This document shows positions 1-64,000 of a stretch of DNA of 64,000 nt, one piece after another. Position 1 is the stretch's first letter. Each line of letters starts with the position of its first letter. The stretch comes from Simplicispira metamorpha (GTDB lineage: Bacteria > Pseudomonadota > Gammaproteobacteria > Burkholderiales > Burkholderiaceae_C), in contig NZ_SLXH01000003.1 of assembly GCF_004341365.1 (NCBI RefSeq), positions 1-64,000 on the forward strand, in the 5' to 3' direction. The notes beneath the pieces are model-generated. The model saw only the letters and a program-made list of their open reading frames with translations, made no database searches and had not been told where the DNA came from. Position numbers and translations under genes: made by a program.

Positions 1-1
1 G

Positions 2-454
2 CTCCCAAAGGGTTCGTGGACGGCAGCCTCGCTCGCTCGCATGTGGCAACCGCGCGGGTTATCAAGGCTGGGCGGGAAACACCTTGAAAGGGGTGGTTCT
101 CAGAACCAGCGCGTCCGTCTCATCGAGTCGCATCAGGCCCAGAAAACCTCAGTGCCAGGCACAGCCGTCAGCATGGCGCATGCGCTGGGATTGCCCGCCG
201 GGCAGATCCATTCCGTGCGTGATGCCGGTGTACAGCGCAAGGAGTTGCACATTCCTGACGAACATCTGCCACGCCATGCCTACCACCAGGTACTGATCGA
301 CGATGGCCTGTGCAGTGTGAAGCTGGAAACGCGGGTTTATGGCGAGGCCCCGTATGCGCACGGCGTGGCGAAAATCGTTGCTGCCGTGCAATCCCATCCC
401 CTTGAGTCCCGGTGCTACTCGGTCATGGAGTTTGTGGACAACGGCTGGCTCTAG
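2..454 (+). CDS. Dihydrodipicolinate reductase-like protein, C-terminal part (5' end outside the window, possibly broken)
   Basis: The last ~110 residues resemble the C-terminal half of the plant-type 4-hydroxy-tetrahydrodipicolinate reductase (DapB) family: an ESHQ motif with a PGTA segment behind it, then HIPDEHLPRHAYH, and TRVYGEAPYAHGV close to the end. DapB makes tetrahydrodipicolinate for lysine and peptidoglycan synthesis. The frame is open to the window edge, so the gene is partial. Upstream of ESHQ the frame (LSRLGGKHLERGGSQNQ) does not look like the family, whereas a neighbouring frame reads GYQGW at about 60-80, close to what I would expect. A frameshift or small insertion near 60-110 is therefore possible and the gene may be decayed. 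An ordinary dapB elsewhere in the genome would fit a paralogue or remnant. Family call moderate; intactness uncertain. Confidence 0.5.
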   Translation, partial: LPKGSWTAASLARMWQPRGLSRLGGKHLERGGSQNQRVRLIESHQAQKTSVPGTAVSMAHALGLPAGQIHSVRDAGVQRKELHIPDEHLPRHAYHQVLIDDGLCSVKLETRVYGEAPYAHGVAKIVAAVQSHPLESRCYSVMEFVDNGWL

Positions 455-479
455 CTTGCCTTGTTCACGTCTTCTGACG

Positions 480-510
480 AAAAAAAGCGCCGGACGCCGG
501 CGCTTTTTTG
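480..510. terminator. Bidirectional rho-independent terminator between the dapB-like gene and leuB
   Basis: The stem AGCGCCGG / CCGGCGCT with a 3-base loop is flanked by an A-run on the left and a T-run on the right, so it can end transcription from both convergent genes. Confidence 0.85.
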
Positions 511-563
511 TTTTCGGGCCATCACCAGCGGTGAAGACCCCCAGCGTGAAAGACGCAGCTGCC

Positions 564-1637
564 TCAGGCAGCCAGTGCTTTCACCACCGCGTCCCCCATT
601 TGCGCGGTGCCCACCTTGGTGGTGCCTTCGCTGTAGATGTCGGGCGTGCGCAGCCCTTGCGCCAGCACGGCTTGCACGGCTGCTTCGATGCGCTGGGCAG
701 CGGCTTCCTGGTTCAGGCTGAAGCGCAGCATCATCGCGGCGCTCAGGATGGTGGCGAGCGGGTTGGCCACGCCCTTGCCCGCGATGTCGGGCGCGCTGCC
801 GTGGCTGGGCTCGTACAGGCCCTGGCCTTTGCTGTTGAGGCTGGCCGAAGGCAGCATGCCGATGGAGCCCGTCAGCATCGAGGCTTCATCGGAGAGGATG
901 TCGCCAAACATGTTGCCGGTCACCACCACGTCGAACGCCTTGGGCGCCTTGACCAGTTGCATGGCCGCGTTGTCCACGTACATGTGCTGCAGTTCCACGT
1001 CGGGGTACTGCTGGCCCACGTCGGTCATCACGTCCTTCCAGAGCTGGAAGGTTTCCAGCACGTTGGCCTTGTCCACGCTGGTCACTTTTTTGCTGCGCTT
1101 GCGGGCGGCCTGGAAGGCGACGTGGGCAATGCGCTCAATCTCGGGGCGGCTGTAGCGCATGGTGTCGAAGGCTTCTTCGGCGCCGGGGAAGTGGCCATCG
1201 GTGGCAATGCGGCGGCCGCGCGGCTGGCCGAAGTAGATGTCACCGGTCAGCTCGCGGATGATGAGGATGTCCAGACCCGCGATCAGCTCGGGCTTGAGGC
1301 TGGACGCGTCCACCAGCTGCTCGTAGCAGATGGCGGGGCGGAAGTTGGCAAACAGGCCCATGGCCTTGCGCAGGCCCAGAATGGCCTGCTCGGGGCGCAG
1401 CGGGCGGTCGAGCTTGTCGTACTTCCAGTCGCCCACGGCGCCGAACAGGATGGCGTCGGATTCCTGGGCCAGCTTCAGCGTCGATTCGGGCAGCGGGTGG
1501 CCGTGGGCCTCGTAGGCGGCGCCGCCGACCAGGGCGGTTTCCATCTCGAACTTCAAGTCCAGGGCGCCCAGCACCTTGACGGCTTCAGCGACGATTTCGG
1601 TACCAATGCCGTCACCCGGCAGAACTGCGATTTTCAT
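564..1637 (-). CDS. leuB: 3-isopropylmalate dehydrogenase
   Basis: LeuB oxidises and decarboxylates 3-isopropylmalate to 2-oxoisocaproate with NAD+, the third step of leucine synthesis in the cytoplasm. The 357-residue product has normal family length. It starts [12 protein letters not shown], carries the Arg-rich substrate region ([14 protein letters not shown], near residue 90) and the NAD-binding stretch [14 protein letters not shown] near residues 275-290. The ATG at 1637 is chosen because homologues begin at this [10 protein letters not shown]; a longer frame adds 12 unrelated residues. It is the last gene of leuC-lipoprotein-leuD-leuB, all on the minus strand. A palindromic repeat of the dispersed family fills the gap to leuD. 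Confidence 0.97.
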
Positions 1638-1650
1638 GATTTTGCTTCTG

Positions 1651-1698
1651 TTTTGATAGCTGGTAGCGACCATTGCACGGGCGCTGGAGGCCGATTTT
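1651..1698. repeat. Dispersed palindromic repeat, copy between leuD and leuB
   Basis: It reads TTTTGATAGCTGGTAGCG, a short loop, then GCGCTGGAGGCCGATTTT. This is one member of the ~50-bp imperfect palindrome family (core GATAGCTGC..GCGC) found about every 4 kb in this window. Confidence 0.75.
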
Positions 1699-1710
1699 GC
1701 TGTAAATTGA

Positions 1711-2361
1711 TCAGGCGGCCATGGTGTGGGCCAGCCAGGGCTTGGTGGCCAGGCGCTCTGCTTCGAAGGCGCGGATTTTGTCGGACTGGCGCAGGGTCAG
1801 GCCGATGTCGTCAAAACCGTTGAGAAGGCAGTATTTGCGGAAGGCTTGCACCTCAAACGCAATCTCCTGGCCCTGCGGGCGCACGATGACCTGGCGCTCC
1901 AGGTCGATGGTGAGCTGGTAGCCCGGAAAAGCCGCCACTTCATCGAACAGCTGGGCCACAGTGGCCTCGGGCAGCTGGATGGGCAGCAGGCCGTTCTTGA
2001 AGCAGTTGTTGAAGAAGATGTCGGCAAAGCTGGGCGCAATCACGGCGCGAAAGCCGTACTGGTCGAGTGCCCAGGGCGCGTGTTCGCGGCTGGAGCCGCA
2101 GCCAAAGTTTTTGCGCGCCAGCAGGATGGAGGCGCCTTGGTAGCGCGGCTGGTTGAGCACAAAGTCGGGGTTGGGGCGGCGGCTGGCCGGGTCTTGGCCG
2201 GGCTCGCCGTGGTCGAGGTAGCGCCACTCGTCAAACAGGTTCACGCCAAAGCCGGTCTTTTTGATCGACTTGAGGAATTGCTTGGGGATGATGGCGTCGG
2301 TATCGACGTTCTCGCGGTCCATGGGGGCGACGAGGCCCTGGTGTACGTTGAATTTCTGCAT
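1711..2361 (-). CDS. leuD: 3-isopropylmalate dehydratase small subunit
   Basis: LeuD pairs with LeuC to form isopropylmalate isomerase, which interconverts 2- and 3-isopropylmalate. The 216-residue product has the aconitase swivel fold features: [14 protein letters not shown] near residues 20-35 and [15 protein letters not shown] near residues 75-90, where the Ser-Arg pair contacts substrate. The start at 2361 (MQKFNVHQG) is the usual one; the frame extends upstream only with non-homologous residues. In most Burkholderiales leuC and leuD are neighbours; here a tiny lipoprotein gene lies between them, and a repeat separates leuD from leuB. Confidence 0.97.
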
Positions 2362-2374
2362 GGCGGTAGGTGGG

Positions 2375-2500
2375 TTACTTGGCGGCGCGTTCAATGGCCG
2401 AGCCGGCTTTGCCGATGTCCTGGCCCACACCTTTGACGGTGTTGCAGCCAGCCAGCACCAAAGCGATGGACAGGACGATAAAGGAGGTGCTCTTGCGCAT
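2375..2500 (-). CDS. Entericidin A/B-family small lipoprotein
   Basis: This 41-residue product has a signal peptide ([15 protein letters not shown]), a lipobox LAGC with the lipidated Cys at about residue 21, and a short amphipathic tail ([19 protein letters not shown]) typical of entericidins. In E. coli, entericidins EcnA and EcnB are an antidote/toxin-like lipoprotein pair in the envelope; single copies like this are common in proteobacteria and their role is unclear. A strong Shine-Dalgarno (AGGAG) precedes the ATG. It lies 13 bases before leuD and 19 bases after leuC, so it must be co-transcribed with the leucine genes. Confidence 0.88.
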
Positions 2501-2519
2501 GGTCAAACTCCTGCGGGGG

Positions 2520-3941
2520 TCAGGCAAAAGTGCGCACGTCCACAAAGTGGCCATGCACGGCGGCGGCAGCAGCCATGGCCGGGCTGACCAGGTGGGTGCG
2601 CCCGCCCGCGCCCTGGCGGCCTTCAAAGTTGCGGTTGCTGGTGGAGGCGCAGCGCTCGCCCGGCTCCAGGCGGTCGGCGTTCATGGCCAGGCACATGGAG
2701 CAGCCGGGCTCGCGCCACTCAAAGCCAGCGGCCTTGAAGATGTCGTGCAGGCCTTCGCGCTCGGCCTGGGCTTTGACCAGCCCCGAGCCGGGCACCACCA
2801 GCGCCAGCTTGACGTTGGCAGCCACTTTGCGGCCCAGCTTTTTCACCACGGCAGCGGCTTCGCGCATGTCTTCGATGCGGCTGTTGGTGCACGAGCCAAT
2901 GAACACCTTGTCGATCACGATGTCGTTGAGCGGCTTGCCCGGTTGCAGGTTCATGTAGTGCAGGGCGCGTTCGATGGCGTCGCGCTTGTTGGCGTCTTTT
3001 TCCTTGTCCGGGTCGGGCACACGGGCGTCAATGCCCAGCACCATCTCGGGCGAGGTGCCCCAGGTCACTTGCGGCACTATGGTTGCGCCGTTGAGCGTGA
3101 CCACGGTGTCGAACACCGCGTCGGCGTCCGAGTGCAGCGTCTTCCAATACGCCACGGCCTGGTCCCATTCCACGCCGGTGGGCGAGAGCGGGCGGCCCTT
3201 GACGTAGTCGATGGTTTTGTCGTCCACGGCCACCAGACCGGCGCGGGCACCGGCCTCGATGGCCATGTTGCACACCGTCATGCGCCCTTCCATGCTCATG
3301 GCGCGGAACACCGAGCCGGCAAACTCGATGGTGTAGCCCGTGCCGCCCGCCGTGCCAATCTTGCCGATGATGGCCAGCACCACGTCCTTGGGCGTCACGC
3401 CCGGGGCCAGTTCGCCATCGACCTTGACGAGCATGTTCTTGGCTTTTTTGGCCAGCAGCGTTTGCGTGGCCATGACGTGCTCGACCTCGCTGGTGCCGAT
3501 GCCGTGGGCCAGCGCGCCAAAGGCGCCGTGCGTGGAGGTGTGGCTGTCGCCGCAGACCACGGTCATGCCCGGCAGGGTGGCGCCGTTTTCCGGGCCAATG
3601 ACGTGGACGATGCCCTGGCGCTGGTGCATGAACGGGAAGAACGCCGCCGCGCCCACTTCAGCGATGTTGGCGTTCAGCGTGGTGATCTGCTCTTTGCTGA
3701 TGGGGTCGGTGATGCCGTCGTAGCCCAGCTCCCAGCCGGTGGTGGGCGTGTTGTGGTCGGCAGTGGCCACGATGGAGCTGACGCGCCAGACCTTGCGCCC
3801 TGCCTGGCGCAGGCCCTCGAACGCCTGCGGGCTGGTCACTTCATGCACCAGATGGCGGTCGATGTAGAGGATGGCGGTGCCGTCTTCTTCGGTGTGGACG
3901 ACGTGCTCGTCCCAGATCTTGTCGTACAGGGTGCGTCCCAT
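2520..3941 (-). CDS. leuC: 3-isopropylmalate dehydratase large subunit
   Basis: LeuC is the [4Fe-4S] catalytic subunit of isopropylmalate isomerase. The 473-residue product opens with [15 protein letters not shown], has the [12 protein letters not shown] active-site segment near residues 130-145, and holds the three cluster cysteines: one in FIGSCTNSR near residue 350 and two in GCSMCLAMN near residues 415-420. It is followed by the entericidin-like gene, leuD and leuB on the same strand. The LysR-type gene 35 bases upstream on the same strand could regulate it, but this is only inferred from position. Confidence 0.97.
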
Positions 3942-3976
3942 GGTGGTCTCTTTGCTTTCAGTGGGGAAAAGGGATT

Positions 3977-4945
3977 TTAGGCCGCGCTGTGCGGGGTGGT
4001 TTCCAGGGCGGCGGCGGGTGCGCTGGCGCTGGCCGAGAGGTGCTCGACCAGCAGGCGCGCTGTCACGGGCAGGGTGTCGAAGTCGCGCGCTACCAGGCGC
4101 AGTTCGCGCTGCGCCCAGGCGTCTTGCAGCGCGATGGCCTTGAGGCGGCCCACGCCGTGCATCAGGGCAAAGGCGCGGTCAGGCAGCAGGCCCACGCCCA
4201 GGCCGTTGTCGATCATGCGGCACATGGCGTCCAGCCCAGTGACCTGGATGCGCTGGCGCAGCGTGCGCCCAGCGTTGGCAGCGGCGGCGCGCATGGCCAG
4301 GCTGATGCTGCTGCCCGCGTGCAGGCCGACGATGTCCCAGTCCAGCACCTCTTCAAAAACAATAGCTGTTCGCGCAGACAGGGCGTGGCCCAGCGGCACT
4401 ACGAGCACCAAATGGTCGTGCCGGTAGGGGCGGTTGGGCAGGGCGCTGGCGCTGTGGTCGCTGGCGCTGGCGTGGCAAATGCCCAGGTCGGCGGCGCCTT
4501 CTTGTACCGCGTGCAGCACGGCACTGCTCAGGTGCTCTTGCAGGTCGATCTTGACCTGGCTGTGGGCGCGGCAAAAGGCGCCCAGGTCTTCGGGCAAAAA
4601 CTGCACGATGGCCGAAATGTTGGCGTGCATGCGCACATGGCCGCGCACGCCGTCGGCGTATTCGCTCAGCTCGCCTTGCATGCGCTCCAGGCCAAACAGC
4701 ACGGTGCGGGCATGGTGCAGCAGGCTTTGGCCCGCCGGGGTGGGCGTGACGCCCCGGCTGTGCCGGTAGAGCAAAGTGGTGTCGGCTGCGGCCTCCAGCT
4801 CCGAGAGCCGCTTGCTCACCGCCGAGGCGGCAATGAACTCGCGCTCGGCGGCGCGGCCAATGCTGCCCAGCTCGCACACCGCCACAAACAATTGCAGCGA
4901 TGTCAGGTCAATGCGGCGCGCAAAGCTGCGCTCGGAGTTTTTCAT
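3977..4945 (-). CDS. LysR-family transcriptional regulator
   Basis: This 322-residue protein has an N-terminal winged helix-turn-helix at about residues 13-72 ([17 protein letters not shown] ... [11 protein letters not shown]) and a periplasmic-binding-like effector domain (about 95-305). Start 4945 gives [20 protein letters not shown], a normal LysR opening; the frame is open upstream without homology. It reads into leuC (35-base gap) instead of standing divergent to a target, so its target is not evident. Its effector domain segment [11 protein letters not shown] is encoded by DNA matching one arm of the dispersed palindromic repeat. The ligand is unknown. Confidence 0.9.
4352..4382. repeat. 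Half-copy of the dispersed palindrome inside the LysR coding sequence
   Basis: The plus strand reads CAAAAACAATAGCTGTTCGC followed by GCAG, matching one arm (AAAAA..ATAGCTG..CGCGC) of the intergenic palindrome. It is in frame and codes for part of the effector domain, so a repeat insertion has been tolerated or domesticated. Confidence 0.5.
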
Positions 4946-5080
4946 GGGGTGTACTTGGCTTCTCGATTGGAGAAGGCTTTGTATTTTCTGCGATGTTGAT
5001 GCCTTTATCCATCTCAAAGTGCGATGGCTTTCATCTTGCGCCAGCGCGGTGGCGCGGGCGGCAGGGGCGCCGTGCTCTCA

Positions 5081-5179
5081 AAAAAGTGAGCTGCTGGCGC
5101 ACGTATCTATTGGGTTTGGCAATGTTTTATGCTGCAAATCCTTGCCTGATAAGCGCCAGCAGCTCCTCTTTTTGATATG
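5081..5179. repeat. Head-to-head pair of dispersed palindromes between the LysR and metallo-hydrolase genes
   Basis: Two elements face each other, giving a perfect 13-bp inverted repeat, GAGCTGCTGGCGC at 5088-5100 and GCGCCAGCAGCTC at 5153-5165, flanked outside by AAAAA and TTTTT runs. The structure could end transcription of the minus-strand metallo-hydrolase gene, which stops at 5221. Confidence 0.75.
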
Positions 5180-5220
5180 GCTGGGGCGGCTGGCGCGCGC
5201 CGCCAGGGCATGGCCCGTGT

Positions 5221-6585
5221 TCAGGCCGGGCCGGTGCTGGCGTGCTCGGGCACGCTGGCGTGCCAGCGCAGCTCATGTTCTATGCGCTGGCGCAGCGTGT
5301 CGGCGGCACCGATTTCGCCATGCACCACGTACACCTGCTGCGGCGCGTGCGGCATGCGGCGCAGCCAGGCCAGCGTCTGGTCGGCATCGGCATGGGCCGA
5401 GGCACTGCTGAGCTGCACTACTTCGGCACCGATGCGCACATCCTGGCCGTGGATGCGGATGGTTTTCTCGCCGTTGGCAATGCGCGCACCGCGCGTGCCG
5501 GGCGCCTGGTAGCCGGTCAGGATCACCATGTTGCGGTGGTCGCTGGCGTAGAGCGCCAGGTGGTGCAGCACGCGCCCGCCGGTGGCCATGCCGCTGGCCG
5601 ACAAAATCACCATGGGGCCGTGGCGGCGCGCCAGGGCTTTGGATTCGTCGGTGGTCTGCACCATGGTGGCGCCGTGCGAGAGGGCCCGCGCTTCGCGGGC
5701 GCTGAGGCGGTGTTCGCCCAGGTGCTTCTCAAACAGCCCGGTGGTGCTGACGGCCATGGGGCTGTCGAGAAACACTGGCAGCGCTGCGGGCACCACCCCT
5801 TGCACCTTGAGCAGATGGATGGCGTGCAGCACCGTTTGCGCCCTGCCAACGGCAAAGACGGGCACCACGGCCACGCCGCCGCGCCGGGCCAGGCGTTGCA
5901 GGGCCTCGCCCAGCGCATGCAAGGTGTCTTCGGCGGGGTGCTGGCGGTCGCCGTAGGTGGACTCGATGAGCACGGTATCGGCCTGGGGCGGCGCCTCGGG
6001 CGGGTTCATGATCAGGTCGTCGGGGCGGCCCAGGTCGCCAGAGAACAGAATGCGCCGCCCACCCACTTCCAGCAGCACGGTGGCTGCGCCCAGGATATGG
6101 CCCGCAGGCGAGAAGGTCACACGCCAGCCGGGAATGGGCTCAAACGGCTGCGAAAAGGCGTGTGCCTGGAACTGTTGCAGGCAATGCTGCGCATCCAGCC
6201 GGGTGTAGAGCGGCAGCGCAGGCGTGTGCTGCGAGAGCTGGTGGCGGTTGAGGAAAGCGGCGTCTTCTTCCTGCAAATGGCCACTGTCGGGCAGCAAGAT
6301 GGCGCACAGGTCGCGCGTGCCCGCCGTGCTGTGGATGGGGCCGGTGTAGCCATCGCGCACCAGCAGGGGCAGGTAGCCGCTGTGGTCCAGGTGCGCGTGC
6401 GTGAGCACCACGGCGTCGATCTGGCTGGGCGCCACGGGCAGCGGTTGCCAGTTGCGCAGGCGCAGCGGCTTGTAGCCCTGGAACAGCCCGCAGTCGAGCA
6501 GCAGGCGCTGGCCTTGGTGTGTGACCAGGTACTTGGAGCCGGTGACGGTGCAGGCGCCACCGAGGAAGGTTATGCGGACGGGCAT
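5221..6585 (-). CDS. Metallo-beta-lactamase/beta-CASP RNA-processing-type hydrolase
   Basis: This 454-residue protein belongs to the CPSF73/RNase J-related branch of the metallo-beta-lactamase fold that cleaves RNA. Visible motifs are the zinc ligands HAHLDH (H63, H65, D67, H68), a second His in SPAGHILGAATVLLE, the Asp of ILFSGDLGR, the ESTYGDRQH segment, a beta-CASP domain with DSPMAVSTTGLF, and a C-terminal RMMBL region (SSASAHADADQTLAWL, then VYVVHGE). Such stand-alone bacterial proteins resemble Thermus TTHA0252, a shown ribonuclease; the substrate here is unknown. It sits alone on the minus strand, about 150 bases beyond the dnaJ stop and terminator. Confidence 0.9.
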   Translation of the reverse strand: MPVRITFLGGACTVTGSKYLVTHQGQRLLLDCGLFQGYKPLRLRNWQPLPVAPSQIDAVVLTHAHLDHSGYLPLLVRDGYTGPIHSTAGTRDLCAILLPDSGHLQEEDAAFLNRHQLSQHTPALPLYTRLDAQHCLQQFQAHAFSQPFEPIPGWRVTFSPAGHILGAATVLLEVGGRRILFSGDLGRPDDLIMNPPEAPPQADTVLIESTYGDRQHPAEDTLHALGEALQRLARRGGVAVVPVFAVGRAQTVLHAIHLLKVQGVVPAALPVFLDSPMAVSTTGLFEKHLGEHRLSAREARALSHGATMVQTTDESKALARRHGPMVILSASGMATGGRVLHHLALYASDHRNMVILTGYQAPGTRGARIANGEKTIRIHGQDVRIGAEVVQLSSASAHADADQTLAWLRRMPHAPQQVYVVHGEIGAADTLRQRIEHELRWHASVPEHASTGPA

Positions 6586-6663
6586 GGCAAGGCTCCTTCA
6601 AGTGTGTGCGGGCCATCCTATCGCTTGTGGCAGCAAAGGGCCATGCGGCGCTACTGCTGAAAG

Positions 6664-6698
6664 CAAAAACCGCCCGGGCTGGCTGGCACGGGCGGTGT
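6664..6698 (-). terminator. Rho-independent terminator of the grpE-dnaK-dnaJ operon
   Basis: On the minus strand ACCGCCCG pairs with CGGGCGGT around a GC-rich loop and is followed by a T-run, directly downstream of dnaJ. Confidence 0.8.
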
Positions 6699-6740
6699 GT
6701 GGGGCAGGGCGCTGGGGTGGGCGCCCGCAGAAGCGGTGGC

Positions 6741-7889
6741 TCAGGGCTTGAAGAAGTTCTTCAGCCGATCGGCCCAGCTCTCGCCGCTGGGCGAGTGGCG
6801 TCCGCCGCCTTTTTTGAGCGACTCGTCCAGTTCGCGCAGCAGTTTGCGCTGGTGCTCGGTCAGCTTGACGGGTGTTTCCACAGCAATGTGGCAGTACAGG
6901 TCGCCGGGGTAGCTGGAACGCACGCCCTTGATGCCCTTGCCGCGCAGCCTGAACTGCTTGCCCGCCTGCGTGCCTTCGGGGATGTCGATGGCCACTTTGT
7001 CTGCCAGCGTGGGCACTTCAATCTCGCCGCCCAGCGCTGCCGTGATGAAGCTCACGGGCACCTGGCAGTGCAGGTCGTCGCCATCGCGCTCGAAGATGTC
7101 GTGCTTTTTCAGGCGGATTTCGATGTACAGGTCGCCCGGTGGCCCGCCGTTGGTGCCAGGCTCGCCGTTGCCGGTGCTGCGGATGCGCATACCGTCATCA
7201 ATGCCCGCCGGGATTTTGACTTCCAGCGTTTTCTGCTTTTTGACTTTGCCCTGGCCTTGGCAGGTGGTGCAGGGCTCGGGAATGATCTTGCCCGTGCCCC
7301 GGCAGTGCGGACAGGTTTGCTGCACGCTGAAAAAGCCCTGGCGCATCTGCACCGTGCCGCTGCCTGCGCAGGTGCCGCAGGTTTTGGCGCTGGTGCCGGG
7401 TTTGGCGCCGCTGCCGTGGCAGGTGTCGCAGGACTCCCACGAGGGGATGCGGATTTCTGCGTTCTTGCCTTTGGCCGCTTCTTCCAGCGTCACTTCCATG
7501 GCGTAGCTCAGGTCGCTGCCCCGGTACACCTGGCGGCCACCCGCACCGCGACCGCGCCCGCCCGTCTGGCCGAACATGTCGCCAAAAATGTCGCCAAAAG
7601 CCTCGGCAAAACCACCAAAGCCTTCCGCGCCCGCACCGCCCGGGCCGCGCATGTTCGGGTCCACACCCGCATGGCCGTACTGGTCGTAAGCAGCGCGTTT
7701 TTGCGCATCCGAGAGCATCTCGTAGGCTTCTTTGGCCTCTTTGAATTTTTCTTCGGCCGCTTTGTTGGCATCGCCCTGGTTGCGGTCAGGGTGGTGCTTC
7801 ATCGCCAGCTTGCGATACGCCTTTTTGATCTCTTCCTCAGAGGCGTTCTTGGCAACGCCGAGGACTTCGTAATAGTCTCTTTTAGACAT
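6741..7889 (-). CDS. dnaJ: Chaperone protein DnaJ (Hsp40)
   Basis: DnaJ stimulates the DnaK ATPase and delivers unfolded clients. The 382-residue type I protein has the J domain (residues 1-70, HPD at 33-35), a Gly/Phe-rich linker (about 75-115), four zinc-binding repeats ([32 protein letters not shown], about 145-215) and the C-terminal substrate-binding domains. It is the third gene of grpE-dnaK-dnaJ on the minus strand, 90 bases after dnaK, separated by a perfect 13-bp hairpin and followed by a terminator. Transcription is expected from the sigma-32 promoter before grpE. Confidence 0.98.
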
Positions 7890-7917
7890 GGATATGGGGG
7901 CTCGGTTGGAACAGGAA

Positions 7918-7955
7918 CGCCGCGCTGGGCGCCCTTGTCAGGGCCCAGCGCGGCG
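7918..7955. promoter_or_regulatory. Intercistronic hairpin between dnaK and dnaJ
   Basis: A perfect 13-bp inverted repeat, CGCCGCGCTGGGC at 7918-7930 and GCCCAGCGCGGCG at 7943-7955, encloses a 12-base loop. No T-run follows on the minus strand, so it is more likely an mRNA stabiliser or partial attenuator than a full terminator. Confidence 0.75.
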
Positions 7956-7979
7956 GCTTGGGGTCAACGCAAGCGCTGC

Positions 7980-9932
7980 TTAGCCCTTTTTGACTTCCTT
8001 GACTTCAGCATCTACCACGTTGTCGTCGTCGGCCTTGCTGGCGCCGGAGGAGGCGTGGCCACCAGCTTGCGCATCTGAGGCGCTGGCACCAGCGGCAGCT
8101 TGTGCTGCCTGGCTGTCAGCGTACATCTTCTCGCCCAGCTTCTGGCTGGCGGCCATCAGGGCCGTGGTCTTTTCCTCAATGGCAGCCTTGTCGTCGCCCT
8201 TGAGGGCTTCTTCCAGGGCTTTTACCGCCGCTTCAATGGCCGATTTTTCACCGGCATCGAGCTTGTCGCCATGCTCGGTCAGGCTCTTGTGGACGCTGTG
8301 AACGGCCGCTTCGCCCTGGTTGCGCGCTTGCACCAGCTCGAGCTTTTTCTTGTCGTCGGCAGCGTTCAGTTCCGCATCCTTGACCATTTGCTGGATTTCT
8401 TCTTCCGAAATACCCGAGTTGGCCTTGATGGTGATCTTGTTCTCTTTGCCTGTGGCCTTGTCCTTGGCGCCCACGTGCAGGATACCGTTGGCGTCGATGT
8501 CGAAAGAGACTTCAATTTGCGGTGTGCCACGTGCTGCGGGCGGGATACCTTCGAGGTTGAACTCGCCCAGCAGCTTGTTGCCTGCCGCGATTTCACGCTC
8601 GCCCTGGAACACCTTGATAGTCACGGCAGGCTGGTTGTCGTCAGCGGTGGAGAAGGTCTGCGCGAACTTCGTCGGGATCGTGGTGTTCTTGGTGATCATC
8701 TTGGTCATCACGCCGCCCAGCGTCTCGATGCCCAGGGACAGTGGCGTCACGTCCAGCAGCAGCACGTCCTTGCGGTCGCCCGACAGCACCTGGCCCTGGA
8801 TGGCAGCGCCCACGGCCACGGCCTCGTCGGGGTTCACGTCTTTGCGGGGTTCGCGGCCAAAGAACTCTTTGACTTTTTCCTGCACCTTGGGCATGCGGCT
8901 CATGCCACCGACCAAGATCACATCGTTGATGTCCGAGACACTGATGCCCGCATCCTTGATGGCCATGCGGCAAGGGGCCATGGTGCGCTCGATCAGTTCA
9001 TCGACCAGGCTTTCGAGCTTGGCGCGCGTGAGCTTGATGTTCAGGTGCTTGGGGCCCGAGGCATCAGCGGTGACGTAGGGCAGGTTGATGTCGGTGGAGG
9101 CCGAGTTGGACAGCTCGATCTTGGCCTTTTCCGCGGCTTCTTTCAGGCGTTGCAGGGCCAGCACGTCCTTGGACAGGTCAACGCCCTGGTCTTTCTTGAA
9201 CTCGGCAATGATGAAGTCGATCACGCGCTGGTCGAAGTCTTCGCCGCCCAGGAAGGTATCGCCGTTGGTGGACAGCACTTCAAACTGCTTTTCGCCATCG
9301 ACGTCGGCAATTTCAATGATGGACACGTCGAACGTGCCACCGCCCAGGTCGTAGACGGCAATCTTGCGGTCGCCCTTTTCGGCCTTGTCCAGGCCAAAGG
9401 CCAGTGCAGCGGCGGTGGGCTCGTTGATGATGCGCTTGACATCCAGGCCAGCGATGCGGCCAGCGTCCTTGGTGGCTTGGCGCTGAGCATCGTTGAAGTA
9501 GGCGGGCACGGTGATGACGGCCTCGGTGACGGGTTCGCCCAGGTAGTCCTCGGCAGTCTTCTTCATCTTGCGCAGCACTTCGGCGCTGATTTGGGGCGGT
9601 GCCAGCTTTTGGCCGCGCACTTCAATCCAGGCGTCGCCGTTGTCGGCAGCCACGATGGAGTAGGGCATCAGGTCGATGTCCTTTTGCACTTCTTTTTCAG
9701 TGAACTTGCGGCCAATCAGGCGCTTGGCAGCGTAGATGGTGTTTTTGGGGTTGGTGACGGCCTGGCGCTTGGCCGAGGCGCCGACCAGAATCTCGCCATC
9801 TTCCTGGTAAGCAATGATGGAGGGCGTGGTGCGGGCGCCTTCGCTGTTTTCGATCACGCGCGTGGTGTTGCCCTCCATGATGGCCACGCAGCTGTTGGTC
9901 GTGCCCAAGTCAATACCGATGATTTTTCCCAT
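7980..9932 (-). CDS. dnaK: Chaperone protein DnaK (Hsp70)
   Basis: DnaK is the ATP-dependent Hsp70 chaperone of the cytoplasm. The 650-residue product carries the phosphate-1 motif [12 protein letters not shown] (residues 5-16), the second phosphate motif [12 protein letters not shown] (about 195-206), the adenosine motif [11 protein letters not shown] (about 340), the inter-domain linker [17 protein letters not shown] (about 390) and the lid, ending in an acidic tail ([16 protein letters not shown]). It is preceded by grpE (83-base gap) and followed by dnaJ, the usual heat-shock operon order. Confidence 0.99.
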
Positions 9933-10015
9933 ATTTTTCTCCGCGATGCTTGTATGAATGGATGGTTTCTAACGTGTGGCTGACCTGGCCAGGTTCAAGC
10001 CACTGGGAGCGTTTT

Positions 10016-10564
10016 TTATTTTGGCGCGGTGACCGTGACCAGCGCGGGGCGCAGGATGCGGTCTGCGATGACATAGCCTTTTTGCAACACGCTGACCACG
10101 GTGTTGGCCTCTTGTGCTGCCGGCACCACGCTGATGGCCTGGTGGAAGTTGGGATCGAACTTCTCGCCCGCAGCCGGGTTGATGGCCACTACCTTGTTGC
10201 GCTCCAGGGCCGAGTGCAGCTGACGCAAGGTGGCGTCCGTGCCTTCGCGCAGCTGTTGGGCGGTGGCATTGGGCAGGGCCAGGGCCGCATCCAAGCTGTC
10301 TGCTACGGGCAACAGGTTTTCGGCAAACCCCTCAATGCCGAATTTTCGGGCTTTGGAGACTTCGTCTTCAGCACGGCGGCGGGCGTTTTCTGCTTCGGCT
10401 TTGGCGCGCAGGAACTGGTCGGCCAGATCGGCGCTTTTGGCCTTGAGTTCAGCCAGTTCGGATTGCAGGCGCGCAATTTCGTCCGACGTGCGGGCGGCCA
10501 TGGCGGCTTCCATTTCTTCAGGGGCTGCCTGGGCGGCGGGAGCGGAAGAGGTGTTTTCAGACAT
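10016..10564 (-). CDS. grpE: Nucleotide exchange factor GrpE
   Basis: GrpE releases ADP from DnaK and so sets the chaperone cycle speed. The 182-residue protein has an acidic, Ala-rich N-terminus, a long coiled coil ([18 protein letters not shown] ... [11 protein letters not shown], about residues 28-75) and the beta domain with [16 protein letters not shown] and [12 protein letters not shown] at the end. The start MSENTSSAP at 10564 is chosen because the reading frame upstream has no family similarity and crosses the heat-shock promoter. It is first in the grpE-dnaK-dnaJ operon, divergent from rpsF. Confidence 0.97.
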
Positions 10565-10609
10565 GTCGAAGATTCTGTGGTGGAGGCAAAGAAACAATGT
10601 GCATGGCAC

Positions 10610-10637
10610 ATCTGGGGCTGTCGCCGTGGATTTCAAG
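10610..10637 (-). promoter_or_regulatory. Sigma-32 (RpoH) heat-shock promoter of grpE-dnaK-dnaJ
   Basis: On the minus strand CTTGAAA (10631-10637) is followed after 13 bases by CCCCAGAT (10610-10617), nearly the sigma-32 consensus CTTGAAA-N13/14-CCCCATNT. It lies about 45 bases before the grpE start. Confidence 0.85.
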
Positions 10638-10698
10638 CAGAGGGTGGTCTGCGGTGGCCGCCACTGGCCCGCAGTGGCTGTGCCATAGGCCGTGTAAG

Positions 10699-10728
10699 TG
10701 TACAGGTGCTTGCCGCCTAGACTATAAT
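10699..10728 (+). promoter_or_regulatory. Probable sigma-70 promoter of the rpsF operon
   Basis: A perfect -10 TATAAT (10723-10728) sits 18 bases after TGTACA (10699-10704), which is a fair -35 match. The start of rpsF is 68 bases downstream. Confidence 0.6.
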
Positions 10729-10744
10729 CATCGGCTTTGCCTTG

Positions 10745-10771
10745 CCACACCGCTACAGACGCAGTGGGTGG
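10745..10771 (+). promoter_or_regulatory. Hairpin in the rpsF leader, candidate S6:S18 autoregulatory element
   Basis: CCAC and CCGCT (10745-10754, one bulged A) pair with AGTGG and GTGG (10763-10771). Leaders of rpsF operons often bind the S6:S18 complex through a CCG-bearing hairpin. The position and the CCG fit, but the exact conserved motif cannot be confirmed by eye. Confidence 0.35.
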
Positions 10772-10795
10772 CTCCCTAAACCAGAAGGAGTATGC

Positions 10796-11173
10796 ATGCG
10801 TCATTACGAAATCATTTTGTTGATCCATCCGGATCAAAGCGAGCAGGTTCCTGCCATGCTCGAGCGCTACAAGGGCATGATCGTCGCCGGTGGTGGCCAA
10901 GTCCACCGCGTGGAAGACTGGGGCCGCCGTCAACTGGCGTACCTGATCAACAAGCTGGCCAAGGCCCACTACCTGTGCGTGAACATCGAAGCCGACCAGG
11001 CTGTGATGGCTGAACTGGAGCACGCCTTCAAGTTCAACGACGCCGTGCTGCGCCACCTCACCGTGCAAAAGAAGAAGGCTGAGACCGGCCCCTCTTCCAT
11101 GATGAAGACCGTCGAGCGCGAAGAAGCCCGCAAGGCCAGCCAAGCGGAATACGCCGCTTCCGGCGAACGCTGA
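10796..11173 (+). CDS. rpsF: 30S ribosomal protein S6
   Basis: S6 binds with S18 to the platform of the small ribosomal subunit. The 125-residue product opens [19 protein letters not shown] and has the family's central [18 protein letters not shown] segment (about residues 38-55), then a charged C-terminal tail. The ATG at 10796 follows a strong Shine-Dalgarno AGAAGGAG (10783-10790); the longer frame begins before it and lacks homology. It is the first gene of rpsF-priB-rpsR-rplI. Confidence 0.98.
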
Positions 11174-11193
11174 GCACCAGGCTTGCCAAGGGA

Positions 11194-11484
11194 GTGGAGA
11201 ACCACGTTGTCCTGACTGCCTGCATCGCTGAGGCCCAAGCCTTGCGATTCACGCCCGCCGGATTGCCCGCCATTGAACTGCGCCTGGAGCACAGCTCTTC
11301 GCAGCAAGAAGCCGGGCAGCAGCGCGAAGTCAAGGCCGCCGTGAAAGCAGTGGCTTTTGGTGCGATGGCCGAGCGATTGGCCAAGCAGCCCATGGGTAGC
11401 CTCTGGCGCTTCACAGGCTTTCTGGCCACTCCCCGCAACGGCAAGCATGCCGTGTTCCACGTTCAGGATATTCAACAAGATTAA
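11194..11484 (+). CDS. priB: Primosomal replication protein N (PriB)
   Basis: PriB is a single-domain OB-fold protein that binds single-stranded DNA and helps PriA reload the replisome at stalled forks. The 96-residue product starts at a GTG (11194) in [19 protein letters not shown] and shows the SSB-like pattern [25 protein letters not shown] and [20 protein letters not shown]. It sits 20 bases after rpsF and 17 bases before rpsR, the standard place for priB in betaproteobacteria. The GTG start is weak, in keeping with lower expression than its ribosomal neighbours. Confidence 0.95.
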
Positions 11485-11501
11485 TTTTCAAGAGGTCCGC
11501 A

Positions 11502-11783
11502 ATGGCCACGTTCAAGAAATTCAACAAAGACAAGCGCCCCAAGCGCAATACCCAATCGCTGCTGTTCAAGCGCAAGCGCTTCTGCCGCTTCACCGTCACT
11601 GGCGTCGAAGAAATCGACTACAAAGACGTGGACACCCTGCGCGATTTCATCGCTGAAAACGGCAAGATCATCCCCGCACGCCTGACCGGCACGCGCGCCA
11701 TCTTCCAGCGCCAGCTCAATACCGCCATCAAGCGTGCCCGCTTCCTGGCCCTGGTGCCTTACAGCGACCAGCACAAGATCTAA
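11502..11783 (+). CDS. rpsR: 30S ribosomal protein S18
   Basis: S18 partners S6 on the platform of the small ribosomal subunit. The 93-residue product is typical of betaproteobacteria: a basic N-terminus ([15 protein letters not shown]), the core [19 protein letters not shown] and the RNA-binding segment [20 protein letters not shown] Shine-Dalgarno (AAGAGG) precedes the ATG. It is third in the rpsF operon, 12 bases before rplI. Confidence 0.98.
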
Positions 11784-11795
11784 GGAGCACAACCC

Positions 11796-12248
11796 ATGCA
11801 AATCATCCTGCTCGACAAGGTTGTGAACCTCGGTAACCTCGGCGACCTGGTCAAGGTCAAAGACGGCTACGCCCGCAACTTCCTGATCCCCACGGGCCGC
11901 GCCCGCCGTGCCACGGCAGCTGCCAAGGCCGAGTTCGAAGCCAAGCGCGCCGAACTGGAAAAAGCCGCTGCTGAGAAGCTGGCCCAGTGCCAAGCCGAAG
12001 GCGAAAAGATCGCCGGCAAGGTGTTCAAGCTGACGCAAAAGGCTGGTGTGGATGGCCGTCTGTTCGGTTCGGTCACCAACAGCGACATCGCTGAAGAGAT
12101 GAACAAGCAAGGCTACAAGGTTGCCAAATCGCAAATCCGTCTGCCCAATGGCCACATCAAGACCATTGGCGACAACACGGTCAGCGTGGCACTGCACACC
12201 GACGTGGTCGTGGAATTCACCGTTTCGGTGTACGGCGAAACCGCCTGA
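11796..12248 (+). CDS. rplI: 50S ribosomal protein L9
   Basis: L9 is a two-domain 50S protein bound near L1 that restrains ribosome slippage. The 150-residue product has the N-terminal domain ([20 protein letters not shown], with [13 protein letters not shown] at about 28-40), the long connecting helix rich in Ala, Glu and Lys (about 42-75) and the C-terminal domain ([15 protein letters not shown]). It ends the rpsF-priB-rpsR-rplI operon and is followed by a strong terminator. Confidence 0.98.
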
Positions 12249-12270
12249 TCGCGCCCTGCGCCACCCAGCA

Positions 12271-12297
12271 ACCGCCTTCGGGCGGTTTTTTGTTTTT
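12271..12297 (+). terminator. Rho-independent terminator after rplI
   Basis: The stem ACCGCC / GGCGGT with loop TTCG is followed by TTTTTTGTTTTT, closing the ribosomal operon before dnaB. Confidence 0.88.
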
Positions 12298-12388
12298 GCC
12301 ACTGCATTTCCACCGCTTGTCCGCAGGGTTGTCCGATGACAGGCGGGCGGCGCAGGACTAGCATCCCCGGCCAGCCTCAAGGAACCCC

Positions 12389-14854
12389 ATGTCTGATGCT
12401 TTCATGCCCCCCGAGGGCGACTTTGCCCCGCCCTATGACCGCGAAATCTCGCAGCTGCGCGTGCCGCCGCATTCCATCGAGGCCGAGTCGAGCGTGCTCG
12501 GTGGCCTGCTGCTGGACAACAACGCCTGGGACCGCGTAGGCGATTTGCTGGTCGAGGACAACTTTTACCGCCACGAGCACCAGCTGATTTTTGCGGCCAT
12601 TGCCAAGCTGATCAACGCCAGCAAGCCCGCCGACGTGATCACCGTGTACGAGCAGCTGCAAAGCCTGGGCAAGGCCGAGGAAATAGGTGGCCTGGCCTAC
12701 CTGAACTCGCTGGCGCAGTACGTGCCCAGCGCTAGCAACATCCGCCGCTATGCCGAAATCGTGCGCGAGCGCTCCATCCTGCGCAAACTGGTGACGGCCA
12801 GCGACGAGATCGCCACCAACGCCTTCAACCCGCAGGGGCGGCCAGTGGACAAGATACTGGACGAGGCCGAGCAAAAAATCTTCAACATCGGCGAGGAAGG
12901 CTCGCGCATGAAGCAGGGCTTTCAGGCCATGGACACCCTGGTGGTCGATCTGCTGGACCGCGTGCAGGAGATGGCCGACAACCCCAACGACATCACCGGC
13001 GTGCCCACCGGTTTCATCGACCTCGATCGCATGACCTCGGGCCTGCAAGCGGGCGATATGGTGGTGCTGGCGGCGCGCCCGTCCATGGGCAAGGCGCAAC
13101 CGCTGGATGCGCAGGTACGCACCCGGGGTGGCTGGAAGCGCATGGGCGATCTGGAGGTGGGCGATGCCCTGGCCTCGGTGGACGGAAGCCCGTCCATCGT
13201 CACTGGCATCTTTCCGCAAGGGGTACGGCAGGTGTTTCGGGTGCGGTTTTCTGATGGCCGATCCGCTGAATGTTGCGCCGAGCATTTGTGGCGTGTGCTG
13301 TGCCGCCACTGGCCGCAGCCGCGCGTGCTCAGCACTGCGCAGTTGATGGCGCTGCTGGAGCGCAAACGCTACCAAAACCGCCTCTGGATAGAGTCGGCTT
13401 CGGGCGATTTTGGCCACCATGACCCCTTGCCCATCGACCCCTGGGTGCTGGGCAGTCTGCTGGGCGATGGCGGCCTGAGCGGCACTGGCACGGTGAAGTT
13501 TTCCACTGCCTCTGCCGAAATGCTGCAGCGCCTGCAAGAGCGTCTGGATGACGATCTGGAGGTGGTACATGACCAAGCCTACGACTACCGCGTGGTGCGC
13601 CGCGACCGCGCGCGTGTGAAAGGTTGGGTGGGCATGCAGCCCAACCCGCTGCGCGTGGCGCTGGAGGGCCTGCGCCTGTCGGGCCTGACCAGCGACCAGA
13701 AGTTCGTCCCACCGCTGTACCTGGAGGCCCACCGCGCAGCGCGCCTGGACTTGCTGCGCGGGCTGCTCGATACCGATGGCTGGGTGGAGCGCTGGGGCAG
13801 CGTGCGCTTTTGCACCACCAGCGCCCAGCTGGCGCAGGGTGTGGCCGCGCTGGCGCGCTCGCTGGGGGCGTGGTGCTCCATCGCGCAGAAGCAGCCGCAC
13901 TACACCAACGTGGCCGGGCAGCGGGTGCCGGGCTTGCCGGCCTATGTTTGCAACATTGCCCACCCAGAGCCGCAGTCGCTGTTTTTGCTGTCCGACAAGC
14001 AAGCGCGCGCGCCCCAGCAGTGGACGCGCCAGCGGCGCCTGACCATCAGCGCCATTGAGCCGGTGCGCCAGGCGCCCTGCCAGTGCATTGCCGTCAGCCA
14101 TCCGCAGCGCCTGTACATCACCAACGACGATGTGGTGACGCACAACACCGCCTTCGCGGTGAACATTGCCGAGCATGTGGCGCTCAATGAGGGCCTGCCA
14201 GTGGCCATTTTCTCGATGGAAATGGGGGCGGCGCAGTTGGCGGTGCGCGTGGTGGGTTCGATTGGCCGCATCGACCAGGGGCATTTGCGCACCGGCAAGC
14301 TGACCGATGACGAGTGGCCGCGCCTGACCGAGGCCATCGAAAAACTGCGCACCGTCTCGCTGCACATCGATGAAACCCCCGGTCTGACGCCCAGTGAGCT
14401 GCGCGCCAATGCCCGGCGCCTGGCGCGCCAGTGCGGCAAGCTGGGCCTGATTGTGGTGGACTACCTGCAGCTGATGAGCGGTTCGGCGGGCTCGCAAGGG
14501 GAAAACCGTGCCACCGAACTGGGCGAAATCTCGCGCGGTCTGAAGATGCTGGCCAAAGAGCTGCAATGCCCGGTGATTGCGCTGTCGCAGCTCAACCGCA
14601 GCGTGGAGCAGCGCACCGACAAGCGCCCGATGATGTCGGATTTGCGCGAATCGGGTGCGATTGAGCAGGATGCCGACATCATCATGTTCATCTACCGCGA
14701 CGATTACTACAACAAAGACAGCAAGGAGCCCAATGTGGCCGAGGTCATCATTGGCAAGCAGCGCAATGGCCCCACCGGCACCGTCAAGCTGTTCTTCCAG
14801 AAGTCGCAGACGCGCTTTGAAAGCCTGGCCATGGGGTCGAGCGACGATTTTTAA
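12389..14854 (+). CDS. dnaB: Replicative DNA helicase DnaB, interrupted by an in-frame intein
   Basis: DnaB is the hexameric 5'-3' replication fork helicase. The frame codes for 821 residues, about 350 more than the family. Removing residues 236-586 (the intein) leaves 470 residues with the N-terminal DnaB domain (PPHSIEAESSVLGGLLLD, about 29-130), the linker region and the RecA-like ATPase domain. Walker A RPSMGK-T is split by the intein exactly between Lys and Thr and is restored by splicing. Walker B LIVVDYLQLMSG and the DLRESGAIEQDADIIMFIYR region follow in the C-terminal part. The helicase can only bind ATP after splicing. The start follows CAAGGA and fits homologues. The gene lies downstream of rplI, as in related species. 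Confidence 0.97.
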   Translation: MSDAFMPPEGDFAPPYDREISQLRVPPHSIEAESSVLGGLLLDNNAWDRVGDLLVEDNFYRHEHQLIFAAIAKLINASKPADVITVYEQLQSLGKAEEIGGLAYLNSLAQYVPSASNIRRYAEIVRERSILRKLVTASDEIATNAFNPQGRPVDKILDEAEQKIFNIGEEGSRMKQGFQAMDTLVVDLLDRVQEMADNPNDITGVPTGFIDLDRMTSGLQAGDMVVLAARPSMGKAQPLDAQVRTRGGWKRMGDLEVGDALASVDGSPSIVTGIFPQGVRQVFRVRFSDGRSAECCAEHLWRVLCRHWPQPRVLSTAQLMALLERKRYQNRLWIESASGDFGHHDPLPIDPWVLGSLLGDGGLSGTGTVKFSTASAEMLQRLQERLDDDLEVVHDQAYDYRVVRRDRARVKGWVGMQPNPLRVALEGLRLSGLTSDQKFVPPLYLEAHRAARLDLLRGLLDTDGWVERWGSVRFCTTSAQLAQGVAALARSLGAWCSIAQKQPHYTNVAGQRVPGLPAYVCNIAHPEPQSLFLLSDKQARAPQQWTRQRRLTISAIEPVRQAPCQCIAVSHPQRLYITNDDVVTHNTAFAVNIAEHVALNEGLPVAIFSMEMGAAQLAVRVVGSIGRIDQGHLRTGKLTDDEWPRLTEAIEKLRTVSLHIDETPGLTPSELRANARRLARQCGKLGLIVVDYLQLMSGSAGSQGENRATELGEISRGLKMLAKELQCPVIALSQLNRSVEQRTDKRPMMSDLRESGAIEQDADIIMFIYRDDYYNKDSKEPNVAEVIIGKQRNGPTGTVKLFFQKSQTRFESLAMGSSDDF
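13094..14146 (+). mobile_element. Intein in DnaB Walker A motif, class 3 type with a LAGLIDADG homing endonuclease
   Basis: The 351-residue element starts with Ala (not Cys or Ser) and ends in THN before the extein Thr. A non-nucleophilic first residue together with Trp66 in block B (CAEHLW), Cys331 in block F (QCIAVSHPQ) and Thr349 in block G (VVTHN) forms the W-C-T triad that defines class 3 inteins, where the block F Cys starts splicing. Two dodecapeptide motifs of a LAGLIDADG endonuclease are present, LGSLLGDGG (about 119-127, Asp125) and LRGLLDTDG (221-229, Asp228), with catalytic Asp in both, so homing activity may be retained. The prototype class 3 intein is in the DnaB of a mycobacteriophage, so a phage origin is likely. 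Confidence 0.93.
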
Positions 14855-14857
14855 TCA

Positions 14858-14909
14858 AACAAGGCTCTGGCCCTTGCGTGGTGCGCGCTAACAGCTATGT
14901 TTTATATAG
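14858..14909. repeat. Degenerate dispersed palindrome downstream of dnaB
   Basis: It reads ATCAAACAAGGCTCTGGCCC then GTGCGCGCTAACAGCTATG, a worn copy of the GCGC..AGCTAT palindrome family, placed just after the dnaB stop. Confidence 0.5.
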
Positions 14910-14989
14910 CAATGAAGGCATGGCTTGCGGGCCAGACCATCGCCATCGGGTATGGCATGGCGTAGATGGCCAGAGTTAAGTTTGCTATA

Positions 14990-15040
14990 AAAAAAAGAGC
15001 TGCCAGCGCACGCTGTACGTGCCCTGGCAGCTCTTTTGGT
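14990..15040. terminator. Strong bidirectional hairpin terminator between dnaB and phoH, built from a repeat
   Basis: AAAAGAGCTGCCAG (14993-15006) and CTGGCAGCTCTTTT (15024-15037) form a perfect 14-bp stem, extended inside by GCACG/CGTGC. A-run and T-run flanks allow termination on both strands. The GAGCTGCCAGCGCAC arm matches the dispersed palindrome family. Confidence 0.82.
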
Positions 15041-15066
15041 TTCAAAGCCGCAATGCGGCAGCGCGC

Positions 15067-16899
15067 TTACAGCACCTCGCTGGCAAAGTCGGCCAGGCGC
15101 GAGCGTTCGCCGCGTGCCAGCGTGATGTGGCCGCTGTGTGGCCAGCCTTTGAAGCGGTCTACGGCAAAGGTCAGGCCCGAGGAGCCCTCGGTCAGGTAGG
15201 GCGTATCGATCTGCGCCAGGTTGCCCATGCAGATGATTTTGGTGCCCGGGCCGGCGCGGGTGATGAGCGTTTTCATCTGCTTGGGCGTGAGGTTTTGCGC
15301 CTCGTCGATGATGACGTACTTGTTCATGAAAGTGCGCCCGCGCATGAAGTTCATGCTCTTGATCTTGATGCGGCTGCGGATCAGCTCGTTGGTAGCCGCG
15401 CGCCCCCATTCGCCCGCGTTGCCGCCATCGCCCTTGGCCAGGAACTCCAGGTTGTCGTCCAGCGCGCCCATCCAGGGGCCCATTTTTTCTTCTTCGGTGC
15501 CGGGCAGAAAGCCGATGTCCTCGCCCACGCTCACGGTGGCGCGGGTCATGATGATTTCAGTGTAGCGGCGCTCGTCCAGCACCTGCGTCAGGCCCGCAGC
15601 CAGCGCCATCAGCGTCTTGCCGGTGCCTGCCGTGCCGGTCAGGGTGACGAAGTCGATGTCCGGGTCCATCAGCAGGTTGACGGCAAAGTTTTGCTCGCGG
15701 TTGCGGGTGGTCACGCCCCAGACGGCATTTTTGGCATGGCCGTAGTCTTTGAGGGTTTTCAGGACGGCGGTTTTGTCGCGGATTTCGCTCACGCGGGCGT
15801 ACAGGCTGGGCTCGCCGGGCGCTTCAAAATAGACAAACTGGTTGATCATCAGTTGCGCCACGATGGGGCCGCTGATGCGGTAGTAGGTGTGTGGGCCGCT
15901 TTGCCAGCTTTCTACCGCTTTGCCGTTGCGGCTCCAGAAGTCTGCGGGCAGGGCCAGCAGGCCCGAGTACAGCAGGTCGTCGTCTTCGAGGGCTTTGTCG
16001 TTCTGGTAGTCCTCGGCGGGCAGGCCCAGCGCGCGGGCCTTGACGCGCATATTGATGTCTTTGGACACCAGCACCACCTCGCGCGGCGCGTGCTGTTGGC
16101 GCAGGGCCTCAACCACGCCCAGGATCTGGTTGTCGGCCTTGCCCTGGGGCAGGCTGGTGGGCAGCTGGTAGTCCAGTGCCGCTGTTTGGAAGAACAGGCA
16201 GCCGCCCGCAGCGCGCTGACCGGTGGAATCCAGCTTGAGGCCCTTGCCGATGTCGGCGCCTTGTGTGGCGGCCAGCGCATCCAGCGAGCGGCTGACCTGG
16301 CGGCCATTGCGGGCCACTTCGGTCATGCCTTTTTTGTGCGCATCCAGCTCTTCGAGAACGATCATCGGCAGGTAGATGTCGTGTTCTTCAAAGCGGAACA
16401 GGCAGGTGGGGTCGTGCAGCAGCACGTTGGTGTCGAGCACGAACAGCTTTTTGGGGCCGGTGCCGCGGGGCTTGCGGCTGCGCGGTGCGGGTGCTGGCGT
16501 GGCGACTGCTGGGGTGGGCGTTGGGGTCGCGGCAGTGGGTGCGGCCAGCGGGGTGGCGACTTCGGTTGCTACCATCGGTGCGGCCGTGGCGCTGGTGCCG
16601 CGGCGGGGGCGCGTGCTGGTGGCGGCGGCTTGCGTTGCGGCGGTGCCGGTTGCGTTGGTGGTGCGGCGACCACGGCCTGATCGGGCTGAGGTGCTGCTGC
16701 GCACCGTGCTCTGGTCTGCACTGGCCGTGGGGCTGGCAACAGCGGCAGTTTCTGTGGATACAGCGGGTGTATCGACCGCCGCAGTAGCGGGGTGCTCAGT
16801 GGCTGCTGTGCGTGTGCTGGTGCGTTTGCGCGCGGGGGTGTTGTAGTCCTCGGGAGCCAGTAGGGCAGCGCGCCGGGTGGGGGCAGGGGGCAAGGGCAT
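15067..16899 (-). CDS. PIN domain-PhoH ATPase fusion
   Basis: The 610-residue product joins a PIN nuclease domain (LFVLDTNVLLHDPTCLFRFE, then LEELDAHKKG and GRQVSRSLDAL) to a C-terminal PhoH ATPase domain with Walker A GTAGTGKTLMALA and Walker B YVIIDEAQNLTPKQMK. PIN-PhoH (PhoH2-like) proteins couple ATP-driven RNA unwinding with RNA cleavage in studied actinobacterial members; the role in proteobacteria is unclear. An unusual N-terminal extension of about 150 residues is low-complexity Ala/Thr/Pro/Arg, probably disordered. The ATG at 16899 follows GAGG; only a TTG lies further out. The gene stands alone on the minus strand between terminators. Confidence 0.92.
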   Translation of the reverse strand: MPLPPAPTRRAALLAPEDYNTPARKRTSTRTAATEHPATAAVDTPAVSTETAAVASPTASADQSTVRSSTSARSGRGRRTTNATGTAATQAAATSTRPRRGTSATAAPMVATEVATPLAAPTAATPTPTPAVATPAPAPRSRKPRGTGPKKLFVLDTNVLLHDPTCLFRFEEHDIYLPMIVLEELDAHKKGMTEVARNGRQVSRSLDALAATQGADIGKGLKLDSTGQRAAGGCLFFQTAALDYQLPTSLPQGKADNQILGVVEALRQQHAPREVVLVSKDINMRVKARALGLPAEDYQNDKALEDDDLLYSGLLALPADFWSRNGKAVESWQSGPHTYYRISGPIVAQLMINQFVYFEAPGEPSLYARVSEIRDKTAVLKTLKDYGHAKNAVWGVTTRNREQNFAVNLLMDPDIDFVTLTGTAGTGKTLMALAAGLTQVLDERRYTEIIMTRATVSVGEDIGFLPGTEEEKMGPWMGALDDNLEFLAKGDGGNAGEWGRAATNELIRSRIKIKSMNFMRGRTFMNKYVIIDEAQNLTPKQMKTLITRAGPGTKIICMGNLAQIDTPYLTEGSSGLTFAVDRFKGWPHSGHITLARGERSRLADFASEVL

Positions 16900-16930
16900 G
16901 GTCAAAAGCCTCGGTATCAAGAGGTTCAAA

Positions 16931-16966
16931 AAGCAAAAAGCCGCCTGGATGCCCAGGCGGCTTGGT
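16931..16966 (-). terminator. Rho-independent terminator after the peroxiredoxin gene
   Basis: On the minus strand AAGCCGCCTGG pairs with CCAGGCGGCTT around a 3- to 4-base loop, followed by a T-rich tail (TTTTTGCTTTTT). Confidence 0.8.
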
Positions 16967-17078
16967 CGCGTGAAGAGGGTGTCGCAGGGGGCAGCGGCAT
17001 CGGGCCATTATGCATGGCAGCAGTGACGGTGTGCACGGCACCACCACCCTGACCGCTGCCGCAGGCCGCCAGCGCAGC

Positions 17079-17564
17079 TCAAGCGGCTTTTTTCAGTGCC
17101 TTGAGCGATTTGACGGCCTTGAGCACTTCTTCCACGTGGCCGGGCACTTTCAGGCCGCGCCATTCGTGCGTGAGGATGCCTTCTTCGTTGATCAGGAAGG
17201 TGCTGCGCTCGATGCCCTTGACCTTCTTGCCATACATGATCTTGTTCTTGACCACGCCGAACATGTGGCACATTTTTTCTTCGGTGTCGGCGATCAGCTC
17301 GAAGGGCAGTTCGAGCTTTTCCTTGAACTCGTCGTGCGACTTCATGTTGTCGCGCGACACGCCAAACACCGCTGCGCCGGCCTTGACAAAGTCTTTGTAC
17401 TTGTCGCGAAACTGCATGGCTTCCGTGGTGCAGCCGGGCGTGTTGTCCTTGGGATAGAAGTACAGGATCATCACTTGCCCATTGTGGGATGTGTTGGACA
17501 CCTTGATCCCGCCGGTTGCGTTGGCTTCAAATTCGGGGAGGGGCTTGTTGACAACGATCGCCAT
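17079..17564 (-). CDS. bcp: Peroxiredoxin of the BCP/PrxQ family, 1-Cys type
   Basis: BCP reduces hydrogen peroxide and organic peroxides in the cytoplasm using thioredoxin or similar donors. The 161-residue product has the thioredoxin fold and the peroxidatic cysteine Cys45 in PKDNTPGCTTEAMQF. The resolving Cys found five residues later in many homologues, such as E. coli BCP, is Met50 here, so this is a 1-Cys variant; the only other Cys is in EKMCHMFG. The conserved Arg sits in GIERSTFLI. It is a single-gene unit with its own terminator, upstream of the PIN-PhoH gene. Confidence 0.93.
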   Translation of the reverse strand: MAIVVNKPLPEFEANATGGIKVSNTSHNGQVMILYFYPKDNTPGCTTEAMQFRDKYKDFVKAGAAVFGVSRDNMKSHDEFKEKLELPFELIADTEEKMCHMFGVVKNKIMYGKKVKGIERSTFLINEEGILTHEWRGLKVPGHVEEVLKAVKSLKALKKAA

Positions 17565-17670
17565 ATAACTTCAATCTCTCAGGGTGTGGTCGTTGATAAG
17601 CCGGAGGATGTGGTGTTTTCTTCTGCTGGATGCCCCCGACCGCAACCCAGCATTTTACCCCGAAACGTTT

Positions 17671-18057
17671 TCAGCCCTGCTGGGCAGGCTGTTCAAGAAT
17701 CAGTGCCGCGATCACATTGCGGCCTTCTCCCGCCAGAATGTTGTAGGTGCGGCAGGCTGCCGGGGTGTCCATGGTTTCGATGCCGATGCGCCGCAGCATC
17801 AGCGGTTGTAGCCACTGTGCGGGGGCAAAACGACCGCGTGCGCCGCTGCCAAAGATGATCAGTTCGGCGTCCAGTTCGGCCAGCTGGGCAAAGTGCGCGG
17901 GTGCCAGGTCTTCAAAGCGGGCGCAGGGCCAGGGCATGCGCAGGCCACGCGCGCCCAGTACCAAGCTAGAGGTGATCTTTTCAGCCCCCACGCTGATCCA
18001 GCCGGGGCCGTAGCCAGTGATGCTGTGTGCGTCGGTTCTGTCGGGTTGGAATTTCAT
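17671..18057 (-). CDS. Mth938-like domain protein (DUF498/COG3737)
   Basis: This 128-residue protein matches the small Mth938 fold family: YGPGWISVGAEKI near residues 16-28, the central LIIFGSGARGRFAPAQWLQP, the segment GIETMDTPAACRTYNILAGE and the end RNVIAALIL. The molecular function is unknown; the family includes human AAMDC and NDUFAF3-related proteins, and in bacteria it often lies near sec or thr genes. Start at 18057 (MKFQPDRTDAHSITGYG) is preferred over a Met 7 codons earlier because homologues begin here. It is divergent from alaA. Confidence 0.85.
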   Translation of the reverse strand: MKFQPDRTDAHSITGYGPGWISVGAEKITSSLVLGARGLRMPWPCARFEDLAPAHFAQLAELDAELIIFGSGARGRFAPAQWLQPLMLRRIGIETMDTPAACRTYNILAGEGRNVIAALILEQPAQQG

Positions 18058-18188
18058 GGGAAGAAAGGGATGGGGCAAGAGCGCGGGGCAAGGCCCTGGC
18101 CGGAGGCTGAACTGTGGTCAAATTATAGGTTTCGCCAGGTAGCCGAGTGCTCTGGCGCGTCCATGGCCCTTTGTTGTCACATCCGCGC

Positions 18189-19418
18189 ATGAAACCCATC
18201 CAGAAATCCGCCAAGCTCGCCAACGTCTGCTACGACATCCGGGGCCCGATCATGGATGCGGCCAAGCAGATGGAAGAAGACGGCCACAAGATCATCAAGC
18301 TCAACATCGGCAACCTGGCCGTGTTCGGTTTTGATGCACCCGAAGAAATCCAGCAGGACATGATCCGCAACCTGCCTACTTCGGCGGGCTACTCCGACAG
18401 CAAAGGCATTTTTGCCGCCCGCAAAGCCGTGATGCACGAGACGCAAAAGCAGGGCATCAAGGGCGTGACGCTGGAAGACATTTACCTGGGCAACGGCGCC
18501 AGCGAATTGATCGTGATGGCCACCAACGCCCTGCTCGATACGGGCGATGAGTTGCTCTTGCCATCGCCCGACTACCCGCTGTGGACGGCGGCGGCCAGCC
18601 TCTCGGGCGGCACCCCGGTGCACTATTTGTGCGATGAGGCCAACGGCTGGATGCCTGACCTCAATGACATCCGTGCCAAGGTCACGCCACGTACCAAGGG
18701 CATCGTCGTCATCAACCCCAACAACCCCACGGGCGCGCTGTATTCCGACGAGCTGCTCAAGGGCATCGTCGCCATTGCGCGCGAACACGGTCTGGTGATT
18801 TTTGCCGACGAGGTCTACGACAAGGTGCTGTACGACGGCGCCAAACACACCCCGCTGGCCAGCCTGAGCGAGGACGTGCTCACGCTCACCTTCAACTCGC
18901 TGTCCAAAGCCTACCGTTCCTGCGGCTACCGCGCGGGCTGGCTGGTGGTGTCGGGCGACAAAAAGCCTGCGCGCGACTACATCGAGGGCCTGAACATGCT
19001 CTCGAACATGCGCCTGTGCGCCAACGTGCCGGGCCAGTGGGCCATCCAGACCGCGCTGGGCGGCCACCAGAGCATCAACGAGCTGGTCTGCGAGGGCGGG
19101 CGCCTGCGCAAACAGCGCGATCTGGCGCACCAGCTCATCACACAAATTCCGGGCGTGAGCTGCGTCAAGCCCCAGGCGGCGCTGTACATGTTCCCGCGCC
19201 TCGACCCCAAGGTGTACCCCATTGAGGACGACCAGCAGTTCTTCCTGGAACTGTTGCAAGAAACCCGCGTCATGCTGGTGCAGGGCACGGGCTTCAACTG
19301 GAACGCGCCCGACCACTTTCGCATCGTCTTTTTGCCCCACGAGGCCGACCTGCGCGAGGCCATTGGCCGCGTAGCCAAGTTCCTGGAGCAGTACCGCAAA
19401 CGCCACGGTACCGATTGA
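18189..19418 (+). CDS. alaA: Glutamate-pyruvate aminotransferase AlaA-type
   Basis: AlaA is a PLP-dependent fold type I transaminase that makes alanine from pyruvate and glutamate. The 409-residue product tracks E. coli AlaA closely along its length: KLANVCYDIRGPIMDAAKQM, KLNIGNLAVFGFDAPEEI, INPNNPTGALYSDELL, the PLP lysine in FNSLSKAYRSCGYRAGW (about residue 240) and LVQGTGFNWNAPDHFRIVFLP at the end. Start 18189 matches the E. coli start; the upstream frame is unrelated. It is the first of alaA-hom-thrC, with a repeat between it and hom. Confidence 0.95.
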   Translation: MKPIQKSAKLANVCYDIRGPIMDAAKQMEEDGHKIIKLNIGNLAVFGFDAPEEIQQDMIRNLPTSAGYSDSKGIFAARKAVMHETQKQGIKGVTLEDIYLGNGASELIVMATNALLDTGDELLLPSPDYPLWTAAASLSGGTPVHYLCDEANGWMPDLNDIRAKVTPRTKGIVVINPNNPTGALYSDELLKGIVAIAREHGLVIFADEVYDKVLYDGAKHTPLASLSEDVLTLTFNSLSKAYRSCGYRAGWLVVSGDKKPARDYIEGLNMLSNMRLCANVPGQWAIQTALGGHQSINELVCEGGRLRKQRDLAHQLITQIPGVSCVKPQAALYMFPRLDPKVYPIEDDQQFFLELLQETRVMLVQGTGFNWNAPDHFRIVFLPHEADLREAIGRVAKFLEQYRKRHGTD

Positions 19419-19423
19419 TACTC

Positions 19424-19475
19424 ATTTTTTGATAGCTGTTGGCGCATATCCATCAAGCGCTACAGCCTTTTTTGA
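19424..19475. repeat. Dispersed palindrome between alaA and hom
   Basis: It reads ATTTTTTGATAGCTGTTGGC, a loop, then AAGCGCTACAGCCTTTTTT. The T-run suggests it can also act as a weak terminator for alaA. Confidence 0.8.
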
Positions 19476-19487
19476 CTGGTAAAACCC

Positions 19488-20822
19488 ATGAAACCCATCC
19501 AAGTAGGCCTGCTGGGCATCGGCACCGTCGGTAGCGGCGTTTTCAACGTACTGCGACGCAACCAGGAAGAGATCCGCCGCCGTGCGGGCCGGGGCATAGA
19601 GATCACCATGGTGGCTGATCTGGACGTGGAGCGTGCCAAGAGCGTAGTGGGCGCTGGCGTGCAAGTGGTGAACAACGCCCGCGCCATCATCGCCAACCCC
19701 GATATCGACATCGTGGTCGAGCTGATCGGCGGCTACGGCGTGGCCAAGGCCCTGGTGCTCGAAGCCATTGCGGCGGGCAAGCATGTGGTCACGGCCAACA
19801 AGGCGCTGCTGGCCGTGCACGGCACCGAGATTTTTGCGGCTGCCAGCGCCAAGGGCGTGATGGTGGCCTTCGAGGCCGCCGTGGCCGGGGGCATTCCGAT
19901 CATCAAGGCGTTGCGCGAGGGCCTCACGGCCAACCGCATCCAGTGGCTGGCCGGCATCATCAACGGCACCACCAATTTCATCCTCTCGGAGATGCGCGAC
20001 AAGGGCCTGGACTTTGACGTGGTGCTCAAGGAAGCGCAGCGCCTGGGCTACGCCGAGGCCGACCCCACCTTCGACATCGAAGGCGTGGACGCCGCGCACA
20101 AGGCCACCATCATGAGCGCCATCGCTTTTGGCATTCCGGTGCAGTTCGACAAGGCCTACGTCGAGGGCATCACCCAGCTGGGCGCCGCCGACATCAAATA
20201 CGCCGAGCAGCTGGGCTACCGCATCAAGCTGCTGGGCATCACCAAGCGCACTGACAAGGGCATTGAGCTGCGCGTACACCCCAGCCTGGTGCCGTCCAAG
20301 CGCCTGATCGCCAACGTCGAAGGCGCCATGAACGCCGTGATGGTCAATGGCGATGCCGTGGGCACCACGCTGTACTACGGCAAGGGCGCGGGCTCCGAGC
20401 CCACCGCCAGCGCCGTGATTGCCGATCTGGTGGACATCACCCGCCTGCACACCGTAGACCCGCTCAACCGCGTGCCGCACCTGGCCTTCCAGCCGCACAC
20501 GCTGGACGCCGCCATGGACAGCCTGCCCGTGCTGCCCATGAGCGAAGTCGTCACCAGCTACTACCTGCGCCTGCGCGTGGCCGACCAGGCCGGTGTGCTG
20601 GCCAAAGTGACCGGCATTCTGGCTGGCGCTGGCATCAGCATCGACGCCCTGCTGCAACGCGAGGCCGATGAAGTGGGCGGCGAAGGCTCCACGCAAACCG
20701 ACCTCATCATCCTCACGCACGACACGCGCGAGGGCACCATGGACCAGGCCATCGCGCAAATGCAGGCCCTGCCCACCGTGCTGGCAACGATCACGCGCAT
20801 CCGCAAGGAGGAGCTGAACTGA
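19488..20822 (+). CDS. hom: Homoserine dehydrogenase
   Basis: Hom reduces aspartate semialdehyde to homoserine, the branch-point to threonine and methionine. The 444-residue product has the Rossmann motif GLLGIGTVGSGVFNVL (residues 6-21), the catalytic region (AGIINGTTNFILSEM, about 160-175; GYAEADPTFDIEGVDAAHK, about 185-205) and a C-terminal ACT domain (YYLRLRVADQAGVLAKVTGI, about 350 on) for feedback control by threonine. Its TGA overlaps the thrC ATG by one base, so the two are translationally coupled. Confidence 0.98.
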   Translation: MKPIQVGLLGIGTVGSGVFNVLRRNQEEIRRRAGRGIEITMVADLDVERAKSVVGAGVQVVNNARAIIANPDIDIVVELIGGYGVAKALVLEAIAAGKHVVTANKALLAVHGTEIFAAASAKGVMVAFEAAVAGGIPIIKALREGLTANRIQWLAGIINGTTNFILSEMRDKGLDFDVVLKEAQRLGYAEADPTFDIEGVDAAHKATIMSAIAFGIPVQFDKAYVEGITQLGAADIKYAEQLGYRIKLLGITKRTDKGIELRVHPSLVPSKRLIANVEGAMNAVMVNGDAVGTTLYYGKGAGSEPTASAVIADLVDITRLHTVDPLNRVPHLAFQPHTLDAAMDSLPVLPMSEVVTSYYLRLRVADQAGVLAKVTGILAGAGISIDALLQREADEVGGEGSTQTDLIILTHDTREGTMDQAIAQMQALPTVLATITRIRKEELN

Positions 20823-22249
20823 TGCTCTACCTGTCCACCCGCGGCCACCCCGACCGCAAGCACTTCTGCGACATCTTGCTGGAGGGCCTGGCGCCCGACG
20901 GCGGCCTGTACCTGCCCGAGCACTATCCGCAAGTGGATGACGCCATGCTCACCCGCCTGCGCACGGCCTACCACGAGCAGGGCTATGCCGAGCTGGCGTT
21001 CCAGCTGTTGTCGCTCTACATCGACGACATCCCGGCTGCCGACCTCAAGGCCCTGTGCGCCAAAACGTACACCGCCGAAGTCTTTGGCACCGGCGAGATC
21101 GTGCCCCTGCGCCACCTGGAAGACAGCCTGTGGCTCGAAGCCCTGTCCAACGGCCCCACGCTGGCCTTCAAGGACATGGCCATGCAGCTGCTGGGCAACT
21201 TGTTCGAATACGAACTGGCCCGCCGGGGCGAACAGCTGAACATCCTGGGCGCCACCAGCGGCGACACCGGCAGCGCGGCCGAATACGCCATGCGCGGCAA
21301 GGCCGGGGTGCGCGTGTTCATGACCAGCCCGCACGGGCGCATGAGCGCCTTCCAGCAGGCGCAGATGTTCAGCCTGCAAGACGAGAACATCCACAACATC
21401 GCCATCGAAGGGGTGTTTGACGACTGCCAGGACATCGTCAAGGCCGTGAGCAACGACCACGCCTTCAAGCACAAGTACAAGATCGGCACCGTCAACTCCA
21501 TCAACTGGGCGCGCTTGCTGGCGCAGGTGGTGTACTACTTTGCGGGCTACATCCAGGCCACCGAAGAGAACCACGAAAAAGTCAGCTTCACCGTGCCCAG
21601 CGGCAACTTCGGCAACGTCTGCGCGGGCCATGTGGCGCGCAGCATGGGCTTGCCCATCGACAAGCTGGTGGTGGCCACCAACGAGAACGACGTGCTCGAC
21701 GAGTTCTTCCGCACCGGCGTGTACCGCGTGCGTGGCAGCGCGGATACGCACGAAACCTCCAGCCCCTCCATGGACATCAGCAAGGCCAGCAACTTCGAGC
21801 GCTTTGTGTTTGATCTGCTGGGCCGCGACGGTGCCCGCGTGCAGGCGCTGTTTGGCGACGCGTTGGCGCGTGAGGGCCGTTTTGACCTCAGCGCCGACCC
21901 GGCCTTTGCCGATGCCGCCGCCCGCTACGGCTTCGTCAGCGGCAAGAGCACGCACGCCGACCGCCTGGCCACCATCCGCGACACCTTCCAGCGCTTTGGC
22001 ATGACCATCGACACCCACACCGCCGACGGCGTGAAAGTGGCGCGCGCACACACCACGCCCGGTGTGCCCATGCTGGTGCTGGAAACCGCCCTGCCCATCA
22101 AGTTTGCCGAGACCATTGAAGAAGCCTTGGGCCATGCGCCCGATCGCCCGGCCAAGTTCGCTGGCATTGAAGACCTGCCCAAGCGCGTACAGGTCATGCC
22201 CGCCGATGCCGACGTGGTCAAGGCCTACATTGCACGCCACTGCGATTAA
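20822..22249 (+). CDS. thrC: Threonine synthase
   Basis: ThrC converts O-phosphohomoserine to threonine with PLP. The 475-residue product begins MLYLSTRGHPDRKHFCDILL and carries the PLP lysine in PTLAFKDMAMQLLGNLFE (about residue 117), the phosphate-binding GATSGDTGSAAEYAMRGK and the VPSGNFGNVCAGH segment. Family length is normal. It overlaps hom by one base. A dispersed repeat directly after the stop separates it from mobB. Confidence 0.98.
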   Translation: MLYLSTRGHPDRKHFCDILLEGLAPDGGLYLPEHYPQVDDAMLTRLRTAYHEQGYAELAFQLLSLYIDDIPAADLKALCAKTYTAEVFGTGEIVPLRHLEDSLWLEALSNGPTLAFKDMAMQLLGNLFEYELARRGEQLNILGATSGDTGSAAEYAMRGKAGVRVFMTSPHGRMSAFQQAQMFSLQDENIHNIAIEGVFDDCQDIVKAVSNDHAFKHKYKIGTVNSINWARLLAQVVYYFAGYIQATEENHEKVSFTVPSGNFGNVCAGHVARSMGLPIDKLVVATNENDVLDEFFRTGVYRVRGSADTHETSSPSMDISKASNFERFVFDLLGRDGARVQALFGDALAREGRFDLSADPAFADAAARYGFVSGKSTHADRLATIRDTFQRFGMTIDTHTADGVKVARAHTTPGVPMLVLETALPIKFAETIEEALGHAPDRPAKFAGIEDLPKRVQVMPADADVVKAYIARHCD

Positions 22250-22252
22250 TGG

Positions 22253-22306
22253 TCAAAAACGGCTGCAGCGCTTACCTGGTAAGCGCAAGCAGCTATCTAA
22301 TCAATA
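22253..22306. repeat. Dispersed palindrome between thrC and mobB
   Basis: GGCTGCAGCGCTTACC and GGTAAGCGCAAGCAGCTAT form an imperfect stem with an almost absent loop. The arm AAGCGCAAGCAGCTATC is the family core in reverse orientation. Confidence 0.8.
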
Positions 22307-22322
22307 GCAACGAGGGCTTGGT

Positions 22323-22880
22323 ATGAAGGTTGTCGGCTTTGCCGGATTCTCTGGCTGCGGCAAAACCACCCTGGTCGAGCAGCTCATCCCCGAGCTGCGC
22401 TTGCGTGGCTTGCGCGTCTCGGTGGCCAAGCATGCGCACCACCACTTTGACATCGACCACGCGGGCAAAGACAGCTGGCGCCACCGCCAGGCAGGCGCCT
22501 TCGAGGTGGTGATCGCCTCAGACCAGCGCCTGGCGCTGATGCGCGAGTTCGAGCGGCCCGCGCAGCTCAGCGTCCACCACCTGCTGGCCGAGCTGTACCA
22601 GGGCGTGGACTGGGTGCTGGTGGAGGGCTTCAAGGACAGCGACCTGCCCAAGATCGAAGTCTGGCGCGCCCCCGAGCCCGGCCAGTCGCCCTGGCCCGTG
22701 CGCTACCCCGAAGACGATTTCGTCATCGCCGTGGCCACCGAGCTGCCCGCGCAGCTGCCCCAGCCCACGCAACTGCCCATTCTCGATCTCAATGCCCCGT
22801 CACAGGTGGCCGAGTGGCTGCTGGCCAGCGCCGACCGCCTGGAGTACGACTGGGATCTGCACGCCGGGTTACTTTCATGA
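22323..22880 (+). CDS. mobB: Molybdopterin-guanine dinucleotide biosynthesis adaptor MobB
   Basis: MobB is a GTP-binding partner that supports attachment of GMP to molybdopterin by MobA. The 185-residue product has the P-loop GFSGCGKTTLVEQLIP (residues 8-23), the KHAHHHFDIDHAGKDSWRHR segment (about 40-59) and DWVLVEGFKDSDLPKIE (about 100-116). It begins a compact molybdenum cofactor group; its TGA overlaps the moeA ATG by four bases (ATGA), which indicates coupling. Confidence 0.95.
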   Translation: MKVVGFAGFSGCGKTTLVEQLIPELRLRGLRVSVAKHAHHHFDIDHAGKDSWRHRQAGAFEVVIASDQRLALMREFERPAQLSVHHLLAELYQGVDWVLVEGFKDSDLPKIEVWRAPEPGQSPWPVRYPEDDFVIAVATELPAQLPQPTQLPILDLNAPSQVAEWLLASADRLEYDWDLHAGLLS

Positions 22881-24118
22881 GAGCGCCGCTCAAACCCCTG
22901 GACACCGCCCTGGCCGAACTGCTGGCGCAGGCCACGCTGCTGCCGGGCGCCGACACCGTCGCTACCTTCGATGCCGATGGCCGCGTGCTGCTGCACAGCG
23001 CCACATCGCCCCTGCAAGTGCCGCCCCAGGACAACAGCGCCATGGACGGCTACGCCCTGCGCTGTGCCGACGTGGCCGCGCCCGGCGCGGTGCTGCCGGT
23101 GTCGCAGCGCATTGCGGCGGGCAGCGCCGCTGCGCCGTTGCAGCCGGGCACGGCGGCGCGCATCTTCACCGGCGCGCCCGTTCCCCCCGGCGCCGATGCC
23201 GTGCTGATGCAGGAAGACTGCGAGGCACTGGAGGATGGCCGCGTGCGCGCCAACGCCGTGCCCCAGTCCGGCCAGTGGATTCGCCGTGCGGGCGAAGACA
23301 TCACGCAGGGCGCTGTCGTGCTGCACGCGGGCACGCGCCTGTCGCCCGCTGAACTGGGCCTGGCCGCCAGCATCGGCCTGGCGCAATTGCAGGTGGCGCG
23401 CCGGCCCCGCGTGGCGCTGTTTTCCACGGGCGACGAGCTGGTCATGCCCGGCGATGTGCCGCCCGCGCAGATGCGCCCCGGCGCCATCTACAACAGCAAC
23501 CGTTTCTTTTTGCGCGCCATGCTGCTGCGCCTGGGCTGCGAGGTCACTGACCTGGGCATCGTGCCCGACCAGCGCGAGGCCACCATCGCTGCGCTGCGCA
23601 GCGCCAGCAGCGGCCACGACCTGATTCTGACCAGCGGTGGCGTCAGCGTGGGCGAGGAAGACCACATCAAGCCCGCCGTCGAGGCGCTGGGCGAGCTGGT
23701 GCTGTGGCAAATCGCCATGAAGCCGGGCAAGCCGTTTGCCTATGGCCGCATCCAGCGCGGCGAGGGCACCGAGGGCTGCGCGCATTTCATGGGCTTGCCG
23801 GGCAACCCGGTGTCGAGCTTTCTGACCTTTGCGCTGCTGGTGCGGCCTTTTCTGCTGCGCCTGCAAGGGGTGCAGGATGTTGCTCCTAAAGCGGTAGCTG
23901 TTCGCGCTGATTTCACGCAGCCCAAGGCCGATAAACGCCGCGAATTCTTGCGCGTGCGCTACAACGCCCAGGGTGGGCTGGATGGGTTTGCCAACCAAAG
24001 CTCGGGCGTGCTCACTTCCGCCGTCTGGGGCGATGGCGTGGTGGATAACCCTGCTGGCCAGACCATCGCGCCCGGCGACACGGTGCGCTTTATCCCGTTT
24101 GCGCAGCTGCTGTCGTGA
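22877..24118 (+). CDS. moeA: Molybdopterin molybdenumtransferase MoeA
   Basis: MoeA inserts molybdate into adenylylated molybdopterin. The 413-residue product starts at the ATG inside the ATGA overlap with mobB (the open frame upstream lies over mobB). It has PQDNSAMDGYALR (about 50-62), the MoCF-like domain with STGDELV and NSNRFFLRAML, DLILTSGGVSVGEEDHIK and FMGLPGNPVSSFLTF. Near residue 338 the stretch APKAVAVRADFTQPKADKRREF is partly coded by DNA resembling an arm of the dispersed palindrome. moaD follows after 64 bases. Confidence 0.96.
   Translation: MRAPLKPLDTALAELLAQATLLPGADTVATFDADGRVLLHSATSPLQVPPQDNSAMDGYALRCADVAAPGAVLPVSQRIAAGSAAAPLQPGTAARIFTGAPVPPGADAVLMQEDCEALEDGRVRANAVPQSGQWIRRAGEDITQGAVVLHAGTRLSPAELGLAASIGLAQLQVARRPRVALFSTGDELVMPGDVPPAQMRPGAIYNSNRFFLRAMLLRLGCEVTDLGIVPDQREATIAALRSASSGHDLILTSGGVSVGEEDHIKPAVEALGELVLWQIAMKPGKPFAYGRIQRGEGTEGCAHFMGLPGNPVSSFLTFALLVRPFLLRLQGVQDVAPKAVAVRADFTQPKADKRREFLRVRYNAQGGLDGFANQSSGVLTSAVWGDGVVDNPAGQTIAPGDTVRFIPFAQLLS
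23884..23910. repeat. Half-copy of the dispersed palindrome inside moeA
   Basis: TCCTAAAGCGGTAGCTGTTC then GCGCTGA resembles the AAAGC..TAGCTG..GCGC arm of the intergenic palindrome. It lies in frame between two conserved moeA segments, in a variable surface region of the protein. Confidence 0.45.
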
Positions 24119-24182
24119 TGGCTGGCAACTGTGTGTTCTGCGCCGTGCAGGCGCAGGCTGTTTTTTGGGGAGTGGCCTGGCC

Positions 24183-24437
24183 ATGAACACCATCACCGTG
24201 CGTTACTTTGCCTCCATCCGCGAGGCCGTGGGCCAGGGCAGCGAGGCCGTGCCCACCGCCGCCACCACGCTGGGCGCGCTGCGCGATCAGCTGATTGCAC
24301 GCGGCGGCCCCTACGCCAGCAGCCTGGCGCGTGGCCGGGCCGTGCGCATGGCGCTCAACCAGGTGCTCAGCGACGAAACCGCGCTGCTCACCGATGGCGC
24401 CGAAGTGGCCTTCTTCCCCCCGGTCACGGGCGGGTAG
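24183..24437 (+). CDS. moaD: Molybdopterin synthase sulfur carrier subunit MoaD
   Basis: MoaD is the ubiquitin-like small subunit of molybdopterin synthase; its C-terminal glycine carries the thiocarboxylate sulfur. The 84-residue product opens MNTITVRYFASIREAVGQG, has the beta-grasp pattern, and ends FFPPVTGG with the required double Gly. The ATG at 24183 fits the family and has the upstream GGGGAG as Shine-Dalgarno. The large subunit moaE is about 1.2 kb downstream, separated by a repeat pair and three small genes, two of them on the other strand. Confidence 0.96.
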   Translation: MNTITVRYFASIREAVGQGSEAVPTAATTLGALRDQLIARGGPYASSLARGRAVRMALNQVLSDETALLTDGAEVAFFPPVTGG

Positions 24438-24452
24438 TCCCGCACTGGCTAT

Positions 24453-24548
24453 CCAAAAAGATAGCTGCCAGCGCGCGCCAATCCACAGTTTCAGCCTCAA
24501 AACACTGCCAAAGTCAGCAGGGGTACGCGCTAGCAGCTCTCATTTTTG
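24453..24548. repeat. Head-to-head pair of dispersed palindromes after moaD
   Basis: AAAAAGATAGCTGCCAGCGC at the left faces GCGCTAGCAGCTCTCATTTT at the right, about 50 bases apart. The arrangement equals the pair at 5081-5179 and could serve both convergent genes as terminator. Confidence 0.75.
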
Positions 24549-24569
24549 AATGCTGGCCGTGCGTGCTGG

Positions 24570-24896
24570 TCAGGGCGCGGGCGATGGGGTGGGCAACTCT
24601 GGGCACTGCCACACCAGCAACTCGGCCAGCCGGGTGACGATCCAGGTGGCCTCGCCGCTCGCCAGGCCCGATTCGGCGCTGCACAGGCCGGTGTGGATGC
24701 GGCGCAGCACCTCGAACTCCGAGGGCGCCTGCACGTGGTAGAGCGTTTGTGCCTGTTCGACCAGGTGCGTGGCCAGGTCTTCACACAGCTCGTAGCGCGC
24801 ACGCACCACGTCCGGGCTTTCGCGCAGGCGGCCGCGCGCGTCGCTGTACAGGGCGATGAAAGACGGCGGCGGCAGGATTTGGTTGTCGTTGTCCAT
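24570..24896 (-). CDS. Conserved hypothetical protein (108 residues)
   Basis: I do not recognise a characterised family. The product is acidic, mostly helical in appearance and soluble: MDNDNQILPPPSFIALYSD, a segment ARYELCEDLATHLVEQAQTL, then RIHTGLCSAESGLASGEATW and a C-terminal PELPTPSPAP. No signal peptide or membrane segment is visible. Codon use looks like that of the neighbours (strong third-position GC), which supports a real gene. It lies on the minus strand between moaD and another small minus-strand gene, convergent with moaD. Confidence 0.7.
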   Translation of the reverse strand: MDNDNQILPPPSFIALYSDARGRLRESPDVVRARYELCEDLATHLVEQAQTLYHVQAPSEFEVLRRIHTGLCSAESGLASGEATWIVTRLAELLVWQCPELPTPSPAP

Positions 24897-24961
24897 GGCA
24901 AAAAACGCGGTGGCGGTGGGGTTGGTGTAGTTGGGGTGCTGGCGCTGGCGTGGCCGTGCGC

Positions 24962-25216
24962 TCAGTCGGGCGTGAACAGGCGCTCAAAGCGGGCCTGGTC
25001 TTGCGCCAGTTCAAATGTCACCAGTTGGCCCATTTTCTGGTCGGTTTTGCGGCAGGCGGCAAACAGGCTGCACGGGCCGCTCAGGTCAAAGTCGGGCAGG
25101 TGGATCAGGGCGTAGGGGTAGGGCAGGAACAGCTGGTGTGCAAACACCACGTTCTGCGCGTTGCGCGGTGAGGGGTAGAGCAGGTAGTGCTCGGTGGTGA
25201 TGGTGGTGGTGGCCAT
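24962..25216 (-). CDS. Hypothetical protein (84 residues)
   Basis: The function is unknown. The sequence MATTTITTEHYLLYPSPRNA continues with hydrophobic and aromatic residues (VVFAHQLFLPYPYALIHLPD) and ends in FELAQDQARFERLFTPD; there is no clear signal peptide. The composition is less Ala/Arg-rich than random shadow frames in this GC-rich DNA, and no larger gene covers the segment, so a real gene is likely. It reads into the 108-residue gene on the same strand (65-base gap) and may share its transcript. Confidence 0.55.
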   Translation of the reverse strand: MATTTITTEHYLLYPSPRNAQNVVFAHQLFLPYPYALIHLPDFDLSGPCSLFAACRKTDQKMGQLVTFELAQDQARFERLFTPD

Positions 25217-25286
25217 AGTGTGCAGGGCAGCGTTACAGTGCGGGCCATGCTAGCGGCATTCCCGCCAACTCTACAGAAAGGCCTTT

Positions 25287-25517
25287 ATGGCACGTGCAAA
25301 AAGTGAATGGGCAGCCAAAGTGTTTGCCCTGGTCAAATCGGGCAATGTGGGCGCTGCCGTAGCGCAGATCAAGGTGGCGCCCACGGTGGGCGACCTGGCG
25401 CGCTTGCAGGGTTTGCTGGCGGCGCTGCCCGCCACACCCGCGCAAAAACAGCTCGACAAGGTGGTCGATGAAGAACTGGCGCTGCTGGCCGCCCCGCGCC
25501 TGCACCGCTCGCCGTGA
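25287..25517 (+). CDS. Hypothetical protein (76 residues)
   Basis: A small, basic, Ala-rich protein of unknown function: MARAKSEWAAKVFALVKSGN, then AAVAQIKVAPTVGDLARLQGLLAALPATPAQKQLDKVVDEE. It looks like two or three helices without membrane segment or signal peptide. A purine-rich AGAAAGG precedes the ATG at 7 bases, which supports translation. It is divergent from the 84-residue gene and lies 84 bases before moaE. Confidence 0.6.
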   Translation: MARAKSEWAAKVFALVKSGNVGAAVAQIKVAPTVGDLARLQGLLAALPATPAQKQLDKVVDEELALLAAPRLHRSP

Positions 25518-25601
25518 GCGCTAGTGCGCGCCCTTGATCCACCAGCACTGCCACGCCCTGGATGGGCCACTGCTTTTTGCCACCTACCATTGCTATCCGC
25601 C

Positions 25602-26111
25602 ATGACCCACGACGCCCCGTTTCCTGTCCACATCGCCATCCAGACGGCGGACTTTGATGTGTCTGCCGAGCTGGTGGCGCTGCGCGCGCAAGACCCGCGC
25701 GTGGGGGCGGTGTGCTGCTTTGTCGGCACCGTGCGCGACCGCCACGGCACCAGCGCGCCCGCGCCCGACGCGGCCGTGGCCTCGCTGGAGCTGGAGCACT
25801 ACCCCGGCATGACCGAAAAAGCCATCGCCGCCATGGTTGAGGCGGCCCGGCAGCGCTTTGACATCTTGGGCGCGCGCATCATCCACCGCGTGGGCCTGCT
25901 GGCGCCGCTGGAGCAAATCGTGCTGGTGGCGGTGAGCAGCGCGCACCGGGGTGAGAGCTTTCAAGCCTGCGAGTTTTTGATGGACTACCTCAAAACCCAG
26001 GCCCCGTTCTGGAAGAAAGAGCAAACCGCCCAGGGGGCGCACTGGGTGGATGCGCGCGTCAGCGACGACGCCGCGCTGGCGCGCTGGGGCATTGCCGCAC
26101 GCAACGCCTGA
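25602..26111 (+). CDS. moaE: Molybdopterin synthase catalytic subunit MoaE
   Basis: MoaE transfers sulfur from MoaD thiocarboxylate to precursor Z, making molybdopterin. The 169-residue product has VGAVCCFVGTVRDRH (about 33-47), LELEHYPGMTEKAI (about 65-78), HRVGLLAPLEQIVLVAVSSAHR (about 95-117) and the catalytic lysine region DYLKTQAPFWKKEQ (about 128-141). The start MTHDAPFPVHIAIQ at 25602 is chosen by homology; a longer frame is open. It works with moaD at 24.2 kb; moaA and moaC are not in the window. Confidence 0.96.
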   Translation: MTHDAPFPVHIAIQTADFDVSAELVALRAQDPRVGAVCCFVGTVRDRHGTSAPAPDAAVASLELEHYPGMTEKAIAAMVEAARQRFDILGARIIHRVGLLAPLEQIVLVAVSSAHRGESFQACEFLMDYLKTQAPFWKKEQTAQGAHWVDARVSDDAALARWGIAARNA

Positions 26112-26135
26112 AAGCAGCGCTGCGGGCTTTAGTTT

Positions 26136-26196
26136 CAAGCCAAAAACGGCTCCAAGCCTTGCAGGATGTGCGCCTAAAGCTATTAAAAAAATAGCG
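26136..26196. repeat. Dispersed palindrome between moaE and clpB
   Basis: GCCAAAAACGGCTCCAAGCC, a loop, then GTGCGCCTAAAGCTATTAAA is a diverged member of the family in reverse orientation, followed by an AT-rich stretch. Confidence 0.65.
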
Positions 26197-26247
26197 TGTC
26201 AAGATGGCGCTGGGGGAGCGCGCTGTGCAATCGGCCCGCGCCCTTGC

Positions 26248-26276
26248 CTTGAAAACCGCGTGGGCATGCCCCAACT
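26248..26276 (+). promoter_or_regulatory. Sigma-32 (RpoH) heat-shock promoter of clpB
   Basis: CTTGAAA (26248-26254) and CCCCAACT (26269-26276) are separated by 14 bases, close to the sigma-32 consensus. The clpB ATG is 25 bases downstream with GGAGGA as Shine-Dalgarno, so the leader is very short. Confidence 0.83.
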
Positions 26277-26300
26277 GCCCAGGCATTCGGAGGAACACCC

Positions 26301-28907
<2,607 letters not shown>

Positions 28908-28926
28908 TGAAGGCCAGGGTCTGGTT

Positions 28927-28980
28927 ATCAAAATAGATAGCTGCTCGCGCTTGCCTGGCAAGCGTTGGCGGCTATTTTTG
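28927..28980. repeat. Dispersed palindrome after clpB
   Basis: ATCAAAATAGATAGCTGCTC, GCGCTTGCCTGGCAAGCG and TTGGCGGCTATTTTTG give a clear palindrome with a T-run. It probably ends clpB transcription in part. Confidence 0.85.
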
Positions 28981-28995
28981 CTTGAAGGAGATAGC

Positions 28996-29352
28996 TTGAA
29001 CGATTTTGTCGCGGGCCTGATCCGCTGGTTGGTTCGGGGCGTGCTGCTGCTGGCGGGGCTGGTGCTGTTTGTCGGTTTGCTGGTGCTCTCGCTGGTGCTG
29101 GCGCTGGTCTGGGGGCTGCGCTTTTTGTGGGCGCGGCTCACGGGCCAGCCCATCGCCCCCTGGGCCATGCGCGTGGACCCGCGCACTGGCTGGAGCACGG
29201 TGGTGCGCACGCGCACCCGCTGGACGGCCACCCACACCGGTGCCGATGAGGCCCCTGGCGCCGCAGCGCCCGGCAAGCGCATGGGTGTGCTGCCCGGCGC
29301 AGACGACGTGACCGACGTGCAGCCGCGCGAGCCGGGCGAGCCGCGCGTTTAG
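28996..29352 (+). CDS. Small membrane protein, TTG start
   Basis: The function is unknown. A good Shine-Dalgarno (GAAGGAGATAGC) leads directly to a TTG at 28996, giving 118 residues. The frame is open upstream through clpB but only in shadow sequence. The product has an amphipathic start (LNDFVAGLIRWLVRG), a long hydrophobic stretch (about residues 14-42) that could be one long or two short membrane segments, and a polar C-terminal half (TGWSTVVRTRTRWTATHTG) ending in EPGEPRV. Proteins of this type are seen beside clpB in related species as far as I can tell, without known role. Confidence 0.7.
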   Translation: MNDFVAGLIRWLVRGVLLLAGLVLFVGLLVLSLVLALVWGLRFLWARLTGQPIAPWAMRVDPRTGWSTVVRTRTRWTATHTGADEAPGAAAPGKRMGVLPGADDVTDVQPREPGEPRV

Positions 29353-29401
29353 ACCGCTTGTCCTACGGGTAGCGGCAGGTGTGCCCCCTATCATGGGTTG
29401 C

Positions 29402-30844
29402 ATGACTGCTACCCCTTTGCGCGCCCTGTTTGATGCCCAGCACCGGGCCAGCCGTGCGCAGGTTGAAGTGCCCCTGCTGCTGCGCCGTGAGCGCCTGTGG
29501 CGCGTGCGCAAGCTGCTGGACGGGCATGCCCCTGCGCTGGCTGCTGCGGTGCAGGCCGATTTTGGTGTGCGCTCGCCGCGCCTGACCGAAGTGGCCGATT
29601 TGTTCGTGCTGCGCGCCCTGCTGTCACACACACTGCGCCACCTGCCGCGCTGGATGAAGCCGCAGAAAGTGTCCACGCCCTTGTTTTTGCAGCCTGCGCA
29701 GGCCCGCACAGAGCGCCAGCCGCTGGGCGTGGTGGGCGTGATTGCGCCGTGGAACTACCCGGTGCAATTGGCCCTGGCTCCGGCCATCACGGCCCTGGCA
29801 GCGGGCAACCGCGTGCTGCTCAAACCCAGCGAACTGACGCCGCACACCTCGGCCCAACTGGCCATGCTGGTGGCGCAGTTTTTTGCTCCGGATGAGTTTG
29901 CCGTCGTGCAAGGCGACGCGGCCCTGGCCGCCGACTTTGCCGCCCTGCCTTTTGACCATTTGGTGTTTACCGGCTCCACCGCTGTCGGGCGCAAAGTGGC
30001 GCAGGCCGCCGCTGCCAACCTCACGCCGACCACGCTGGAGCTGGGAGGCAAGTCACCCTGCATCATCGACGCCGACTGCGATTTGCAAGATGCGGCGCTG
30101 AAGATTGCGCACGGCAAGCTGCTCAACGCGGGCCAGACCTGCATTGCCCCCGATTACGTGCTGTTGCCACGTGCCCACAAGGCCGAGTTTGCCCAGGCCT
30201 ACCGCGCCGCCGTGGCGCGGTTGTTTCCGCAGATCACCGGCAACCCGGATTACGCCGCCATCCTCAGCCAGCGCCACCTGGCGCGTTTGCAAGGGCTGTT
30301 GCAGCAGGCGCAGGCGCAAGGTGCGCAGGTGCAAAGCATGGACCCCGCGCCCGGCGCGGGTGCTGCGCAGGGTACGGCGGTGCTCGATGGTGGCACCAGC
30401 CGCCAGATGGCGCCGGTGCTGGTGTGGGGCGCTACACCGGCCATGGCGCTGATGCAGGAGGAGATTTTTGGCCCCATCCTGCCGGTGCTGACCTATGAGC
30501 GCCTGGATGAGGCCATTGCCCATGTCAACGCCGGGCCACGGCCCCTGGCGCTGTATTGGTTTGGCCGCAATGAGGCCACACGCGATGCGGTGTTGCAGCG
30601 CACCGTCAGCGGCGGCGTGACGGTGAACGACACGCTGATGCACGTGGCCCACGACAACCTGCCCTTTGGCGGCGTGGGCGACAGCGGCTGGGGCGCCTAC
30701 CACGGCGAGGCGGGTTTTGTGCGGTTTTGCCACCAGAAGTCGGTGCTGGTGCAGTCGCGCTGGGCGCCGGGGGCGCTGCTGTATCCGCCCTATGGCGCGC
30801 GCTTTGACCGCGTCATGGGGCTGCTGCGGCGCTGGCTGGCATAG
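29402..30844 (+). CDS. NAD(P)-dependent aldehyde dehydrogenase, coniferyl-aldehyde dehydrogenase type
   Basis: An ALDH-superfamily enzyme of 480 residues oxidising an aldehyde to its acid. It has GVIAPWNYPVQLALAPAI (about 108-125), the cofactor loop TGSTAVGRKVAQAA, the catalytic Glu in LELGGKSPCIID (about 213) and the catalytic Cys in LNAGQTCIAPDYVL (about 247). The pattern (PLLLRRERLWRVRKLL, VSTPLFLQPAQ) fits the coniferyl-aldehyde dehydrogenase subgroup (CalB-like); the true substrate is uncertain. Start 29402 is the first ATG; a GTG 21 bases earlier is possible. Its last 32 bases overlap the convergent histidine kinase gene. Confidence 0.9.
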   Translation: MTATPLRALFDAQHRASRAQVEVPLLLRRERLWRVRKLLDGHAPALAAAVQADFGVRSPRLTEVADLFVLRALLSHTLRHLPRWMKPQKVSTPLFLQPAQARTERQPLGVVGVIAPWNYPVQLALAPAITALAAGNRVLLKPSELTPHTSAQLAMLVAQFFAPDEFAVVQGDAALAADFAALPFDHLVFTGSTAVGRKVAQAAAANLTPTTLELGGKSPCIIDADCDLQDAALKIAHGKLLNAGQTCIAPDYVLLPRAHKAEFAQAYRAAVARLFPQITGNPDYAAILSQRHLARLQGLLQQAQAQGAQVQSMDPAPGAGAAQGTAVLDGGTSRQMAPVLVWGATPAMALMQEEIFGPILPVLTYERLDEAIAHVNAGPRPLALYWFGRNEATRDAVLQRTVSGGVTVNDTLMHVAHDNLPFGGVGDSGWGAYHGEAGFVRFCHQKSVLVQSRWAPGALLYPPYGARFDRVMGLLRRWLA

Positions 30845-32636
30845 GTGCCTGGGGCTGGGGCGTCAGTTCCACCATGGCCAGCATCAATTGGCTGCTGGAG
30901 ACGGGTTTGTGCAGCAGCAGGGCGGCGGTGGATTGGGCATCGCGCAGCCGCTGGGGCGAGGTGTCGCCAGTCAGGATGATGGCCGGGATGTGCTCGCCCC
31001 AGTGAGCGCGCAGCACTTGCAGCGCCTCTTTGCCGGTTTCTTCGTGGCGTAACCGGTAGTCGGTGATGATCAGATCGGGCGGGCGGGTGTGCGCTGTGTA
31101 TTGCGCCAGTGCGGCCTGTGCGCTGGCCGCAGCGGTGCAGAGGCAGCCCCAGCTTTGCAGCAGGGCCTGCATGCCCAGGCACACCGCCTCGTCGTCGTCG
31201 ATGGCCAGCACGCGCAGGCCGCACAGTTGGCGGGTGGTGTCGCTGGTGTCCGGGCCATCGTCCACCAGCAGCGCACCGCTCCAGGTCGGCAGCCACAGCC
31301 TGAAAACCGATCCGCGTCCCTCGCGTGAGCGCACCTCGACCTGCGTGTTCATTTCTGCGGCCAGCCGTTTGACAATGGCCAGGCCCAGTCCCAGACCTTT
31401 GCGCCGGTCGCGCTCAGGGTTGCCCAGCTGGTGGAACTCGCGGAAGATTTCTTCGGTCTGCTGCGGCGGTATGCCCACGCCGGTGTCCCACACCTCCAGC
31501 GCCAGGCGCCCGGCGCGGCGGCGGCAGGCAATCAGCACACCGCCCTGGTGGGTGTAGCGCAGGGCGTTGGAGATCAGGTTGCGCATGACCAAATCCACCA
31601 GTGACTTGTCGGCCAGCGCAGCCGCCGATGTCTCGCGCGTGCGGTACACCAGCGCGCTGGCATCGGCCTGCACGCCAAACTCCTGCTCCAGCGCCGACAG
31701 CAGGGGCTGCACCGCAAACGGTGCGCGGTGGGCCTTGATCACGCCCGCCTCCAGGCGCGAGTAGTCCAGCAGTGTGGACAGCATCTCTGCAGCCGCGCCC
31801 GAGGCGCTGCGTGCATGCCCCAGCACGGTGGACTGGTGCTCGTTCAGCGGGGTGCGCAGCAAAGTTTCGAGGAACAGCCCCATGGCGTGCAGCGGTTGGC
31901 GCAGGTCGTGGCTGGCAGCGGCCAGGAAGCGCGATTTGTCCTGGCTGGCGCGTTCGGCGGCTTCCTGTGCCAGCAGGGCGCGTTGGGTTTGGGCGCGCAA
32001 TTGCGTGACCAAACGCTCGTTTTCAAATTTCAGTTCGATGCTGTCGCGCGCGGCCTGCGACAGGTTGCGCGCGTGCAGGCAGGTCAGGCCGTAATAGACG
32101 GCCACCATCACCATGGCAGGCAAGGTGACCGGGCCGGATGTGAGTGCCAGCGCGACCAGCACGCCGCCCACCGCACAGCTCAGGTAAACGATGTAGCCGC
32201 GGTACATGGGCGCACCCAGCCCCAAGGCACCCGAGGACACTGTGCTCAGGATGCCGACGTAATAAATCACCCCGTCGGTGTTGCTGCTGAACCACCACAC
32301 CACCATACCAAGGCTGCCCCAGATCAGGCCCATGGCCGCCATGCACAGCGTCAGCCGCCAGGCATCCTGGCGGGGTGTTTTGTGCGTGCGGGGCAAGGGG
32401 TGCAAGCCCAGATAGACGCCAGTCACTACCAGCAGATGCACGCCGAACCACCACAGCATGGTGTGCACCGGGAGCGCCAGAGACATTACCCAGACCGTGC
32501 CCAAAGAGGTGAGCAGCGATGCCGCCAGCGTCATCGGAAAGCTGCGCCGCAGCAGCAGCACCTGCATGGCCAGCACCTCATCGCGCTCCCAGTGCCAGGC
32601 GGCGCGCACGCTGCGCAGTGCGTCAGTAACCGCCAT
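30813..32636 (-). CDS. Hybrid sensor histidine kinase with C-terminal receiver domain
   Basis: The 607-residue protein has a membrane region with about five or six hydrophobic helices (about 30-180), a short coiled coil, a HisKA domain with the phospho-His in AAASHDLRQPLHAMG (about 255), a HATPase_c domain (MRNLISNALRYT, VWDTGVGIPPQ, GLGLGLAIVKRLA) and a receiver domain (LRVLAIDDDEAVCLGM, then the phospho-Asp in DLIITDYRLRH and the Lys in LLLHKPV). It overlaps the upstream response regulator gene by 14 bases, so they form a two-component pair. Start 32636 is chosen as the first ATG in frame. The 3' end overlaps the convergent aldehyde dehydrogenase gene. The signal is unknown. Confidence 0.92.
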   Translation of the reverse strand: MAVTDALRSVRAAWHWERDEVLAMQVLLLRRSFPMTLAASLLTSLGTVWVMSLALPVHTMLWWFGVHLLVVTGVYLGLHPLPRTHKTPRQDAWRLTLCMAAMGLIWGSLGMVVWWFSSNTDGVIYYVGILSTVSSGALGLGAPMYRGYIVYLSCAVGGVLVALALTSGPVTLPAMVMVAVYYGLTCLHARNLSQAARDSIELKFENERLVTQLRAQTQRALLAQEAAERASQDKSRFLAAASHDLRQPLHAMGLFLETLLRTPLNEHQSTVLGHARSASGAAAEMLSTLLDYSRLEAGVIKAHRAPFAVQPLLSALEQEFGVQADASALVYRTRETSAAALADKSLVDLVMRNLISNALRYTHQGGVLIACRRRAGRLALEVWDTGVGIPPQQTEEIFREFHQLGNPERDRRKGLGLGLAIVKRLAAEMNTQVEVRSREGRGSVFRLWLPTWSGALLVDDGPDTSDTTRQLCGLRVLAIDDDEAVCLGMQALLQSWGCLCTAAASAQAALAQYTAHTRPPDLIITDYRLRHEETGKEALQVLRAHWGEHIPAIILTGDTSPQRLRDAQSTAALLLHKPVSSSQLMLAMVELTPQPQAPMPASAAAAP

Positions 32637-33255
32637 GCAGGGGCAGGCCCACCATGCCCAGGCGCTGTGCTTGCAGCAATGCGGCGCTGCGGCTGTTGAC
32701 ACCCAGCTGCGCAAAGATGGCCGCTACATGCACGCGCACGGTGTTTTCGCTCAACGACAGGTCGCGGGCAATGACCTTGTTGGGTTTGCCGGTGCACAGC
32801 AGCGACAGCACATCGAGCTGGCGCGCCGTCAGCGCTGGTGCCTGCGGCCCGTCGGCTGCTGCCGGAGCGCCATCGCTGGGAAAACACGGCAACCCGGCCA
32901 GTGCCAGGGTGATGGCGTTGAGGATGTCTTCGCCCCGCGCCGACTTGGGCAAAAAGCCGTCGGCGCCGCGCGCGCGCGACTCGCGCACGGCGTCGGGGGC
33001 CATGCTGGCCGACACCAGCACGATGCGCGCCCGGGGGCACGATTGGCGCAAGAGGCGCAGGCCATCAAGGCCGCTCATGCCCGGCAGCTGGATGTCCAGC
33101 AGCACCAAATCGGCCTCCTGCAATCGCAGTTCGCAGGCCTGCACGATAGAGCCCGCCTCGGCAATCGTGCCCACATCGGGGTGGTCTTGGACGATCAGGC
33201 GCAGTCCGGTGCGAAACAGGGCGTGGTCATCCACAAGCAGCAAGGTGGCGGGCAT
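32623..33255 (-). CDS. Response regulator, NarL/FixJ (LuxR-type HTH) family
   Basis: This 210-residue regulator has a receiver domain (LLLVDDHALFRTGLRL, phospho-Asp54 in LVLLDIQLPGMSGLDG, Lys in GFLPKSARGEDIL) and a C-terminal LuxR helix-turn-helix (LTARQLDVLSLLCTGKPNKV and SENTVRVHVAAIF, about 143-185). It is the first gene of a two-gene unit with the hybrid histidine kinase and stands divergent from the orphan gene at 33415, which is a natural candidate target. No cognate site is recognised in the 159-base divergent region. Confidence 0.94.
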   Translation of the reverse strand: MPATLLLVDDHALFRTGLRLIVQDHPDVGTIAEAGSIVQACELRLQEADLVLLDIQLPGMSGLDGLRLLRQSCPRARIVLVSASMAPDAVRESRARGADGFLPKSARGEDILNAITLALAGLPCFPSDGAPAAADGPQAPALTARQLDVLSLLCTGKPNKVIARDLSLSENTVRVHVAAIFAQLGVNSRSAALLQAQRLGMVGLPLHGGY

Positions 33256-33414
33256 GGGCGGGAAGTATTGCGCACAAATTCATTGCCAGGGCTAGTCTTT
33301 TTGTGTGATGGACGTAAGCAAGCGTGCTTTCTAGACTTTGCCCTCTCAGACCACCAGGCCTGTGTCGCAGCAACACGGGCACGGCTACCCCCCCAACGCA
33401 CAAGGATATGTTTT

Positions 33415-33960
33415 GTGAATACCTCTATTGACGTTCGCACTTCCCGCTTGCGCACCACTGCGGCGCATGCGGGAAGTGCCAGTGCTTCCGGTGCTGCTCG
33501 CTCCAACGGTTTGGGGGGCAACAGCATCGGCAGCATTGTGTCCACACACTGCGCTGAGGTGCCGGTGCTCGCCGGTGTGCTGGTGGAGTCGCTGGACACC
33601 CAGGTCGGCACCTGGCAGTACACGCTGGATGCGGGCCGCTCCTGGCGCGTGATTCGCACCGACCTGATTAACCGAGATGGCCGTAGGGGGCTGGTGTTGT
33701 CGCTGGATGCACGCCTGCGGGTGTTGCCGTTTGGTGGCCAGCGCGGCAGTGCGCGCGTGGCGTTTCACCCGGTGCAATTTTTTCAGGAAGACTGCAACGG
33801 CATTTACCGGGCTTACGCACCTGCCGAAGAGCGCCCGCACCTGCCCAGCGTGTCGCTGGTGCTGGGCTTGTCGGCCATCAACGGCGCACCCGCGTCGGTG
33901 CATGTGCCCCGGCCTCGCAACAAGCGGGCCCTGGCAGCCGCGCGCCACGGCACGCTTTAA
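33415..33960 (+). CDS. Hypothetical protein with Ig/VCBS-like segment
   Basis: I do not recognise the family with certainty. The GTG start (33415) follows AAGGA; a nearby ATG is out of frame. The first ~50 residues are Ser/Ala/Gly-rich and lack a standard signal peptide. Residues about 58-95 (LDTQVGTWQYTLDAGRSWRV, then LVLSLDARLRVLPFGG) resemble the GTWQYSLDGGATW pattern that recurs in VCBS/cadherin-like repeats of large surface proteins. The C-terminal end (SVSLVLGLSAINGAPASVHV) is basic at the tail (RPRNKRALAAARHG). It is a single-domain protein, not a repeat adhesin. It is divergent from the response regulator and overlaps the convergent VF530 gene by four bases. Confidence 0.65.
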   Translation: MNTSIDVRTSRLRTTAAHAGSASASGAARSNGLGGNSIGSIVSTHCAEVPVLAGVLVESLDTQVGTWQYTLDAGRSWRVIRTDLINRDGRRGLVLSLDARLRVLPFGGQRGSARVAFHPVQFFQEDCNGIYRAYAPAEERPHLPSVSLVLGLSAINGAPASVHVPRPRNKRALAAARHGTL

Positions 33961-34226
33961 CGCTGGCCCGGCGCGGCGCGGCGCTGTTCGCGCAGCATGA
34001 ACAGGTACAGGCCCTCCACCTTCTCGCGCGCCCACGGGGTTTTGCGCAAAAACTTCAGGCTGGATGCCACGCTGGGGTCGCTTTGAAAGCAGCGCACCGG
34101 AATGCGCGCGCCCAAGCCCTCCCAGCCAAAGTGCTCGGACAGCGCCACCACCATGGCTTCGAGCGTGACGCCATGCAAGGGGTTGCGCGGCTGGGCAGTG
34201 GGGGTGGGCAGGGGGGCTTGGGTCAT
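33957..34226 (-). CDS. VF530-family DNA-binding protein (DUF2132)
   Basis: The 89-residue product matches the small VF530 family: NPLHGVTLEAMVVALSEHFG, GWEGLGARIPVRCF, then SSLKFLRKTPWAREKVEGLY with conserved Trp and Arg. A Vibrio fischeri member has a solved structure and is annotated as DNA-binding; its cellular role is not established. The N-terminal 12 residues (TQAPLPTPTAQP) look disordered. It converges on the orphan gene with a four-base overlap of stop codons and sits next to bacterioferritin, separated by a repeat. Confidence 0.88.
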   Translation of the reverse strand: MTQAPLPTPTAQPRNPLHGVTLEAMVVALSEHFGWEGLGARIPVRCFQSDPSVASSLKFLRKTPWAREKVEGLYLFMLREQRRAAPGQR

Positions 34227-34263
34227 GGCAAAAGCCCCTTTGCAGGGGCCGAATTTTTGGGTC

Positions 34264-34313
34264 TTTTGTGGCTCTAGCGCCCGCAGGACGGTCGCTAGCA
34301 GCTATCTTTTTTG
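34264..34313. repeat. Dispersed palindrome between bfr and the VF530 gene
   Basis: TTTTGTGGCTCTAGCGCCCG, a short loop, then GTCGCTAGCAGCTATCTTTT is a clear copy in reverse orientation, directly after the bacterioferritin stop. Confidence 0.8.
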
Positions 34314-34314
34314 A

Positions 34315-34791
34315 TTATTTGATCTCGCCCATCTGCGATTGCAGATAGTTTTGCAGCCCGACTTTGTCAATCAGCTCAATCTGGGTTTCGAGAAAATCAA
34401 TGTGCTCCTCGGTGTCGTCCAGGATTTTTTGCAGCAGGTCGCGCGAGACGTAATCACGCACCGCTTCGCAGTGGGCCATGCCTTCTTTCACGGTGGCTTG
34501 TGCGCCTTGCTCCAGGCGCAGGTCGCAGGCCAGAATTTCGGGCACGTCCTCGCCCACTTGCAGCTTGGCCAGGTCTTGCAGATTGGGCAGGCCGTCGAGC
34601 ATGAAGATGCGGTCCATGAGCCAGTCGGCGTGCTTCATCTCGCCGATGGATTCTTCGTATTCCTTCTTGGCCAGCTTGTCAAAACCCCAGTGCTTGAGCA
34701 TGCGGTAGTGCAAAAAATACTGGTTGATGGCGGTCAGCTCATTCTTGAGCTGGGCTTGCAAATAGCCAATGACTTGTGCGTCACCTTTCAT
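34315..34791 (-). CDS. bfr: Bacterioferritin
   Basis: Bacterioferritin stores iron as a ferric core in a 24-subunit shell and oxidises Fe(II) with peroxide or oxygen. The 158-residue product has the four-helix ferritin fold, ferroxidase ligands Glu18 (LKNELTAINQ), Glu51 and His54 (SIGEMKHADW), Glu127 and His130 region (DTEEHIDFLETQ), and Met52 as the expected haem ligand. It is divergent from ahpC with a putative OxyR-type site in the shared 178-base region, which would tie iron storage to peroxide defence. Confidence 0.97.
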   Translation of the reverse strand: MKGDAQVIGYLQAQLKNELTAINQYFLHYRMLKHWGFDKLAKKEYEESIGEMKHADWLMDRIFMLDGLPNLQDLAKLQVGEDVPEILACDLRLEQGAQATVKEGMAHCEAVRDYVSRDLLQKILDDTEEHIDFLETQIELIDKVGLQNYLQSQMGEIK

Positions 34792-34862
34792 GGGAACCTC
34801 CTGGGTGTGATGGGTAATGGTGCATTGTCAGGCTTGGGCGAGAATCCGTTGCATCTATCGTT

Positions 34863-34928
34863 ATAGCCAGACTTAATTGAACCAATAAAAGCAATTGATT
34901 GGATTGATGCTGATGTCTGGCCTAAACT
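34863..34928 (+). promoter_or_regulatory. Candidate OxyR site and promoter of ahpC
   Basis: ATAG, TAAT, ATAA and TGAT follow each other with exact 7-base gaps (34863-34899), the spacing of the OxyR tetramer site ATAG-N7-CTAT-N7-ATAG-N7-CTAT, with partial base matches. A -35-like TTGGAT (34899-34904) and -10-like TAAACT (34923-34928), 18 bases apart, lie directly downstream, as expected for activation. Confidence 0.4.
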
Positions 34929-34969
34929 TCAGTCCTGTGTTTAGTCCCATCCACCGAAAGGAAACTGCA

Positions 34970-35545
34970 ATGTCCCTGATCAACACCCAAGTCCAGCCCT
35001 TCAAGACCACCGCTTTCGTCAACCGTGACGGCAAAGGCGAATTCATCGAAGTGACCGAAACCAGCCTCAAGGGCAAATGGTCTGTGCTGATCTTCATGCC
35101 AGCAGCTTTTACCTTCAACTGCCCCACCGAAATCGAAGACGCTGCCGACAACTACGCAGCCTTCCAGGCCGCTGGCGCTGAGGTGTACATCGTCACCACC
35201 GACACGCACTTCTCGCACAAGGTGTGGCACGAAACGTCCGACGCCGTGGGCAAGGCCAAGTTCCCGCTGGTGGGCGACCCCACGCACACACTGACCAACG
35301 CTTTTGGCGTGCACATCGCTGAAGAAGGTCTGGCCCTGCGCGGTACCTTCGTCATCAACCCCGATGGCGTCATCAAGACCATGGAAGTGCACTCCAACGA
35401 AATCGCCCGCGATGTGTCGGAAACCCTGCGCAAACTCAAGGCCGCCCAGTTCACCGCTGCCCACCCTGGCCAAGTCTGCCCCGCCAAGTGGAAGGAAGGC
35501 GCCAAGACCCTGACGCCTTCGCTGGACCTGGTCGGCAAGATCTAA
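34970..35545 (+). CDS. ahpC: Alkyl hydroperoxide reductase subunit C (peroxiredoxin)
   Basis: AhpC is a typical 2-Cys peroxiredoxin that reduces hydrogen peroxide and alkyl peroxides and is recycled by AhpF. The 191-residue product has the peroxidatic Cys51 in [13 protein letters not shown] and the resolving Cys in [13 protein letters not shown] (about residue 170). The start [16 protein letters not shown] at 34970 follows AAAGGAAA and matches the family. ahpF follows 167 bases later, after a terminator-like hairpin that may lower ahpF expression relative to ahpC. Confidence 0.98.
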
Positions 35546-35589
35546 GCCGCCAAGCCGTTTCACGGCAGAGCGCCCTGGCGGCGCTCCCG

Positions 35590-35637
35590 GGCCGGACGAC
35601 GCTGTGGCGCTTGCGCCCTACCGTCCGGCTTTTTTTC
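35590..35637 (+). terminator. Hairpin with T-run between ahpC and ahpF
   Basis: GCCGGACG (35591-35598) pairs with CGTCCGGC (35622-35629), with an inner GC-rich loop and TTTTTTT after it. It probably acts as a partial terminator, giving more ahpC than ahpF mRNA. Confidence 0.75.
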
Positions 35638-35712
35638 GCCCGTTTTTTGTGCTCATGGCGCCACAAGCGCTCCGAACGCACCCCCTGCAAGACCACCCGG
35701 AAGGACTCCACC

Positions 35713-37269
35713 ATGCTCGACGACCAACTCAAAACCCAACTTGCCGCCTACCTGGAGCGCGTGCAGCAGCCCTTCGAGCTGGTGGCATCCCTGGACGACA
35801 GTGAGACGGCGCGCGACATGCGCGAGCTGCTGACCACCATCCAATCCCTGCGCAGCGACAAAATCACCCTGCGTACCGACGGCAACGATGCGCGCAAGCC
35901 TTCGTTCACGCTGCAGCGCGTGGGCAGCACGAACAGCCTGCGTTTTGCCGGCCTGCCGCTGGGCCATGAGTTCACCTCCCTCGTGCTGGCATTGCTGTGG
36001 ACGGGCGGCCACCCGCCCAAGGTGGAGCAGGATGTGATTGAGCAAATCCAGGCGCTGGAGGGCGACTTCAACTTCGAGGTCTACATGAGCCTGAGCTGCC
36101 ACAACTGCCCCGACGTGGTACAGGCGCTGGCGCTGATGGCGGTGCTCAACCCCCAGGTCAAGACCACCGTGATCGAAGGCGGTGCCTTCCAGCAAGAAGT
36201 GACCGAGCGTGAAATCATGGCTGTGCCCATGGTGTTCCTGAATGGCCAGGTGTTTGGCTCGGGCCGCATGACCATCGAAGAAATCGTGGCCAAGCTCGAT
36301 ACCGGCGCTGCGGCGCGCGATGCCGCCAAGCTGTCGGCCAAAGAGGCGTTCGATGTGCTCATCATCGGTGGTGGCCCCGCTGGCGCCGCCGCTGCCGTGT
36401 ATGCCGCGCGCAAAGGCATTCGCACCGGCGTGGCCGCCGAACGCTTTGGCGGCCAGGTCAACGACACGCTGGGCATTGAAAACTACATCTCGGTGCTGGA
36501 AACCGACGGCCCCAAATTTGCCGCTGCGCTGGAGGCCCACACCCGCGCCTACAACGTCGACATCATGAATTTGCAGCGCGCCGAGGCGCTGATTCCGGCC
36601 AGCCAGCCCGGCGGCCTGATCGAGGTCAAGCTGGCCAACGGCGGTGCGCTCAAAGCCAAGAGCGTGATCCTGTCCACTGGCGCACGGTGGCGTAACGTCA
36701 ACGTGCCCGGTGAGGCCGAGTACAAAAACAAGGGCGTGGCCTACTGCCCGCACTGCGATGGCCCGCTGTTCAAGGGCAAGCGCGTGTCGGTGATTGGCGG
36801 TGGCAACTCGGGCGTGGAGGCCGCCATCGACCTGGCCGGTGTGGTGGCGCACGTCACGCTGGTGGAGTTTGCCGAGCAGCTCAAGGCCGACGCCGTGCTG
36901 GTCAACAAGCTCAAAAGTCTGCCCAACGTCACCATCCACACCAACGCGCAGACCACCGAAATCACCGGTGCTGAAGGCAAGGTCAACGGCCTGAAGTTCA
37001 AAGACCGCGCCACTGGCCAGGAGCACCTGGTGCCACTGGAAGGCGTGTTCGTGCAAATCGGCCTGGTGCCCAACACCGACTGGCTCAAAGGCACGGTGAA
37101 TCTGAGCAAGTTTGGCGAGATCGAAATTGATGCCAAAGGCCACACCAACGTGCCCGGCGTGTTTGCTGCGGGCGATTGCACCACCGTGCCTTACAAGCAG
37201 ATTGTGATTGCCGCTGGCGCTGGTGCCACGGCCGCGCTGAGTGCGTTTGACCACCTGATCCGCGCCTGA
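35713..37269 (+). CDS. ahpF: Alkyl hydroperoxide reductase subunit F
   Basis: AhpF is the FAD and NAD(P)H-dependent disulfide reductase that recharges AhpC. The 518-residue product starts [17 protein letters not shown] (ATG 35713; the frame is open upstream through the ahpC end). It has two N-terminal thioredoxin-like folds with the redox pair SCHNCPDVV (about 126-134), the FAD motif [19 protein letters not shown] (about 218-236), the catalytic CPHCDG (about 343-348), the NADH motif [12 protein letters not shown] and the C-terminal FAD motif [14 protein letters not shown]. Confidence 0.98.
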
Positions 37270-37361
37270 GCACCGGCGATCTGAAGCATGGGGAGGACAG
37301 GGTTGTTGAAGCACTCTGTTCTGCCATGGCACCGCCCGCTTGGCTGATCTACGTCCACTGA

Positions 37362-37387
37362 GCCCCGCTACGTGCGGGGTTTTTTTA
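37362..37387 (+). terminator. Rho-independent terminator after ahpF
   Basis: CCCCGC and GCGGGG with a 5-base loop are followed by TTTTTTT, 95 bases after the ahpF stop. Confidence 0.85.
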
Positions 37388-37403
37388 TTCACCCTTTTTA
37401 TTT

Positions 37404-37436
37404 AATACAAATCGTTCTCATTTGTGTCTCTATAAT
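37404..37436 (+). promoter_or_regulatory. Fur-like box overlapping the promoter of the haem uptake operon
   Basis: An AT-rich palindrome CAAATCGTTCTCATTTG (37408-37424) resembles betaproteobacterial Fur boxes (minus strand TGAGAACGATTTGTATT against TGAGAATGATTATCATT). A perfect -10 TATAAT follows at 37431-37436. Fur-iron binding here would block the promoter, as expected for haem uptake genes. Confidence 0.65.
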
Positions 37437-37472
37437 TCGCACGAACTTCTACAGGTCTGCCTTTTATTTGCG

Positions 37473-39470
37473 ATGCTGAATTTCTCTTTTCTTCGCTCTG
37501 CGCTGTGGCTGCTGATGGTCGTGTCTGCGGTCGGCGCTGTGCAGGCCCAAGACACGCAAAGCCTTTCTCCCGTGGTGGTGACGGCAACGCGCAGCGAACG
37601 CGCCATCGACGAGTCCACCGTGCCCATTGAGGTGGTTGCGCGCGAAGAATTGGATCTCACCCATGCGCGCACCCTGAAGCAGGCGCTGGAGAACGTGCCC
37701 GGCCTGCAATTGCGCGAGGTGCATGGCAAGTCTGGCTTTGAACTATCGCTGCAAGGTCTGAGCGCTGACCAGGTGCTGGTGTTGATCGACGGTTTGCCAA
37801 TTTCGGCCAGTACCGGCTCCACGGTGGATTTGAGCCAGTACCTGTTGACACAGGTCGAGCGTGTGGAAGTGGTCAAAGGTGCCAGTTCTGCGCAGTACGG
37901 CAGTGCGGCCATGGGTGGCGTGGTCAACGTCATTACGCGGCGCATGCAGCCGGGCTGGGGTGGCACTGTGGCGGTGGATGCGGGCAGCTACGGGCGCCAG
38001 AACGACAGTGGCCGCAGCGCCAGCGCCAATAGCCGCCATGCCCGTTTTGACTTGGCGGGCGGTGCCTCGACTTGGCGCCTGGGCTTGTCGGGCGACGTGT
38101 TGGACGATGCCGGTTTTGGCTTGCACCCTGCGGAGTGGGTGCGCCAGGGCGATGCCAGCAAGCGCATCCAGCTGGCTTCCCGTGGCGAATGGCTGCCGCG
38201 CACCGGCATGCGCTTTTGGGCCGAAGCGGGGCGTTACACCGAAGCGGATGTGCAGCGCTATGCGTATTTTGTGCCGCCCCACTACGTGCCCCAGCGCAAA
38301 ACCGAGGACATCACACGCCACCGTGCAGTGCTGGGCGGTGACTGGCGCCTGGACAGCGGTGTGCGCCTGCAAGTCAAGGCGGTGAGCGAGCGCTACGACA
38401 GCGCCTCGCAGGCGTATTCGGATACCGTGGGGGTGGGCCAGCGTCGTTCGGTGCAGCAAACCGATCACATCACGACCCAGATCGAGTTGCCTGCCTGGGG
38501 CCCGCAGCTGTGGATGCTGGGCACCGATTGGCACCGCGAAACGCTGAACCAGACACGCAATGGCGCCTCTGAGCTGGGGCTGCGTGGGCGTGTCCAGCGC
38601 AGTAGCCGGGAGGTATTTGTGCAAAACAACATCCTCTGGAGCGACCGCTGGGAAGTGCTGCTGGGCATGCGCGGCCAGCACGATTCGGATTTTGGTGGAC
38701 ATGCCGCTCCCAAGGTCAGTGTGCGCGGCAACGTGTTTGAGCAGGGCGACTGGAAGGGCGTGCTGCGCGCCAGTATTGGCATGGGCTACCGCGTACCCAA
38801 CCTCAAAGAGCGCCACTACCTGTTTGACCACAGTGCGCTGGGCTATGTCGTGGTGGGCAACCCCTTACTCCAGCCAGAGTCATCGACCAGCCTGCAATGG
38901 GGCGGCACGCTGAGTCTGGGGCGCACCTGGAGCCTGGATGTCAACGCGTTCCACAACCGGATCAAACACATGATCCAGACGGACCTGGCCAACGCGACCA
39001 CCGTCAATGGCGTCACGGCCTACACCTATGCCAACGTGGCCCGCGCCCGCACAGCGGGGATCGAAAGCAGCCTGCGCTGGCGTGCCACCCCTGCGCTGCA
39101 GTGGCAGCTGGGCTACACCCGCACCGCCACGCGGGACTTGGTGCAGGGCGGTGAACTCACCCGCCGCCCGCGCGACATGGTGCGCCTGGGCGTGGACTGG
39201 AAAGCCCAGCCCGGCACCACCGTGGCACTGCGTGCGCGCTACCAAAGCGATGAGCTGGTCAGCGCTGCCAGCGGCGCGCGTTCTCCTGCCTGGAGCGCGC
39301 TCGATCTGAGCCTCAACCACGAGATGGGCGACGGGCTCACCTTGTTCATCGGTGCCAACAACCTGTTCGACCGCCAGCGCGATTTCGCCAGCCCCAGTGA
39401 CTTCGGGCCTATCGCCGGGCGCTTTGTCTATATCGGCGCCAAGTGGGCGTTCGGGCCATCCAACCATTGA
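37473..39470 (+). CDS. TonB-dependent outer membrane haem/haemoprotein receptor
   Basis: A 665-residue TonB-dependent receptor for energy-driven haem uptake. It has a signal peptide (FLRSALWLLMVVSAVGAVQA), a TonB box-like start (SLSPVVVTATRS), a plug domain (LKQALENVPGLQLREVHGK to ERVEVVKGASSAQYGSAAMG) and a beta barrel ending in FVYIGAKWAFGPSNH. A stretch YRVPNLKERHYLFDHSA followed by VVVGNPLLQPESS corresponds to the FRAP/NPxL haem receptor region. The ATG at 37473 fits the signal peptide, though no strong Shine-Dalgarno is visible. It leads the haem operon. The link to HmuY-like and hmuSTUV genes supports haem as substrate; the receptor name is uncertain (HmuR-like). Confidence 0.92.
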   Translation: MLNFSFLRSALWLLMVVSAVGAVQAQDTQSLSPVVVTATRSERAIDESTVPIEVVAREELDLTHARTLKQALENVPGLQLREVHGKSGFELSLQGLSADQVLVLIDGLPISASTGSTVDLSQYLLTQVERVEVVKGASSAQYGSAAMGGVVNVITRRMQPGWGGTVAVDAGSYGRQNDSGRSASANSRHARFDLAGGASTWRLGLSGDVLDDAGFGLHPAEWVRQGDASKRIQLASRGEWLPRTGMRFWAEAGRYTEADVQRYAYFVPPHYVPQRKTEDITRHRAVLGGDWRLDSGVRLQVKAVSERYDSASQAYSDTVGVGQRRSVQQTDHITTQIELPAWGPQLWMLGTDWHRETLNQTRNGASELGLRGRVQRSSREVFVQNNILWSDRWEVLLGMRGQHDSDFGGHAAPKVSVRGNVFEQGDWKGVLRASIGMGYRVPNLKERHYLFDHSALGYVVVGNPLLQPESSTSLQWGGTLSLGRTWSLDVNAFHNRIKHMIQTDLANATTVNGVTAYTYANVARARTAGIESSLRWRATPALQWQLGYTRTATRDLVQGGELTRRPRDMVRLGVDWKAQPGTTVALRARYQSDELVSAASGARSPAWSALDLSLNHEMGDGLTLFIGANNLFDRQRDFASPSDFGPIAGRFVYIGAKWAFGPSNH

Positions 39471-39484
39471 CCTCAGGAGATTTC

Positions 39485-40762
39485 ATGACCGACCGATCCT
39501 TTTACCTCTGGCCCACGGCACTGGCTGCTGTGCTGCTCAGCGCTTGTGGTGGCAGTGGCGACAGCCCCGAGCCCCCCGTCGTACCGCCCGTGAGCGATGC
39601 GAGCAAGTTCACAGAAAAAGCCACCTGGACGTTCGAGTTGCCCGCTGCCGGTGCCTCGCTGTGCTACGACTTCAATGCCAAAGCGCAGGTGCCCGGTTGC
39701 AGTGGCAATGCGTGGGACATCCAGGTCAAAAGCGGCGGGCGCACCGCTGAACTGCTCACCAACAGCGGCCCCAACGGCAGCGGTGCGGGCGGTGCGTTTG
39801 GCAGCCCGTTCACCCACACCTGGGCCGAATTGCAGACCTGGAAGAGTGCGCTGACCGACCCCAAAGGCAGCGCCATCCCGGCGAACCTGTACTTTCCCGA
39901 TGCGGCCAAGAACGTGTTTACCGGCGGCAACATGATCCAGTCGTCCGCCTTTGAATATGGCCTGGGCGGCGACAGTGACCATTTGCTCTACCCCAACTAC
40001 CGCGTGTTCCTGGTCACCACGCAAAACACACTGGCCGATGCAGTGGGCACGGCTGCTGCCCCCGTCTATGCATTGCAGTTGCTGGGCTATTACGGCGGTG
40101 CAGGGGGAACCGCATCGGGCCACCCCACGTTCCGCTGGCTTGATCGCACCAGCCAGCAAATTCGCACAGCCACCGTCGATGCCTCGGCTGGCTGGGTGTA
40201 CTACAACCTCACCACTGCCGCCACCGTGCCTGCCAGCGGTGACTGGCATGTGGCTTTCAACCGCTACACGATCAAGCTCAATGGCGGCACCTCGGGCAGC
40301 GGCAAGGTGGGTGGTTTTGTGGGCGCTACCCCCGCAGGTTTTTATGGGCCGGATGGCACCACGCCCGTGGTCGCCAAGTTCAAGAGTGCGGTGCCCGCCG
40401 ATACGCTGGCCGACCTGACCAGCGTGCTGGCCACGCCTGCCAATGCTGGTGCCTGGGTCAAGGACTCGGTGTCATCGCAGCTCTCGCCCGCTTACACCGG
40501 CACCTACCCGGAGCCGCTGGACTACGGCTGGTTCAGCTACTACCCCACCGATGCCGGTGCCCTTGCTGCAGGTCTGGCAGGCCAGCACCAGCTCAAGGCC
40601 AACCCCGAACGCGCCACGCTGGTGCGCTCGGGTGAAGGCAACAGCTACGCGCGCCTGCACCTGACCCGCATCGCCTACGCCCCCGTAGCCGCCGGGGCCA
40701 AGCCCTACATCGGCACCCAGACCTGGACGCTGGAGATGGACATACAGCCGCCCGCCCCCTGA
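39485..40762 (+). CDS. HmuY-family haem-binding lipoprotein
   Basis: HmuY proteins capture haem at the cell surface and hand it to the TonB receptor, best studied in Porphyromonas. The 425-residue product has a lipoprotein signal (lipobox LLSACGG, Cys at about 21), then HmuY-like beta-rich sequence. The clearest motif is DWHVAFNRYTIKLNGGTSGS (about residues 253-272), with GKVGGFVG after it; an earlier segment NAWDIQVKSGG (about 76-86) suggests a duplicated half. It starts 14 bases after the receptor gene. Haem ligands cannot be assigned by eye. Confidence 0.85.
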   Translation: MTDRSFYLWPTALAAVLLSACGGSGDSPEPPVVPPVSDASKFTEKATWTFELPAAGASLCYDFNAKAQVPGCSGNAWDIQVKSGGRTAELLTNSGPNGSGAGGAFGSPFTHTWAELQTWKSALTDPKGSAIPANLYFPDAAKNVFTGGNMIQSSAFEYGLGGDSDHLLYPNYRVFLVTTQNTLADAVGTAAAPVYALQLLGYYGGAGGTASGHPTFRWLDRTSQQIRTATVDASAGWVYYNLTTAATVPASGDWHVAFNRYTIKLNGGTSGSGKVGGFVGATPAGFYGPDGTTPVVAKFKSAVPADTLADLTSVLATPANAGAWVKDSVSSQLSPAYTGTYPEPLDYGWFSYYPTDAGALAAGLAGQHQLKANPERATLVRSGEGNSYARLHLTRIAYAPVAAGAKPYIGTQTWTLEMDIQPPAP

Positions 40763-40834
40763 AGGCACTGCGGTGGCCGGGCCAGCCCCATACGGTATGG
40801 CCCGCTCTATGCAACGGACAACAAGGAGAGAGAG

Positions 40835-40909
40835 ATGAAAAACTGGTTCGACTTATCTACCGCCCGTGCGCCCTTTGCACGGCAGGCGCTGGCCGGGGTG
40901 GCCGCATGA
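40835..40909 (+). CDS. 24-codon leader ORF translationally coupled to hmuS
   Basis: A very strong Shine-Dalgarno (AAGGAGAGAGAG) precedes ATG 40835. The frame codes for MKNWFDLSTARAPFARQALA plus GVAA and stops at TGA 40907-40909, which overlaps the hmuS ATG (40906) as ATGA. hmuS itself has no good ribosome site other than within this ORF, so translation of hmuS probably depends on it. The peptide has no hydrophobic segment and is not similar to HemP as far as I can see. It may be a regulatory leader or a true microprotein; which is not decided by sequence. Confidence 0.6.
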   Translation: MKNWFDLSTARAPFARQALAGVAA

Positions 40910-42003
40910 GCGCGGTGATGGCGGTGGCCGGGCACGGTACGCCCGCACTACAGACCGGATTGCACGCACAGTTGGCAGCGGCGCGCCGCTCGGGCTTGCG
41001 GGCCCGCGAGGCAGCCCACAGCCTGGGCCTGAGCGAAGGGGCTGCCTTGGCCGCGCATGCCGGTGTGGTGGAAGGCGCATTGCAGGTGACTGCGTTGCAC
41101 GGCCCTTGGGTGGAGCTGCTACAGGGCCTGGAAGCCTGTGGGCCGGTGATGGCGCTCACGCGCAACGACGCAGCCGTCCATGAAAAAACGGGCGTTTACC
41201 GCAATGTGTCGGCAGAAGGCCCAGTGGGCCTGGCCCTGGATGCAGACATCGACCTGCGGCTGTTCTTCCGGTCGTGGCACGCAGGCTATGCGGTGCAAGA
41301 GGCCGCAGCCCAGCCCGGCCAGGCGCCCCAGCACAGCCTGCAATTTTTCAACGCACAGGGCTTGGCGATCCACAAGGTGTTTGCCCGCGCCGCCACCGAC
41401 CTGACCGCCTGGAATGCGCTGGTAGCCCGCTTTGCCGATCCGCAGGCCGCGCCCGCCGTGTTTGCTGCTGCCACGCCACCCAAACCACTCCGGCCCGATA
41501 GCGAGATCGATGTGGCTGCCTTGGCCGCAGACTGGGCTGCCATGCAGGACACGCACGAATTCTTCACGCTGTTGCAGCGCCACGGTGTTGAGCGCCAGCA
41601 GAGCTTCCGTTTGGTGGAAGGCAGCTTCGCGCAGCGTGTTCCCTGCACGGCAGTGTGGCGCTTGCTGGCCGAGGCCGCTGTGGACGGCACGCCGATCATG
41701 GTGTTTGTGGGCAGCGGCGGCTGCATCCAGATTCACTCGGGCCCGGTGCAGCGCGTTGAACCCATGGTGCGCGGCGATGTGTGCTGGCTCAATGTGCTTG
41801 ACCCCGGCTTCAACCTGCACCTGCGTGAAGACCTGATCGACAGCGTCTGGGTGGTAGAAAAACCCACTGTCGATGGCATCGTGACTTCGGTGGAAGTGTT
41901 CGATGCGCAATCCGAGTTGATCGCGATGTTCTTTGGCGTGCGCAAGCCCGGTAGCCCTGAGTTACCGGCATGGCGTGACCTGGTGGGGCGCCTGCCACGC
42001 TGA
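40906..42003 (+). CDS. hmuS: Haem-degrading/haem-trafficking factor HmuS (HemS/ChuS family)
   Basis: HemS/ChuS proteins bind imported haem in the cytoplasm and carry or break it down. The 365-residue product has two homologous halves typical of the family: first LREAAHSLGLSEGAAL-like N-terminus (AREAAHSLGLSEGAALA) with LQFFNAQGLAIHKVF, second THEFFTLLQRHGVERQQSFR, with IQIHSGPVQRVEPM, WLNVLDPGFNLHLREDLID and FFGVRKPGSPELPAWRDLV. Start 40906 lies in the ATGA overlap with the 24-codon ORF. hmuT follows 141 bases later, with a hairpin in between. Confidence 0.94.
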   Translation: MSAVMAVAGHGTPALQTGLHAQLAAARRSGLRAREAAHSLGLSEGAALAAHAGVVEGALQVTALHGPWVELLQGLEACGPVMALTRNDAAVHEKTGVYRNVSAEGPVGLALDADIDLRLFFRSWHAGYAVQEAAAQPGQAPQHSLQFFNAQGLAIHKVFARAATDLTAWNALVARFADPQAAPAVFAAATPPKPLRPDSEIDVAALAADWAAMQDTHEFFTLLQRHGVERQQSFRLVEGSFAQRVPCTAVWRLLAEAAVDGTPIMVFVGSGGCIQIHSGPVQRVEPMVRGDVCWLNVLDPGFNLHLREDLIDSVWVVEKPTVDGIVTSVEVFDAQSELIAMFFGVRKPGSPELPAWRDLVGRLPR

Positions 42004-42012
42004 AGTGCTGCA

Positions 42013-42040
42013 AGGCCAATGCCACTGGCGGCATTGGCCT
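42013..42040. promoter_or_regulatory. Hairpin between hmuS and hmuT
   Basis: AGGCCAATGCC (42013-42023) and GGCATTGGCCT (42030-42040) form a perfect 11-bp stem with loop ACTGGC. It has no T-run, so it likely affects mRNA decay or gene-to-gene expression ratio. Confidence 0.7.
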
Positions 42041-42144
42041 GGGGCGGCGCTGGTGCAGGGGTTTTCTGCGCCAGCGCCCTGGCCTGTGCAGTGGGCGCCA
42101 CAGGGCGCTCGTTCTTGTTTTCCGATTTTTTGCCATATCCAGCT

Positions 42145-43050
42145 ATGCCTCACGAATTTTGGCCCTCCCACCCCCAGCGTCGGCAGTGGCTGCGCAGCCT
42201 GGGTGCCGTCCCGCTGCTGGCCTGGTCTGCCACCCGCGCCGCGCCTGCGGCTGCACCGGCCCAAGCAGTGGCTGCCCAGCGCTTGGTGGCGCTGGGCGGT
42301 GCGCTCACGGAAGTGGTCTATGCCCTGGGCGCCGAGGGCCAACTGGTGGGCACCGACACCACCAGCCTGTACCCCGATGCCGCCCTGAAAACCCCCAAGG
42401 TCGGCTACATGCGCCAGCTCTCTGCCGAAGGGCTGCTGTCGCTGCGCCCGGATGCCGTGGTCGGCACCCACGAGGCCGGCCCCCAGGTGGTGCTGGACCA
42501 AATCCGCAGCGCTGGCGTGCGCGTGGAGCTGGTGCAGGCCGACCACAGCTGGGCCGAGGTACAGCGCAAGCTGCAAGTGGTAGGGCGCTTGACTGGGCGC
42601 ACTGTGCAGGCGCAGGCGCTGCAAGCCACCCTCGATGCGCAGTGGGCGCAGGTACAGCAGCAGGTGGCGCGCACGGCGCAGCGCCCGCGCGCGCTGTTCA
42701 TCCTGGCGCACGGCGGCGCGCCCATGGTGGCTGGTGTGGGCACCGCTGCCGATGCGGTGATCCGCTTTGCCGGTGGCATCAATGTGGCGGCGGGTTTTCA
42801 GGGCTACCGTCCGCTGACCGCAGAAGCCATGGCCAGCGCCGCGCCCCAGGTGCTGCTCAACAGCAGCCAAGGGATGGAGGCACTGGGAGGCGAGGGCGCC
42901 TTCTGGCAGAGGCCCGAACTGGCGCTCACGCCCGCCTTCCAGCGCCGCGCCCTGGTGGCGATGGAGGCCAACCACCTGCTGGGCTTTGGCCCACGCCTGC
43001 CGCAAGCGGTGCGTGAGCTGCACACCCGCATGCTGGCGCTGCTGGCATGA
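42145..43050 (+). CDS. hmuT: Haem ABC transporter, periplasmic haem-binding protein
   Basis: HmuT carries haem across the periplasm to HmuUV. The 301-residue product has an N-terminal signal region with twin arginines (HPQRRQWLRSLGAVPLLAW), possibly Tat-dependent, and the class III binding-protein domain: LVALGGALTEVVYALGAEGQ, VGYMRQLSAEGLLSLRPDAV, a GTHEAGPQVVLDQI segment and AGGINVAAGFQGYRPLTAEA. ATG 42145 is preferred because it puts the signal sequence at the start; the frame is open further upstream. It overlaps hmuU by four bases (ATGA). Confidence 0.93.
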   Translation: MPHEFWPSHPQRRQWLRSLGAVPLLAWSATRAAPAAAPAQAVAAQRLVALGGALTEVVYALGAEGQLVGTDTTSLYPDAALKTPKVGYMRQLSAEGLLSLRPDAVVGTHEAGPQVVLDQIRSAGVRVELVQADHSWAEVQRKLQVVGRLTGRTVQAQALQATLDAQWAQVQQQVARTAQRPRALFILAHGGAPMVAGVGTAADAVIRFAGGINVAAGFQGYRPLTAEAMASAAPQVLLNSSQGMEALGGEGAFWQRPELALTPAFQRRALVAMEANHLLGFGPRLPQAVRELHTRMLALLA

Positions 43051-44120
43051 GTGGCGCACTGGGCGCCGCGCGCGCGTTGCACCCCAGCGGGCGCCTGCCG
43101 CCGCGCGCGGCACTGCTGTTGGGCCTGATATTGGCGCTGACCGCACTGGTGGCAGGCAGCGCACAGGGCGCCTATGCCATCGCGCCTGCGCAGCTGTGGC
43201 AGGTGCTGGTGCAGCTGGTGTCGGGCCAGGGGGAGGCGGGGCCCGAATACCTCGTCTTCGTCAATATCCGCCTGCCACGCCTGTTGCTGGGCATGGTGGC
43301 GGGCGCTGGACTGGGCCTGGCTGGGGCGCTGATGCAGGGGGTGTTTCGCAACCCGCTGGCCGATCCGGGCCTGATCGGCGTCAGCAGCGGCGCCGCGCTG
43401 GCCGCCGCCGCCGCGATTGTGCTGGGCGGCTGGTGGTTTCCCGAGCTGCCGCGCAGTCTGGGCAGCTGGACGCTGGTCGGCATGGCCTTCACCGGCGGTC
43501 TGGGTGTCACGCTGCTGATTTACGCGCTGGCCCAGTCGGGCGGCGGCACCCGCATGGGGCTGATGCTGCTGGCGGGCATTGCTGTCAATGCGCTGGCCAT
43601 GGCGGGCCTGGGGTATTTGAGTTTTATCTCCAGTGACGAGCAACTTCGCAACCTGCAAATGTGGCTGCTGGGCAGCCTGGGCGGCGCGCGCTGGGGCGCT
43701 GTGGGCTTGGTGGGTGCTGTGGTGCTGCTGGCCTCGGGCGTGGGCATGACGCTGGCACGATCGCTCAACGCCATTGCCTTGGGCGAAGCGCAGGCCATGC
43801 TGCTGGGCGTACCCGTGGAGCGCACCAAGCGCCTGGCCGTGCTGGTGACGGCACTGGCCGTGGGCGCCGTGACAGCCGCCACCGGCATCATCGGCTTTAT
43901 TGGTTTGGTGGCCCCGCACTGGGTGCGCCTGGTGGCCGGGCCAGACCACCGCGTGGTGCTGCCGGGTTCGGCGCTGCTGGGCGCGGCGCTGGTGGTGGCC
44001 GCAGATGCCGTAGCGCGCACGGTGGTGCAACCGGCTGAGCTGCCGCTGGGCGTGCTGACCGCCTTCATCGGCGTGCCGCTGTTTTTGGCGATGCTGCGCC
44101 AGTTCAAGGGCAAGGTATGA
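43047..44120 (+). CDS. hmuU: Haem ABC transporter permease
   Basis: HmuU is the FecCD-type inner membrane permease of the haem importer. The 357-residue protein shows about ten hydrophobic helices, the FecCD signature RLPRLLLGMVAGAGLGLAGA (about residues 75-94), MQGVFRNPLADPGLIGVSSG (about 97-116) and the coupling region ALGEAQAMLLGVPVERTKRL before the C-terminal helices (GFIGLVAPHWVRLVAGPDHR). It overlaps hmuT and hmuV by four bases each, showing tight translational coupling. Confidence 0.96.
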   Translation: MSGALGAARALHPSGRLPPRAALLLGLILALTALVAGSAQGAYAIAPAQLWQVLVQLVSGQGEAGPEYLVFVNIRLPRLLLGMVAGAGLGLAGALMQGVFRNPLADPGLIGVSSGAALAAAAAIVLGGWWFPELPRSLGSWTLVGMAFTGGLGVTLLIYALAQSGGGTRMGLMLLAGIAVNALAMAGLGYLSFISSDEQLRNLQMWLLGSLGGARWGAVGLVGAVVLLASGVGMTLARSLNAIALGEAQAMLLGVPVERTKRLAVLVTALAVGAVTAATGIIGFIGLVAPHWVRLVAGPDHRVVLPGSALLGAALVVAADAVARTVVQPAELPLGVLTAFIGVPLFLAMLRQFKGKV

Positions 44121-44905
44121 ACACACTGGAATGCCACGCGCTGGGCGTGGGCTTGCCCGGTGGCCCCCGGCTGGCCACCGTGGATGCGGCGCTGCAACCG
44201 GGGCGCTTTACCGCCATCCTCGGGCCCAATGGCGCGGGCAAAAGCACACTGCTGGCCATGCTCTCGGGCCAGCGCGCGCCGCAGGCAGGCGAGGTGCGCC
44301 TGGGCGACCGGCCCCTGCCGCGCTACACCCCCGCGCAACTGGCGCTGGTGCGCGCGGTCATGCCGCAGGAGAACGCCGTGGCCTTTGACTTCACGGTGCA
44401 GGAGGTGGTGGAGTGGGGTCGCTTTGCGCACCGCATGGCGCCCAGCCCGCACGAGGGCGCCATCGCCTTGCGCGCCCTGGAGGCCACGGGCGTAGCGCAC
44501 CTGGCGCAGCGCAACATCAACACCTTGTCGGGCGGCGAACGCGCCCGCGCCCACCTGGCACGCGCATTGGCGCAAATCTGGGAGCCCCGCCCCGACGGCG
44601 CAGCGCGCTGGCTGCTGCTGGACGAGCCCACCGCCGCCCTCGACCTGGCGCACCAGCACCAGGCCATGCGCCTGCTGCGCCGCTGGGCGCAAGAACAGGG
44701 CGTGGGCGTGGTGGCCGTACTGCACGACCTGAACCTGGCACTGCGCTACGCCCACGACGTGCTGCTGCTCGACAGCGGCCAGTACCGCTACGGCCCAGTG
44801 GCGCACACCCTCACCGCCGACGCCATTGCCCAGGTCTGGCAGGTGGCCTGCACCCCCGTGCCCGCCCCCGACGGTGTATTGCAGTACCTGTTTTCTTCAG
44901 ATTAA
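44117..44905 (+). CDS. hmuV: Haem ABC transporter ATP-binding protein
   Basis: HmuV powers haem import. The 262-residue product has Walker A ILGPNGAGKSTLLAML (about residues 35-50), the Q-loop in RAVMPQENAVAFDF, the signature LSGGERARAHLARALAQ (about 136-152), Walker B WLLLDEPTAALDLAHQ and the switch His in VVAVLHDLNLALRY. It ends the operon receptor-hmuY-leader-hmuSTUV. A palindromic repeat starts right after its stop. Confidence 0.97.
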   Translation: MNTLECHALGVGLPGGPRLATVDAALQPGRFTAILGPNGAGKSTLLAMLSGQRAPQAGEVRLGDRPLPRYTPAQLALVRAVMPQENAVAFDFTVQEVVEWGRFAHRMAPSPHEGAIALRALEATGVAHLAQRNINTLSGGERARAHLARALAQIWEPRPDGAARWLLLDEPTAALDLAHQHQAMRLLRRWAQEQGVGVVAVLHDLNLALRYAHDVLLLDSGQYRYGPVAHTLTADAIAQVWQVACTPVPAPDGVLQYLFSSD

Positions 44906-44908
44906 CCG

Positions 44909-44960
44909 TAAAAAGTGGCTCCAGCCCTTGCTAGATGAGCGCGAGCAGCTATCAAAATAA
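44909..44960. repeat. Dispersed palindrome after hmuV
   Basis: GTAAAAAGTGGCTCCAGCCC, a loop, then AGCGCGAGCAGCTATCAAAA is a reverse-orientation copy that could end the haem operon. Confidence 0.75.
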
Positions 44961-45106
44961 AAGCGAAGGGGCTGTGTCAAACAGCGCCGCCGCTTTTGGT
45001 TTTATATCTCTCACAGATAGCGGATTGATCTACGAGTCTTTCTGAGCACTATGTTCAACACGGTACACCCCAAGGTAGGCCATAGGGGTTGTTGAAATGC
45101 TTCTAT

Positions 45107-45156
45107 ATTCATAGCTGCTTGCGCACGTCCCGAAAGGCTTACAGCCGTTTTTTATT
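45107..45156. repeat. Dispersed palindrome downstream of ppsR
   Basis: TATTCATAGCTGCTTGCGC, a loop ACGTCCCGAA, then AGGCTTACAGCCGTTTTTTA is a forward copy. Between it and the previous copy, bases 44961-45106 hold no gene that I can support. Confidence 0.75.
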
Positions 45157-45181
45157 AAATTTCCAGGGGCGCGCTGCGGCC

Positions 45182-46003
45182 TCAGTAACTCAGCCGCTCG
45201 GGCCGGATCTCTTGCAGGATGGTGGTGGCAATCTCTTCGATGGACTTGGTGGTGGACGACAGCCAGCGGATGCTGGCGCGGCGCATCATGGCCTCGGCCT
45301 CGGCCACCTCGTGGCGGCAGTTGGGCAGGCTGGCGTAGCGCGAGTCGGGGCGCCGTTCGCTGCGGATTTCGGACAGGCGCTCGGCGCTGATGGTCAGGCC
45401 AAAAATCTTCTTTTTGTAGGGCACCAGCGCAGGTGGCAGCTGGCGGCGCTCAAAATCTTCGGGAATCAGCGGGTAGTTGGCCGCCTTCAGGCCGTGCTGC
45501 ATCGCCAGGTACAGGCTGGTGGGCGTCTTGCCGCTGCGGCTCACGCCCACCAGGATCACGTCCGCCTCTTCCAGGTTTTTGTGGCTCTGGCCGTCGTCGT
45601 GGGCCAGGCTGTAGTTGATGGCCTCAATGCGGTCGTGGTACTCCTTGCTTTTGCTGATGTCAGAAAAGCGCCCCACGCGGTGGTGCGACTTGATACCCAG
45701 CTCCACCTCCAGCGGGTGGACAAAGGTGCCAAACATGTCCAGCAGCATGCCTTTGCAGCCCTCCTGAATCACCTTGAGCACTTCCATGTTTACCAGCGTG
45801 GTGAATACGATGCTCTTGCGTCCCTCCAGCTCCGCCGTGTGGTTGATCTGGCGCACGGCCTGGTGGGCTTTGTCCACCGTGTCGATGAAGGGCAGGCGCA
45901 CGCGCCGGGGCACGATCTCGAACTGCGCCAGGATGGCATTGCCAAAGGTTTCGGCAGTGATGCCGGTGCCGTCAGAGACAAAAAATACGGTGCGTGTGTG
46001 CAT
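45182..46003 (-). CDS. ppsR: PEP synthase regulatory protein (kinase/pyrophosphorylase, DUF299)
   Basis: PpsR switches PEP synthase off by ADP-dependent phosphorylation and on by Pi-dependent dephosphorylation. The 273-residue product has the N-terminal [19 protein letters not shown], the P-loop [15 protein letters not shown] (about residues 153-167) and a C-terminal region [20 protein letters not shown]. It lies divergent from its target ppsA, with a 221-base promoter region between them, the usual arrangement in betaproteobacteria. Confidence 0.96.
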
Positions 46004-46101
46004 GTTTCAACCCAGCCCTCCAGGGGCGGTGCAAACTGAAGTCAGTGAGATGAGAGAAGTCCGGAGTGCGAACTCTACAATGCTGCGGATTGTCCGAATT
46101 C

Positions 46102-46131
46102 TTGACCATGCACCCGCCCGCAGCCCATAAA
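46102..46131 (+). promoter_or_regulatory. Possible sigma-70 promoter of ppsA
   Basis: TTGACC (46102-46107) and CATAAA (46126-46131) are 18 bases apart and lie about 95 bases before the ppsA start, in the ppsR-ppsA divergent region. Confidence 0.4.
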
Positions 46132-46224
46132 CACAACAACCAAGCTGCATGGGTGCCTGGCTGCCCGTCCGCGCGTTGGCACGCGCGCTGGCATTGACCC
46201 TGTTTTAACTTCTGGAGCTTTCCC

Positions 46225-48615
46225 ATGTCTGCACTTTTCAGCCCGACCGCCCTGGTCGTCCCGTTCGAGCAATTGCGCATGACCGATGTCGAATCGGTCG
46301 GAGGCAAGAACGCCAGTTTGGGCGAAATGATCTCGCAATTGCCCCAGGGCGTGCGCGTGCCCACCGGTTTTGCCACCACGGCCCATGCCTTCCGTGAATT
46401 CTTGGCCTTCGAGGGCCTGGCCGACAAGATCAGCGCCAAGCTGGCTGCGCTGGACGTAGAAGACGTGCGCGCCCTGGCCGCTGCCGGTGCCGAAATCCGT
46501 GGCTGGGTCGAAAACCATCCCTTCCCGGCGGATTTGGAAGCCGCCGTGCGCGCCGAGTTCGCCCAGCTCTCGGCTGGCAACCCGCAGGCCAGCTTTGCCG
46601 TGCGCTCGTCGGCCACGGCAGAAGATTTGCCCGACGCCTCGTTTGCCGGTCAGCAAGAAACCTTCCTGAACGTGGTCGGCATCGAAGACGTGCTGCACAA
46701 GATGAAAGAGGTGTTTGCCTCGCTCTACAACGACCGCGCCATCAGCTACCGCGTCCACAAGGGCTTTGCCCATGACGTGGTGGCCCTGTCGGCGGGCGTG
46801 CAGCGCATGGTGCGCTCGGATTTGGGCGCGGCGGGCGTGATGTTCACCATCGATACTGAATCGGGCTTTGAAGAAGTGGTGTTCATCACCAGCAGCTACG
46901 GCCTGGGCGAAACGGTGGTGCAGGGCGCTGTCAACCCCGACGAGTTCTACGTGCACAAGCCCATGCTGAAGGCGGGCAACAAGGCCGTGATTCGCCGCAA
47001 CCTGGGCAGCAAACTCATCCAGATGGTGTTTGCCACTCCCGAAGAAAAAGCCGCCACCGGCAAGCTCATCCAAACCGTGGATGTGCCCACCGAGCAGCGC
47101 AACCGCTACTCGCTGACCGATGCCGATGTGGAGCAACTGGCCCACTACGCGCTGGTGATCGAGCAGCACTATGGCCGCCCCATGGACATCGAGTGGGGCA
47201 AAGACGGCACCGACGGCCAGCTCTACATCCTGCAAGCGCGCCCCGAAACCGTCAAAAGCCAGTCCAAAGGCCAGGCCGAGCTGCGCTACAAATTGAAGGG
47301 CACCGGCCCTGTGTTGGCCGAGGGCCGCGCCATTGGCCAAAAAATCGGCACCGGCCCGGTGCGCCTGGTTCACAACATCTCCGAGATGGACAAGGTGCAG
47401 CCCGGCGATGTGCTGGTCACTGACATGACCGACCCCAACTGGGAGCCGGTGATGAAGCGCGCCAGCGCCATCGTCACCAACCGCGGTGGCCGCACCTGCC
47501 ACGCCGCCATCATTGCGCGCGAGCTGGGCATTCCGGCCGTCGTGGGCTGTGGCAACGCCACCGACAAGCTGCTGGACGGCACGCTGGTGACGGTGAGCTG
47601 CGCCGAGGGCGACACAGGCCGTATTTACGACGGTCTGCTGGAAACCGAAGTGACCGAAGTGCAGCGCGGCGCCATGCCCCCCATCAAGACCAAAATCATG
47701 ATGAACGTGGGCAACCCGCAACTGGCCTTTGACTTTGCCCAGCTGCCCAACGAGGGCGTGGGCCTGGCGCGGCTGGAATTCATCATCAACAACAACATCG
47801 GCGTCCACCCCAAGGCCATCCTGGACTACCCGAACATTGATGCCGACCTGAAGAAAGCTGTCGAATCCGTGGCCCGGGGCCATGCCAGCCCCCGTGCTTT
47901 CTACGTGGACAAAGTGGCTGAAGGCGTGGCCACCATTGCCGCCGCTTTCTGGCCCAAGCCCGTGATCGTGCGCTTGTCGGACTTCAAGAGCAACGAGTAC
48001 CGCAAGCTCATCGGCGGCAGCCGCTACGAGCCCGAAGAAGAAAACCCCATGCTGGGCTTCCGTGGTGCAGCGCGCTACGTCAGCGCCGAGTTTGGCGAAG
48101 CCTTTGCCATGGAATGCGAGGCGCTCAAGCGCGTGCGCCACGACATGGGCCTGACCAACGTCCAGATCATGGTGCCCTTTGTGCGCACCCTGGGCCAGGC
48201 CGAGCGTGTGACGCAATTGCTGGCGCAGCATGGCCTGAAGCGCGGCGAGAACGAGCTCAAGCTCATCATGATGTGCGAGATCCCGAGCAACGCCATCCTG
48301 GCCGATCGCTTCCTCGAATTCTTTGATGGCTTCTCCATTGGCTCCAACGACCTGACCCAGCTCACGTTGGGCCTGGATCGCGATTCGGGCCTGGAGCTGC
48401 TGGCCGCTGATTTCGACGAGCGCGACCCCGCTGTGCAGGCACTGATCCACCAGGCCATCAAGGCCTGCCGGGCGCAGGGCAAATACATCGGCATTTGCGG
48501 CCAGGGCCCTTCAGACCACCCTGACTTTGCGCAGTGGCTGGCCGACGAGGGTATTTCTTCCATCTCGCTCAATCCCGACAGCGTGATTGCCACCTGGCAG
48601 CAACTGGCTGGCTGA
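46225..48615 (+). CDS. ppsA: Phosphoenolpyruvate synthase
   Basis: PpsA makes PEP from pyruvate and ATP for gluconeogenesis on lactate, pyruvate or acetate. The 796-residue product has the N-terminal ATP-grasp-like domain ([19 protein letters not shown], about 20-40; [20 protein letters not shown]), the swivelling phospho-His domain with [19 protein letters not shown] (about 417-435) and the C-terminal PEP-binding barrel ending with [17 protein letters not shown] and ICGQGPSD. Target regulator ppsR is divergent. The DUF4212/acetate symporter genes follow 16 bases downstream, which suggests one operon for growth on acetate. Confidence 0.98.
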
Positions 48616-48631
48616 GTCTGGCCCCTGTGCC

Positions 48632-48964
48632 GTGATTCGCGTCACCCCAGCCCCTGACAGCACCAGCGCCAAAGCGGCGCGGCCTTTTGCGCCCGATCTG
48701 CACGATGCCCGCCACCTGCAGCTGAAGGGCGTGCTGCTGCTGGTGTGGGCTGCGGTGTCTTTTGGGGTGTGCTTCTTTGCCCGCGATTTGCACCACTGGG
48801 TGGTCGCCGGATGGCCTTTGGGCTATTGGGTGGCCGCGCAGGGTGCGGTGGTGGTGTTCATGGTGATCGTGGTGGTGTATGCCATGGCCATGAGCCGTTT
48901 CGAGCGCCAAGACCAGCAGAGCGCATCGGCCATTGCCCCCCCAGGCCAGCCGCCGCATGGCTGA
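48632..48964 (+). CDS. DUF4212 membrane subunit of an acetate-type symporter
   Basis: This 110-residue protein has two predicted membrane helices (about 38-58, LLLVWAAVSFGVCFFARDL, and 65-92, PLGYWVAAQGAVVVFMVIVV). DUF4212 proteins are always found next to the VC_2705-type sodium/solute symporter and are thought to be a small partner subunit. The start is taken at GTG 48632 (MIRVTPAPDS), because the longer frame runs back over ppsA. The gene overlaps the symporter start by eight bases. Confidence 0.88.
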   Translation: MIRVTPAPDSTSAKAARPFAPDLHDARHLQLKGVLLLVWAAVSFGVCFFARDLHHWVVAGWPLGYWVAAQGAVVVFMVIVVVYAMAMSRFERQDQQSASAIAPPGQPPHG

Positions 48965-51047
48965 GCACGAGCCCGGCACCGGTACAGCCTACCTGCACCG
49001 GCTGCACCGCACGCTGGCGCTGTATGTGGTGGGGGTGCTGGGCTTTTTGGCCCTGATGGCCTGGGCCGAGCAGCGCGGGCTGTCGCGCCAATGGATAGGG
49101 CCCATTTTTCTTTTTCTTACCGTGATGGCGTATGCCGCCATTGGGGTGTATGGGCGCACCGCCGACTCGGAAGAGTATTACGTCGCCGGTCGGCGCATTC
49201 CGCCCATGTACAACGGCATGGCGGCGGCTGCCGACTGGATGAGTGCCGCCTCGTTCATCAGCCTCTCCGGGGCGCTGTACCTGCAAGGCTTCTCGGGCAC
49301 GCCGGGGCAGGCTGGCGGGCTGGCCTACCTGCTGGGCTGGACGGGGGGCTTTTGCCTGGTGGCGATTTTGATCGCGCCGCACTTGCGCGCCATGGGCCTG
49401 TACACGGTTCCCGAGTTTTTTCATGTGCGCTTTGGTGGGCGCTTGCCCCGCAGCATTGCCGCGCTGGCGGCTGTCGTCTGCTCCTTTATTTACCTGGTGG
49501 CGCAGATTTACGGCGTGGGCCTGATTGCCTCACGCCTGACCGGTGTGCAGTTTGAAATCGGCATCATGCTTGGCCTGGGTGGTATGTTGCTGTGCTCTTT
49601 TTTGGGTGGCATGCGCGCCATCACCTGGACGCAGGTGGCGCAGTACGTGGTGCTGTTGCTGGCGTTTTTGATCCCGGTGTCGTGGCTGGCCTACAAGCAA
49701 TTGGGCAACCCGCTGGCCCCGCTGGTGTATGGCCAGCACCTGGGCAAAATCGCCAGCCTGGAAGAGCAACTGCTGGCCTCGCCCGCCGAACAACAGGTGA
49801 TTGCGGGCTACCTGCGCCGTGCCCAGGACTTTGAAGCGCGCTTGCAGGACGTGGACGCTGCCCTGGAGCGCCAGCGCCAGGCCACGCAGGAGCGCATCCA
49901 CCGCCTGCGTGCCCAGAATGCCGATGTGGGCCTGATCGTCGCTGCCAGCCGCGAGCTGGCCGCCATGCCCCGCGACGCCGACACCGCCCGCGAGCGCTGG
50001 ACGCGCGAAATGCGCGAAAACTACGCCCGCGCCCAGCCCCTGGGCGGCCTGCCGCGCCACAGCCAGGCCTACGCTGGCGACCCCGACGGCACAGCGCAAG
50101 AGCAGGCCGACTACCGCGACACCCGGCGCAACTTTCTCGCCCTCATGTTCTGCCTGATGGTGGGCACCGCTGGTTTGCCGCACCTGCTCACGCGCTACTA
50201 CACCGTGCCCAGTGTGGCCGGGGCCCGCTCCTCCGTGGCCTGGTCGCTGTTTTTTATTGCCATTCTTTACCTCAGTGCGCCTGCGCTGGCGGTGCTGGTC
50301 AAGTTTGAGGTCATGAACAACCTGGTGGGCAGCCATTTCGATGCCCTGCCGCACTGGATGGCGCAGTGGGCGCGGGTCGATGCCTCGCTGCTGTCGATTG
50401 AAGACATCAACGGCGATGGCATCGTGCAGTTTGGCGAAATCCACCTGGGTGCCGACCTCATCATGCTGGCCACGCCCGAGCTGGGTGGCCTGCCCTACGT
50501 GGTGTCGGGGCTGGTGGCGGCGGGAGGGCTGGCGGCTGCCCTGTCCACCGCCGATGGCCTGCTGCTGACCATCAGCAACGCCCTGGTGCGCGACCTGTAT
50601 TTTGGCGACCGCCCCCGCGACGCCTCGCCCGAGCAGCGCGTCATCCTCACCAAGTTCACGCTGCTGGCCGTGGCCCTGGCGGCGGCGTTTGTGGCGGCGC
50701 TCAAGCCCTCGGACATTCTGCCGCTGGTCACGGCCTCGTTTTCGCTGGCGGCATCGGCCTTTGTGCCGGTGATGGTGCTGGGCATTTTCTGGCGCGGCAC
50801 CACGCGCCAGGGCGCCGTAGCGGGCATGTTGGGCGGGCTGGGCGTGGCGGCGTATTACATGCTGTCGCATGTGCCCGCACTGCGCGCTACGCTGGGGCCG
50901 TGGTTGCTGGCCGACGGGCTGTGGTGGGGCATACAGCCCATCTCGGCAGGCGTGTTTGGCGTGCCCGCCGGGCTGGTGCTGGCCGCGCTGGTCAGCTGGA
51001 TCACCCGCCCTGCGCCCCACCGGCCTCCGGTGCGCCTGGAGATGTAG
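48957..51047 (+). CDS. Cation/acetate-type symporter (SSS family, VC_2705 subgroup) with EF-hand loop
   Basis: A 696-residue sodium:solute symporter, probable acetate carrier. Family motifs include AGRRIPPMYNGMAAAADWMS (about 80-99), GLYTVPEFFHVRFGG and GGLAAALSTADGLLLTISNA. It is longer than ActP because of a soluble insert at about residues 260-380 with a coiled coil (ARLQDVDAALERQRQATQER), and it has a perfect EF-hand loop, DINGDGIVQFGE, near residue 485. Calcium or another divalent ion could bind there. It overlaps the DUF4212 gene by eight bases and follows ppsA. Substrate is inferred from the subgroup and the neighbours. Confidence 0.9.
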   Translation: MAEHEPGTGTAYLHRLHRTLALYVVGVLGFLALMAWAEQRGLSRQWIGPIFLFLTVMAYAAIGVYGRTADSEEYYVAGRRIPPMYNGMAAAADWMSAASFISLSGALYLQGFSGTPGQAGGLAYLLGWTGGFCLVAILIAPHLRAMGLYTVPEFFHVRFGGRLPRSIAALAAVVCSFIYLVAQIYGVGLIASRLTGVQFEIGIMLGLGGMLLCSFLGGMRAITWTQVAQYVVLLLAFLIPVSWLAYKQLGNPLAPLVYGQHLGKIASLEEQLLASPAEQQVIAGYLRRAQDFEARLQDVDAALERQRQATQERIHRLRAQNADVGLIVAASRELAAMPRDADTARERWTREMRENYARAQPLGGLPRHSQAYAGDPDGTAQEQADYRDTRRNFLALMFCLMVGTAGLPHLLTRYYTVPSVAGARSSVAWSLFFIAILYLSAPALAVLVKFEVMNNLVGSHFDALPHWMAQWARVDASLLSIEDINGDGIVQFGEIHLGADLIMLATPELGGLPYVVSGLVAAGGLAAALSTADGLLLTISNALVRDLYFGDRPRDASPEQRVILTKFTLLAVALAAAFVAALKPSDILPLVTASFSLAASAFVPVMVLGIFWRGTTRQGAVAGMLGGLGVAAYYMLSHVPALRATLGPWLLADGLWWGIQPISAGVFGVPAGLVLAALVSWITRPAPHRPPVRLEM

Positions 51048-51054
51048 GCGCCCA

Positions 51055-51079
51055 CAAAAAAGCGGCCCGCAGGCCGCTT
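51055..51079 (-). terminator. Rho-independent terminator after the FKBP gene
   Basis: On the minus strand AGCGGCC and GGCCGCT form a stem with a 4-base loop and a following T-run (TTTTTT), just past the FKBP stop. On the plus strand no T-run follows. Confidence 0.75.
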
Positions 51080-51104
51080 CAGTCAGAGCACAGGGCAGGG
51101 CGCT

Positions 51105-51464
51105 TCAGCGGCCCACCTTCAGCAGCTCCACATCAAACTTCAGCGTGGCATTGGGCGGAATCACGCCGCCTGCGCCGCGCGGGCCATAGCCCAGTGCCGA
51201 AGGGATGATCAGCGTGCGCTGGCCACCAATCTTCATGCCCTGCACGCCTTCGTCCCAGCCCTTGATGACCATGCCGGCGCCCAGTGCAAACGAGAACGGG
51301 TCTTTGCGGTCACGGCTGGAGTCAAACTTGGCGCCTTGCACGCCGTCGTTGTAGAGCCAGCCTGTGTAATGCACCGTGACCTGCTGGCCGCTGGTGGCCT
51401 CAAGGCCCTCGCCGGGCGTGGTGTCTTCGTATTGCAGGCCGGAGGCAGTGGTGGTGAAGGCCAT
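51105..51464 (-). CDS. FKBP-type peptidyl-prolyl cis-trans isomerase
   Basis: The 119-residue product is one complete FKBP domain that speeds up proline isomerisation, probably cytoplasmic since no signal peptide is visible. It has VTVHYTGWLYNDG (about 28-40), KFDSSRDRKDPFSFALGAG, VIKGWDEGVQGMKIGGQRTL and the closing IPSALGYGPRGAGGVIPPNA. These active-site aromatics (Tyr, Phe, Trp) are all conserved. It ends at a terminator shared with no other gene and is followed upstream by a repeat and an HxlR regulator. Confidence 0.95.
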   Translation of the reverse strand: MAFTTTASGLQYEDTTPGEGLEATSGQQVTVHYTGWLYNDGVQGAKFDSSRDRKDPFSFALGAGMVIKGWDEGVQGMKIGGQRTLIIPSALGYGPRGAGGVIPPNATLKFDVELLKVGR

Positions 51465-51475
51465 AGGGAATCCTT

Positions 51476-51532
51476 TTTACTATTAAAAATGTAGCTGCTT
51501 GCGCTTTCTGCTATTGGCTTGGAGGCCAATTG
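51476..51532. repeat. Dispersed palindrome between the HxlR and FKBP genes
   Basis: ACTATTAAAAATGTAGCTGC, TTGCGCTTTCTGCTATTGGC and TTGGAGGCCAATTGGG is a diverged forward copy. Confidence 0.65.
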
Positions 51533-51556
51533 GGCCCCAAGCCCTGGTGGCAGCGC

Positions 51557-51862
51557 TTATTTCTTGGCGCGCCCAGCGGCCCAGCGGTTGGCAAAAGCCT
51601 GCACATCGTTGAGGCGCTTGAGCAAGTCGGCGCCCACGGGCGTGACGGTGTAGCCCTCGCTGCCGTGGTCGACCAGGCCCGCCTCGCGCAGCTCTTTGAT
51701 GCGGGTATTGAGCGTGTTGGGCGTGATGCCGCCCACGCTGTCTTGCAGCAGCCGGAAGGTTTGCGGATGGCCATCGCGCAGCGCCCACAGCACGCGCAGG
51801 GCGTAGCGGCATTCGAGGCGTTCAAACAACTGGTTGATGGCGGCGTTTTCCTTGGAGCTCAT
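51557..51862 (-). CDS. HxlR-family transcriptional regulator
   Basis: A 101-residue winged helix protein: RYALRVLWALRDGHPQTFRL (about 19-38), SVGGITPNTLNTRIKELREA (recognition helix region, about 42-61) and VDHGSEGYTVTPVGADLLKR. HxlR regulators sense reactive aldehydes, oxidants or redox state, often by a Cys near the N-terminus; here Cys18 (LECRYALR) is a candidate. It could control the FKBP gene downstream on the same strand or an unlinked target. No operator is visible in the 220-base region up to the tRNA. Confidence 0.9.
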   Translation of the reverse strand: MSSKENAAINQLFERLECRYALRVLWALRDGHPQTFRLLQDSVGGITPNTLNTRIKELREAGLVDHGSEGYTVTPVGADLLKRLNDVQAFANRWAAGRAKK

Positions 51863-52082
51863 GAAGCTTCTCCTTGCGCAATGGGTGGTTTACAGGGGTG
51901 CGGCGCACTATAGCGCCGAATCCTCCGTGCTACAAGTTTAGTAGCTCCAAACGCTGACCCACTCTGCGCAAAGCTCTAAAAACATTACAAGCCCAAAAAG
52001 TGTTGTGGTGTCGCCACGATTGGCCCCGCCCACTTGGCGCAGCGGCCAACACACCGCGCGCCTGCCTTAGAATCGCGCCGCT

Positions 52083-52159
52083 GCGGCGTTAACTCAGCTG
52101 GATAGAGTACCCGGCTTCTACCCGGGCTGTCGGGGGTTCGAATCCCTCACGCCGCGCCA
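52083..52159 (+). tRNA. tRNA-Arg (anticodon UCU)
   Basis: Acceptor arms GCGGCGT (52083-52089) and ACGCCGC (52149-52155) pair fully, followed by G and an encoded CCA. The D arm (CTCAGCTGGATAGAG), the anticodon stem around CTTCTAC with TCT, and the T arm GGGGGTTCGAATCCCTC are all present. It is 77 bases long. The surface-glycan cluster starts 10 bases downstream. Confidence 0.95.
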
Positions 52160-52169
52160 TATGACCATC

Positions 52170-53168
52170 TCAGGTCACACCTGCTGATTGGCACGCAGCC
52201 ATCCATTGCGCCAACTCCCAGTAACGTACCGCCGAGTTCTCGTTATCGAAGTAGCCGGATAGACGAAGCGTATCGCCCTGTAGTCGAACGCCAGCAGGGT
52301 GCAAGACCGCGTTATGCCCCGTCCCCAAGACAGCGGTGATGCCCGGGTCTTGTGCGCACAGTGCGTAAAGCCCCCGCAGCGGCCCTGAAGCACAGGCAAG
52401 CTCCAGATTTTGCAAGAAGTCCGGCAGGCTTGGCGGCGATTGCAGGCGAAACCGCAGTTCCAGCAGCGAAGCGCCGGTGTAGGGGATGAGGGTGTAATTG
52501 ACCGCAAAACGCCCGGCGTCCAGCCAGGGCAGCAGTTGTGGCCCCATGCGCTCCAGCGTGCAGGCTTGCCGCCGTGGATGTGCCTCCATCCGGTGTGCGG
52601 GCTGGTTGTGGATGACCTGAACCTCTGCTTCCTCTACCCCATAGCGTCGATGTACCCAGTGCGCCAGCGGCACGAAAGCATTCACGGTGCAGGAGCCGTA
52701 GGACAGCACTTGTGCATCACTGCGCCAGTCTGCCGCGTTGTACCCCATCACCAGCGTTTGGTCTGCATCCCAGCATGTTGCCGATACCAGCACACGCTGC
52801 GTTTTTCCGTGCAAGAAGGCGCGGCATTGTTCGGCAGTGGGGTAGCGCCCTGAGCACTCCAGCCAGACGTCTGCTTTGCCCCGCCACGGTAGCTGGGTGG
52901 CCGGGCCATGAAAGAAAGGCAGGTGATGGCGCTGCCCGTCGAGACGGGTAAGCGCTATCGATCCATCCTCCACGGCGGGCTGCGCCGCCGCAAAATCCAG
53001 ACGGTCGTGCGTTTGCAACAAATGGCAGACGCCATGGACATCAAGCACTTCGTCGCACCAGTAGCCCAGCGTAAGGTGCGGCGCATGGCGCAACCAGGCA
53101 TCCAGCAGATGCTGCGCAAAGCGCCCAGCACCGTGCAACACGGCGCACTGCAAAGCAACGTTACCCAT
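52170..53168 (-). CDS. GAPDH-like NAD-binding dehydrogenase of the glycan cluster
   Basis: A 332-residue relative of glyceraldehyde-3-phosphate dehydrogenase: a nucleotide-binding start (LHGAGRFAQHLLDAWLR instead of the usual INGFGRIGR), VWLECSGRYPTAEQ, catalytic Cys160 in YGSCTVNAFVPL and His187 27 residues later (VIHNQPAHRM), the same spacing as Cys149/His176 in normal GAPDH. Overall similarity to glycolytic GAPDH is low, so it is a paralogue for another phosphorylated or free aldehyde. It lies at the left end of the glycan cluster, separated from the TagD-like gene by 127 bases with a repeat. The substrate is unknown. Confidence 0.8.
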   Translation of the reverse strand: MGNVALQCAVLHGAGRFAQHLLDAWLRHAPHLTLGYWCDEVLDVHGVCHLLQTHDRLDFAAAQPAVEDGSIALTRLDGQRHHLPFFHGPATQLPWRGKADVWLECSGRYPTAEQCRAFLHGKTQRVLVSATCWDADQTLVMGYNAADWRSDAQVLSYGSCTVNAFVPLAHWVHRRYGVEEAEVQVIHNQPAHRMEAHPRRQACTLERMGPQLLPWLDAGRFAVNYTLIPYTGASLLELRFRLQSPPSLPDFLQNLELACASGPLRGLYALCAQDPGITAVLGTGHNAVLHPAGVRLQGDTLRLSGYFDNENSAVRYWELAQWMAACQSAGVT

Positions 53169-53201
53169 CCCGTCCCGCTCCTCCCTGAGGTGGATGTTAT
53201 T

Positions 53202-53250
53202 TCAATTTTGATAGCTGCTGGCGCACGTTCTATAAGGCTTCAGGGTAGAT
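53202..53250. repeat. Dispersed palindrome upstream of the GAPDH-like gene
   Basis: CAATTTTGATAGCTGCTGGC, then GCACGTTCTATAAGGCTTCA, matches the forward family core well, with the second arm worn. Confidence 0.75.
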
Positions 53251-53295
53251 TAGGCTATTAATTCTGGTGCGTTTGTCTGTGTGGCCAGTAATCAC

Positions 53296-53751
53296 TTATG
53301 GTGCCAACACCGCAGGTGCCGTCTGGCGTATTCGCGCCACAATCTCGGTCGAAGAGATACCCTGGGTGTGCTGCGCAAAGCACACGCCAATGCCCCGCTC
53401 GGCCAGTGCCAGCCCCAGGCGCTGCCAACGCGCTGAACCTTCCCAATCGCCACCCACCACCACCTGGTCGATGTGCCAGGCACCGATCCAGTCGGCGGCC
53501 TCTTGCGTCAGCTCCAGCGATGTGGGCAAGTACCTGACCCCGTCCACCCAGCCCAGGCCCTGAATCATTTCCAGGCGCTGGCTCTCATGGATGATGGGTT
53601 GCTTGCCTTTGCGGGCCAGGCACAAGGCATCGGGAGTGACCGCCACCGTCAGATGCCCGCCTTGTTGGCGGGCGTATTGCAAATAACGCAGATGGCCTAC
53701 ATGGAACAGGTCGAATACACCGGTAGCCAGAATGCGCTTGCCGTTGCTCAT
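53296..53751 (-). CDS. TagD/RfaE-type cytidylyltransferase
   Basis: This 151-residue enzyme has the HxGH-type nucleotidyltransferase fold: ILATGVFDLFHVGHLRYLQY (HVGH at residues 17-20), VAVTPDALCLARKGKQPIIH, VVVGGDWEGSARWQRL and the closing QGISSTEIVARIR. Relatives include glycerol-3-phosphate cytidylyltransferase (TagD), and the nucleotidyltransferase part of HldE, so it probably makes a CDP- or ADP-activated small molecule for the glycan. The start at 53751 overlaps the stop of the LicD-like gene by four bases (ATGA), so the two are coupled. The normal partner for a TagD product is a LicD- or TagB/F-type transferase; the LicD-like gene is beside it. Confidence 0.82.
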   Translation of the reverse strand: MSNGKRILATGVFDLFHVGHLRYLQYARQQGGHLTVAVTPDALCLARKGKQPIIHESQRLEMIQGLGWVDGVRYLPTSLELTQEAADWIGAWHIDQVVVGGDWEGSARWQRLGLALAERGIGVCFAQHTQGISSTEIVARIRQTAPAVLAP

Positions 53752-54845
53752 TGCGCATCTTCCGCAGCGACCGCAGCGCGCGCCTGCTGGGTTGCCAGGT
53801 GCTGCTGTACTTGCAGCAGCAGCGCATCTTCGGGAAGGTGGCGCAGGCTGTGGCGCACCAGCGCAGCCGCCTTGGGCAGCCGCCCTTTGAGCCAGGCGTC
53901 GTAAATGCGCGAAAACGCATAGCACTGTGTCAGAACGCTAAAACCGCGCAGGTTGTGGGCGGCAATGACGGTGTCAAAGTCGGGGTCGGGCGTGCGCCAG
54001 TCGGGCCCATACAGGGTGGCTAGCCAGGTTTCGGGATGGGTCACTGTCCAGACGGCGCCCTCTGGGCGGTGCTGCTGGTGCAGGTGCAGCACGGGGTACT
54101 GGGTGACGCGCTGCCAGTCGGCGGGCACGCCCTGCAACCAAAAGCCCCCCAGCGCAGCACCACTGCCTTGCTCGGCTATGAAGCCACACAAGTCCATGGA
54201 CAAACCTTGTCCGTCGTGCAACATCACCGGGTTGACCATGCCTTGGGGGGCGCCAGTGCGTTGCCAACCGTTTTGCAGCAACAACGCTGTGGCTGCCTGC
54301 ATCTGGTCAAAGGGCAGGCCAATGTCCAGGTCTTTGTCAAAGGGCAGCAAACGGCCTTCGCGCACCAGGCCCAGCAAGGTGCCCGAAGTGGCGAATGCGC
54401 GAATTCCGGCACTGGCCAGTTGCGCCAGCACTTGCCACAGGCGTTGCTCGGCCGCCGCACTGTCAAAAGCCGGTGGTGGGGGCGGCGTCGCTGCGCGCAG
54501 CGGCGCACAGCATTGCCATACCAGTGCGGCACGGTAGTACTGCACGGCCTGCGGCAACTGGCCCGACAGGTGCAGGCAGCTACCGGCCGCTGCCAGGGCC
54601 TGTGCATCGTGCGGTGCCAGCGCCAGCGCGGCGCGGTAAAACGCCAGCGCCTGCGCGTGCTGCCCTGTGGCGCTGAGTACGGCACCTTGCAGGCGTGGCA
54701 CTACGGCCTGCTGTGGATGGGCCTGGGCCAGTTGCTGTAGCAACGCCCACGCCTGCGCCGCCTGGCCTGCTTGCAGCCACTGCTGTGCCTGGGCGCAACC
54801 AGCGTCCAGCGGTACCACAGGCGGCGGTTGTATGACTTGTTGCAT
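53748..54845 (-). CDS. TPR-LicD-like nucleotidyl/phosphotransferase
   Basis: The 365-residue protein starts with tetratricopeptide-like helices (about 20-110, e.g. HAQALAFYRAALALAPHDAQ) and continues with a LicD/fukutin-type domain: AFATSGTLLGLVREGRLLPF then DKDLDIGLP (about 148-176) with acidic metal ligands, and PETWLATLYGPDWRTPD (about 280). LicD-type enzymes transfer phosphocholine, phosphoglycerol or similar groups from CDP donors to glycans. With a TagD-like gene next to it, transfer of a CDP-linked small unit is likely. The acceptor is unknown. The TPR part may bind protein, which hints at protein glycan as acceptor. Confidence 0.78.
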   Translation of the reverse strand: MQQVIQPPPVVPLDAGCAQAQQWLQAGQAAQAWALLQQLAQAHPQQAVVPRLQGAVLSATGQHAQALAFYRAALALAPHDAQALAAAGSCLHLSGQLPQAVQYYRAALVWQCCAPLRAATPPPPPAFDSAAAEQRLWQVLAQLASAGIRAFATSGTLLGLVREGRLLPFDKDLDIGLPFDQMQAATALLLQNGWQRTGAPQGMVNPVMLHDGQGLSMDLCGFIAEQGSGAALGGFWLQGVPADWQRVTQYPVLHLHQQHRPEGAVWTVTHPETWLATLYGPDWRTPDPDFDTVIAAHNLRGFSVLTQCYAFSRIYDAWLKGRLPKAAALVRHSLRHLPEDALLLQVQQHLATQQARAAVAAEDAQ

Positions 54846-54905
54846 TCAAGCTTTCTCGATAGAAGATATGAACAGTGTGCCGGTGGGGTGAATCCGCAGG
54901 GTGCA

Positions 54906-56078
54906 TCAATCCCCGCCAAAAAGGTCGCGGCTGAACACCTTGCTGGCCACGTCAAGCAGCCCCGCATCGCGCCGGTTGGCCACGATGAGGTCGCATTCGG
55001 CCTTGAACCGATGCAGGCTGGGCACCAGCGTGCAGCCCTCCAAGTCGCCCTGCGCCATCAGTGGCTCGTGGATGATGACGCGCACTCCCAAATTTTGCAG
55101 CCTGCGCACCAGCACCAGGCTGCTGGAGCCTCTCCAGTTGTCCGATCCTGCCTTCATCACCAGCCGGTACACCCCCACGCAGTGGGGCGACTGCGCCGCA
55201 ATCGCCTGTGCCATGTATTGCACACGCTCGTCGTTGCTGCGCGCAATGGCGTCGACCAGAGCATGGGGTGCGCTGGTGGGCCACTCACTTTGGATTTGCT
55301 GCACGTCTTTGGGCAGGCAATAGCCGCCAAAGCCGAAAGATGGGTTGTTGTAGTGGCTGCCAATGCGCGGGTCCAGCCCCAGGCCCTCAATCAGCATACG
55401 GGCGTCCAGATGGCGGCTCCAGGCCAGGTTGTCCACCTCGTTGAAGAACGCCACCCGCATGGCCAGGTAGGTGTTGGACAGCAGTTTGACGGCTTCTGCC
55501 TCTTGCGCGCCCATCAGCAAGACGGGCACATCACGGGCCTGCGCTGCTTGCAACAGCAACTGCGCCAATGCCTGCGCGCCAGCACCCGCAGCGCCACCCA
55601 CCACCACGCGCGAAGGGTGCAAACTGTCGTGCAGCGCCTGCCCCTCGCGCAGGAATTCAGGCACAAAGTACAAACGCGCAATACCGTGGCGCACGGCAGC
55701 AGATGCGGTAAAGCCCATCGGCACCGTGGAACGGATGGCAACAATCGCATCGGCATTCACCGCCCCAATGCGCGCCAGCACATCGTCCAGCCCCGAGGTG
55801 TCCAGCTGGCCTGTAGCGCTGTTCAGATTGGTGGGTACGGCGACAAAAACGTAAGCTGCACCTTGGAGCACCCACTCTGCATCGCCGCTGGCGCACAGGT
55901 TGAGTGGCGCTGTATCCAGACACGCTTGCAAATGGGCATCGGCAAATGGCGAGACGCGGGCATTCACCGCCGTGACGCGGGCCGCATCTGTGTCCAGAAC
56001 CACCACCTCGTGGTGCCGTGCCAGCATGACCGCATTGGACAGCCCCACATACCCCGCCCCCACCACAGCGATCTTCAA
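54906..56078 (-). CDS. ugd: UDP-glucose 6-dehydrogenase
   Basis: Ugd oxidises UDP-glucose to UDP-glucuronate in two NAD-dependent steps. The 390-residue product begins at a TTG (56078) that overlaps the UXS stop as TTGA. It starts [19 protein letters not shown], has [11 protein letters not shown] (about 80), [20 protein letters not shown] (about 145-165), the catalytic Cys in [16 protein letters not shown] (about 255) and [16 protein letters not shown]. The frame is open upstream but only over the next gene. It supplies UXS with substrate; both lie in the same operon. Confidence 0.93.
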
Positions 56079-57007
56079 CGCAGCACCCGCCGAAAGTACG
56101 CAATCGTTTCCTTCAGCCCATCTTCCAGGCTGACCTGCGGCGTCCAGTCCAGTGCCGATTGGGCCTTGGCAATGTCGGGCCTGCGCTGGGTGGGGTCGTC
56201 GGCAGGCAAAGGCCGCCACGCCAACGCGCTGCGCGAGCCCGTTAACCGCAGCACCCATTCGGCCAGCTCGCGGATGGTGAACTCGCCCGGATTTCCCAAG
56301 TTCACCGGCCCCGCCTCGTGGTCTTGCCGCACCATTCGCACCATGCCTTCGATCAGATCGTCCACGTAGCAAAAAGAGCGTGTCTGCAAACCATCGCCAT
56401 ACAGCGTCAGGGGTTCGCCGCGCAAGGCTTGCACAATGAAGTTGCTGACCACCCGGCCATCGTCCGGGCGCATGCGGGGGCCATAGGTGTTGAAGATGCG
56501 CACCACCCGCACATCCACACCCCGGTGGCGCTGGTAGTCAAAAAACAGGGTTTCGGCGCAGCGTTTGCCCTCGTCGTAACAGGCCCTGGGGCCGATCGGG
56601 TTGACGTGGCCCCAATAGCCCTCGTGCTGCGGGTGAACCAAAGGGTTGCCATACACCTCGCTGGTGGACGCCTGCAACACCCGCGCGCCGTGGCGCTGGG
56701 CCAGTTCCAGCACATTCATCGCACCCAGCACCAGCGTTTGGGTGGTGTGGATGGGGTCGCGCTGGTACTGCGGCGGGCTGGCCGCGCAGGCCAGGTTAAA
56801 AATCTGGTGTACCGGAAATGCCACCGGCTGGGCCACATCCTGGCGCAGCAGTGCAAACCGTGGATGGGTGTGCATTGCCTCAATGTTGGCCTCTTGCCCC
56901 GTCAAAAAGCTGTCAAGGCACACCACTGCATGGCCATCGGCCAGCAAGCGGTCGCACAAATGGCTGCCCAAAAAACCGGCGCCGCCGGTGACCAGAATCG
57001 GGTTCAT
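56075..57007 (-). CDS. UDP-glucuronate decarboxylase (UDP-xylose synthase)
   Basis: A 310-residue short-chain dehydrogenase-like sugar nucleotide enzyme: [20 protein letters not shown] (NAD motif), [20 protein letters not shown], the Thr/Ser in [17 protein letters not shown], the catalytic YxxxK in [17 protein letters not shown] (about 143-147), and [20 protein letters not shown], all characteristic of UXS. It converts UDP-glucuronate (from Ugd) to UDP-xylose. It overlaps the OGT-like gene start by four bases (ATGA) and its own stop overlaps the Ugd start. So xylose is a likely sugar of the final glycan. Confidence 0.92.
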
Positions 57008-59067
57008 GGATGCACCCCTGCACCGGCCCGTACTGGCTGGGCCAGTCCAGCGCTGTTGTGCTGCCATTGGCGCCACATGGCCCAGAACATGGCCTCCATT
57101 TGCGCGGCGTAGCGCTGGGAGTCCATCAGCGGCGACGCCTCCAGCTGTGCCCGCAGGCTGTGGCGCAAGCGGTGCAGGTGCTCGCGGTTGTGTGCTTGCG
57201 CCACGGCAATGCGCACATAGTCGTCTGGCGTGTCGGCCACCCAATCGGGCAAACCGGCGCAGGTCAGCAAACTCACGCCCATGCGCGACATGAAGCGGTT
57301 GCCCCGCAGCGTCAGCACCGGCACACCCATCCACAGGGCCTCCAGCGTGGTGGTTCCCCCTGTGTACGGAAAAGGGTCTAGCGCTATATCCACCCGGTTG
57401 TAGGCGGCCAGAAACTCCGCCCGGCTTGCAGGCCCTTCCAGCGTGAGGCGATGGGCCTCTATGCCGTGGGCGGCAAAGCGCGCGCGGGTGCGCTCTGCGG
57501 CATGGGCATCCTGGAGCTGCGGGCACTTGAGCAGCAAGCGCGCCTGCGGCAGCGCGTGCAGCAGACGCGACCACAGCGCCACCACCGCATCCGTCATCTT
57601 GGCCAGGTTGTTGAAGCAGCCCAACGTGACCGGCCCACCTGCCAGCGCGCCGGCCAGCGCGCCGGCCAGCGGCGCACACGGCACTTCTCCCTCGGGGCGC
57701 GACAGGTGCATAAAGCCCCCGGGCATATGCCACACGCGCTCGGTCAACTCGGCCTGCGTGCCGGGTGGGGCCATCAGTGCATCGGTAATCAGCCAATCTA
57801 TTTGTGGTACCCCCGTGGTGCCCAGATAACCCAGCCAGGTGGCCTGAACCGGGGCCGGTTTGTAGGCAAAAACGCCCAGCCGGTGCCCCTTGGTGTGGCC
57901 CGACAAATCCACCAGCACCTGCACGCCATCTTCATGGATGGACTGCGCTGCCTGGGCATCGTCCAGCCCAACCAACGGGCGCCATTGCGCAAAATGCGGC
58001 CGCATGCGCTGCGTGAGCGCATCTTGCTGGTGCAGCGTGGGGTAGGCCACTAACTCGATGCTGCTGCCCCGCAGCTGGGGCACCACGGCTTCCAGAAAAT
58101 AACCCACCGGGTGGTTCCGAAAATCGCCCGACACCAGGCCCACGCGCAATCGCTTTGGCTGCTGGGGCACATGCCAGTTGGCATAAGGTGCATCGCCTCG
58201 TGCCGCTTGCCGTGCCTGCAATATCGCCCCGTAGCGGCGGGCCTGGGCCAGCAGCTCGGCTGCATCGGCCTCCTCGGCGTAATTGAGGCTGAACACCAAA
58301 CTGCTCTGCACCGCCTCCAGGTGGGGGTCTGCCGCCAGCAACTCCCGCATCAGCCGCACTTGCTCGTCCACGCGGCCCAGGCTGCCCAGCACCATGGACA
58401 GCAGCAGGCGCAAGCGGTGGTTGTGCGGCTGGTGTGCCAACAACTGGCGCACCAGCGCCTCGGCTTCTGTCTGTTGCCCCTCAGCCTGCAACAGCGCAGC
58501 ATGGGCCTGCAGTAACTCCATGCCCCGGTGGCCTTGCTGCAGCAAGGCCGTTACCACCACCCGCGCCTCGGCCATGCGGTCTTGCCCAATCAGGGCGCAG
58601 GCCAGGTTGGTTTGCACGTCTGCTGCGTTGGCATCCAGCGCCACACCCTGGCGCAGCCAATGCTCGGCTTCTACAAAGCGTTCTGCCTTGTTCCAGTTGG
58701 CACCGATGTTGGCCAACAAGGCCGGTACACGGGGGCCCCGGTGCAGCGCTTGCAGATAAGCCTGGTGTGCTTCAGCGTGGCGCAGCAAACGGCTCAGTGC
58801 CAGTGCGCGTTGGTTCCAGGCGTCCAGGTCATCGGGGTGCGCGGCGCATGCCTCCTCCAGCCAGGGCAATGCCTCGGCGTGGCGCCCCAGGCGCAGCAAA
58901 ATCTCTCCCATGGGGCGCAGCAGCTCGGGAGCTTTGCCGCAGCGCCCCATTTCGGTTTGGGCAAAAAGCAAGGCGCCCGCCAAGTCCCCAGCACGCACCA
59001 GCGCCCGAAGTGCCGCCCGGTCTGGTGTGGTGTGTGGTTGGGAGTGCAGAGCATTGGGTGGTTGCAT
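57004..59067 (-). CDS. TPR-OGT-type (GT41, SPINDLY) glycosyltransferase
   Basis: A 687-residue protein with TPR repeats (about 15-270, e.g. [18 protein letters not shown] and [20 protein letters not shown]) and a C-terminal O-GlcNAc transferase-like catalytic domain: [20 protein letters not shown] (about 307-326), [54 protein letters not shown] (about 485, with the expected Lys) and [22 protein letters not shown]41 enzymes in bacteria modify proteins such as flagellin or adhesins on Ser/Thr. The donor may be UDP-xylose made next door (inference). A short Ala/Gly/Leu tandem run ([14 protein letters not shown]) is visible at about 472. Confidence 0.9.
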
Positions 59068-59076
59068 GAATTACTT

Positions 59077-59130
59077 TTATTTTGATAGCTGACTACCCCC
59101 GACCAGTAAGCGATAGAGGCTGAAAAGAGG
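59077..59130. repeat. Dispersed palindrome upstream of the OGT-like gene
   Basis: TTATTTTGATAGCTGACTAC, a loop, then GTAAGCGATAGAGGCTGAAA is a worn forward copy. Confidence 0.65.
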
Positions 59131-59168
59131 CTTGGTTCCTCAGCTGCAGACCTTGGCAAAGTCGTGGC

Positions 59169-60272
59169 TCAGACCGTGCTCAAACGCAGGATGAAATCCT
59201 GATTGATCAGGCCATCCAGTGCGTGCCGTGCCGTGGGGTTGAGGAAAATGTACGCAGCCTTCAGTTCACCGTAGCTTGGGGCCCAATTTTCTTTGTAGCT
59301 GTGGGTGCCAGCCCCAAAACAAAACACCCCTTTGTCTGCAAACGTTTGCTGGATGAGACGGTGCAAGAGAATCTTGCCAGGCGAGCGCACGGCGTGCGCA
59401 CGGTCGTAGTGGGTCAGGTAAAAATACCGGCGGCCCTTGTGCCAGAAGCTCAAGCCACTGGCGATGATGGCGCCGTTGAGCCGCAGCGTGGACACTTGTG
59501 CAACACCCTGGTCGAGTAGTGCATTGACCATCTCGCCCACCAGCTCCTTCCAGCGGGGTTTGTTGCGATAAACAAACTCTTCTCCAAACTGTTCCCCTGA
59601 GCCCGCACACAAGTCTGCCACGATGCCGCTGGCCAACGATGGTGGTTCGCTCAGTGTGAAACACACCTCACCGTCTTTCTGCAATCGCCTTTCGCGGTAA
59701 CGCGCGTTGGCGAAGGTTGTCCCCCACTTGCCCCGACAGTAGCTTTCGTAGTCTTGGCTGCGCGTCTCAATTTCACGCAAGTTGCCTGGGTAGCGAAATA
59801 TTTTTAATACCTCACTGCCGCGCAGATCTTCTACCAGGCTGCTGTACAGCCGCGACGTCTCATGCAAAGGCCACAGACACACCACGTCAATATGGATTTG
59901 CTGTGCCAGCACCGTATTGAGCAGCACCTGCAAGGCGGCCCGCAGCCGCATCGGTGACACCGTGAATTCCATATAAGGGACAAGGCTTGCACCCAGCGGC
60001 TGTACAGCACGGTAAGTGGCATCGCCTGCATTCAGCTGGATCAGCTCCCAAGGGAAAACTGCCAGCAGTTCCTTGCTCTCAGGGTCTCTGAGAGTCACCA
60101 CAAACCATTTTTGCGGTTTGGTCGTATGGATGTAGGGCCATGCAAAATCCCAGCCGCCAAAAAAGCCAATGGATTGGGGTACCGATGCGCTTAGCACTTG
60201 CCATTCATTTTTGATAGCCAGAAGCGCTGGCTCACTCTGGATGACTTCGCTCAGCATTTGTCCGTTCATCAC
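59169..60272 (-). CDS. GNAT-type acyltransferase (CelD/BcsL, FemAB-like)
   Basis: A 367-residue two-lobed GNAT protein of the Acetyltransf_6 kind. Visible segments are WQVLSASVPQSIGFFGGWDF, SYCRGKWGTTFANARYRERR (about 180-200) and the C-terminal GNAT core STLRLNGAIIASGLSFWHKG, YYLT-like YFYLTHYDRAHAVRSPGKIL and KENWAPSYGELKAAYIF. Such proteins acylate polysaccharides or peptide glycans. A GTG (60272) and an ATG (60269) are both possible starts; the GTG has better Shine-Dalgarno spacing (AAAGGAAA). It sits between the OGT-like and DUF6165 genes on the minus strand. Confidence 0.82.
   Translation of the reverse strand: MMNGQMLSEVIQSEPALLAIKNEWQVLSASVPQSIGFFGGWDFAWPYIHTTKPQKWFVVTLRDPESKELLAVFPWELIQLNAGDATYRAVQPLGASLVPYMEFTVSPMRLRAALQVLLNTVLAQQIHIDVVCLWPLHETSRLYSSLVEDLRGSEVLKIFRYPGNLREIETRSQDYESYCRGKWGTTFANARYRERRLQKDGEVCFTLSEPPSLASGIVADLCAGSGEQFGEEFVYRNKPRWKELVGEMVNALLDQGVAQVSTLRLNGAIIASGLSFWHKGRRYFYLTHYDRAHAVRSPGKILLHRLIQQTFADKGVFCFGAGTHSYKENWAPSYGELKAAYIFLNPTARHALDGLINQDFILRLSTV
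60203..60232. repeat. Half-copy of the dispersed palindrome within the GNAT gene
   Basis: TTCATTTTTGATAGCCAGAA, then GCGCTGGC, matches the ATTTTTGATAGC..GCGC core and lies in frame near the N-terminus. Confidence 0.45.
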
Positions 60273-60357
60273 GAATCGAATTTCCTTTTACCTTGGTGGC
60301 TACCAAAAATATCTGTTGTCGCGTAGCCCGCCAAAGGTCAGAGGGCGACGGAGGGTT

Positions 60358-60780
60358 TCAGTACGCCTTGTAAGACTTTTCTTCTACCAGCGCGCTGCCC
60401 AGCAAGTCGTTGATTTGCCGCTTGATGGCCGCGCGCTGGTCATTGCCGAAATACACCTTGCGGGCCAGCTCTACAAACTCTGGGCCAAACGTTTGGCAGC
60501 GTTCACAGTGGCGCTTGCCGTCTTCCACGTCCCACAAAAGCGCGTTGATCTCCTTCAGCGCCTGAACCAGCACAGACAACTGGGCAGGAAAGCGGGCCAT
60601 ATCGCCGATCACTTTCTCTATCTCCTGGCGCTCTCTGGTCACGTTGGCCAGCTGGGCAACAGCTTGTAGCTTGTCGGCCTTGATTTGCAAGATGGTCAGC
60701 TTGTCGAATACCTCGCCCCAGGACACCGGCAATTGCGGCATCGCAGGCCAAGCAGCATCCCTATTTTTTGTATCCGTCAC
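60358..60780 (-). CDS. DUF6165 family protein
   Basis: A 140-residue helical protein with the family start PVSWGEVFDKLTILQIKADK (about 18-37), TRERQEIEKVIGDMARFP and the closing YFGNDQRAAIKRQINDLLGS. DUF6165 proteins recur inside polysaccharide and protein-glycosylation clusters, with unknown function. The gene begins with a GTG directly behind the stop of the glycosyltransferase/methyltransferase gene (zero gap), so the two are tightly coupled. A partner role with that enzyme is likely but not shown. Confidence 0.82.
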   Translation of the reverse strand: MTDTKNRDAAWPAMPQLPVSWGEVFDKLTILQIKADKLQAVAQLANVTRERQEIEKVIGDMARFPAQLSVLVQALKEINALLWDVEDGKRHCERCQTFGPEFVELARKVYFGNDQRAAIKRQINDLLGSALVEEKSYKAY

Positions 60781-62838
60781 TCACGCTACCTCCACTTTGA
60801 AGAAACCGTCGATTTTGACCTGTCGCTCCTGGGGGACACCAAGCAGCAGCATGGTGTTCAAGTCGCCCCCTGGCGTGGCAGGCTCTGCCCAAAATACATA
60901 ACCTGCATTCAGCGCCGCTTTGTGAATGGCGCCAGTCTCTTTGCGGCTGGCAGGAGATATGAGTACATAAGGTCGGCAACGCTTGAGCGTCTCTAGGGCC
61001 CCTGCGATCATTTTTGCGTAAGGCATGGGTGACTGGGCCAGCAAAAGATGGCACGTTTTCAGCGCCATGTCATCCACGCTGCGATGGGGCACTGCAACCA
61101 CTTGATGGGTATTGCCCCATTCACTGGAGTAGCTTTCCGACCACGGATCCAACGCGCTGATTCTGGCTTGGTGGGGACCTGCCACTGCCATGGTTTGCTG
61201 CACCTGTGCGGCAAAGGCCCCTGCGCTGAACAGGCTGCTTTCCACGCTGCGCGCCAGCAAAGTGCGCGGCTCCAGAACAATCAATTCCCCGTGGGGGGCC
61301 ACACGGTGGGCCAACGCCACCGACAGATTGGCGTCTGGCGCGCAGACCTGCACACAGACGCTGCCGGGCTTGAGCAGGTTCTGGGTCAGGTGGACAAAAC
61401 GTGTGCTGGCATGGGTGTGTTCGGGGGGCAGCCGTTGCCGTACCAGGCGCGGTGTGGTCGAGGTAGTCTCCACGCAAGTAGATGCCTTTTTTGCGCCCAC
61501 CAAAGTAAGCCCTTGGGGCTCGTTGGCTGCTGCCCGGCGCTGCGTCAGCTTTTCGCGCAACAAGGCCAGCACCTGGGCTGGTGCAATGTTTTCCCAGGCA
61601 GTGTGGTAGAGCGGGCTGATTTTTTCCCATTCCACTTGCCCGACTTTGGATTTTCTGAAGGCTGGCAACTGCTCATAGCCTGGTAGATTGATTGCCGCAG
61701 AAAAAGGGTAATAAGGGTAGTGGTTGGCCGGAATCGCTGAACACAAATGCACCGCTGGGGTAGAACACAGGTCTGCCGCATGGGAGGCAAAGCTGTTCAC
61801 GGTAATCAGGCCATCGACCTGGGCGCACAGGGCCTTGAACTTTTCTGGCGTATTGATCTGGCTGGAAAAGTCAATCAAGCGCTCGTGTTGCAGCTCCATG
61901 GGTTGGTCTATCACCAACTTCATTTCGGGGGCCAGCTCCAGCAGGCGCTGGGCAAACTGGGCTGCCACCTGCGCTGGCATGGTACGCAGGGGCGTCGATG
62001 CTTTGGGGTTGAACAAAATCTTCTGGCCCGGCGTGTCTTTGAGCAGGCTGCGCACTGCATTCCAGGCGTCCCAGCGGATCTGGCCCCGGTTGCGCTTTTG
62101 CCCCGGTGGCACCGTTTGCGGGTCGAGGCCGCACCACCACAAATACCAGTCCACCGTTGGCAAGGTGTCGTATTTCGGCATTTTGATCAGACCAGAGAAA
62201 TCAAAATAACCGTCGTATTGGGCCAATTCACATACCGTGGGTGCTTGGAACAGCACGCGTTCTATGGATGGTTCGCCTGCCACGGTATCTGCTATGGCCG
62301 CCCCTGCACCCGCGCCAAACAACATATCGCAGGAAACACTGGGCAGATGCCGTGCCAGGTATTTTTGTACCTGGCGAAACGCCGTGACCCCCATGGTGCC
62401 GTCGCCCAGGTTGCTGCCAAAACCGTTAATGAAAGCAATACGAAAATGTTGTTTGTCGGGTTTGCTGGTGCGCAAGGCCTGTAACTGTGCAGGGAGCACC
62501 TCGGCCTCTGTGTGGAGATGCAACTTCTCTCCGACCAGGTGCGAAGACACCCGGCCCAGCTGCCTTGGAAAGAATGGCCAAGACAGCAAGGAACTCTCGG
62601 TGGCAATTTGCAGGCCCAAATCACTGGGTTTGAGGTTTTTCTTGGCTGTCCCATCCATTCCCGGGTGAGCCTGGGCGTACTCGTCTTGTAACTTTTCAAT
62701 GACCAGGCGCAGCTCTTGGCCGATGTCGAGATAAAGCCTGTCCACTTGGGCTGATTTCGGATTGGTGGCAGCCAGATAGCGGCGAAAAAACGCGCTGGTG
62801 TTGAGCGTGACCTCCTGGGCCACAGAAAAAATGCGCAT
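60781..62838 (-). CDS. Glycosyltransferase (GT9-like) fused to an FkbM-type methyltransferase-like domain
   Basis: The 685-residue protein has a first part with glycosyltransferase features (HFRIAFINGFGSNLGDGTMG, ILFNPKASTPLRTM, MELQHERLIDFSSQINTP and SFASHAADLCSTPAVHLCSA, resembling heptosyltransferase/GT9 folds, about 130-420) and a second part (about 470-650) that looks like a class I methyltransferase of the FkbM type (PGSVCVQVCAPDANLSVALA, GELIVLEPRTLLARSVES, then KMIAGALETLKRCRPYVLIS). The start is taken at ATG 62838; a TTG lies 21 bases upstream in a repeat. There is no signal peptide or membrane segment. It lies next to DUF6165. Domain calls are from pattern only, so the fusion claim is moderate. 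Confidence 0.68.
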   Translation of the reverse strand: MRIFSVAQEVTLNTSAFFRRYLAATNPKSAQVDRLYLDIGQELRLVIEKLQDEYAQAHPGMDGTAKKNLKPSDLGLQIATESSLLSWPFFPRQLGRVSSHLVGEKLHLHTEAEVLPAQLQALRTSKPDKQHFRIAFINGFGSNLGDGTMGVTAFRQVQKYLARHLPSVSCDMLFGAGAGAAIADTVAGEPSIERVLFQAPTVCELAQYDGYFDFSGLIKMPKYDTLPTVDWYLWWCGLDPQTVPPGQKRNRGQIRWDAWNAVRSLLKDTPGQKILFNPKASTPLRTMPAQVAAQFAQRLLELAPEMKLVIDQPMELQHERLIDFSSQINTPEKFKALCAQVDGLITVNSFASHAADLCSTPAVHLCSAIPANHYPYYPFSAAINLPGYEQLPAFRKSKVGQVEWEKISPLYHTAWENIAPAQVLALLREKLTQRRAAANEPQGLTLVGAKKASTCVETTSTTPRLVRQRLPPEHTHASTRFVHLTQNLLKPGSVCVQVCAPDANLSVALAHRVAPHGELIVLEPRTLLARSVESSLFSAGAFAAQVQQTMAVAGPHQARISALDPWSESYSSEWGNTHQVVAVPHRSVDDMALKTCHLLLAQSPMPYAKMIAGALETLKRCRPYVLISPASRKETGAIHKAALNAGYVFWAEPATPGGDLNTMLLLGVPQERQVKIDGFFKVEVA

Positions 62839-62855
62839 GGAGAAATCCGGATGAA

Positions 62856-62900
62856 TCAAAAAGCACAGCTGCTAGCGCACCTGGGGTGTTTGTGCAGCTT
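62856..62900. repeat. Dispersed palindrome upstream of the glycosyltransferase/methyltransferase gene
   Basis: TCAAAAAGCACAGCTGCTAG, then GCGCACCTGGGGTGTTTG, is a copy with a worn second arm. It carries the possible alternative TTG start of the neighbouring gene. Confidence 0.65.
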
Positions 62901-64000
62901 TCAGGCGATGTGCAAGGCTTTGAGGATGGGCAACTGTTTCTGGGCAAAGCGGTTGGCCTGCGCGGTGAGTTCGGCCAACTGTTCTTGGGCGGTATCGAGC
63001 GCCTTGCCTTCCTTGACCAAACGCTGGCCCTGCGTGGTCAGCAGTTTGTACACGAACTGTGCCCACTCAGCGGGTTGTTGGTGGTTCTGCGCCCGTGCCA
63101 GCAAAAAGAGCTGGTGAAAGCGCGGTACGGCGATGCCTCCACCCGTGACCGGGCTGGCCAGGTAGACCAGTTCACTGCTGCTGCGTGCCTTGTGCATCAG
63201 CAGCGCATTGAGGCGTTCGGTAGCCCGCTTGGTTGTGGCAATGTGGGCATCGCTTTGCACCGCCGCCAAAGCACCCGTACCACTCAGCACCACCACCGCC
63301 TGCTGTATCTGCGCGAAGGACACCTGTAGTGCCTGTTCCAGCTGCGCCAGCGACCTGGGTTGGTGGTCAGCAAATTGGTCAAGGATCCGTCCGTAGATTG
63401 CCTCCTGCAACGTCGCCTGGCCCAGGTTGCCCGCGACTTTGAGGCTGACTTCAGCGCGTGGCTGAATCAGGATGAAACGCTGCGAGCGCAGCGCCTCAGC
63501 CTGCTCCAGGGGCGACAGTTGGCGCGCACCCTTCACCCAATAATCCTTGCGGAACTGCTGGTTTACGCAGAAGTCGCGCACAGTCTGCCGGAACATGGGG
63601 TCAGGAATGCTGGTTAGCAGGGCCTGCTGCTCAGTGGTGAGGTGCAGCGTATCAATCGCCTCCAGGTAGTTGGCCGAGCAGGCCCACTGCAACTTGGCTG
63701 GTGCCAGCCATTGCGCCATCTTGGTAAAAGACATGGGCATCCAGTCGCGATTGAAATACTCGTGGGCCACATAGTTGCGGTTTTGCTCCGTGATCTTCTT
63801 GACGCGACTTGCCACCTGCGGGTTGGCTTTGGCGTACGAGGGGTTGGTGGCCAGCAGTTTTTCGGCAAAAGCCAGGGCTGCGTTAATGCGGGGCACGATG
63901 CCTTGGCCGGGTGCCCCCATGACGTCGCTGTGTTCGGTCAGCAAATCGCGCATGGGCACCATGGCGGCCCAGCCGGGCTGGGTGTTGTAGCTGATATAGA
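62901..64000 (-). CDS. SAM-dependent methyltransferase with C-terminal regulatory domain (5' end outside the window)
   Basis: The visible 366 codons correspond to the part after the Rossmann methyltransferase domain. YNTQPGWAAMVPMRDLL, near the window edge, is typical of the junction before the PF10119 methyltransferase regulatory domain, followed by VAHEYFNRDWMPMSFTKMA and a long helical C-terminus. The frame is open to base 64000, so the gene continues on the minus strand past the edge and the SAM-binding motifs are not in view. Such proteins are common in flagellin and polysaccharide modification clusters. The acceptor is not known. Confidence 0.8.
   Translation of the reverse strand, partial: YISYNTQPGWAAMVPMRDLLTEHSDVMGAPGQGIVPRINAALAFAEKLLATNPSYAKANPQVASRVKKITEQNRNYVAHEYFNRDWMPMSFTKMAQWLAPAKLQWACSANYLEAIDTLHLTTEQQALLTSIPDPMFRQTVRDFCVNQQFRKDYWVKGARQLSPLEQAEALRSQRFILIQPRAEVSLKVAGNLGQATLQEAIYGRILDQFADHQPRSLAQLEQALQVSFAQIQQAVVVLSGTGALAAVQSDAHIATTKRATERLNALLMHKARSSSELVYLASPVTGGGIAVPRFHQLFLLARAQNHQQPAEWAQFVYKLLTTQGQRLVKEGKALDTAQEQLAELTAQANRFAQKQLPILKALHIA

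Follow-up and report, generated by a model that had tools for sequence, protein, structure and literature searches.

The DnaB intein of mycobacteriophage Bethlehem is the prototype of the class 3 inteins. The class is defined by a Trp at position 12 of block B, a Cys at F:4 and a Thr at G:5, the WCT triplet (PMC3196547); its chemistry is described as established (PMC6195587, PMC7664689, PMC7891396) and, in one count of nr, 1701 class 3 inteins were found, 82.5% of them with LAGLIDADG motifs (PMC7891396). The Lys/Thr junction of the P-loop is reported as a classic intein site (PMC5050341; a slash marks the insertion point throughout), and mycobacteria are already known to carry class 3 inteins in the P-loop of their cellular DnaB (PMC6195587). 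The closest described systems, DnaBi1 of Mycobacterium smegmatis (dnaB-b, PDB 6bs8) and its M. leprae homologue, share with the intein of Simplicispira metamorpha the gene, the P-loop site, the WCT triplet, Ala1 and the His-Asn end, but they are mini-inteins (PMC5222942), whereas the S. metamorpha copy carries a full endonuclease. Moreover, DnaBi1 is reported to have Ser+1 and an Asp at B:7 (PMC6195587), in contrast to Thr+1 and a Cys at B:7 in S. metamorpha, where the insertion RPSMGK/T corresponds to the dnaB P-loop allele, site b of the same report. From the class 3 group as a whole, with which it has in common the triplet and the lack of a nucleophile at position 1, the S. metamorpha intein differs in sequence and host. 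The element is of a known kind; what is new here is a well-preserved example accompanied by empty and decayed siblings.

The window, which is the whole stretch of 64,000 nucleotides that was analysed, carries dnaB in an ordinary chromosomal setting, with a gene recognised by eye as ribosomal protein L9 upstream (11796-12248). Outside the insert the encoded protein is DnaB, as identified by TIGR00665 (E 5.8e-173) and by Pfam DnaB and DnaB_C. The insert occupies residues 236-586, is exactly 351 residues long, in frame and stop-free, and parts RPSMGK from TAFAVN, the junction falling between the Lys and the Thr of Walker A (Table 1). Frame and junctions agree with the first-pass annotation, which had described an in-frame insert of this length at this place, with Ala first and THN last.

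Table 1. Features of the S. metamorpha dnaB locus, in coordinates of the window.
Feature	Coordinates	Strand	Remarks and basis
dnaB precursor gene	12389..14854	+	precursor of 821 aa, spliced product predicted at 470 aa; no other clear DnaB_C gene in the genome
N-extein, 235 aa, Walker A RPSMGK at its end	12389..13093	+	Pfam DnaB N domain
Class 3 intein, 351 aa, AQPL...VVTHN	13094..14146	+	frame, 6bs8 alignment, relatives, AlphaFold2, Foldseek
Cys61, block B position 7	13274..13276	+	alignment to 6bs8 Asp62
Trp66, block B position 12 (W of WCT)	13289..13291	+	6bs8 alignment, relatives
Putative LAGLIDADG homing endonuclease domain, about residues 108-290, limits approximate	13415..13963	+	Pfam, AlphaFold2, Foldseek
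Asp125, first LAGLIDADG acidic residue	13466..13468	+	alignment of relatives
Asp228, second LAGLIDADG acidic residue	13775..13777	+	alignment of relatives
Cys331, block F position 4, predicted internal initiating nucleophile (C of WCT); Cys329 two residues earlier	14084..14086	+	6bs8 alignment, relatives
Thr349-His350-Asn351, block G: T of WCT, penultimate His, predicted cyclising Asn	14138..14146	+	6bs8 alignment, relatives
C-extein, Thr+1 (Walker A Thr) first, stop codon included	14147..14854	+	junctions, Pfam

The best solved relative of the insert was the M. smegmatis class 3 DnaB intein of PDB 6bs8 (E 1.1e-8), in which the WCT triplet is reported as W67, C118 and T137 (PMC6195587); W66, C331 and T349 of the S. 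metamorpha intein align on these same residues. Among 162 aligned relatives, C331, T349, H350 and N351 were each present in 162/162, and W66 in 157/162. The first position is Ala, as in 138/162 relatives, leaving no Cys, Ser or Thr nucleophile there, and block G ends in T349-H350-N351 followed by Thr at +1, as is characteristic of class 3. The triad that had been placed in blocks B, F and G from the letters alone, and the class 3 assignment built on it, are thus confirmed by comparison with a solved structure and with relatives. The Pfam search for Hint and LAGLIDADG domains succeeded by half: LAGLIDADG_3 matched the intein above its cut-off (E 5.9e-8), whereas Intein_splicing (PF14890) had no match in the S. 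metamorpha genome, despite the intein, and Hom_end_hint remained below threshold (12 bits, cut-off 32.1), so general Pfam models miss the splicing half. A phage family annotated as DNA primase (phrog_510) also matches the insert (E 7.7e-41). No other intein was found in the S. metamorpha genome, where LAGLIDADG_3 matches dnaB alone and P0001 matches nothing but this intein (G000). A literature search, with most subscription journals outside its coverage, returned no paper on an intein in Giesbergeria and none combining intein, DnaB, Betaproteobacteria and homing endonuclease.

The AlphaFold2 model of the intein, built on 58 aligned sequences, had a mean pLDDT of 95.5 and a pTM of 0.92. Searched by Foldseek, it matched PI-SceI across most of its length (E 1.4e-15, 17% identity) and 6bs8 across part of the splicing domain (E 1.8e-5), and the predicted structure contains the Hint fold expected of a class 3 intein. 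PI-SceI, the VMA intein, is the closest overall fold, the likeness lying in a Hint domain into which a LAGLIDADG endonuclease is inserted; it is, however, a class 1 intein.

We consider it very likely that the insert is a full-length class 3 intein of the DnaB Walker A motif, which would splice, may home and has spread between bacterial dnaB genes. By homology to the class 3 inteins that have been studied, Cys331 would attack the Lys235-Ala1 bond directly to form the first branched thioester, the N-extein would then be transferred to Thr+1, Asn351 would cyclise with the assistance of His350, and an O-to-N shift would leave an intact P-loop in a DnaB of 470 residues. The LAGLIDADG domain would cut intein-free dnaB around the conserved GK/T codons, and repair would copy the intein in. 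Since the P-loop is whole only after splicing, ATP binding by the helicase should await excision. No second clear dnaB was found by a DnaB_C search of the S. metamorpha assembly (3.78 Mb, 98.6% complete), in which one additional weak match, a 492-residue frame on another contig, fell below the cut-off; replication by this DnaB should therefore depend on splicing, an idea which the first-pass annotation had put forward and which stands as an expectation. It is extremely unlikely that the insert is not removed, dnaB being a pseudogene or tolerating it: in the only clear dnaB found the P-loop Lys would stay separated from the Thr, purifying selection acts on exteins and intein alike, and none of the splicing residues (W, C, T, H and N) is lacking.

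Both LAGLIDADG motifs retain their acidic residue, D125 in LLGDG and D228 in LLDTDG, as had been noticed before. The same Asp pair is kept in 66/78 bacterial dnaB inteins and missing in the other 12, two of which have Glu at the first position. In the sister intein, G019, D228 is replaced by Gly ('LLDQGG'), and in the G004 intein a net 52 residues are gone, the first Asp among them; the loss of D228 in the sister suggests that the endonuclease is decaying in the S. metamorpha lineage. When S. metamorpha was compared with G001, of the same genus, dN/dS was 0.14 for the whole intein, 0.19 for the endonuclease region and 0.08 for both the N-terminal splicing region and the exteins, values that are rough because several of the comparisons approach saturation in dS. 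A shortened C-extein was used here, since the full one runs through a further intein that G019 and G007 carry at a second dnaB site. Intein and exteins are under purifying selection, and at the sequence level the endonuclease domain appears to be under constraint, weaker than that on the splicing part. The sibling decay in G019 and G004 and the 12 copies lacking the Asp pair would also fit an endonuclease that no longer homes, the intein being inherited vertically and the intact pair being a recent relic; we regard this as a possible but minority reading, given that the S. metamorpha copy keeps both Asp residues, the predicted fold and purifying selection, and that most bacterial copies keep the pair as well.

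Of 26 genomes of the genus, 23 yielded a dnaB. The intein is present in five of these genes (G000, G001, G004, G007 and G019, the G007 copy being known from a contig end in L007), and the RPSMGKT site is empty in the remaining 18/23; a look for an empty dnaB in related strains was among the checks proposed in the first-pass annotation. Its presence is patchy: four changes were counted on the genus extein tree (24 rows, G007 left out), and equally few were obtained in 47-57 of 500 shuffles. In an order-wide sample, spread evenly over genomes of at least 90% completeness, 17/399 genomes, S. metamorpha included, matched the intein at E 1e-40 or better, the dnaB setting being confirmed for part of the 17. 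Among the matches listed, for which the named scan of genome contigs contributed the best 80 of 554 confirmed loci, dnaB inteins occur in Beta-, Gamma- and Alphaproteobacteria, Rokubacteria, Planctomycetota, Acidobacteria, Zixibacteria and others; the betaproteobacterial dnaB copies sampled are mostly 53-86% identical to the S. metamorpha intein, and those of Polynucleobacter about 40%. At three loci (L036, L085 and L102) the host frame is short or unusual or the endonuclease truncated; assembly errors or decaying alleles may account for this.

Other inserts were also observed in relatives. DnaB of L002, L006 and L007, from the same genus or family, carries a second intein downstream (MSDLRE/CVTGDTLVW...), apparently of class 1 by its Cys1; the S. 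metamorpha protein is uninterrupted at this MSDLRE site. In L012, L014 and L020, of the same genus, LAGLIDADG-bearing inserts were seen by eye in frames resembling the large subunit of ribonucleotide reductase.

The nearest relatives among the matches listed are betaproteobacterial dnaB inteins (G019 86%, G004 77%, L033 76%, G001 74%), while the best viral one among the matches listed, L021, recovered in two scans of viral contigs, reaches about 55%; 0/397 matching phage records were at 60% identity or more, and one scan of plasmids gave no match to the intein at that level. On these figures we rejected a direct and recent arrival from a phage, and the phage-to-host transfer proposed in the first-pass annotation is not supported as such for the S. 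metamorpha copy. The surrounding clade is indeed phage-rich, and phage DnaB inteins adjoin the bacterial dnaB group; with bacterial relatives at 86% and 76%, however, such an arrival is very improbable. In a tree of 117 inteins a single, weakly supported branch (45) separates the 78 bacterial dnaB inteins from the rest, and their nearest neighbours are the phage DnaB inteins L021, L133 and L186. This tree was made by a quick method from relatives of the S. metamorpha intein only, without a class 1 or 2 outgroup, and omits viral non-DnaB copies below 35% identity as well as inteins shorter than 280 or longer than 420 residues.

Spread among bacteria is the reading that we prefer, and intein and host gene give conflicting relationships. 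S. metamorpha and L033 share 76% of the intein and 63% of the exteins; with G001, of the same genus, the values are 74% and 90%. A more careful intein tree joins S. metamorpha, G019 and L033 (100/96) and nests the Nitrosomonadales copies in the Comamonadaceae group (96/98), unlike the extein tree, where a single clade (100/99) comprises 18 rows (Comamonadaceae, Sphaerotilaceae, Tepidimonas and unplaced relatives). Holding together the inteins of this 18-row clade was rejected by the AU test (p-AU 0.00015), as was holding the Dyella inteins with Lysobacteraceae (p 0.00085); holding together those of the S. metamorpha genus was not rejected (p-AU 0.134). The groups follow the extein tree, but they were chosen after both trees had been seen. 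Some of the tree rows derive from metagenome assemblies, and their labels could be wrong; the records of Dyella flagellata and Trinickia mobilis, however, are of strains, and the two share 81% of the intein and 55% of the exteins. Among the 75/78 bacterial dnaB rows usable for this comparison, intein identity exceeded extein identity in 1748/2775 pairs, including those of L085, whose extein identity is oddly low; since L085 crowds the top of the identity list, the case for horizontal movement rests on the trees and the AU tests. These sequence comparisons indicate that intein copies moved horizontally between the dnaB genes of different bacteria. An old phage ancestry followed by spread from bacterium to bacterium is possible, and we infer this direction of transfer; the deeper source is likely an older phage-borne clade that uses Gly-Lys/Thr or Gly-Lys/Ser sites in many proteins.

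The sites used by the clade were evaluated in a junction census of 178/209 loci, L110-L132 being left out together with eight further loci that were off-target or duplicate; both junctions were available at 169 loci, which gave 163 distinct cases. Lys precedes the intein in 155/163, with Gly before the Lys in 148/163, and the intein is followed by Thr in 144, Ser in 17 and Cys in 2. The strict Walker A pattern fits 126/163 junctions. Since the loci were fetched with patterns internal to the intein, the flanks were not selected for; the copies, however, are related to one another and not independent. The start AQP is found in 82/84 DnaB copies and in 36 of the 78 non-DnaB copies with flanks, 63 of which have Gly-Lys. 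Hosts were typed by Pfam for 20 of 84 non-DnaB loci and a family could be assigned at 16: terminase (3), PhoH, coupling protein, portal and DNA polymerase A (2 each), and AAA, AAA_24, RecD2, Helicase_C and PD-(D/E)XK nuclease (one each); the remaining four gave one SMC match below the cut-off and three endonuclease or Hint matches alone. The exceptions to the Gly-Lys/Thr or Ser rule are portal proteins and a few others. In the two family A DNA polymerases the intein lies at FRPFGK/T and RDLGK/TFNFAQIYG; this site is not a P-loop, the lysine being that of the O-helix which binds the incoming nucleotide. The census suggests a simple site rule for the invasion of unrelated proteins by class 3 inteins.

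Some single loci of the clade are worth recording. A related intein, of 297 residues and shortened after the first LAGLIDADG block, interrupts the P-loop of a coupling protein of TraD/TraG type in L017 (G001:C12), assigned by Pfam; G004:C3, listed alongside it, is a match to the intein probe, and the family assignment covers L017. The plasmid matches H42-H46 and L214 are 37% relatives from enterobacteria and one uncultured bacterium; H42 was typed as conjugative IncC, and the feature in H46 is named TraD. Next to dnaB in S. metamorpha, a gene that is PIN-PhoH-like by eye (15067-16929, minus strand) has an uninterrupted P-loop, GTAGTGKT; in a viral PhoH (L026) the same type of site is occupied by an intein of the clade.

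The B:7 position is usually Thr in class 1 inteins. In the 78 bacterial dnaB inteins it is Cys in 71, the position of Cys60 is Cys in 67 and that of Cys329 in 30. Class 3 inteins are described as generally lacking a conserved B:7 residue, those characterised having Gly or Asp, and in the split AceL NrdHF class 3 intein a B:7 Ser appears to contact or position the N-scissile bond (PMC7891396); splicing of M. smegmatis DnaBi1 is reported to be inhibited by H2O2, with the catalytic Cys forming a disulfide (PMC6195587). Oxidation or metal binding at Cys60/Cys61 and Cys329/Cys331 could pause splicing, so that DnaB activation would sense stress. The frequency of Cys60 and of the B:7 Cys and the two precedents speak for such conditional splicing; the B:7 Cys may, however, serve only to position the bond, the class in general has no conserved residue there, and Cys329 is kept in fewer than half of the copies. 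We hold it to be rather unlikely, yet, as a B:7 Cys would put a second thiol near the catalytic Cys331, a redox or metal switch is worth testing. A broader proposal, which we rate as unlikely and advance as speculation, is that this family of dnaB inteins would be a redox or metal switch on replication unlike the mycobacterial one, Cys61, often with Cys60, being placed next to the scissile bond and locking Cys331 through a disulfide or a metal, and that the rule of invasion would be the Gly-Lys/Thr or Ser codons at a nucleotide-binding lysine and not one fold; codons rather than fold are suggested since the triplet is also occupied in the family A DNA polymerases.

For S. metamorpha, the finding means that an essential helicase should depend on protein splicing. 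Within one genus, and at one dnaB site, empty sites occur together with an intact, a point-mutated and a partly deleted endonuclease, which makes this genus a good system to study homing, decay and conditional splicing outside mycobacteria.
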